Assembly (NCBI GenBank): GCA_900128585.1 | Contig: LT642165.1 | Coordinates: 1 to 33,553 of the forward strand | Length of the DNA stretch: 33,553 bases | Reading direction: 5' to 3' | Source: Stramenopiles sp. TOSAG23-3 | Lineage: Eukaryota > Sar | Shown here: positions 1 to 33,553 of the stretch, piece after piece | How positions within the stretch are numbered: the first letter of the stretch is position 1 | Layout of the letters: each line of letters starts with the position of its first letter | Made by a program: the position numbers and the translations under genes | The notes under the pieces: generated by a model | What the model saw: only the letters and a program-made list of their open reading frames with translations | The model's database searches: none | What the model was told of the DNA's origin: nothing

Positions 1-2
1 TG

Positions 3-77
3 AAGATTGATTTTCCACTTCAGGGCGTATTCGTATGTCTCTCCCAAGTTCTGGTCAAGATTCCAACTGGCAAGTAA
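3..77 (+). CDS. 3' end of an unknown protein gene, truncated by the window edge
   Basis: An open frame runs in from the left edge and ends at TAA 75-77. Its last residues are FVCLSQVLVKIPTGK. The same 15 residues and stop occur in opposite orientation at the right edge (33484-33553), and the nucleotides are almost identical, which supports real coding sequence from a multicopy family. I do not recognise the family. A mobile-element protein or a recently duplicated host gene are both possible. Only the last 24 codons are visible, so no function is offered. Confidence 0.45.
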   Translation, partial: KIDFPLQGVFVCLSQVLVKIPTGK

Positions 78-85
78 ACTGCGGC
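21..85. repeat. Left copy of edge inverted repeat (65 bp)
   Basis: Bases 21-85 match the reverse complement of 33476-33540 at 62 of 65 positions by eye. The match covers a shared protein C-terminus and about eight bases past the stop, then ends. Differences further upstream (a short indel) do not break either reading frame. Confidence 0.85.
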
Positions 86-176
86 TTATTTTTTTTTGAG
101 GGGCTCGTTGTCTGTACCTTCTTTTTTTAAATCTTTTTTGAGCGTATTTAAAAACATGCACTAGAGATATAATTTG

Positions 177-222
177 ACGAAGCTAGATTTAATTACTTAA
201 AATAACAGCCAATTTTCTTGTT
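177..222 (-). repeat. Dispersed CAAGAAAATTGGCTGTT element, copy a
   Basis: On the minus strand this reads AACAAGAAAATTGGCTGTTA, then TTTTAAGTAATTAAATCTAGC. It is nearly identical over about 42 bp to the copy at 14303-14346. It starts about 139 bases past the Sec14-like stop codon, in the sense of that gene. Other copies lie at 276-328, 2465-2490, 14478-14503 and 14522-14584. Confidence 0.75.
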
Positions 223-275
223 TTATAATTTGTTTTTCTAAACTTCCTTTTTCTTATCATATTTATAAACAAAAA

Positions 276-328
276 ATTGTCTGTTATTTTAGTAAAATTA
301 AAATTTATGTACTGCGAACTGAACTCTA
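276..328 (+). repeat. Dispersed element, copy b, with conserved ACTGCGAACTGAAC tail
   Basis: ATTGTCTGTTATTTTAG is followed by ACTGCGAACTGAACTCTA. This matches 14531-14584 over its whole length with a few substitutions and small indels. It faces copy a, so 177-328 forms an imperfect inverted repeat of the kind seen in miniature transposable elements. Confidence 0.65.
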
Positions 329-358
329 CTGGTGTGGTTTTAGTAATTAACCTTTTCC

Positions 359-1354
359 CTATTTTGATTCCATTTCTTCTTCTGGGACGTAGACGGTAGG
401 GTCTCCTGCCGTCGGTTTCCATTCCGAGGATTGCCAGTTATCGATCGTTTCGTCTGGAAAGAAATCCATGATTCGCTCTTTCCACATTTGTTCCGAGTTC
501 TCTGGCCAAACCAACCTTGATGTCCCACCCATGTCTGGTGGCAACTGTTCCTTGGGAACATAGTCGAAGAAATTTTCTGGGTAGCCAAGCATAAGAATTT
601 TTTTACGGGTCACAGGATCAAAGAACCACTTTACAATTTGCCAGATTCCTCGCAGCATAAAGCCGCACGGGTACAAGCAGGCACGTTCCAACGCTTCTGG
701 GTTATTGGCCGACAGAACACCCGCAACAGCTTTTAGCAGATCCGTGTCGAAGTTGGTCGATCGGTCGAAATCTTGACGATCGTACAATACCGTGAACCGG
801 CCATGCAAGCCATACGTGTTGGCGTGCTCCGTCATAATGGCGACAATCCCATCCAAGCAATTCTCCATGTTTCGTTTTGCGACAGGAAACCTCCCACTTT
901 TTAGGATAAGCAGAGGGCGGCCCTCAGCGTCCAGGCCTCCGTGCGGGATGCAGGCTCCTGCCTTGAAAAACGGGTCATTGACCCATGTACTTTTCTTTAT
1001 TGGGTAGGTTTTCGCGCGCCATTTCAAGTGCTCGTCCAACATGGTGAAAGAAGCATCGATGTCAAAATCTCTGGCTTTCAAAAACCGGTAGAGTGCCATA
1101 TCTTCGCCCGCAGCTGGCCATCGGTTCAATTGGTGGCTCGAAAGTTTGTTTTTCAGCTCAGGCAACTTGGCCAACTGTTCTTCTGTTAATTTTTTAAAGA
1201 TGTTTTCTTCATTTTTCTTCGCAGCCGCCTTAATGTCAACTCCTTCTTTGTCTGGACCGCTGTTAGCATCGGTTGCCAGGGAAGCCAGAATGAATTTACT
1301 AGAACCTATAGATATTGCGGAGAATAATACAGTGAATAGACGCTTGTTGCTCAT
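359..1354 (-). CDS. Sec14-like CRAL-TRIO domain lipid-transfer protein
   Basis: Proteins of this family bind and exchange phosphatidylinositol, phosphatidylcholine or other hydrophobic ligands between membranes. The first ATG (1352-1354) gives 331 residues; the frame extends further upstream only from a non-ATG codon. Residues 1-28 are hydrophobic with a basic start, like a signal or transit peptide. The CRAL-TRIO N-terminal helices follow (LYRFLKARDFDID near 88-100), then the lipid-binding fold (VLYDRQDFDR near 189-198, a helical gate near 235-255, and PPDMGGTS near 272-279). Sec14 proteins are usually cytosolic, so the leader is unusual and suggests an organelle or ER location. The ligand cannot be told from sequence. 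Confidence 0.85.
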   Translation of the reverse strand: MSNKRLFTVLFSAISIGSSKFILASLATDANSGPDKEGVDIKAAAKKNEENIFKKLTEEQLAKLPELKNKLSSHQLNRWPAAGEDMALYRFLKARDFDIDASFTMLDEHLKWRAKTYPIKKSTWVNDPFFKAGACIPHGGLDAEGRPLLILKSGRFPVAKRNMENCLDGIVAIMTEHANTYGLHGRFTVLYDRQDFDRSTNFDTDLLKAVAGVLSANNPEALERACLYPCGFMLRGIWQIVKWFFDPVTRKKILMLGYPENFFDYVPKEQLPPDMGGTSRLVWPENSEQMWKERIMDFFPDETIDNWQSSEWKPTAGDPTVYVPEEEMESK

Positions 1355-2626
1355 GCAACCTAGACAAACAGCTGTGTGCCAAAACGGCAACACCTCTGTG
1401 TACAAACTAAACCAATTAAGAACAAAACTACTTTGGTAGGTTTATACGATATTTAGCGTTCGTGTTATTCCAAGAAAAACCTTGTTGACTTTATCAATGC
1501 TAACTTCCATCTTTAATGTGCACACGTACTCTGATGATGACTACACGTTGATCCGTCATACTTTTTCTTATTAATTAATAATCAACAAAATGAACGGCAC
1601 CACCCACTAAAAAAATAATAATAATAAAAACAACCGGCGGTACTACGGCGGCGGCGGTTGGCTGATGAAGTTCTTTTTTAATGCTGTGCTTATATTAGTC
1701 GTCTAAATATATGTTGTTGGAAAGTCAACAAAAGATAGTTGTCTGTACAGTAGTAGTATTATCCTCGAATTTCGTTGTTATTTTTTTCTTTTTTATTACA
1801 GATTGGTTAAAAGGATGATTACTGTTCTTCTGCATTTTTCCTGTTCTGGTTCCTACGGTAATAATACCGGTACGTACCAGGTAATTTTATTACTGTTTGT
1901 AGTACCCGGTACGTATAATAGTCGTCTGTCAAAAATATTACTAGACTATTTATTAGTCTAGCTTATATAGTCTATAAAATGTAAAATAATAAAATAAAAT
2001 AACATTATTATTCTCATCCATCCATTTTTTTTAAAAAACAAATTATAAGAATGAAGAGACGACCTCGTATTGTACTATTATTATTATACGGTACGAACGG
2101 GTATAAATACCACCGGGTACGCACACGCTAATTTATTACATTATTTATAATAAGTTTTTTATGTGTATAATATCTTTTTTAACCGATTTGTTTTATAAGA
2201 AAATCATTCATCCATTTTAATTATCATCGTGGTAGTAAGTAGTATAAAAAGCATTATACAAATTTATACGAGTACTTGGTAATATAAAACTACACAATTG
2301 TAAGTTGTAAATCTAATAATAATGGTAAACTGTGCAGAACAAATAATGAAAGGCAACAACCGTGGAGAAAACACATTAAACTTGTTTTAAAGCAGTAATA
2401 AAAAGAAAAATGTACAACGTGTCCTGTGTGACGTCTGGTTGAAATGATTTCCCATCAAGGTTCAATGAAAGAACAGCCAAGTTTCTTGTTTTTAGAAAGA
2501 ATACAATCTCAGTTGGTCGCGCAAAGGTTTGCACCCAACTGATTAAGCATAGGGTTTGTTGCAAGCGCGAAGACTCGATGTGGGCAACCCCGTCAGCCAT
2601 TGGCAACGATTAACTCCATTTCTCCT
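1355..2626. other. AT-rich intergenic spacer between two co-oriented genes
   Basis: No convincing gene is present. The spacer holds TAGTCGTCT words (1696, 1919), GTAC-core palindromic words (about 1866-1916) and long A/T runs. The last 200 bases (about 2430-2620) are less AT-rich and carry a short minus-strand frame, probably the MsrA 3' untranslated region. The promoter of the Sec14-like gene should lie near 1355-1500, but no clear element is seen. Confidence 0.6.
2465..2490 (-). repeat. Dispersed CAAGAAACTTGGCTGTT element, copy c
   Basis: The minus strand reads AACAAGAAACTTGGCTGTTC, one substitution from the core of the other copies. Its core begins 139 bases past the MsrA stop, the same distance as copy a from the Sec14-like stop, and in the sense orientation. 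The sequences between stop and element are unrelated in the two places. Confidence 0.6.
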
Positions 2627-3292
2627 TCAGCCATAGCATCGGATGGCGGTTTTGTCGCCTTTCAAGCTGCACTGTCCGCCTTTTTTCAAGTACGACTGGT
2701 GGTACTCTTCTGCGACATAAAACTCAGAGGCCGGGACAATCTCTGTTACAATAGGGGAAACCAACCGGCCTTGCTCCTGTTTTAGGGATTCATGAATAAT
2801 TTTCTCTTGCTGGTCGGAATAATAATATATACCAGAACGGTACTGAGTACCAACGTCGTTTCCCTGTTGATTCAAAGTGGTGGGGTCGTGAATGTCCCAG
2901 AACAAGTCTAACAATTCCTTTAGCTGGACAACATCCCTATCAAACGCCACGTGAACCGCTTCAGTATGCCCCGTACTGCCACCGCACACCGCCTCGTACG
3001 TTGGATCCTTCGCATGACCGTTCGTGTACCCGACCGATGTTTCGCCCACGCCAGGCACACGTTGAAAAGCAAGTTCTATTCCCCAAAAACAGCCTGCCGC
3101 GAAAATGATCTTTTCATTATCTTGCAGGTCCCGGCCAAGGTCTTTCTCCCGTTCCGTGGCCTTATCTAATATATGCACATGTCGAGGACTGTATGTCTTT
3201 GTAGGAGGACCGCTAAAGAAGCTGGCTGTCATAGTCCTTGAGAGGTTTAAAAGTCGCCGCTTTGCAGAAACCGAGGCAGTCGACAAAAACAT
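2627..3292 (-). CDS. msrA: Peptide methionine sulfoxide reductase A
   Basis: MsrA reduces methionine-S-sulfoxide in proteins and free methionine, using thioredoxin as reductant. The chosen ATG (3290-3292) gives 221 residues; the open frame upstream lacks an ATG. The catalytic GCFWG motif places the nucleophilic cysteine at residue 68. The family blocks GYTNGHAKDPTYEAVCGGSTGHTEAV, DLFWDIHDPTTLNQQGNDVGTQYRS and YFVAEEYHQ-like YVAEEYHQSYL follow, and the protein ends CSLKGDKTAIRCYG, giving candidate resolving cysteines near the C-terminus as in plant-type enzymes. Residues 1-26 are rich in Ser, Arg and Leu without acids, consistent with a mitochondrial or plastid transit peptide. The gene stands alone in its own spacer. 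Confidence 0.95.
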   Translation of the reverse strand: MFLSTASVSAKRRLLNLSRTMTASFFSGPPTKTYSPRHVHILDKATEREKDLGRDLQDNEKIIFAAGCFWGIELAFQRVPGVGETSVGYTNGHAKDPTYEAVCGGSTGHTEAVHVAFDRDVVQLKELLDLFWDIHDPTTLNQQGNDVGTQYRSGIYYYSDQQEKIIHESLKQEQGRLVSPIVTEIVPASEFYVAEEYHQSYLKKGGQCSLKGDKTAIRCYG

Positions 3293-4224
3293 TGTGGTAC
3301 TACTTCTTAGAAAAAATGAAACAGTTGGCTGCGTTAGAGAACACCTCAAATAAGAATCTTCGAGAGGCAAAAGGAAGAAGGCGCAAGAATTTCCATCAGA
3401 AGACACTACAGTTTATCACCACAATTTAGTAAGATGTAAATTACCCATTTGTATTTCATTCATCACTGGAAAAGTGCAACAGGGGGTGGGGAGGGAGGAA
3501 GGAAAGTGACGGAATGTACTTACAGTTGTAGACTCACGCAAGAGTGCCCACGCACGTTCTTATTGGTATTTGTTTATGGCAGGCACTCACCGCTTCAGTC
3601 GAACTTTATACTCTTTCGCTGTCGTAAAAATGAACGTGAACTTTAGATTTGTATACGCTCTGCCTTCAGATTGTTTTAATTTTCCCTTTGACGTTGTTTT
3701 TTCCGTTGCCATCTATTCATGATTGCATTCATTGTACGGTTGAAGTGTGGGTACCGGTACCGGTAAAGGAACAGTATCTTTTTTCAATGACTATCAAACT
3801 GACTGACTGCGCAGTACGGGTTGGTTTTACCGAAGGAAGAACTGACTGTAGTACATAATATTCCACGATGATGATCGATATGTGAATAATAATTAATTGG
3901 CAATGATGTGTAGTTGTACATTCATTGTACAGGCACAGTACCAGGTACGGTACCGGGGGAACCGTAGTAGTATTAACAATAAAACCAGTACAGGTTCCTT
4001 CCGTGGACAACCATTAAAAATTCAAAGTTTTACTTGAAGCTGTAGTTCCGTTCCTTGTTGTGTCAATACCTGGTACGGTATAATACAGGTAAGGAACCTG
4101 GTACCAGGTATCAGTACGTACCGTACCGGTACCGTATTGAGACTGCACAATACGGATACAATCGAATCACAAGAAATTACTTCAAGGATTCTGATATTCT
4201 TATTCGGGTATCTTGTTTTACTAA
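3293..4224. other. Intergenic spacer rich in GTAC palindromes
   Basis: No supported gene. The spacer separates the MsrA 5' end from the 3' end of the next minus-strand gene. It has the densest set of GTAC-core words in the window: GGTACCGGTACC at 3750-3761, a run at 3936-3956, and 4069-4136 including the perfect palindrome CCTGGTACCAGG at 4097-4108. An ATTGG at about 3559, CCAAT on the MsrA strand, is a weak promoter candidate. Confidence 0.6.
4069..4136. repeat. Cluster of GTAC-core palindromic words
   Basis: Over about 70 bases the sequence repeatedly uses GGTAC, GTACC, CCGGTACC and CCTGGTACCAGG (4097-4108, perfect 12-nt palindrome) and GTACCGGTAC (10-nt palindrome, near 4125-4134). Similar words occur at 1866-1916, 3749-3765, 3936-3956, 12694-12750 and 25123-25142. 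It may be a degenerate repeat or a protein-binding array. Confidence 0.6.
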
Positions 4225-7200
4225 TTACCCATACAGCCTCTCATGTTCGGCCTTTTCTCTGGCAGCAGCTTGTTCAGCTGCTCTTCGTTGCCCAATTTCA
4301 TGCAATTTTGCCTCCACTTCTGCCTTTTCAATCTCTGCTTGAAACATACGCGCCTTCCTTTCGGCCTCATTCTTTTCGCGCCGCTCCGCTTCTTTTTTTC
4401 TTCGCTGGATGGTATTTTTTCGGAATTCAACCTGAGACGACGCCCGAATGGTGACCTTCATGCTGCCGTCTTCTTCCCCGAGTACCTCGGGCATTGGCCT
4501 CGAATGCTTATCAAGCCCCAGGAGCCGTGCAACGGCATCATCGGACACAATATTGGCCCGGCGGGCTTCCTGCTCGGCAGCCATTCGCTGCGCCAACGTC
4601 ATACTACCGCGGGAACGGGGGCGGGACGATGCTTTGGACGACGGTCGCGAGTTGGCGCGAGAGACTGAGCGACTAGGGAGTTCATCTTCAGGAAATTCAG
4701 AAAACTGCAGCAGCCGTGAAAGGCGATTTTCTTGTTCCGCGGCTTCCATAGCATTTTTTCTGGCTTTTTGTTCCTCCTCTCGTAGTCGCGCCGAAACTGT
4801 CCGATCGGGGTCCCATAAATTCACGTGCGGGCCTGACACACTTTCATGGAGAAGCTTGAGAAGTAGTTTCTTCCGCTCTGCCAAATTCTCCGTATTGCTC
4901 GTCTTTGCTGTGAACAGCGAACTTCGGGATCCCCGCGAGATTGCTTTGCCGGCCGTACTAGAAAGGACGCTAGCTCTTGAGGGGGAGCGCATCCGTCTCA
5001 AATATGCCCTAGGATGCGGTAAGTTATCGGAAATCTTTACCGGGGAACTCTGGTACAAGTCTTCAAAGTAAGACTCCAATCTCGTCAACTTGTCGTCTTC
5101 ATAACCTAGAAACGCGTTGTCGTTCTTTACGTCGATGTCTTGCTGAATGAGTCTAACTTGGGTGCAGAATCCTTCCCCACCTTTTACTTCACCATTTTCA
5201 TACTCTCTCGTTTCCCCGTTGCGAAATTGCCGGGATTTCTTCAGCTGTTGCCGTGCATGGTGAAACGTTGCCTCGACTTTGAGCTGCTCTTTGTTGACAC
5301 CCTTTGTTTTTTGACCACCGGATATAAGGCGTATTTTAAACACACCACGACGATCCACCTCTCGTTCTTTGTCGTCCTCGTTCTTTGTTTTGTGCATGCC
5401 ACCTCGCAGTTTGTGGCTTTTCGGTGGAGATAGCGCAGAGTCTTCGTTGGTACCTGGTAATTGCCTAAGGATTATTTTTTCCCGATTCTTCTTCGATGGG
5501 TTTCCAGCTATGTAAAACCAGTCCTGCTCCAGATAAATTTCTGTGCCGGTAACCAACTCCTTGTTTTCATACCCTTCCTCATCACCATCGTGTCCCTTTT
5601 TGTGCATGTCCAATAGACCTTCGATGACCGCACGGGCTGCAAAGGAAGCCTTGTCCCTCCGTATAGACTCCTGGGCTGCAACCCGCATCGGCAACATCAC
5701 CCATCGACCTAGCGTCATCGCCGCCGCGTTCCTCTCCTTGTACAATTTCTCGTACAAGAGGTCCTTGTTGGAATACCACCCTGACGGATTCTCTTTGGAA
5801 ATGGGGCCAGGTATCCAAATCTCACTGTCTTTCTTAGCTACTTCCTTCATAACGCAAGGCAGCGGGACCGGAACGCCGACCTCCACAGTCTCCGTCGCTG
5901 GATTTCTAATAACAGATTTGGAGTCCAGGCCAATCGTGCAGAGCTGCGGAGCTTGCATGATTCTCGCCGCCACGCATGAGCCTTTTCTCCAGTTCGGTAT
6001 GCCGTTTCCAGTGCAGACGGACAACCATACGGGGTCACCATACCGTATCGGCTCTTGGTTACCAGGGTTCCTCATATCATACAGCATGAACAGCATCCGG
6101 CCGTTCTGGGCATCTGGGCCAGGGTGTGTCGCTAGCTGACGGATGCCATACTTCTCGACCCCCGGCCAATGGTGGGCAATCATCTTTCCCGTGTCCTCTT
6201 CCACGGTCAAAAACTTTCCATCACTCATCTGAAACGCGACTACGCTACCGTAAAATATTGTTGCGTTCTCGATAGATGTGAACTCCGGAAGCGAGGTTTT
6301 CGCCCTTTTCTTTGCTGCCGGTGTCCCTCGTGCCCCTTGCTGTTGCTCCATTTCTTTCTGCTTTGTCTTGACCAATCCCTCCCTCGCTTGGAATTTCCGG
6401 ACTTCTCGCACTGCGGTGTTCGGGGACATTGCCTGCCTTTGTCTATTCGAGCCGTCAACACCATGTTTCACCGCGCCAAAATAAGACCGGCGGCGCCCCG
6501 ATGGTTTTTTCATGGCACGGTACTGGGCGTCCGACATGGGCTCGTATTCTTTCTCTCCACCAGTTTCTACCCCTACCAAGCGTTGCGTATACCGCTTCTT
6601 CCTCTTTCGCCTTGATCCGTGCTCTGCGTCTATCTCTCTGCGTCCTGCCATTTCCGCCAGACCCTTCATTTGTGCATCCGACACTCTGTGCATACTCATA
6701 CGACGAGACAGCTTGTGATTCCTTCGTTCCACGCTTCCATGCTTGTTCTCTTTCTTTTTATGTTTCTCCAGTTGGGCCATGATTTCAATCTCACCGCGGG
6801 TGAGGGGACGAATAGCCGACTCGACCTTGCTCACTTCACCGTTTCCGTGCACCATAGAAAGCCCCGGGGTGGTCCCATGTTGTCTGCCGGCGCTGGCGTT
6901 GGAGCTCCGTCTCGATCCCTGGCTGTCCGATCGAGGTCGCCCAAATTGGTTTCCAGCAGATTGGGTTGACCCACCATCGTCTTCCCCCCAGCCCTCATCA
7001 ACCGAGAAGTCGTCCCCACGCGACGGGGGAGCCACCATGCCCGTAGGGACTGAGGACACTCGCCGAAGGCGTTGCCCACGCTGGACGCTGATCCGCCGTT
7101 CGTCTGCTCGAGATATGTGCTTCCACAAATCGTTCTCCCTTCGAAATGACCGTGGGTGTCTTCCCCGCTCTATTGCGGCATGGTAGCGTTCTGTATACAA

Positions 7201-7275
7201 CCTCCGTTCGTCCACCGCCTTCGCCAACGAGTCCAGTTCCTCCATATCGGACGCTCCATCGTCCACGGACCTCAT
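4225..7275 (-). CDS. Large basic protein with possible beta-trefoil region and C-terminal coiled coil
   Basis: I do not recognise a named family. The first ATG (7273-7275) gives 1,016 residues. Residues 1-330 are basic, Ser/Arg/Gly-rich and probably disordered. Residues about 335-600 are better ordered and contain a YGSVVAFQMSDGKFLTVEED segment, GDPVWLSVCTGNGIPNWRKGS and IYLEQDWFYIAGN, which resemble strands of MIR- or fascin-type beta-trefoils (G-x-x-V-x-F, D-G-x-F-L-T-V). Residues about 740-930 are again Ser/Arg-rich. The last 75 residues are Glu/Arg/Ala/Lys-rich and should form a long coiled coil. A cytoskeletal or flagellar scaffold role would fit but is inference. The frame is uninterrupted and has coding composition unlike the flanks, so the gene itself is secure. 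Confidence 0.8.
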   Translation of the reverse strand: MRSVDDGASDMEELDSLAKAVDERRLYTERYHAAIERGRHPRSFRRENDLWKHISRADERRISVQRGQRLRRVSSVPTGMVAPPSRGDDFSVDEGWGEDDGGSTQSAGNQFGRPRSDSQGSRRSSNASAGRQHGTTPGLSMVHGNGEVSKVESAIRPLTRGEIEIMAQLEKHKKKENKHGSVERRNHKLSRRMSMHRVSDAQMKGLAEMAGRREIDAEHGSRRKRKKRYTQRLVGVETGGEKEYEPMSDAQYRAMKKPSGRRRSYFGAVKHGVDGSNRQRQAMSPNTAVREVRKFQAREGLVKTKQKEMEQQQGARGTPAAKKRAKTSLPEFTSIENATIFYGSVVAFQMSDGKFLTVEEDTGKMIAHHWPGVEKYGIRQLATHPGPDAQNGRMLFMLYDMRNPGNQEPIRYGDPVWLSVCTGNGIPNWRKGSCVAARIMQAPQLCTIGLDSKSVIRNPATETVEVGVPVPLPCVMKEVAKKDSEIWIPGPISKENPSGWYSNKDLLYEKLYKERNAAAMTLGRWVMLPMRVAAQESIRRDKASFAARAVIEGLLDMHKKGHDGDEEGYENKELVTGTEIYLEQDWFYIAGNPSKKNREKIILRQLPGTNEDSALSPPKSHKLRGGMHKTKNEDDKEREVDRRGVFKIRLISGGQKTKGVNKEQLKVEATFHHARQQLKKSRQFRNGETREYENGEVKGGEGFCTQVRLIQQDIDVKNDNAFLGYEDDKLTRLESYFEDLYQSSPVKISDNLPHPRAYLRRMRSPSRASVLSSTAGKAISRGSRSSLFTAKTSNTENLAERKKLLLKLLHESVSGPHVNLWDPDRTVSARLREEEQKARKNAMEAAEQENRLSRLLQFSEFPEDELPSRSVSRANSRPSSKASSRPRSRGSMTLAQRMAAEQEARRANIVSDDAVARLLGLDKHSRPMPEVLGEEDGSMKVTIRASSQVEFRKNTIQRRKKEAERREKNEAERKARMFQAEIEKAEVEAKLHEIGQRRAAEQAAAREKAEHERLYG

Positions 7276-8677
7276 CGTTCTAAAATCGCTTACTTTCTTG
7301 CTCCCTTTCCCAACGAAAAACAAAGATTAAATTAGTTTCGCTACGATGGCAAATTACTTAACTGCAATATTAAATTCATTAACGCTATTCCAAAAATGAT
7401 ACTCTATCGTAGAAATATTAAAATTAGTTGGTACGAAGTCTTCATCACAACAACAAACAAATTATTATTTTTTTTTATCATCATACCTTGGTGGTGGTAT
7501 AATAATAAATATATATAATACAGCAGTATTATTCTTCATCATATATTATTATTATATCATTCTTCATTCACATTCTTCATCATCACAACTACTACTGAGA
7601 AACCTCATCTAATACGTACTCTTTAGAATATTATCCTTAAGTTTTCATTATATTATAGTACTATTAGCTATATATAATGAGTATTCAATAAGGGAATTCA
7701 TTTTATTCTAGAAATGATTACTTTGTTCTTTATTGCTTTACTTTTTTCGTGATGAAAGAATACCCAATTTTAAGACTCTTTCCTCTTTTCTATCTGTTGG
7801 TGGTTTTCTTTCTTCCCTTTCGAATATAAACACAAGATTGAATAATTGTAACGGCAAAATCTATCTTACTACTACTCTACTACTACCACTACTACTTTCG
7901 AGGAATGTTTTAATAAAAAAATAAAAAATCTATAGCCCAAATCCAAGTGATAATAAATAAATGTCGCATTTTAAAATTATTTTTTTGGAAACCAGGAAAG
8001 AAAAAGGAAGGAAGGAAGGAAGGAAGGAAGGAAGGAAGGAAGGAGAGACGTATATAATCAAAAATCAAAAATCAGAACACAACATCAACATCAACAAAGA
8101 CAACATCAGATGACATCATCAATCAACTAAGATTTTGGCGAGGAAGAAAGGAAGAAATATTGATTTAAGGCTGTTGAATTTTTGTGATTAACGTTCAATT
8201 CCATGATTTGATGCTGTTATCGATAATAACCTATGCTGTGATTATGTTCAAAATCAAGTAAAAAAAAATTTTACAAAAAAAAGAAAATAAAAAGTAGTTG
8301 GCCGTTTGTTTAGCGTGAATTCTACTGTATAAAAAATTATAAATATATTGAACAGAAAGAGCGTTATCGGACACAAGTCAGATCATATCCAATTTTATCC
8401 CCCTCTTCTCAAGCAATATGCTCAATTGGTGGCGAACGCCCATTTTTCTATTAACTGTGGATTTATTGCTGTAGTGAGATACACCTTCTTGGAGTTTCAA
8501 CGCGCGGAGGTGTTTTGGTTCTCTCGACACACTTGCCGTGGGTGTGCTGTATGCTTGGGTTAAACGAAAGGGGCTTCTTCTTTTGCTTATCTCGGCACGT
8601 TTGCCGTGTCTGGCACAAAACTTTTTGTGTCGCTGTATATACTTTTTAAGTGCGTGAGCATTTTCTCTTCAGGAACG
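7276..8677. other. AT-rich divergent promoter region with microsatellites
   Basis: This spacer lies between two divergently transcribed genes, so it must hold both promoters. It contains TCATCA/TTATTA runs (about 7480-7600), a CTACTA run (about 7870-7890), an (AAGG)n tract (8004-8044) and an ATCAACATCAAC/ACATCAGATGACATCATCA stretch (about 8085-8125). From about 8340 composition rises towards coding levels, probably the 5' untranslated region of the plus-strand gene. A 19-base GTGAGC...TTCAG stretch at 8654-8672 sits just before the ATG. Confidence 0.55.
8004..8044 (+). repeat. (AAGG)n microsatellite
   Basis: About ten uninterrupted AAGG units are followed by AGAGACG. This is an ordinary, probably length-variable tetranucleotide repeat. 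Confidence 0.95.
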
Positions 8678-10408
8678 ATGGATTTGACGTTCTTAGCAAA
8701 CCCAAAGTTCAAAGACATGGAAACGACCAGGTGTAAGAGCTGTGGCACTACCATGGCGTTTCCAACGAAAAGGTGTATGCTGGTGTACCGGTATTGCACT
8801 TACTGTGCCTTGGAGACCACAGTGGCAGACTATACGACCGAGTCAGACGAAGGCGTGTACATCCAGGCAAAAGCCGACGATCCAAATTCTGGTGGTGGCC
8901 GCATCAAGCGAAAGCGCCTTGTTATTCGAGCTGCGGCGTGGGGCCACCCTCGAGACGGGAGCAAGTCGTTTGACGTTACGGACGTCCTGCAGAGGATGGT
9001 TGACGAAGGGACTGGGGACAGCCTCGTGCTGAGCGCGAAAAAGATAGATCCATTGGAATTGTTTGGCGACCCCTACTCAAAAGGCCGAAAGGTGCTCAAC
9101 ATTCGTTGTCGTTATGGGGACCGGTACACGGAGTGGCAGGTCAGGCAAGGAAAGGGGAACCGATTGAAAAAATCATTGACCATCGAGCCACCATTTGACC
9201 CATGGCTGTTCATCCTGTACGCTACTTACGGCCATCGTTGTGACCCAAAATGCCAGTACAATGTTACGGAAAAATTACAAGCCCGAATAGACTCTCACGG
9301 CGGGCGTTACTTGGGAGTACCCATGGACGAGGACATAGCGAATTGGTTCGGAGATCCTTACCCAGGGGGGCGCAAGCAACTGATCATTAGTTACGAAATG
9401 GGGGGATGGTTGGGCGACATTACTATTCCAGAGGCACACGGCCATGTGCTCGAGCCCTTGACGATCGTCGCCCCAATGGTCACGCCACAGTTAAAGATCA
9501 ATTATGCTCGGTTCGGGATGCTCTGCCCTCCCAAAGAGCAGAGCCTACTTAAAGGGGCGCGGCCAAAGTTTGTCGAGAAAAATTCCATCGATAACGAGTC
9601 GCTGTGCAAGATCCTGCAGAAAATTGTGGACTACAACGAGGGCGAATGGTTTGAGGTTTCCCCTGAGGACAACATTATCGAGCTGATCGGTACGGACCCT
9701 TGCGAAGGAGTTGCGAAGACATTGTACATTGAATATACTCTCCGTGAACACGCCGGAAAGGTGCGCATAAATTGCAGCACCAAGGGGAACCTACAGAAGG
9801 GTATATCCATGAAATGTGGGATGTACAAGGAAGGGGGTGACAGGGCCAGGACGCTCAGCGGCAACAATCTGTTGGTAGCCCCGGGGGTTCGGCTGAAGAG
9901 CGCCGGCTTCGGGCACCCTTCCATGGAGCACGACAAAACGTTTGACATCACTGTAATGCTTCAGAGAAGGTTGGACGCGAACAAGGGCAAGGTACTGCAC
10001 ATTCCTCGCTCCGAAGACCTGTACAAAACGTTCGGCGACCCTTGCCGAGGAGTGTTCAAAAATTTGGTGATTCGTTACCAGATGCCAATGTGGATGCAGA
10101 CGCTTGAAGTGGAAGGAGTAGGCCGCACACTCGCCGCCACGCTGCGAATCGGCTGGCCCGGGGATATGACAGTATCGCCGCGATGCACCACAGTCCCGCT
10201 CAAGACAGCCGGGGGGCAGGGCTGGTCGACTAGATGGTCCGGAACGTTCGACAAAAATGCCTTGCATGCGTCCCGGCATGAGATCGAGATGGTGAAAAAG
10301 CGAAAGATTGAGGCAGCGCACCGTGCCTTGCAGCTCCAGCTCGCCATGAACCAGCGGAAAGAGAAGGAGGCACGGGACAGAAAGAAGGGTATGATAGGCG
10401 ATAAATGA
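8678..10408 (+). CDS. Zinc-ribbon protein with four DNAJC11-C-terminal-like (DUF3395) repeats, no J domain
   Basis: The ATG at 8678 gives 576 residues; an in-frame GTG at 8606 lies upstream but is unlikely as a eukaryotic start. Residues 19-43 contain C-K-S-C and C-T-Y-C pairs, a probable zinc ribbon. Four repeats of about 90-105 residues follow (roughly 79-171, 177-266, 271-376 and 404-492). Each has an aromatic/Gly opening (WGHP, YGHR, FGML, FGHP), a D/N-V-T or equivalent helix, then FGDP (GTDP in repeat 3), and K-x-L-x-I-x-Y. That layout matches the C-terminal domain of DNAJC11, a mitochondrial cristae/MICOS-linked protein, as I know the family. Residues 528-574 are a charged helix. No J domain or membrane segment is seen, so it is not an ordinary DNAJC11. 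Its role is unknown. Confidence 0.8.
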   Translation: MDLTFLANPKFKDMETTRCKSCGTTMAFPTKRCMLVYRYCTYCALETTVADYTTESDEGVYIQAKADDPNSGGGRIKRKRLVIRAAAWGHPRDGSKSFDVTDVLQRMVDEGTGDSLVLSAKKIDPLELFGDPYSKGRKVLNIRCRYGDRYTEWQVRQGKGNRLKKSLTIEPPFDPWLFILYATYGHRCDPKCQYNVTEKLQARIDSHGGRYLGVPMDEDIANWFGDPYPGGRKQLIISYEMGGWLGDITIPEAHGHVLEPLTIVAPMVTPQLKINYARFGMLCPPKEQSLLKGARPKFVEKNSIDNESLCKILQKIVDYNEGEWFEVSPEDNIIELIGTDPCEGVAKTLYIEYTLREHAGKVRINCSTKGNLQKGISMKCGMYKEGGDRARTLSGNNLLVAPGVRLKSAGFGHPSMEHDKTFDITVMLQRRLDANKGKVLHIPRSEDLYKTFGDPCRGVFKNLVIRYQMPMWMQTLEVEGVGRTLAATLRIGWPGDMTVSPRCTTVPLKTAGGQGWSTRWSGTFDKNALHASRHEIEMVKKRKIEAAHRALQLQLAMNQRKEKEARDRKKGMIGDK

Positions 10409-10423
10409 GAAATACGGGCGTAA

Positions 10424-10445
10424 GATATGTGTGTTTTCACATATC
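10424..10445 (+). terminator. Perfect hairpin just after the stop codon
   Basis: GATATGTG (10424-10431), a six-base TGTTTT loop and CACATATC (10438-10445) form an 8-bp perfect stem 15 bases after the TGA. In a nuclear gene it would be a 3' UTR hairpin, possibly an mRNA-stability or 3'-end signal, rather than a bacterial terminator. The right arm plus flank (CACATATCATATG) recurs inverted at 14696-14708. Confidence 0.4.
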
Positions 10446-10692
10446 ATATGAAAAAAACAAATTATATAGTCTTCAATTCTAAAGAACTTTACACTTCGTA
10501 AGAATTAATTTAATGTTGATTCATTGTCACAAAAAGATGATTTTTTTTATTTGACGCGCCCAGTGTCAGCCGTACCAAGCACTTCCTGCACACGGTACCA
10601 AGATATCAAGATTGATTTAATCTCGTGTTCAGCTCATGTGCTGGTCATATGTCTTAACTTATATTTCGAATTATTCTTTTCGGTGCACAGTG

Positions 10693-11850
10693 TCACTCCG
10701 ACTCTCCTTCGTACAATTCCTTCGCCGTCCTGGACGCCTTCGTCCCCCTCATCAGTTTGTAACCCACCATTAGCAAAAGGTAAAACCAGAACAGATGCAA
10801 GCAGGTCAAGACACAAAGCAAAACGGTGCTCCAAAAGCAGCTGCCCGTCACGTAACAAGCGTGAGCCTGGTTCCAAGCCCCTTCCAAGCTCGTCGTGTTC
10901 GGGTCCCCGCAGGCCAGGTACCCCCCCCTTCGGACGACGCCTTTCCCCAAAATTCCACGCCAAATCACGTGGTAGGGGAAATAGTACAACCGAAAGTACG
11001 GCCAGGTGACAAATGTATTGAGAACGTACAGCGTCTCGGTAATATAAAGGCCATGGGAATCTTCCAATTTCAGGTAATTCGACATCTTCATCAGATCGAG
11101 CACGATGTCACTCGAGTCGTGTACCAGCAAAATGATGGTGCCTATGGCCAACTCCTCGTTGACGAATGAAAATAGGACCAGCATGACCGTTGCAATGTGG
11201 TGCGTCATCATCTCGGCATAGTCTTTTCTACGAGCCTCTAGCCATTTGCAGCTGAAGCCTGTCCATACCCACACAGCCAGTTGAAATACATAAAAAAGTT
11301 TGAACTTGAGATCGTACGACGCGCGGCCGCTGATAAACTCTGCCGGGCACGGAAGGAAACACGTCGCCGGGCTCTCCCACCATTCGGTACCTTGTATGAG
11401 GTAAACCTCTGCCACCGTCATAGAAAAGTGACAAGCGAGCTGCCACGATTGGTCAACGAACTTACGCCTGGTGAGAGGGGATTTCATTGGATTACGGCAG
11501 TCTTCCGGGATCCCTTTTCGTTTTCGACAGCTCGAAATGAAAAGGCCAACTTGAAGGGAGGCGTGCTTTACCACGCGCACACCAAACGCCACGGCGACGA
11601 GGCTCCCAACAAAAAAATAGAACATAAACAGGTCCGGGAGGGTGAGTAGTTTGTAGCAAAGGTAGAGAAGCAAGGCGAAGAAGATAGCACCAAGGGAAAA
11701 GTCCACGTATTTATTCACAGGCTTTACCGCCAAGTCCTCGTCTTTCTCCTTGCGCCCTGTCTGCCCCCCGCCCATTGCCCCGCCGTTCTTACCGACCCGC
11801 CCTCGCTGTCCCCCCCGTTTCCTCAAGACACTACCGTCCTTAGCAGCCAT
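10693..11850 (-). CDS. Ceramide synthase, LAG1/TLC family
   Basis: Ceramide synthases acylate sphinganine or sphingosine with a fatty acyl-CoA in the ER membrane. The ATG at 11848-11850 gives 385 residues, a normal length. After a basic soluble N-terminus come several hydrophobic segments (about 50-95, 185-205, 219-243, 265-295 and 340-363). The Lag1 motif is clear: RRKDYAEMMTHHIATVML with His217-His218, and HDSSDIVLDLMKM with H244-D245 and D248, the conserved catalytic His/Asp set. NYLKL and the LYVLNTFVTWPYFRLYY block also fit the family. There is no homeodomain insert as in many animal CerS. Its 3' end faces the 3' end of the DUF3395-like gene across 284 bases. Confidence 0.93.
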   Translation of the reverse strand: MAAKDGSVLRKRGGQRGRVGKNGGAMGGGQTGRKEKDEDLAVKPVNKYVDFSLGAIFFALLLYLCYKLLTLPDLFMFYFFVGSLVAVAFGVRVVKHASLQVGLFISSCRKRKGIPEDCRNPMKSPLTRRKFVDQSWQLACHFSMTVAEVYLIQGTEWWESPATCFLPCPAEFISGRASYDLKFKLFYVFQLAVWVWTGFSCKWLEARRKDYAEMMTHHIATVMLVLFSFVNEELAIGTIILLVHDSSDIVLDLMKMSNYLKLEDSHGLYITETLYVLNTFVTWPYFRLYYFPYHVIWRGILGKGVVRRGGYLACGDPNTTSLEGAWNQAHACYVTGSCFWSTVLLCVLTCLHLFWFYLLLMVGYKLMRGTKASRTAKELYEGESE

Positions 11851-12693
11851 ATTATTACCAATTCTTTGTTCACGCGACGTGTACTTACGATACCAACAAT
11901 TCCTGGATTGGAGACAAACAAAGCTTCACACTACTTTCTTCTGGCGCTTCTGGGTTAATTTGATAAACAATTCCAAAAAAATTATTCCCCATTTTGTTTG
12001 ACTTTGTAATTATACACAAAGAACAACAAAGAAAACAAATAAAAAAAATAATAAATAACAACATAAAAAATTAATTATTATTTAAAAAAATAATTATAAT
12101 AATAATGTCATTTACAACATGATGTGATACTGTAGTAAAAACCTTGGTATAATAATAATAATAAATAATAGCTAAAATAATAATGGCACACTGTAAGATA
12201 GCTTAAAATACTAATACACAACTCTATTACGTCTTCGTGTCTTCGTTATCGTACTTACTTCATAAATCTAATTTGAAGCCCCCCCCCATTTTATATAAAT
12301 ACTACAGCTTTATTTAAGGAAAGGATTGGTCCTCCAATTGATTGGTGGATTTCGATAGTGTCTATAATTTCGAAATTAATATGGAAGGCACAACACAACT
12401 TCTCCTCGTTGTTTGATCTGTAGAAAATAGTACAACATTCTACTCGTACAGTAGTCTAGTAACACAGCGAGGCCCTCGGTGGCTCCTTGATAGACCCGAC
12501 ACTGAAAAATAACTATAACTTGTCCTAGACTAAAAAATATAAGAGTACGAGGACTCGAACTAAAGAAAAAGCACGGCTGGTATTAATACTACTGAACTAC
12601 GGTGAAAAAAAGAATTAAAATCGGGCAGTAGTCCTGTCTATAAAAATATAAAAAAGAAGAGGAAGAAGAAAAATATGAACCACCAAAGGGGCA

Positions 12694-12705
12694 CCAGGTA
12701 CCTGG
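12694..12705. repeat. Perfect 12-nt palindrome CCAGGTACCTGG
   Basis: This has the same GTAC centre as CCTGGTACCAGG at 4097-4108, with the flanks in swapped order. It is followed closely by ACCTGGTATT and TGTACCGTACG. Confidence 0.7.
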
Positions 12706-12885
12706 AATACCTGGTATTAATATAATATTAGCTGTGTGCCTGTACCGTACGAATAGTATTACTAGTAAAAAAAAAATGTTACTGTATTAGTATATGATAC
12801 AAATAAAATAAGAATAATATTAATAATGACTGTATCTAATACATGTATACGGTACATGTATCATTTTTAAAAAAATAAAGACACC

Positions 12886-12902
12886 ACCGCCGCCGCCGCC
12901 GC
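12886..12902 (+). repeat. (CCG)n trinucleotide repeat
   Basis: About five CCG units stand out in strongly AT-rich DNA. A CGGCGG tract at about 1650-1662 is similar on the other strand. Confidence 0.85.
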
Positions 12903-13191
12903 TGTTTTCCGTAAATTATTACTTCTTCGGTACTACAGCGCAAACTGACTATAAAAAAGAGCGAAACTCTACTAAATAAAATAAATAAAAATTATCTAAT
13001 GAAATAGTCGTCTACGGTAATATTATACAGTGTATGTAATATATTTATATAAAAAAAAATAATACACCACGCACGAATATTATAATAATTAATTAATAAA
13101 AAATAGAAAAATAATAATTATTCATTTTATTTTTTTTGAATCTTGAATTGAGAAACGAAAGTACAAATACTAAAATAGTGCCTGAAAAATT

Positions 13192-13217
13192 ATTGGCATT
13201 GGCTTACGGGAGCCAAT
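13192..13217 (+). promoter_or_regulatory. Clustered, inverted CCAAT boxes upstream of the ubiquitin-like gene
   Basis: Two tandem ATTGGC words (13192-13203) are followed after TTACGGG by AGCCAAT (13211-13217). ATTGGCT/AGCCAAT form a perfect 7-bp inverted repeat around TACGGG. The nearest CCAAT ends 46 bases before the ATG at 13264. CCAAT boxes bind NF-Y in eukaryotes; that NF-Y acts here is inference. Confidence 0.45.
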
Positions 13218-13263
13218 CGACATAACCATAAACAAGGTCCCAACCATATTTTTTGTATTAAAA

Positions 13264-14286
13264 ATGTCTGCCTTAGCAGTGGAGAAAGAGACGGATGAAC
13301 TTGAACTACAGGATTTTGATGTTATCGTAAAAGTTGCGCTGGGGAAATGCACTCACTCGATTTGTATAAATAATATTAAAGGCGTTACGGGTGCGGACGT
13401 AAAGGAATTGCTAAAACAAGGTTACTACCCAAACTTACCATGTAAATACATGCGGTTGTTGGTAAAAGGGAAAGAGATGCAGGACGCCGAATGTGTTTCC
13501 GAGTTTGTGCCCAAGAAGAAAAAGAAGAAAGATACGGTTGTCAAGTGCAAGCTCCTGTTTCAGTCAAGTTTTCACACCGACCTTTCAGAATCGCAGAAAG
13601 AGATCGCAACGAAATTGCAAGACGACAAGGCCGTGGGTATAAAGAAAAACGACGAGGTCGTAGAGACTGAGAGCGCTGCTGTCAGAGAGGACGGGGCCCC
13701 CCGTTCCATGGAGAACAAAGTTCACTTTATGGGCTTGCCTCCCGGGTGCAATTCAAAAAATGGTAGCATCCACGTTACAGTTATTCAGAGAAAGAGAAGG
13801 CACAAATTTTGCGTAGGCCTTCAGACCACAGTGTCGCAAGTTGGTACGAAGCTTGGGGAATTAACAGGCATAGACGTGCGCCGTTTTCAATTTTTGGCGA
13901 AAGGCAAAAAGGTTTCACTTGGTACTCTTTTTTCTGCCATTACAAAACAGGGTGGAAAATTGACGATGCGAGTTCTATTCGACGAAAAGTTTCATATCCA
14001 AAATGAAGGGCAAAATGTGCTTGAGCACGTGATCTCTTCTTTGGAAAAGACAGAAAAACAGGTACACAGTATGTATTCAAAACTAGCACACAATTTTTTT
14101 GACCATGCAGTGCTGACCTTGAGGGGGCAGTCATTTGATGAAGAATTGGATGCTCTGGAGCGAAGTCTGACGATAATCAATGTCAAACCATCAGAAGAGC
14201 CGAAGCGCGAGGTGGCTTTAGCGCGGTTGAAACTAGTACAAGAGAAAAATGCGAAAATTAATGGCATTTTAGAGAAGAAGGGGTAA
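13264..14286 (+). CDS. Double ubiquitin-like domain protein with C-terminal BAG-like helices
   Basis: The ATG at 13264 gives 340 residues. Residues about 18-101 look like a divergent ubiquitin fold (VIVKVALGKCTHSICINN, then MRLLVKGKEMQDAECVSEF), interrupted by a Lys-rich loop. Residues about 167-240 form a second one (SIHVTVIQRKRRHKFCV, VSQVGTKLGELTGI, QFLAKGKKVS). Residues about 246-337 are three helices resembling a BAG domain (VLEHVISSLEKTEKQV, FDEELDALERSL, VALARLKLVQEKNAKING). Ubiquitin-like plus BAG is the layout of BAG1, an Hsp70 nucleotide-exchange factor that links chaperones to the proteasome. Both assignments are by pattern and need a profile search. A donor-like GGTAAGTAT overlaps the stop, so a further 3' exon cannot be fully excluded. 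Confidence 0.7.
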   Translation: MSALAVEKETDELELQDFDVIVKVALGKCTHSICINNIKGVTGADVKELLKQGYYPNLPCKYMRLLVKGKEMQDAECVSEFVPKKKKKKDTVVKCKLLFQSSFHTDLSESQKEIATKLQDDKAVGIKKNDEVVETESAAVREDGAPRSMENKVHFMGLPPGCNSKNGSIHVTVIQRKRRHKFCVGLQTTVSQVGTKLGELTGIDVRRFQFLAKGKKVSLGTLFSAITKQGGKLTMRVLFDEKFHIQNEGQNVLEHVISSLEKTEKQVHSMYSKLAHNFFDHAVLTLRGQSFDEELDALERSLTIINVKPSEEPKREVALARLKLVQEKNAKINGILEKKG

Positions 14287-14302
14287 GTATAATTTTAAAA
14301 AG

Positions 14303-14346
14303 CAAGAAAATTGGCTGTTATTTATAAGTAATTAAATTTAGCTTCC
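14303..14346 (+). repeat. Dispersed element, copy d
   Basis: CAAGAAAATTGGCTGTTATT followed by TATAAGTAATTAAATTTAGC begins 17 bases past the stop of the ubiquitin-like gene and matches copy a (177-222) almost base for base. Confidence 0.75.
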
Positions 14347-14477
14347 TCATACCCTAATCCTAAACTGGTTTTGTAATTTTGTTTCGCTGTTGGTTGTCAA
14401 TCACTGAGGAGATAGATATATATTCCAATGAACAATTTAATTCCTTTAGTCCATTTAGTCCATTAAAAAAAGAAAAC

Positions 14478-14503
14478 AACAAGAAAATTGGCTGTTATTT
14501 AAG
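14478..14503 (+). repeat. Dispersed element, copy e (short)
   Basis: AACAAGAAAATTGGCTGTTA plus TTTAAG. The core is identical to copies a and d, and the match ends after AAG. Confidence 0.75.
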
Positions 14504-14521
14504 TTTTAAAGTATAATTTAA

Positions 14522-14584
14522 AACAAGAACATTGGCTGTTATTTTAAGTAATTAAAATTAATGTATACTGCGAACTGAACTCTA
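14522..14584 (+). repeat. Dispersed element, copy f, with ACTGCGAACTGAAC tail
   Basis: AACAAGAACATTGGCTGTTA then TTTTAAGTAATTAAAATTAA and ACTGCGAACTGAACTCTA. This is the longest form, joining the core of copies a, d and e to the tail of copy b. Confidence 0.75.
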
Positions 14585-15037
14585 AATTTAGACAATTCAA
14601 GGTTTACATTTCTTTCATGTATCATAAGTATAATTTTTATAGTATTAACAATGATTGCTCCGCTGGAGAAATCATTAAGACGTATCGAATACTCTCATAT
14701 GATATGTGCACATGGCATAGTGGTTTCGCTTTCGGTTTCCCCCGAATACGTTGGTTTAGTGTTTTTGTTTTATGATAGAGGAAAAAGTTTACACTGTTCT
14801 CTTTTTCACTGGTCATAAAATAATTTATAAAAAACTAAATTAAAACGTTATTAATTTGTTGTAGTGTTAGAAACTGAAATTGTAATTGATATAAAATGAC
14901 AGTCTTAAAAAGCATACTATTATATAATAATTTGTTTTTAATTTTCAAAATTTGTTAATAAAACTAAAACGTACTTCGTACTCTATGTATGCATTTTCTT
15001 TTTTTCTCCATCTCCCCTAAATTATGATAAGTTAGCT

Positions 15038-16817
15038 CTATTTCTCACATCGCAATCCTTTCCCATCATAGGCTCCGTCCACAACGGCTACCCATACCCC
15101 TCGATTGCTGTCGTATATTGCATCGAGATGGTGCATCAACTTTTCATTCCACGAACCAGGATCGTTGCTTCCTTCGAGAACTGGCAGGCCGCCATTCAGC
15201 AACGTTTCCTTGTAATCATACGGCGTTAGCGTAAGTATTATATTTGCGTACAGCTTACTTCCATATTTCGGCTCTGCGCTCTGCGAAAAGCGTATCAGCC
15301 CCGTCCCTTTGTGATCGGCTGTCTGGATAATTCTTCCTCCAAGTCGACCACGAGTACAACTCTCTGAAAGATGCGTCACCGGGCTATGGGGATGCTCAAC
15401 GTAGGGCCCGCGTAAAGAATCGGAAACATACAGCCGCTGCCGCCATTCATTTGGTTGCATCGCAGTGGTTGTGAACAGATACCAATGCTCGTCATGTTTG
15501 ACTAAACCAGTGTCCTGGTACCAGGCACCTTCGAGTAACGCGTGAGAAAATTTCCAACCGAAAGGAAATTTATTCGATTTGGTCTGGTACAGTCTGACGC
15601 TATCCGATTTATGCGCCTCGGGTATCATGTAGCACATGTCATTTTCGCAAAACGTGTATGGAAAGCTCAAGTGAAACGTTTCTTCAAGGGCTGCTCCGAG
15701 GTACGTCCAAGAGACCCCCACGTCTTTGCTGACAGCAGCACCAATAAAACCGCGGAAGGCCATGTCCAAAGACTCAAAAAGCATGTAAATGTGACCATCC
15801 AAAGGACCAATCTGCAAGAATGGGTCGGCGACGAAGAGAGAAGGGATGTCATAAATATCGCCTACCTGAATGACAGGATTTTTTGGGGAGGTGGTGTCCA
15901 AGAATCCGCAACCAGTTTCTATTTTGAAGCGGTCGTCCTCCTCCATCGGGCGAAGGGATTCCAGCCTGTCTCCAAAATACATCCCTATGGACCAATCGCC
16001 TTGGTCGTGCCGGCTCACGTTTCGTTCGAACATACACGTTTTGGCACGGTGCTGCTTGGGGGGCAGGTACATATATTGAGATACATCTGCCACGAATGAT
16101 TCTGTGTGAAACTCTAACACGTTTTGATGAGCCCCTTTATATTGCTTTGCGCAACTATCACCGATGCATATAAGGATGGAGTAAGTCTCGATAGACCATT
16201 CAGATACCGGCCAACTGGGCACATGGGAAAAGTCAATAAACACTTTTGGCAGTGTAAGTTTAGCAACATGCCGCAGAAAAGCGGTTAAATAGTCAGCTGA
16301 ATGCCGAAATGTACCCACAGCAATTATACAATCTTGACTTTGAAAATGTCGTAAAACTGCATCGGGCACTGTAATACTTGGGTTTGTTTCAGGGTTTGAA
16401 ATGCCACCCTTAATGTCATGAAAGTGGGCGCGATAGCCCTTGGTCCGTACATACATAATTTGTGCCATCTGCAATCAGCACAATCACAGGAGAGGTGTCT
16501 TGCTCATATAATGACAACATATAACGCACTTCATGAATAAAAATATGGCGGCTCACGCTCTCTTCGGCGCACCCATCCCTATTTACACCGAGAGCAATGA
16601 CATCCCAGCCCCCCATTTTTGTCGGTGGAATGAATGTAGGGGAAGTTTGCACTGACACACCGCCGGAAGCAGCAAGCAGCAAAGACAGATTGTTTAGACT
16701 TTCACATGTTTTACAGTGATGTACCAAAACAGAAATCGCATGTTTATTTTCCGCAAATGTTTTATAACATGTACATGCTAGCTGAAGAAGAAAAACTATA
16801 CGGCGAAGAGTATTCAT
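15038..16817 (-). CDS. GINT1-N-like beta-propeller secretory protein, reading frame broken once
   Basis: Two overlapping minus-strand frames together make one protein. The upstream frame starts at ATG 16815-16817 with a signal-like MNTLRRIVFLLQLACTCYK and runs to about 16450. The downstream frame starts near 16474 and ends with TGA-less AEK-type tail ...GLRCEK at 15038. A one-base (or minus two) shift is needed between them. The C-terminal half resembles the N-terminal domain of plant glucosamine inositolphosphorylceramide transferase (GINT1): DPFLQIGPLDGHIYMLFES, SWTYLGAALEETFHLSFPY, MCYMIPEAHKSDSVRLY, WYLFTTTA, LRGPYVEHPHSPV and YGSKLYANIILTLTPYDYKE. The GT64 catalytic domain of GINT1 is absent, so transferase activity is doubtful. 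A secreted or Golgi sugar/glycolipid role is inferred. The break may be a 4-bp duplication, a tiny intron or a sequence error. Confidence 0.7.
16449..16487 (-). other. Frame-shift site in the GINT1-like gene
   Basis: Two explanations fit. A tandem ATGTATGT (minus strand; plus-strand ACATACAT 16449-16456) could be a 4-bp duplication; dropping one unit reads ...ADGTNYV-RTKGYRAHFHD without a break. Alternatively GTGATTGTGCTGATTGCAG (16469-16487) is a 19-base GT...AG stretch whose removal also joins the frames, giving ...QDTSP-MAQIMYV. The first keeps a hydrophobic strand, VIVLIADG, that looks like genuine protein. Confidence 0.5.
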
Positions 16818-17528
16818 CGCTATCGTGCACGTATATACTCGGAGGTAATGGGAGTGCAAAGAAAAATCTTTCTCCGGTTTTTATTTTTCAAACAAGAATC
16901 GAACACAGTGCACTTACGCGTTGGACTTTTATCCACGCGGGGGTTATAAGATTTGAATAAACCACATGATCGGAAGAAATAAATATTTTAAAATATGTAA
17001 TTATTAAAAAAAAAATGTGAGAAGAATATATTATTATTCTTCATTCTTCTTTTTTACTACTAACTCTCAGTGTAATAAATTACAAACAATTATTATAGAT
17101 TATTTTATTACTACTAATCTTAAAAAACTATATATTTTATATATATTTTTTCTTTTATAATATTTTATGACCCTTACTACTACTACTACTACTATATATT
17201 TTTTCTTTTATAATATTTTTATGACCCTTCCTAATTTGCACTAATCATTGTCGATAGAGAATGGTAGTGCTGTGACGATCCGGCTGATAACTCTACACTC
17301 AGACCAGAATACAGTAGGACACAACTTTATTTTAGACGACACATTATTTTTGGCGCTGTTTTGTGGTGAGTGACAAGAGAATAAAAAAAACAAGGAACTA
17401 TCGAATTGTTGGAAAAAAAATGTATAGTGTTTCTACCAAACTACAACTACCGGTAGAGTGTAATCTAATTTATATTTAGGCTCTGTTCTGAAAAATAAGA
17501 CACAGCATGCCAGCGGGGGAAAAAGCTT
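16818..17528. other. AT-rich spacer between two minus-strand genes
   Basis: No gene seen. It includes a hairpin at 16917-16939 (CGCGTTGGA/TCCACGCG with one bulged T) about 100 bases upstream of the GINT1-like ATG, CTA repeats, and a 36-bp tandem-like direct repeat at 17141-17230. Confidence 0.6.
17141..17230 (+). repeat. Two direct copies of a 36-bp AT-rich unit
   Basis: ATATATTTTTTCTTTTATAA plus TATTTTATGACCCTT occurs at 17141-17175 and again, with one extra T, at 17194-17229. The copies are separated by a (CTA)n tract. Slippage or unequal exchange around the triplet run explains it. Confidence 0.9.
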
Positions 17529-20500
17529 TTACACAGTCAAATGGATAGTCGTGGTCTTGCTAGGGGACCCAAGGCCAGTTTCTTCTGTTTGATTACTTCC
17601 TGGAGCCTGGGATTGAATTTTTTTCAGCCCAAATTTCCCCTCTTCCTCATCACACTCGGGACAAAGCCACGCAGCCCCAGTCTCGGCAATTTTTTTTGCT
17701 CGCGCGACTGGCAGACCGACGCACTTCGGGTGGAACCAGTTTTCGCAATTTTCACACCCCAGCCAGAACGAACCTTTATCATCGGTCTCGGGAATCTGGC
17801 AAAGGCAATACTTGACTGGGCCCTTACTTTTAGGCCCCTTGATTTTCAGAGTCATTGGAGACGCTGGCAGAGGGGCTGCTTCTGCTTGGTCTTTCGCAAC
17901 AACTTTAATACGGGACGAGCGACGAGCACCACGAAGGACAGATGATTCTTCCAGTTCTTTTCGGCGCTGTTCTCTGGCTTCTTCATCCAAACGCTTCTTC
18001 TCTTCCTTTGCTCGTTTTTTTTCCTGTGCTTCTTCCCATTTTGCCCTCACTTCACTTTCGACCCGTTCTTCCTCTTTGCGGGCACGTTCTTTGGGGCGAT
18101 GTTCGGGGCAGAGATACGCAGAGGTTCCCGCTGCAAAGCCCCATCCCGTTTCGACAGCGCATGAAACATGAACGCTGTTACTACACTTGCCGACCAGGCA
18201 GCCGATCGTTGCGCCACGTTTACCACATTGGGGCAAGAAACATTTGATCTTTCTCCCCCTCTTTACTTCTTCGATGACCATACAGTAGTGAGACATATGA
18301 TCGACAAATACTTGCGGGCATAAATCGGCACAAGCTCGGTGAACCCACATGTATTCTATCACAGAACCGTCTTTTTTCTTCTTCACAACAAAAGGATGGT
18401 TCATAAACGGTCCTGGAATACCCTCGATGGAGTGTCCTTTGTTACAAAAGGCGCACAATTTATCCAAACCATCTTTTTCAACCGTCAAAGAAGTGTCTAC
18501 CGGATCGCTCTTGTCAGGCAACTCTTTTTTTGCCTTTTTACGCCCTCGTTTTCCGGCACCTGCGTCATCACTACTGTAATCCTCGTCCGAACTGGTTTCT
18601 TCCTCGGAACTGCTTTCTTCCGAGCTGGTTTCTTCTTCCCCCGAATCATCAACTCCTTCGTCAATCTCTGCGTACCCATGTTTCGGTCGCTTGACCTGCC
18701 GTGAACTTTTCCGACGTGCAACACCAGCTTCTTCTAGCTTCTGCCGTTTCGATGGGGGGCGCCCCGGTTTCTTTCCAGATCCAGGTTTCCTCCCGGGTTT
18801 TTTCCCCCAACGAAATGTGCGCCCATCCTCAAAGTGCTTTGGGCACACCATGCAGTTCCGATTTAAACGCAATGAATGTTTTTTGTCGCAACATGCCTGG
18901 TGGTAAGAGTCCGCACAACGCATACATTTTAATAGTTGGTTGTTACCAGTATCCGCATTACAAGATCTACACCGGTGCAGCGGACAATTAAAAGCCGACA
19001 TGCCTTCTTTTCCGCGCCACTTCGTGCATTCGTCTTCTTGCAGACATTTGGCATGATAAAACCGACCACACTGGGGACGAGCACAGAGAAATACCGCATC
19101 TTTCGGAGGCAAACCTTTGATCAAATGAGGGGGCGCATCTTTTCCAACTGTGCCGCACAGAGTGCATAAATGCTGTTTGCTCGTGCAGTCAGGGCACAAC
19201 CACGAGTCGCCTTCGGGCAAAGTTTCCAAGTTCACACATTTGGCGTGGAAAGTTCGCATACATGGGCCATCGCATATCAGCAACTGCCCACCGTCGAGAC
19301 ACAGTGCACAAAAATCGTTGTACACTTTCGTGGCTCGTTTCTTTTCCCGGTTCTTCCCCGGCTTTCTCCCCGGTTTTCTCCCAGGCTTCCGGCGCGTTGG
19401 ACCCCAGAACTCATCGTCGTCGTCATCGCTTTCAGATTCTTCCTTCTTGGCTGCATCTATGTTCGAAGCAGCACGGCTGGGTCTATTCCGCAGCCTGGTC
19501 CCTTCCATAGACTTCAACCAGAACGCTGCAGCGTTTGTGTCAGCTTCAGTGAATGTAGACTTCATGCAGGACACCTGCAGCACAAGTTTTTTGCATGTTT
19601 CCCATTCTGATGGACTTACATCATCTCCGTTTTGTTTTGCTTGCAATAGTTCGTCGACAAGCTCTGTAAGGTTACCCAAAAACTCCTTTTTCTTCTCTTC
19701 GGATTCAATTGCAGAGCCATCATTAAGCCTAGACATAAGCTCACGGGCAGACCGTACCCCCGGCATCACCAGATTCCAAAAATTTGGATCGTCCACGTCA
19801 ATGGTAGTGTCCGCTTCCGCCGAAGTAAATGTGTGCTTCGAGCTGGTATTGGCCGATGACACAAAACCATCCGCTTCCCCATCTTTATACACTATTTCCC
19901 GTGACCGTGTACTCAAAATGTGCTCAATGGTAGCCTCGCTAAATTCTCTACTGTCGTTATTGTCCAGCATTGCAAATGCCCCCTCTTTCAAAAGCCTTTC
20001 TAGCTCTTGGGCTTCTTCCTTTTTGTTTCCAGACGGCATCGCCCCTTCTCGGTTGGTCCCAAAAACACTACTGTCTCCGTGGGCAGTTCCGGACATAACA
20101 GCACGTTCCAGACCTAACTTAATGCTGGCCTTGTGGAACATCTGTGCCTCGTAGGACCGTCTAGTAATCAAACGGTAAACCGTTACCTCTCTCGTTTGAC
20201 CGATTCGGTGGCACCTTGCCAGGGCCTGAAGATCGTTTTGAGGGTTCCAATCACTATCATAAATGATAACTGTGTCGGCTGCCGTTAAATTTATCCCTAC
20301 ACCCCCTGCGCGAGTGGACAGTAAAAATGCGAAAGTTTGAGGGTCTGAATTGAAGCGATCGATGGATAGTTGCCGTTCATGTCCGTGTACAGAACCATCT
20401 AACCGCTCATGTGCGTACCCACGTCCATTCAAGTAGTTTCCTAAAATGTCCAACATGATTTTGAATTGCGAAAATATCAAAACTTTATGGCCCTCGCTGC

Positions 20501-23500
20501 GAAGCTTGGGTAAAAGCTTGTCTACAAATACTAGTTTCCCACAACAGTCAACCATCCGTTGAAGCTTGGCCCTCCAAACTCTTTCGTCGTGTATTTTTTG
20601 GGCTACAGCAACTTTCTCGGTGAGCTGCTTCAGCTCACTCGCGTAATCCACACGCTTCGCCATTTCATCTTGTTGCCCTTCGGACGGAACGAGGTCCGCG
20701 TTTTGCAACAGCTGGCGATTTAGATTGTCTATGCGGTGCAAGCGACTGCGAAGTTTCTGCAGCCTTTTTTTCATCGATGAGATGGACCCTCCAATAGTTT
20801 TATCGTCTTTTGCGCCTGAGGCGCCGCCACTTCCTAATTCCAACCATTCCACCGGCAGTTCGGGCAGCTTTGCAAGAACGTCGTCGAACTTTTTTCTCGC
20901 AGTGTTAGCTACCCATTCGCCATACAAATCCTCAAATTCATCCAACAACCTTTCGGCGTTTTCTGCAATTTCTGACCCTTCAGCATTGTATTGAATACAG
21001 TTTCTGAAAACCAAGCGCATATCTTTTGCAAATTTCGTGTGTTGTCCAAAGTAATGTTCTTTATCGCCTTTCATCCCTTTCAATCGAGCATATACTGTTG
21101 ACAAATCCATCGGTCGACGAATAACTCGATGGTAGTCTGGAACCACTTCAGGGTCTACAGGAAGCAGAAAAGGCCATGCCATATCTTTGTCAGCCAATCT
21201 TCTGAGCACAACTTCACAACCAGGCATTTCTACAAAGCTTGAATTTGATACACGTTTACGACGCTGGATAATTGAATCCTGGCGGTGCTCGTAAGTTTCG
21301 TCCTCTCGCTCGGCTTTTTGAATCAAAAATGCTTTCCACCGAAATTCGGTATTAACAGAAGGGTTGATCGGGCGCTGGGGTGCCACTGGGTAGTCGGTAA
21401 AGGACAAAGATTTTTTCGTAAACCAATGGACATAATGTGCAGTACATAACATACGAGGCCCCCAAGGGCCGCGGTTGAAATTTGAGGCTTCCCGAGCCCC
21501 ACAGTATCTACACCAATCTCCCTCGTAATCATCGTAAAACGATGGTTCGATATGTTCCACGATAATTTCCAGGGGTCCCCGCTTAACTTTTGGTTTTTGC
21601 GCAGGTTCTGGCTTCGCATCTTGTTCCGATTTGGCTTGCTCCTCACTCCCAGCCGAAGTCTCGCCCTGTTCGCTCCTCCCCATCACCGTTTCGTCGCTGT
21701 CGTCAAGATGCCCCTCCGCTAGAGCCTGCGCCAAAGCCAACGCCTCTTCATCGTCAAGGGCCGATAGTTGTTTCATAGATATGCCTTTATCAACTGCTTC
21801 CTGAATTCTCTCTTCCTCTCTGGCTTCAACTCCCTCAATCAAAAATGGATGATTGCAGCATTTTCGCAACTGCATATCAACATTCAGCAAGGCAGGCACG
21901 TTTCCGTGACAACCATGGTACAAAAACTCGCGGTTTTTATCAAATATTGCACGATAGTACTGTTTTTGCAATGTAGTCAATTCCACATCAATAATGGTTT
22001 CTTGCCTCGGCGGGATAGCAGTTTCCACTTCGTGCTTTAGCCGGCGCAATATGTGGGGACCCATAACATTGCGAAGCTTCTCCACGCCCTCACTTCCGGT
22101 TACAGTCCCGTACTCTTGCAAAAAATATGCTTCCGAACGAAATTCGCTGGGTTGGACAAAGTTCAGAAGTGCCCACAACTCACTTAGATTGTTCTGGATT
22201 GGGGTTCCTGTCAGCAACAACCGGTGGTCGGCACGTATGTGCGGTGGTCGTAAGTGCTCTGACAACTTCGACCGGGGATTCTTCAGCCGGTGCCCTTCAT
22301 CTACTACGATACTTTGCCAGGTGAAAGATCCAATGTGAACAAGATCTAACAGGACTGTCTCATACGTGGTCAACAGAATGTTGAATTTGCTGACAGTGCG
22401 ACTAGTTCTAAGTTTTGCAGAATCATTGTAGCGCCACTCATGTTTGCGAATAATTTCTCGCCCTTTTGCCCCACCAGTCTGGTCATAGTACACGCATAGG
22501 TTCATGTCAGTCCATGATTCTATTTCCCTTTTCCAATGCCCAATGGTCGACAGCGGTGCAACAATTAAGAATGGGCCACGAATTTGCTCCACGGCTCGCA
22601 GATGTTCCAGCATGGTTACCACTTGGCAGGTTTTTCCAAGACCCATCTCGTCTGCCAAAATACAGCCACGCTGACCGTACCAGTTTTTCAGAACCCAGTT
22701 AACCCCTTGGACTTGATAGCCTCGCAGCTGCAAGTTGCTCTTATAGACTGGGCTAGTTTTGTAGGGCACAAATCGTTTCAACATGCTGTTCGCAACCCCA
22801 TCGTAATCGGAAGGGTCGGCACCATCGTCATTTTCGTCTTCTGGGTCCTCATCGCCAAATGCAGATTTCAATTTCCGATCATGGTAGTACACATTTTGCT
22901 GCGTGTTTTCATTAGTCCCATCCCAAACGTAGTTTCCGTCATCCCCGTTTCCAGAATGCACTATTTCCCAGCCTTCCGGGGCAGATGAGAGAAGCTGCAC
23001 TTCATCCACAAGACGGGACACAGAAATTGCAACATCTTTAGAAACGCCCAGGGGCAAATCTAGCAACCACGCCGGGAGGTCTGCCAGTTCTTCGGCCTTT
23101 TCCTTGCTTCGTTGTTTTGCCTTTTTCCTCTGGTAGGCAGAACTTCTGGCTTTCTGGAGAGAGGTCTTGTATATCGTTGGGGGGGTCTGAAATATTCGAA
23201 ATCGACTAACTTTCAAGTCGTCGTTTATATCCTCTTCGTACTCCCACGTTGCCTCTTTGTAGGAACGGTCTTTCCATTTCACCAGGAACATAGAGCGCTC
23301 TCTACGATTTTTTCTCTTATTTGCGCGCCCCTTTTGGCCAAAGTTTTTCTTTAACACCCTGGCGGGGCGTTCAAAAATCATCGTCATTGGCCTCGATTGC
23401 TTCCCTACCGAGTTGACAACCTTCCCCAAGCTAGTATGCCCAACGGGAGTTTCCGTATCTCCTACCATGACGCAGATATCCCCTGGCTGTATCTTGGCTC

Positions 23501-24794
23501 TCTCGTGGCTGTCGATGTCAATCCTAAACTTGAACTCATCGTCAATATCTTGGCAGATAACGTACTTTCCCCCGCCATCGACAGCGGAACGCCGCTTTTC
23601 TGTCAATATCAAGCCCAACCGACCGCCTCTGAATGTTACCTCGTAACGGACAGGCGCATTTTCCTCTCCTTCAACACTGCCCGCTTCGCCACTTTGCCCC
23701 TCCGTCGTTGCAGTGGGTTGTGGGCCACTGTCTTCGTAAACAGTTTTTTCAGAAATAATACGGTCGATCTTAACGAGATCAGGATCCACGTTCCCGTTCC
23801 ATTTGTCCTCCCCCTCCTCATCTACTAGCCTATCAAACTGTTTCAACATACCGTGGTGCCTGGTGGATATTTCCGTCTGCGAAAAGAGTTCTTCGTACGA
23901 ATACCACTTTACGTGTAAATACGATTTCCCCGAGAGTTTTACGCAATATTCCACTTGTCCTAATTCATTCAAACGCCTTCCCACGTACTTCTCTACTTTC
24001 GGCCTGTCTTCATCATTATCATCTGCGTACCTGTGGCGCCTTTCCGCGGCACTGTTGGAGTGTTTTGCTCCATACGAGGTAGCGGGCGCGGGGTTGCTCT
24101 TTGTTCCTTTTTTGTTTTTCGAACCTTTTGGTCTTCCCCTGCCTTTGGCTTTAGTCCTTTTCTTCGAGCCGTGCATTTCGTCGTCGGACGACTCTTCGAA
24201 TTCCCCGTCATCGAAGTCGTCGGTGTAGGTGACCCGCTGTTTTCCCCGACTTCTTGCCGAGCGGCGAACGCCTTGCTCCTTAACTTCTTTGATGATTTTT
24301 GCATCTGTCTTGGAGTTGAACGCTACGAATTCTTCATCTTTGTGGCCGGGTTGGACTTCTGTGCTCCCATATTCCACTTTTTTCTTCTTTTTCACGGGCC
24401 AAGAGTCGCGGTAGCTATCAGTTTCTTCCTCCTCTAGATCTTCTTCCAACATACGCTTTTTTCGTTCTGACTCTGTTTTCTTTCGGATTTTTCTCTCTAG
24501 TGCCTCCTGCCTGTCCCTTTCTACAAGATGCAACGGCCGGGCCTTGCCACCGTTCAGCTTCTTTTGTTCATAATACCTCTTGCTCTGCTCCAATCGCTTT
24601 TTCGCGAGTTCAATTTCTTCGGGGGTCATGCCAGCATATAAATCGTTTCCGTCGTCGGCGTGACTCTCACCCCCTTCTTGTCCGCCTGCTGCAACTGTAC
24701 CAGTCGTCCCCAATGCAGCAGGTTGAACCCCGCCCTTTCCAAGAACGACCGCCTCGCTGCCACCCGACGACCCCGCGCTTCCACCATTTTCCAT
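17529..24794 (-). CDS. Giant CHD-like SNF2 chromatin remodeller with chromodomains, PDZ-like, GATA-like, bromo and PHD modules
   Basis: One uninterrupted frame from ATG 24792-24794 gives 2,421 residues, longer than most CHD proteins. Order: basic/acidic N-terminus with an AT-hook-like GRGRPKG (218-224); chromodomain 1 (268-325); start of chromodomain 2 (VKIDRIISEK, 341-350); PDZ-like domain (about 383-476: GRLGLILTEK, IQPGDICVMVGD); rest of chromodomain 2 (MFLVKWKDRSYKEATWEYEE, 502-521); SNF2 lobe 1 (ADEMGLGKT 714-722, DEGH 832-835, LLTGTPIQNN about 859-868); GATA-like finger (C1095, C1098, C1117, H1120); bromodomain (about 1190-1295, Asn1270); helicase lobe 2 (1430-1550, ending in ARCHRIGQT). 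Then come AT-hook-like KPGRKPGRKPG, PHD fingers (about 1828-1872 and 1876-1990), a Ser/Glu tract, an extended PHD (about 2114-2232) and a last PHD (about 2329-2382). The protein should slide or eject nucleosomes in response to methyl- and acetyl-lysine marks. Confidence 0.95.
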   Translation of the reverse strand: MENGGSAGSSGGSEAVVLGKGGVQPAALGTTGTVAAGGQEGGESHADDGNDLYAGMTPEEIELAKKRLEQSKRYYEQKKLNGGKARPLHLVERDRQEALERKIRKKTESERKKRMLEEDLEEEETDSYRDSWPVKKKKKVEYGSTEVQPGHKDEEFVAFNSKTDAKIIKEVKEQGVRRSARSRGKQRVTYTDDFDDGEFEESSDDEMHGSKKRTKAKGRGRPKGSKNKKGTKSNPAPATSYGAKHSNSAAERRHRYADDNDEDRPKVEKYVGRRLNELGQVEYCVKLSGKSYLHVKWYSYEELFSQTEISTRHHGMLKQFDRLVDEEGEDKWNGNVDPDLVKIDRIISEKTVYEDSGPQPTATTEGQSGEAGSVEGEENAPVRYEVTFRGGRLGLILTEKRRSAVDGGGKYVICQDIDDEFKFRIDIDSHERAKIQPGDICVMVGDTETPVGHTSLGKVVNSVGKQSRPMTMIFERPARVLKKNFGQKGRANKRKNRRERSMFLVKWKDRSYKEATWEYEEDINDDLKVSRFRIFQTPPTIYKTSLQKARSSAYQRKKAKQRSKEKAEELADLPAWLLDLPLGVSKDVAISVSRLVDEVQLLSSAPEGWEIVHSGNGDDGNYVWDGTNENTQQNVYYHDRKLKSAFGDEDPEDENDDGADPSDYDGVANSMLKRFVPYKTSPVYKSNLQLRGYQVQGVNWVLKNWYGQRGCILADEMGLGKTCQVVTMLEHLRAVEQIRGPFLIVAPLSTIGHWKREIESWTDMNLCVYYDQTGGAKGREIIRKHEWRYNDSAKLRTSRTVSKFNILLTTYETVLLDLVHIGSFTWQSIVVDEGHRLKNPRSKLSEHLRPPHIRADHRLLLTGTPIQNNLSELWALLNFVQPSEFRSEAYFLQEYGTVTGSEGVEKLRNVMGPHILRRLKHEVETAIPPRQETIIDVELTTLQKQYYRAIFDKNREFLYHGCHGNVPALLNVDMQLRKCCNHPFLIEGVEAREEERIQEAVDKGISMKQLSALDDEEALALAQALAEGHLDDSDETVMGRSEQGETSAGSEEQAKSEQDAKPEPAQKPKVKRGPLEIIVEHIEPSFYDDYEGDWCRYCGAREASNFNRGPWGPRMLCTAHYVHWFTKKSLSFTDYPVAPQRPINPSVNTEFRWKAFLIQKAEREDETYEHRQDSIIQRRKRVSNSSFVEMPGCEVVLRRLADKDMAWPFLLPVDPEVVPDYHRVIRRPMDLSTVYARLKGMKGDKEHYFGQHTKFAKDMRLVFRNCIQYNAEGSEIAENAERLLDEFEDLYGEWVANTARKKFDDVLAKLPELPVEWLELGSGGASGAKDDKTIGGSISSMKKRLQKLRSRLHRIDNLNRQLLQNADLVPSEGQQDEMAKRVDYASELKQLTEKVAVAQKIHDERVWRAKLQRMVDCCGKLVFVDKLLPKLRSEGHKVLIFSQFKIMLDILGNYLNGRGYAHERLDGSVHGHERQLSIDRFNSDPQTFAFLLSTRAGGVGINLTAADTVIIYDSDWNPQNDLQALARCHRIGQTREVTVYRLITRRSYEAQMFHKASIKLGLERAVMSGTAHGDSSVFGTNREGAMPSGNKKEEAQELERLLKEGAFAMLDNNDSREFSEATIEHILSTRSREIVYKDGEADGFVSSANTSSKHTFTSAEADTTIDVDDPNFWNLVMPGVRSARELMSRLNDGSAIESEEKKKEFLGNLTELVDELLQAKQNGDDVSPSEWETCKKLVLQVSCMKSTFTEADTNAAAFWLKSMEGTRLRNRPSRAASNIDAAKKEESESDDDDDEFWGPTRRKPGRKPGRKPGKNREKKRATKVYNDFCALCLDGGQLLICDGPCMRTFHAKCVNLETLPEGDSWLCPDCTSKQHLCTLCGTVGKDAPPHLIKGLPPKDAVFLCARPQCGRFYHAKCLQEDECTKWRGKEGMSAFNCPLHRCRSCNADTGNNQLLKCMRCADSYHQACCDKKHSLRLNRNCMVCPKHFEDGRTFRWGKKPGRKPGSGKKPGRPPSKRQKLEEAGVARRKSSRQVKRPKHGYAEIDEGVDDSGEEETSSEESSSEEETSSDEDYSSDDAGAGKRGRKKAKKELPDKSDPVDTSLTVEKDGLDKLCAFCNKGHSIEGIPGPFMNHPFVVKKKKDGSVIEYMWVHRACADLCPQVFVDHMSHYCMVIEEVKRGRKIKCFLPQCGKRGATIGCLVGKCSNSVHVSCAVETGWGFAAGTSAYLCPEHRPKERARKEEERVESEVRAKWEEAQEKKRAKEEKKRLDEEAREQRRKELEESSVLRGARRSSRIKVVAKDQAEAAPLPASPMTLKIKGPKSKGPVKYCLCQIPETDDKGSFWLGCENCENWFHPKCVGLPVARAKKIAETGAAWLCPECDEEEGKFGLKKIQSQAPGSNQTEETGLGSPSKTTTIHLTV

Positions 24795-25215
24795 AGTGAG
24801 AAGAGTCGTACCTGATGATGCGTTAGTATCGTGGAAACGTTACCGTCGTGGCGCCGCAGAAAGGAAGACTGGTAAATCCACTTACTATCTACTATCTGTC
24901 TGAAAGGCTTCACTCTCTATAGAAATCTTTCTCGTAAACAAACAAATAACTATTAGATGCCAATTTTGTATGATATCTTATTTCTAAACTGTTTTTTTCT
25001 TCTTCTTTTTTCATGATCGATGGTTTAGTCGGTCGTCATCTTCTTCTTATATTGAATTCACTTTCTTTTTTTTTTTCTCCTTCCGTCTGTTGGTTTGTTG
25101 TTGTTTTGGTATTTTTTTTCAGTACAGTACCGGTACGGTAGACTTCCTCGTAGTTTTATTGTGGTGTGTGGTGTACGTGGTGGCGCTCTTCTTTTCTATT
25201 AGTCGTCTTCTTAGG

Positions 25216-25238
25216 GCTAATAGCTAATAGCTAATAGC
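25216..25238 (+). repeat. GCTAATA tandem repeat, 3.3 units
   Basis: Three exact seven-base units and a partial fourth, GC. It is too short to classify further. Confidence 0.9.
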
Positions 25239-25530
25239 ATAACTACAGAAGTAACAATTTAACTTCGAACTAATCTTCCCACTGAGAAGTTTATTTCTCC
25301 ATGATTAAGGTATAAATATTTATTATTTATCAATTCTTATAAATTATAGTATGTCATAATTTAAATTGTTATATATATCCTTAAATTATAAAGTAATGCT
25401 GTATTTCCTATCACCTAAAAAAATGAATCAAGTACTGTATAATTCCTTATTCTCGAGCCAACAATTCAAAATTTCCTCCCATGCTGTTTGCTGTCCATCC
25501 ATTTGACAAAAATTTTAAATTATTTTTAAA

Positions 25531-25554
25531 AAAAGAAAGAAAGAAAGAAAGAAA
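25531..25554 (+). repeat. (GAAA)n microsatellite
   Basis: About five AAAG/GAAA units are preceded by a run of A. Confidence 0.9.
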
Positions 25555-26052
25555 TTAATATTTTAGTTTAAAATATTTTATTAATAGTAAGCTAGGGGAA
25601 CCAGCCCAGGAGAAAATACTGTACCGGTCTTTATCGAGGCTGTACGGCTGTATTCTTGGAATGCTGGAACTATCCTTATTCCACTAATAATATTATTTTG
25701 CTCGGAGTCCTCCTTATGAGCAATATTTAAATACTATTTGGTAGTCTAATAAAATACAAGTATAATATAAAATGAATTTAAATACAGGACTCATTACAAC
25801 AAAGTCACTTTTTTTTAAAGCTACCTATGTATCAGCTGGCTGTCCTATTTATCCCTATCCACATAATTTAGAGTATTTTGATGATATACCACACTCACTC
25901 CATGGAACCATCACACCATCACCTCCTCCTTCTTTTATAAAAGAGCTACGAGAATGTTGAATGTTACCATACTGCTGTACCAACTATTATAATTCCATTG
26001 GAATACCATGTATAATGCCTATCATATCATCATCTACTTCTTCCTCGTACAC

Positions 26053-26088
26053 AAGAAGAAAGAAGAAGAAGAAGAAGAAAAGAAGAAG
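26053..26088 (+). repeat. (AGA)n microsatellite
   Basis: Purine-only AGA repeat with two single-base interruptions, 235 bases upstream of the DPM1 start. Confidence 0.85.
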
Positions 26089-26285
26089 CACAACAACACA
26101 AACAACTTTTTTTAATAATATTATATTATTATAATTAGTGAAAGTGGAAGAAAGAAAGACAGAAAGATTCTTTTCTTACTAAATTCACGCACACGATGTT
26201 TATGACATGTTTTAGAAGTTAAGCATTATTTACATAACGTTAACTCAAGTCAAACAGCATAAAGATACACACATTTATACCCCAG

Positions 26286-26290
26286 CCAAT
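26286..26290 (+). promoter_or_regulatory. CCAAT box upstream of DPM1
   Basis: AGCCAAT ends 32 bases before the ATG at 26323. The same AGCCAAT word ends 46 bases before the ubiquitin-like gene, so it may be a shared promoter or start-site element. Confidence 0.3.
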
Positions 26291-26322
26291 AAAAGCTTTA
26301 AATTTTGAAGAACGAAATAAAA

Positions 26323-27126
26323 ATGCCAGTACCAAAAAGACAGCTTTCTGTCGTCGTGCCGACGTATGCCGAGCAGGAGAATATACGCCCCTTGACGGAG
26401 CGACTTTTCAAAGCCGCAAATGCGGAGAACTTGACCGTAGACCTTCTGTTTATGGATGACGACTCTGGAGAAGGTACCATAATCACTGAAAGGGTCGTCA
26501 AAGAGTTGCAGAAGGAGAAGTACCCGGTGCGCATTTATGTGAGGAGAAAGGGAGAGGGGAAAGGTTTAAGTTCTGCAGTAGTACTTGGATTTCAGAAAGC
26601 AAAATACGAGACCATGCTCTGCATGGATGCGGATTTGCAGCACGAACCTGAGGCCGTACCAAGTGTTGCGGAACCAGTCCTATCTGGGGACGCAGAGTTT
26701 ACAGTAGGGTCTCGGAACGTAGAGGGTGGCGGTATCGGAATGGAGTGGGCGCTGATACGCCGAGTCCTTAGTAGCGGCGCAACTATGCTTGCGTACCCAG
26801 TTTCGAAGTCCACCGACCCAATGTCTGGATTTTTTTGCACCACGAAAACTGTATTTAAACGTGGGGAAAACCAACTGAATGCCACTGGCTTTAAAATTGG
26901 TTTGGAACTGATGGTGCGGTGCAACGCGTTTCCAGTGAAGGACGTTCCCATCACGTTTCGAGAGCGTATTGCCGGAGAGAGCAAGCTAAGTATGAAGCAG
27001 AACTTCTACTACGTGCAGCAGTTGCTAGCGTTGTACTGGTATAAGTACTCCCTGTTGCTTATCTTGCTGGTACTGTTAGGACTCTATGTCTTAAGGGTGA
27101 TCTTTGGAATGGTAGGATTGGCATAA
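26323..27126 (+). CDS. DPM1: Dolichol-phosphate mannosyltransferase, yeast-type with C-terminal membrane anchor
   Basis: DPM1 transfers mannose from GDP-mannose to dolichyl phosphate, giving the donor for N-glycan, GPI-anchor and O-mannose assembly in the ER. The first ATG at 26323 gives 267 residues; an in-frame TTG lies just upstream. GT2 motifs are present: VVVPTYAEQENI (10-21), FMDDDSGEGT (43-52), the metal-binding MDADLQHEP (101-109), DPMSGFF (165-171) and FRERIAGESKLS (212-223). A hydrophobic C-terminal segment (about 242-265) is a membrane anchor, as in the single-subunit yeast enzyme. Animal DPM1 lacks this anchor and needs DPM2/DPM3. The enzyme should therefore work alone here. Confidence 0.95.
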   Translation: MPVPKRQLSVVVPTYAEQENIRPLTERLFKAANAENLTVDLLFMDDDSGEGTIITERVVKELQKEKYPVRIYVRRKGEGKGLSSAVVLGFQKAKYETMLCMDADLQHEPEAVPSVAEPVLSGDAEFTVGSRNVEGGGIGMEWALIRRVLSSGATMLAYPVSKSTDPMSGFFCTTKTVFKRGENQLNATGFKIGLELMVRCNAFPVKDVPITFRERIAGESKLSMKQNFYYVQQLLALYWYKYSLLLILLVLLGLYVLRVIFGMVGLA

Positions 27127-27576
27127 TCTCCCTAACGTAGAGCCACGCAACGAGTGGGTGCAGTCGAACGAAGCCATCGCCCTTGTCGACAAATGCTACG
27201 AAACGAACAAGCAATTAAACAGAAATATTTTCAAAAGTATGTTATTATATAAGCATATGCATATCTTATGATATGATAGAAAGGCGAGATGTTTTTAATT
27301 TTTATTGCATCTTTGGAAAGAAAATGTTTGTTGGACAAGAGAGCGCGCATTAAGAAATAAGAACACGCCGCATGGCATGGAAAGTATTCCATTATAACTT
27401 TTGATAAGATACATTTTAAATATTAACAGAATATTTATCTCTTTTTATATAATTAGGTTTTTTATCTCTTTTTTGTTTTTTCTTTTTCAATGAAAAACGT
27501 ATTCACGCGTGCATTTTTGGTAATCATATTGTTGTTTTGGAAAAATTAAACTGGGCTTTTTCCGCCCTTCGGAAGT
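27127..27576. other. Convergent spacer, AT-rich
   Basis: It separates the 3' end of DPM1 from the 3' end of the next minus-strand gene. Nothing coding is seen. The first 100 bases keep near-coding composition (DPM1 3' UTR); then a CATATGCATATC/GATATG-type segment (about 27255-27282) and T-rich DNA follow. Confidence 0.6.
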
Positions 27577-28743
27577 TTACCATCCGGAAAAGCTTGTCAG
27601 CTCTAAATTGTAACGTTCCAACCCGTGCGCAACCGTTTCGATCGTTGACTTCCATCCGTTATTCTCTATATTCAACATGTCACGGTGCAGCTCCTTGCGA
27701 ACTTCTACCGAATCATCCCCTACTATTTTGGCAGCCCAATGCGACAAGCCCTCCAACGCGCGCTGTGCAGCACCCTGGTGGTAAACATAGTACGAGCTTG
27801 TATCAATGTGTGGAACGAAGAGGGGCGATTGCCCACTGCAAACGTAGTCGCCGTCCCTTCGTGTGGACACGATAACCCCTTTTTCCTCATGGTCTCCTTG
27901 CATAATTGGAACCATCAGCTTGGGGCGTGACGGGTGGTTGGTGTCAAAAAACACGCCCCAAAACGCTTTAATTAAGTGTCGGGCTAGTTCTGGTCTTATA
28001 TGGTACCCTGGTTTCACAGGGTTTACTACCAAACGTAAATGTTCGCTGCCAATTGCCCCGGGCTGGCCACTCATAGATTTGACCCTATCCGCCCCTTCCG
28101 ACGATACTGGGTGCAGTGCATCAACAACTTCGGCCAAAGTAGCAAGGCGTTGCAGCGAGGATTCATCCATAATCATCGCAAAGCGCTGTTTCCCGAGCCG
28201 TGTCCCCATGTCTCCGAGAAAACGTTGAAAATATTCGTTGACCTGTTCGTACGAAAGCTGCCCCTGCTTTTGTATTGTGGCATGCTCTATAGCGCTCAAT
28301 GCAATTAAGAAAACACCAAGGTCCCCGCCTGGCGCTCCTAGCACACCGTACTGTGCCCGACCATCTATGTCTGAAAAGAAGTGGTGCCATACCTCCCGAA
28401 AAGGCATCTTTTCAGGATGCTGTACTTCGAACGATGCCCTTACCTGTGGCCGCAGCGAAGTTTGCTCATCCTGTAATCCTGCGAAAGAACCAATATGGGA
28501 AGCCGCTTTGCTGGCATCCGCAATCGACCTTTCGTATTCGTCTTTTCCGCGGGTCGTCGTGCGGATATTTTGGTCTTCCACTACCTGAATACGGTCGATG
28601 GGACACAAGTACCGTTGATGGCCTAAGGATTTCAGTCTTTTGTATCGTTCGGCGGCCATGTGAGCTTTTCGTTTTCGCGCTGCTCGGTCTTTTGCCAACT
28701 TGTATGGCGACGTATCAAACTGTGGGGCTTCTTGCACTGGCAT
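27577..28743 (-). CDS. Unrecognised protein, possibly with an upstream Cys-rich N-terminal extension
   Basis: From the first ATG (28741-28743) the protein is 388 residues. The open frame continues 5' to about 28944 without an ATG, and that extension encodes a zinc-finger-like pattern (CPTC, KCPASGC, DCC). The true start may therefore lie further upstream behind an intron. Near the start is a basic helix (AKDRAARKRKAHMAAERYKR). The centre is a folded region with YGVLGAPGGDLGVFLIALSA, YEQVNEYFQRFL and a Gly/Pro-rich HLRLVVNPVKPGYHIRPELA, and the end is soluble. I see no membrane segment and do not recognise the family. The gene is divergent from the saposin-like gene, with 192 bases between the two ATGs. 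Confidence 0.75.
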   Translation of the reverse strand: MPVQEAPQFDTSPYKLAKDRAARKRKAHMAAERYKRLKSLGHQRYLCPIDRIQVVEDQNIRTTTRGKDEYERSIADASKAASHIGSFAGLQDEQTSLRPQVRASFEVQHPEKMPFREVWHHFFSDIDGRAQYGVLGAPGGDLGVFLIALSAIEHATIQKQGQLSYEQVNEYFQRFLGDMGTRLGKQRFAMIMDESSLQRLATLAEVVDALHPVSSEGADRVKSMSGQPGAIGSEHLRLVVNPVKPGYHIRPELARHLIKAFWGVFFDTNHPSRPKLMVPIMQGDHEEKGVIVSTRRDGDYVCSGQSPLFVPHIDTSSYYVYHQGAAQRALEGLSHWAAKIVGDDSVEVRKELHRDMLNIENNGWKSTIETVAHGLERYNLELTSFSGW

Positions 28744-28935
28744 AGGCGAAAAGCTTGGTTTTGAAGCCGAAGCGTGCTTCGGGTCGTCAATGCTGGAGCA
28801 ACAGTCTACAAATCTGCAGCCAGATGCCGGGCATTTTACTGATTCTAACGCTTTGCTGCAGGTGGGGCACTGCCTGTGACCAGCGAGTCTGGAATTTGGG
28901 CAAGAATAAAGCAACTGTCTGAATCGACCGAGGAC

Positions 28936-31092
28936 ATGGTCCCGTCACAAAAAATTTTAGCCCCCACGTTTCAATACCAGATGAACAAATTTCTCTACTT
29001 TGATTCCATTCATAAGTCGTGCGCCCTTGTCCGTGAAAAAGAGGAAAGGGTGGATCTGTTGAAAGGCTTAAAACGACCTAGCCAGTTGTTCAACAAAATC
29101 ATGAAACGGCAGAAAGCGGGTGTAGGCACCACCACCACTTCGTTACTTGAAGTGAACGAAGAAGGGGGGAAGCTTTTGCATACAAACGCCAAATCCAAAG
29201 CCACAAAAAAGAAGAAGCAACACAAAAAGAAAAATCAGAAGGATGCAAGCGAGGGAAAAAAAGGATTTGGCCAGGAAAGTAGCCTGAAAGCGATTAAAGA
29301 AACCGAATACATGCCGTCGTTCGAAAGAGCCGATGATAGAGCTATAGAGAAAGCAAAAGAAATGGAGAGCTTGTGCCTTGAAAAGTGGACCTCCAAAGTC
29401 AGCTTTAAAAGTGCAATTGGTGAGTCTACCTCAAACTTGGCGGTTCTAAAACGCACGTTCTATTCAAACATAGACATGAATTGTAACATGTGCGTCGGCT
29501 TCGTAGCAAACGAGCTGAATCCAGATAGAGAGTTTATTCAATCAAGTTCCGGGTCGATGAGTTCAGCTTTGGCGTATTGCCAAAAAAAGAAAACAAAATT
29601 GGAGCAAACCAGGTGCACAATGACCATGTATCTCATTATTGAGAATTCCATGCTTTTGTCCGGCGCTCGGAAGTACAAGAGTTTGTCAAGGTCTCGGCCA
29701 TCTTCAATGTATTTGCAAGACTTATTTCATAAAAATCCAAGTTTCGCAATGTACGCTACCCCAAAAAATCCATTGACTGGCCATCGTTGGACGCCATTTG
29801 AAATTGCGTCAGGAGTATGCCGACGAACTATGGGAAGCTGTGAAAAGGCCGTTTTTGATGAAAACGAAATAATTGGAGATTCTGCGGCTTTGAGCACAAC
29901 AGAAGCAGAACGAAAAGGCGAAGAAAAGGAAGAAGCAAAAGACAAAGAAGTGTTGAAGGAAATACAGAAATCGCCATCCGATTTTGACCCTGTTAAGCTA
30001 GAGAAAAATGCCAACGATGCGCAAGAATCTCAAATGCAAGAAGCGTGTTCGAGGTTTGGAGTGTTGAAGGAGAAGTACACAAGCTACAAGAAGCAAGTGA
30101 AAGAATCCCGTGGCAACAAAATATGCTACATCTGCTCGAAGTATGTGACGTCATTGAAGCTGCAGCACGGTATGCACCTGAAGAAAGATGGAAAATCTTT
30201 AAGCAGTGATACAGGAGGGGGGGGGATTTACCCGAACAAGCACATAAAGTACGCGGATGCAAAAAAGGGGGTCTGCAGTAAAAAGTTTTTTGACAAGGAG
30301 ACTGATACCTTAAAAACCGCTGAAGCAAAGTGCGGGGGAAATTTATTTTCTTCTGTTAAAGGGTTAAACCTGAACACGGGAACATCACTCATAGAAACCT
30401 TGGGATCTCCGCTGCTGGGGGCACTGGCCGTTCAGAGTGCCGGGGTCTTGGAGCCTGCAAAACAAGCAGCAATGGAAAAACTCAAGCGAACATTTTCGAC
30501 CTTTAAAAGTGGCCCTGTTACCTGCGGGGCCTCTAGTTTCCCTTTAAAGAATCTAGTCACGATGGAGCAAAATATGAACTGCATCGATAAACAAATAGGG
30601 GAATCGATTGTCTCTGAGTTCGGGCAAAACACTTGCCAAAAGGCCCTTGGGGTAGTGAACCAACGAATCGAACAACGTCTGCGTATTGTTGCTGCAAGCC
30701 TGGGTACCCCAGTCCCGAAAAGCTTAGAAATTCCTGATCGGCTCCATTTATACAGAGCTTTAAGGACCGAGGCATACGATGCCAGTGGCAACGTCCAGGT
30801 TGGAAAAGCCGACGAAAAGGTCCTGGCAGGGGTTTTGCCCGCGGATTTGGGCCACAGTGTGTGCGTAGATATAGGGATGTGCTCGACGAAGCAAGACGAA
30901 AGAATGGCCAAATACTGGTCTTCTCAAGGCATGGAAGGTAGCGATTATGCGCATGCCGTCGGTCAGATTCTACCGCCGGGATTTTCTGCCAGATCAGGCG
31001 AAAAAAGTGAAAACAAGAAGAGTGTCAGTGCAACCGAAGGAATAGCAAGTTCTGCTCCTAAAGAAGAGCAAGGCAGCACATCATCATTTTAA
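28936..31092 (+). CDS. Putative protein with two insert-bearing saposin B-like domains
   Basis: The first ATG (28936) gives 718 residues; the open frame begins at about 28849. Residues about 80-115 are a Lys-rich linker. Two cysteine frames fit saposin B: CNMC (183-186), Cys215, Cys227 and CRRTMGSC (295-302); and CYIC (397-400), several central Cys, and CVDIGMC (643-649), the last close to the usual C-x5-C ending. Saposin-like proteins bind lipids and are normally secreted or lysosomal and disulphide-bonded. Long inserts make these domains atypical. No signal peptide is seen at the ATG, so an upstream exon may be missing. A TTTGCTGCAG acceptor-like site at 28852-28861 fits that idea. Central and C-terminal parts are Lys/Glu/Ser-rich. 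The 3' end overlaps the next gene by 35 bases. Confidence 0.65.
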   Translation: MVPSQKILAPTFQYQMNKFLYFDSIHKSCALVREKEERVDLLKGLKRPSQLFNKIMKRQKAGVGTTTTSLLEVNEEGGKLLHTNAKSKATKKKKQHKKKNQKDASEGKKGFGQESSLKAIKETEYMPSFERADDRAIEKAKEMESLCLEKWTSKVSFKSAIGESTSNLAVLKRTFYSNIDMNCNMCVGFVANELNPDREFIQSSSGSMSSALAYCQKKKTKLEQTRCTMTMYLIIENSMLLSGARKYKSLSRSRPSSMYLQDLFHKNPSFAMYATPKNPLTGHRWTPFEIASGVCRRTMGSCEKAVFDENEIIGDSAALSTTEAERKGEEKEEAKDKEVLKEIQKSPSDFDPVKLEKNANDAQESQMQEACSRFGVLKEKYTSYKKQVKESRGNKICYICSKYVTSLKLQHGMHLKKDGKSLSSDTGGGGIYPNKHIKYADAKKGVCSKKFFDKETDTLKTAEAKCGGNLFSSVKGLNLNTGTSLIETLGSPLLGALAVQSAGVLEPAKQAAMEKLKRTFSTFKSGPVTCGASSFPLKNLVTMEQNMNCIDKQIGESIVSEFGQNTCQKALGVVNQRIEQRLRIVAASLGTPVPKSLEIPDRLHLYRALRTEAYDASGNVQVGKADEKVLAGVLPADLGHSVCVDIGMCSTKQDERMAKYWSSQGMEGSDYAHAVGQILPPGFSARSGEKSENKKSVSATEGIASSAPKEEQGSTSSF

Positions 31093-31411
31093 TAAGGACC
31101 GCGTGAGACGGATTTTGGCTTGAGTAAGACGCGTAGAAAAGGGTCACGCGGCAGCCTGCCGGCACAACGACGGCTTTAGGCTCCCCGTCGACGTTGTCGA
31201 GGGTAAACCCAGACTGAACGCTTATCGATGAGGTCTGGTTCTTGAAGCTACAATCACTGTAAAATTTGATCGGGTCTGCGCACCACATGACCGTGTTCGG
31301 TTGGTTGGAAACCAATCCATGCTCGACGCTCTGCTGGCTGGGCGCAAACCCGTGCCCGAGTGCCGTCGCTGATGCCAGGCAGACAAATGAAAGAGTCTTT
31401 GACAAACTCAT
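31058..31411 (-). CDS. Small secreted cysteine protein, beta/gamma-crystallin-like
   Basis: The ATG at 31409-31411 gives 117 residues with a clean signal peptide (MSLSKTLSFVCLASATALG, about 1-19). The mature part has WCADPIKFYSDCSFKNQTS and VVPAGCRVTLFYASYSS, resembling a beta/gamma-crystallin Greek-key unit (aromatic strand, D/S-x-x-F, then a GC-V-T-L-F/Y strand). Such domains are often Ca2+-binding and can be extracellular. The tail MMMCCLALL is odd and lies within the overlap with the converging saposin-like gene. Identification is by pattern only; the signal peptide is the firmest part. Confidence 0.6.
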   Translation of the reverse strand: MSLSKTLSFVCLASATALGHGFAPSQQSVEHGLVSNQPNTVMWCADPIKFYSDCSFKNQTSSISVQSGFTLDNVDGEPKAVVVPAGCRVTLFYASYSSQNPSHAVLIKMMMCCLALL

Positions 31412-32366
31412 AATATCGAAAATATTATCAGTTCGCTAATGAAAACAATATTCTTTTCGTTCCAATAGATCAGCTACAATCAAAAACAAAATCAAATTAT
31501 GACGCTATCTTCTTGACTCCTCTCTCTCCCAGTACGCTGGTAGATCCTCTGGAGACAGAGACAATTTGGTATTTGTACAGTACGCCGGAATGAAAAACGG
31601 GACAGCATATAGTATAGATCCAACAAATAAATCATATTTTATATAACATAGGAATACAATCATCAAAGACACTAATTACGAGCCAGCCATCCCCCCCCCC
31701 CGCTCCCCCGCTTTCCTGGAAATGCCCTCTTCTTCTAGTCGTCTACATCACACTCTCTCATCACTTCTTTTTTTATACTGAACTTACTTCCCTTGCCTGT
31801 AATATTCGTATGTAATACTTTAGCAACATTTTATAAAGGAGAAGAGGCAAGTCGTCCATTTTTAATATAATAGTAAGTCTAGGACATTGTTACAAGTACA
31901 ATATTTTTAAGTTTTTGCGATAAAATGCAATTATTTTGTACTTGTAACAATGTCCTATATAAATGCGTAGAGTAAAAATAAAATAGAACTTTTTTTGGTT
32001 AAAATAATAATAAGTGTTTTCGTCATTTGCCTTCTTACTCAATGTTATTTTGTGTAACACTAATTCCCTGCTAGTTTTTTAATTAGACTAAAAAAAAGTT
32101 AGACGACAAAATAATAATAATAAGAAGAAGAGAAGATGAATTTTTTAAAATTCTGCTGTTATTATTTTGTTTAAATTAAAACGGGGGGAACCTTTTACAC
32201 TTAGAAATATATAATATACGTAATACTGTGAAATTAAGAAAAGAAAGATCGGTCTGGTAGGTTCTTCGGAGAAAGAACGACCTCACAAGTGTTGGCAACA
32301 AAAGGCAACACTGTTTGAACTATACCCGCTCAGAACAGAACTTAGTCGCCCGAGGCATTCGCTGTA
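31412..32366. other. AT-rich spacer between divergent genes
   Basis: No gene seen. It holds promoters for the small secreted protein (minus) and the GNAT gene (plus). Features are a C homopolymer (about 31691-31701), TAGTCGTCT (31736), a perfect 22-bp inverted repeat (31880-31957) and two AGACGAC-type words. The last 130 bases are less AT-rich, probably the GNAT 5' UTR. Confidence 0.6.
31880..31957. repeat. Perfect 22-bp inverted repeat with 34-base loop
   Basis: The left arm (31880-31901) starts TAGGACATTGTTACAAG; the right arm (31936-31957) is its exact reverse complement, ending AACAATGTCCTA. The loop is A/T-rich. The 78-bp size suggests a small MITE or a strong RNA hairpin. I saw no second copy in the window. 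Confidence 0.9.
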
Positions 32367-33419
32367 ATGTCAACTTTCGTAGGGGGTGCTGTGGGCGAAA
32401 GCGGTGGAGACAAAGGCGAATACGAACTCAAGGGGAGCTATGCTCTGGGATTACAGAACAACTCTCCAGTTGGGGAGGTTACTTCAAAACAACGCTCGGA
32501 AGAAATAGAAAAGAAATTAAGCCCAGAAGCGACTCCCCCAGAATGGCTGCAGGGGCTCTTGGACAGCCTCCCTAAACAGAGAGAAACTGTATACACGACT
32601 TCCCTAAGGTACGAGTTTTGTGCGCCCTCAAAAACACGCGACATGCAAGCGTACAAACTTTTCCAAGACAAAGGCACAATGTTGCCACATCTACCCGATT
32701 TGAATAGACTTTCTTTAAAGGAGTGCATCGCGAAACGGAGGAAACAGCGGGAAGGCGCCTTTAAGACGAGCTTGCACATGGACATAATCGACAAGGAAAC
32801 GAAAGAGTTAGTGGGCATAACTGGGTTTTACTCTATCGAATTGAATAGCAAAAAGGTAGAGAGTGCGGAGACTGGTAAAACGCAGCGAAAGGTGGACTTC
32901 GGTATAGGGGAAACGGAAAAGTACAAAGACCTAATGTTTAAATCGTTTAAATTCAAGCACGAGGACATTGGCCTAAGCAAGGGAGCAGCTAAGAGGGGAG
33001 GGAAGCACTTGGATGGGATAGAAGTTGTCACGGACAAAGAGTTTGAAGCTCTGCTAAGCCAGGAAGACATCATTGGCATGAAGACAAGTCTGAAGAACGT
33101 TGTCACCCTCTCGCCGTTGATAATAGCAAAGCAGTTCCAGCGGTCAAATATAGCGACAGAGGCTTTTCGGGCCATTTTGTTTTTGGCGCTGAAAACCCTG
33201 AACTGCGGGACCGTGACATGTCAAACAAAAATAGAAAACATCCCAATGATTTCGTTCTTGGAAAAACGTGGCATGACAAGGATGGGATCACATATGAGTA
33301 AGCAGGGGCAAGAGTGGTTGGGTTTCTCTGGAATTATAAAAGATTTTCTCCCAACTGATGTTGAAATGGCTTGCTTCCACCACACATATGATGGTGTCTT
33401 CCAGCAGGCGACTAGTTGA
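32367..33419 (+). CDS. GNAT-family N-acetyltransferase (RimJ/RimL-like) with a large internal insertion
   Basis: The ATG at 32367 gives 350 residues. GNAT enzymes move acetyl from acetyl-CoA to an amine. Residues about 135-155 (LHMDIIDKETKELVGITGFYSI) match the beta-strand pair before the acetyl-CoA site. Residues about 251-277 (LIIAKQFQRSNIATEAFRAI) match motif A, although the usual Q/R-x-x-G-x-G/A loop reads RSNIA. TKIENIPMISFLEKRGM (about 288-303) is the N-x-x-S-x-x-L-E-K-x-G-M block of RimJ/RimL-like proteins. An extra charged segment of about 80 residues (158-240) lies between these blocks, where the family is usually short. The N-terminal 70 residues are unrelated and probably flexible. 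Substrate unknown. Confidence 0.8.
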   Translation: MSTFVGGAVGESGGDKGEYELKGSYALGLQNNSPVGEVTSKQRSEEIEKKLSPEATPPEWLQGLLDSLPKQRETVYTTSLRYEFCAPSKTRDMQAYKLFQDKGTMLPHLPDLNRLSLKECIAKRRKQREGAFKTSLHMDIIDKETKELVGITGFYSIELNSKKVESAETGKTQRKVDFGIGETEKYKDLMFKSFKFKHEDIGLSKGAAKRGGKHLDGIEVVTDKEFEALLSQEDIIGMKTSLKNVVTLSPLIIAKQFQRSNIATEAFRAILFLALKTLNCGTVTCQTKIENIPMISFLEKRGMTRMGSHMSKQGQEWLGFSGIIKDFLPTDVEMACFHHTYDGVFQQATS

Positions 33420-33475
33420 GTACCAGAACAGGATTATATTAACGCCAACATCTGCACACAGCATTATTAATTATT

Positions 33476-33540
33476 GCCGCTGTTTACTTGCCAGTTGGAA
33501 TCTTGACCAGAACTTGGGAGAGACATACGAATATGTCCTG
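33476..33540. repeat. Right copy of edge inverted repeat (65 bp)
   Basis: Reverse complement of 21-85 with three mismatches. See the left copy. Confidence 0.85.
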
Positions 33541-33553
33541 GAAATCGCTGACC
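33484..33553 (-). CDS. 3' end of a second copy of the left-edge gene, truncated
   Basis: The minus-strand frame from the right edge ends at TAA (33484-33486) with VSDFQDIFVCLSQVLVKIPTGK. Its last 15 residues equal those of the left-edge gene, and the upstream residues differ, so it is a diverged paralogue or another repeat copy. It converges on the GNAT gene, with only about 64 bases between the two stops. Confidence 0.45.
   Translation of the reverse strand, partial: VSDFQDIFVCLSQVLVKIPTGK

What the first reader, a model, noticed from the sequence alone, without database searches (positions are those of the whole stretch)
20890..21540. GATA-like finger and bromodomain placed between the two SNF2 lobes
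Lobe 1 ends near residue 986 and lobe 2 starts near 1420. The insert carries C-x2-C-x18-C-x2-H (C1095 to H1120) with GPWGPRMLCTAHYVHW, strikingly like the GATA finger's GPxGxxxLCNAC but with His as the last ligand. A complete bromodomain with Asn1270 follows. Bromodomains in remodellers are normally outside the motor. Placing a reader between the lobes could couple acetyl-lysine binding directly to motor closure.
Basis: partly seen in the sequence, partly recalled or inferred. Interest (0 to 1): 0.75.

Follow-up and report, generated by a model that had tools for sequence, protein, structure and literature searches.

The report
Chromatin motor with built-in readers
A chromatin-remodelling motor protein, apparently from an unnamed microbial eukaryote, carries an acetyl-mark reader and an unusual zinc finger inside its motor, at a spot where other remodellers carry different extra parts.

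Summary
One uninterrupted 2421-residue frame encodes a chromodomain-type SNF2 remodeller. Pfam's SNF2 half ends at residue 984 and Helicase_C starts at 1421. Between them lie a zinc-finger domain of about 79 residues (C1095-x2-C-x18-C-x2-H1120) and a full bromodomain (1193-1281) with Asn1270.

An intron is very unlikely: five found remodellers, 43-74% identical over residues 1065-1350, carry both domains at the same place and keep the four ligands, Asn1270 and Tyr1221. Two of the five also have a methyl-CpG-binding domain in the insert. The same genome's second chromodomain remodeller has only a 32-residue step there.

The finger is GATA-like but below Pfam's GATA cut-off, with His as fourth ligand in 12 of 12. 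It recurs outside remodellers, once with an ARID domain.

The insertion point is where INO80 and SRCAP carry large inserts, and this genome has another SNF2 protein with a RING between the halves. So the place is known; the cargo I did not find described. I favour a tethered nucleosome reader over direct coupling to motor closure, which is untested.

The parts
17529..24794 (-). whole gene: chromodomain-type SNF2 remodeller, 2421 aa, single open frame
23205..23315 (-). chromodomain (residues 494-530)
   Evidence: Pfam Chromo 8.3e-10
21843..22718 (-). SNF2-rel_dom half of the motor (693-984), with K721 of GKT and D832-E833
   Evidence: Pfam 1.8e-77
21561..21827 (-). acidic linker (990-1078): 23 acidic and 11 basic of 89 residues, poorly conserved
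   Evidence: low pLDDT
21321..21557 (-). GATA-like zinc-finger domain, C-C-C-H, with conserved C-terminal extension (1080-1158)
   Evidence: 12-member alignment; pLDDT block means 81-92 over 1085-1164 in the insert-only model but only 35-56 in the motor-plus-insert model
21435..21512 (-). presumed zinc ligands C1095, C1098, C1117, H1120
21219..21347 (-). predicted helix from finger towards bromodomain (about 1150-1182), then loop to 1192
   Evidence: secondary structure in both models; pLDDT under 50 from 1175 in the insert-only model
20952..21218 (-). bromodomain (1193-1281); Tyr1221 and Asn1270 in 6 of 6 insert proteins
   Evidence: Pfam 2.5e-20
20559..20795 (-). predicted helical hairpin joining bromodomain to lobe 2 (1334-1412)
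   Evidence: helices 1334-1364 and 1381-1418 in the model; composition
20199..20534 (-). Helicase_C half of the motor (1421-1532), R1527 and R1530 kept
   Evidence: Pfam 7.8e-25
18834..19316 (-). C-terminal PHD cluster (1827-1987)
   Evidence: Pfam PHD-1st_NSD, PHD_NSD, PHDvar_NSD, each over its cut-off
18099..18359 (-). extended PHD-like domain (2146-2232)
   Evidence: Pfam zf-HC5HC2H_2 28.4 bits over cut-off 27; zf-HC5HC2H under cut-off
17652..17804 (-). last PHD finger (2331-2381)
   Evidence: Pfam PHD, best stretch

Best explanation
This is a chromodomain-type SNF2 remodeller with its tested catalytic residues intact. It carries a finger-plus-bromodomain cassette at the SNF2 insertion point between the first Pfam half and lobe 2, the point where INO80 and SRCAP carry inserts. 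Shown from sequence: the architecture, the position, and conservation of pocket and ligand residues. Inferred: the bromodomain binds acetyl-lysine on histone tails; the finger adds a chromatin contact (DNA or protein, not classical GATA-site reading); the cassette hangs from lobe 2 on a helical hairpin and from the first half by a flexible acidic linker. On that view it mainly raises residence on, or choice of, acetylated nucleosomes while the motor is engaged, as inserted RING or RuvBL-binding parts add functions to other SNF2 motors, rather than acting as a rigid switch for lobe closure.
For: Motor and chromodomain. Cassette conserved in P0002, P0003, P0004, P0020, P0021. Finger identity to the window in that order 69/79, 64/79, 39/77, 42/77, 42/77, against SNF2_N 255/292, 233/292, 180/291, 120/198, 125/212 (P0020 and P0021 lack the start of the motor). 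Pocket Asn and Tyr and four ligands in 6 of 6. The 50 Foldseek rows listed for the insert model are bromodomains, first BPTF 3uv2, E 2.2e-4, 38% identity. Same insertion point as INO80 and SRCAP. Linker low in conservation and confidence, hairpin predicted with pLDDT block means mostly 68-82. The finger also occurs with ARID (P0043) and after weak Tudor/chromo-like matches (P0040, P0041), which fits a chromatin role.
Confidence: 0.6

Rival explanations
1. Protein-docking insert, as in INO80 and SWR1: the finger and bromodomain mainly bind partner subunits, acetylated or not, and assemble a complex.
For: Same insertion point as the INO80 insert, which a review describes as intertwined with a RuvB-type hexamer. 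The finger occurs in non-motor proteins, so it may be a shared docking module.
Against: Acetyl-lysine pocket residues are kept in 6 of 6, which pure docking would not need. Pfam shows no other domain in the insert.
Confidence: 0.2
2. Direct allosteric gate: acetyl-lysine binding by the inserted bromodomain changes lobe-to-lobe geometry through the helical hairpin and so switches the ATPase on or off.
For: The predicted hairpin (1334-1364 and 1381-1418) runs straight into the start of lobe 2, so movement could be passed on; a helix is predicted from finger to bromodomain.
Against: The other side is an 89-residue low-confidence, poorly conserved linker. The hairpin region is among the least conserved parts: 49/90, 44/89, 17/88, 17/90, 16/90 identical in P0002, P0003, P0004, P0020, P0021. 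In K. lactis Rad5 the RING has little contact with the motor (PMC7804152, passage).
Confidence: 0.15
3. Artefact: the insert is a retained intron, an assembly join or a gene-model error.
For: The source is an unnamed assembly in 660 contigs; no transcript data were available; one donor-like pattern match lies in the stretch.
Against: The same order of domains occurs in five other proteins; the frame is open throughout; both domains belong to known or recurrent families.
Confidence: 0.02

Closest known systems
CHD-family remodellers (CHD1, CHD4)
   Same: Chromodomain before an SNF2 motor; best PDB sequence matches are CHD1 9ear_W and CHD4 6ryr_W
   Different: Between the aligned ends of the two motor halves CHD1 9ear_W has 4 residues (776 to 781) and CHD4 6ryr_W 18 (1029 to 1048), where this protein has 414 and 426 on the same alignments
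INO80, SWR1, SRCAP
   Same: Large insert at the same alignment point: INO80 7zi4_G 826 to 1096, INO80 8euf_Q 1020 to 1291, SRCAP 6igm_H 908 to 2041; review passage on INO80 and SWR1
   Different: The INO80 and SWR1 inserts are intertwined with a RuvB-type hexamer; this one holds a bromodomain and a zinc finger
SHPRH and Rad5/HLTF
   Same: Zinc-binding domains between SNF2_N and Helicase_C: SHPRH order includes linker-histone fold, PHD and RING; a SNF2 protein of this genome (contig C424) has a RING at 1045-1092, between SNF2 stretches and Helicase_C at 1131
   Different: No bromodomain is listed for SHPRH in the passage or found in the C424 protein; RING and ubiquitin-ligase activity instead
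Oomycete chromodomain proteins B (PITG_10083) and D (PITG_03401)
   Same: B: [PDZ, QLQ], 2x Chromo, SNF2, Helicase_C, PHD, PHD-like, close to the overall plan here (PMC4030286, table passage)
   Different: B lists no bromodomain; D lists it before the motor. Their sequences were not examined
GATA zinc fingers (for example GATA18, 8j48)
   Same: C-x2-C-x18-C spacing of GATA18 and the shared core from the first to the third ligand
   Different: Fourth ligand His instead of Cys; no N-A-C-G after the third ligand; below Pfam cut-off
BPTF PHD-linker-bromodomain
   Same: Zinc domain joined through a linker to a bromodomain; BPTF is the first Foldseek row
   Different: PHD rather than GATA-like finger; recalled: BPTF is a non-motor subunit

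Membership tests
CHD remodeller (broad sense) | Chromodomain N-terminal to an SNF2 motor | tested here: met
   Chromo 494-530 at 8.3e-10, over cut-off; a first chromodomain only weak, 0.0087
CHD remodeller (broad sense) | Motor closest to CHD1/CHD4 among solved structures | tested here: met
   Top two matches of the whole protein and of the SNF2 half; for lobe 2 alone the first row is lymphoid-specific helicase, then Chd1
CHD3-5 (Mi-2) subgroup | Paired PHD fingers before the chromodomains (recalled) | tested here: not met
   Best PHD stretches found only after the motor
Bromodomain | Pfam model over curated cut-off | tested here: met
   72.7 against 21.7 bits
Bromodomain | Acetyl-lysine Asn and ZA-loop Tyr (roles recalled) | tested here: met
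   N1270 and Y1221, 6 of 6 insert proteins
GATA zinc finger (PF00320) | Score over curated cut-off | tested here: not met
   16.9 bits at best for the window's finger as a slice, 18.2 for P0043, cut-off 26.8
GATA zinc finger (PF00320) | Four Cys ligands | tested here: not met
   C, C, C, H in 12 of 12
GATA-like fold | Three-dimensional match to GATA structures | tested here: inconclusive
   Finger confident in one model and not in the other; the helix at 1118-1126 covers the His in both; fold lists were filled by the bromodomain or the motor
INO80/SWR1-type split motor | Insert at the same point between motor halves | tested here: met
   INO80 and SRCAP rows; for SWR1 the first stretch ended early, so the start of its insert was not located
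INO80/SWR1-type split motor | Insert binds RuvBL1/2 | not testable with these tools
   needs biochemistry
Rad5/SHPRH group | RING between the motor halves | tested here: not met
   No RING in Pfam scans of the protein or insert slices
SNF2 ATPase with intact motifs | GKT Lys, DE box, motif VI Arg | tested here: met
   K721, D832, E833, R1527, R1530

The most novel reading that the evidence does not exclude
A lineage of protist remodellers has built a growing set of chromatin-mark readers (a bromodomain, an undescribed C-C-C-H GATA-like finger, and in two members a methyl-CpG-binding domain) into the motor itself, so that reading acetylation, and in those members DNA methylation, directly gates ATP-driven DNA translocation.
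Probability: 0.15. Interest if true: 0.85.

Novelty: new variant of a known kind. Interest (0 to 1): 0.55.

Why it matters
The readers of remodellers are mostly known from positions outside the motor or on partner subunits (recalled). A conserved acetyl-lysine reader inside the SNF2 motor, at a site that elsewhere hosts RING or RuvBL-binding inserts, would show that this site can take acetyl-mark readers too. It gives a single-chain system for asking whether a histone mark can regulate the motor from within. The finger looks like an unnamed domain family that deserves its own profile.

Tried and rejected
Intron or assembly artefact: set aside on five relatives with the same order and an open frame. 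A true GATA-family finger: rejected on cut-off and fourth ligand. In the held assembly PF00320 gave three matches, none over the cut-off, two of them this finger and its paralogue, so no conventional GATA protein was found there to compare with.

Bromodomain tree: the six insert bromodomains group at 90/91, short of the tool's own threshold, and their nearest outside relative is unresolved. It used 57 of 80 domain rows found: 13 fish isoform proteins (P0026-P0038), stretches under about 60 residues or above E 0.01, and identical stretches were left out, and only seven loci of the window's genome were given to it. Light-harvesting proteins: no match in the held genome, so a photosynthetic alga seems less likely, but the assembly may be incomplete and the organism was not identified.

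Both insert searches scored only the 7985 and 7994 candidates sharing most words, so missing relatives prove little. Literature: ten searches ran, most with capped lists; no title or abstract start listed there described a bromodomain between SNF2 lobes. Passages of five papers were seen (PMC4030286, PMC7804152, PMC6118821, PMC7445562, PMC6702750); none was read whole. The Snf2 family survey looked up is not held, and what I say of a 'major insertion site' is recalled.

Full report
What is there. The window's minus strand holds one open frame, 17529-24794, of 2421 residues. Pfam finds a chromodomain (494-530), SNF2-rel_dom (693-984), bromodomain (1193-1281), Helicase_C (1421-1532), a PHD cluster (1827-1987), an extended PHD-like domain and a last PHD finger. 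The catalytic residues checked are present: K721, D832, E833, R1527 and R1530. The best PDB sequence matches are CHD1 and CHD4. A first chromodomain is only hinted at (E 0.0087), and a PDZ-like stretch within 375-490 did not reach significance (PDZ_6 0.17, with a cold-shock model at 0.03).

The stretch between the motor halves contains, in order, an acidic linker (23 acidic and 11 basic of 89 residues), the finger domain, a predicted helix, the bromodomain, and a predicted helical hairpin into lobe 2.

Relatives. Two searches with an insert as query returned 18 and 23 proteins (the second list includes its own query). Eight distinct found proteins bear an SNF2 domain. Five of the eight carry the finger and bromodomain between the halves: P0002, P0003, P0004, P0020, P0021. 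Three of the eight do not: P0018, P0023 and P0024 have their bromodomains before or after the motor and steps of 44, 49 and 49 residues at the site. The step from the CNHP/CQHP motif to the GK motif is 439, 434, 449, 443, 583 and 572 residues in P0001, P0002, P0003, P0004, P0020 and P0021. The same genome's second chromodomain remodeller, on contig C468 (Chromo 1.5e-17, SNF2 638-927, Helicase_C 957-1068), has a step of 32. P0020 and P0021 start inside the motor, so their N-termini are not known; in both, a methyl-CpG-binding domain lies before the finger within the insert. P0044 (232 aa) has the finger and a sub-threshold start of a bromodomain (18.7 bits, cut-off 21.7) but no motor, and is not counted among the remodellers.

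Conservation. Over residues 1065-1350 the five are 210/284, 177/286, 121/279, 126/281 and 124/281 identical to the window. By segment, in the order P0002, P0003, P0004, P0020, P0021: finger 69/79, 64/79, 39/77, 42/77, 42/77; bromodomain 66/87, 57/89, 48/88, 47/88, 48/88; acidic linker 40/74, 33/78, 19/57, 22/82, 26/81; hairpin region 49/90, 44/89, 17/88, 17/90, 16/90. Asn1270, Tyr1221 and the four ligands are kept in 6 of 6. So the two domains are more constrained than the connectors.

The finger. A six-frame search of the window's genome with the cassette gave eight matches; one besides the window's own covers the finger, on contig C653, in a frame of 432 residues whose start has only a weak Pfam match to a MORC2 chromo-like domain (0.0087, under cut-off, as P0040). 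A search with that protein found six proteins with the finger, one being the same protein (P0040); P0043 also has an ARID domain. Aligned, 12 sequences share W-C-R-Y-C-G, P-W, L-C-x-x-H and a later N-T-E. Against solved structures the best profile match is GATA18, with the same x18 spacing, at a non-significant E of 0.27. Profile against profile with seven GATA segments gives probability 80 and E 1.4e-5 over 24 columns, which stop just after the third ligand; 0 of 100 shuffles with ligands fixed reached the score. I conclude: GATA-like, not a GATA family member. GATA's N-A-C-G stretch (its role in DNA recognition is recalled) is missing, so GATA-site binding is not expected.

The place. Aligning the two motor halves separately to PDB chains shows where other motors have inserts. 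From the end of the first match to the start of the second: CHD1 9ear_W 776 to 781, CHD4 6ryr_W 1029 to 1048, INO80 7zi4_G 826 to 1096, INO80 8euf_Q 1020 to 1291, SRCAP 6igm_H 908 to 2041; on the CHD1 alignment this protein has 995 to 1410 (the best 60 of 74 and of 80 rows were listed, and I quote five). The fold comparison likewise spans the insert against INO80 and SRCAP chains. A review passage says INO80 and SWR1 share large inserts separating the ATPase domains (PMC7445562). SHPRH's listed order puts a linker-histone fold, a PHD and a RING between SNF2_N and Helicase_C (PMC6702750). In this genome the SNF2 protein on contig C424 has a RING at 1045-1092, before Helicase_C at 1131. I recall, without a call, that this is called the major insertion site, behind protrusion 2 of lobe 2; a paper passage places protrusion 2 in lobe two of Chd1 (PMC6118821). 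On that reading the insert leaves from lobe 2 rather than from the cleft.

Structure. The insert-only model is confident over the finger (block means 81-92, residues 1085-1164) and weak over the bromodomain (41-58). The motor-plus-insert model reverses this: bromodomain 57-88, finger 35-56, overall pTM 0.36. Both place a helix at about 1118-1126, covering the His ligand, and one at about 1150-1180. The 50 Foldseek rows listed for the insert model are bromodomains, but with low TM-scores. Domain placement cannot be read from these models.

Mechanism. The pocket residues, the constraint on the finger and the chromatin company it keeps (ARID; weak chromo-like matches) support a reader cassette. 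The loose, acidic first connector supports a tether; the hairpin on the lobe-2 side keeps gating possible. I put tethered reading at 0.6, docking of partners at 0.2 and direct gating at 0.15.

Known or new. The place is known, each domain is known or near a known kind, and the combination did not appear in the lists of the ten literature searches made. Hence a new variant of a known kind. The domain plan resembles oomycete chromodomain protein B in a published table (PMC4030286), which hints at a stramenopile but does not establish it.

Noticed in passing
P0020 residues 277-329 and P0021 residues 287-340 (relatives): A methyl-CpG-binding domain also lies inside the inter-lobe insert, before the finger.
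   Followed up: partly
L010 533-1831 (contig C653 of the window's genome): Second gene with the same C-C-C-H finger, after a start with a weak chromo-like match and before a long charged tail.
   Followed up: partly
L029 1979-5866 (contig C424): SNF2 protein with a RING (1045-1092) between the motor halves and an N-terminal zf-PARP domain; an in-genome example of another cargo at a comparable place.
   Followed up: partly
L027 946-7116 (contig C468): Second chromodomain remodeller with a weak PHD (501-546, under cut-off) just before its best chromodomain stretch (568-599) and no inter-lobe insert.
   Followed up: partly
window 23325-23672, minus strand: Possible PDZ-like domain before the chromodomain; only sub-threshold Pfam support.
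   Followed up: no
P0018 (relative): A 3854-residue protein joining bromodomain, chromodomains, SNF2 motor, a GNAT acetyltransferase domain, a CW finger and Tudor repeats.
   Followed up: no
window 15041-16474, minus strand: Protein matching the N-terminal domain of glucosamine inositolphosphorylceramide transferase 1 (1.4e-50).
   Followed up: no
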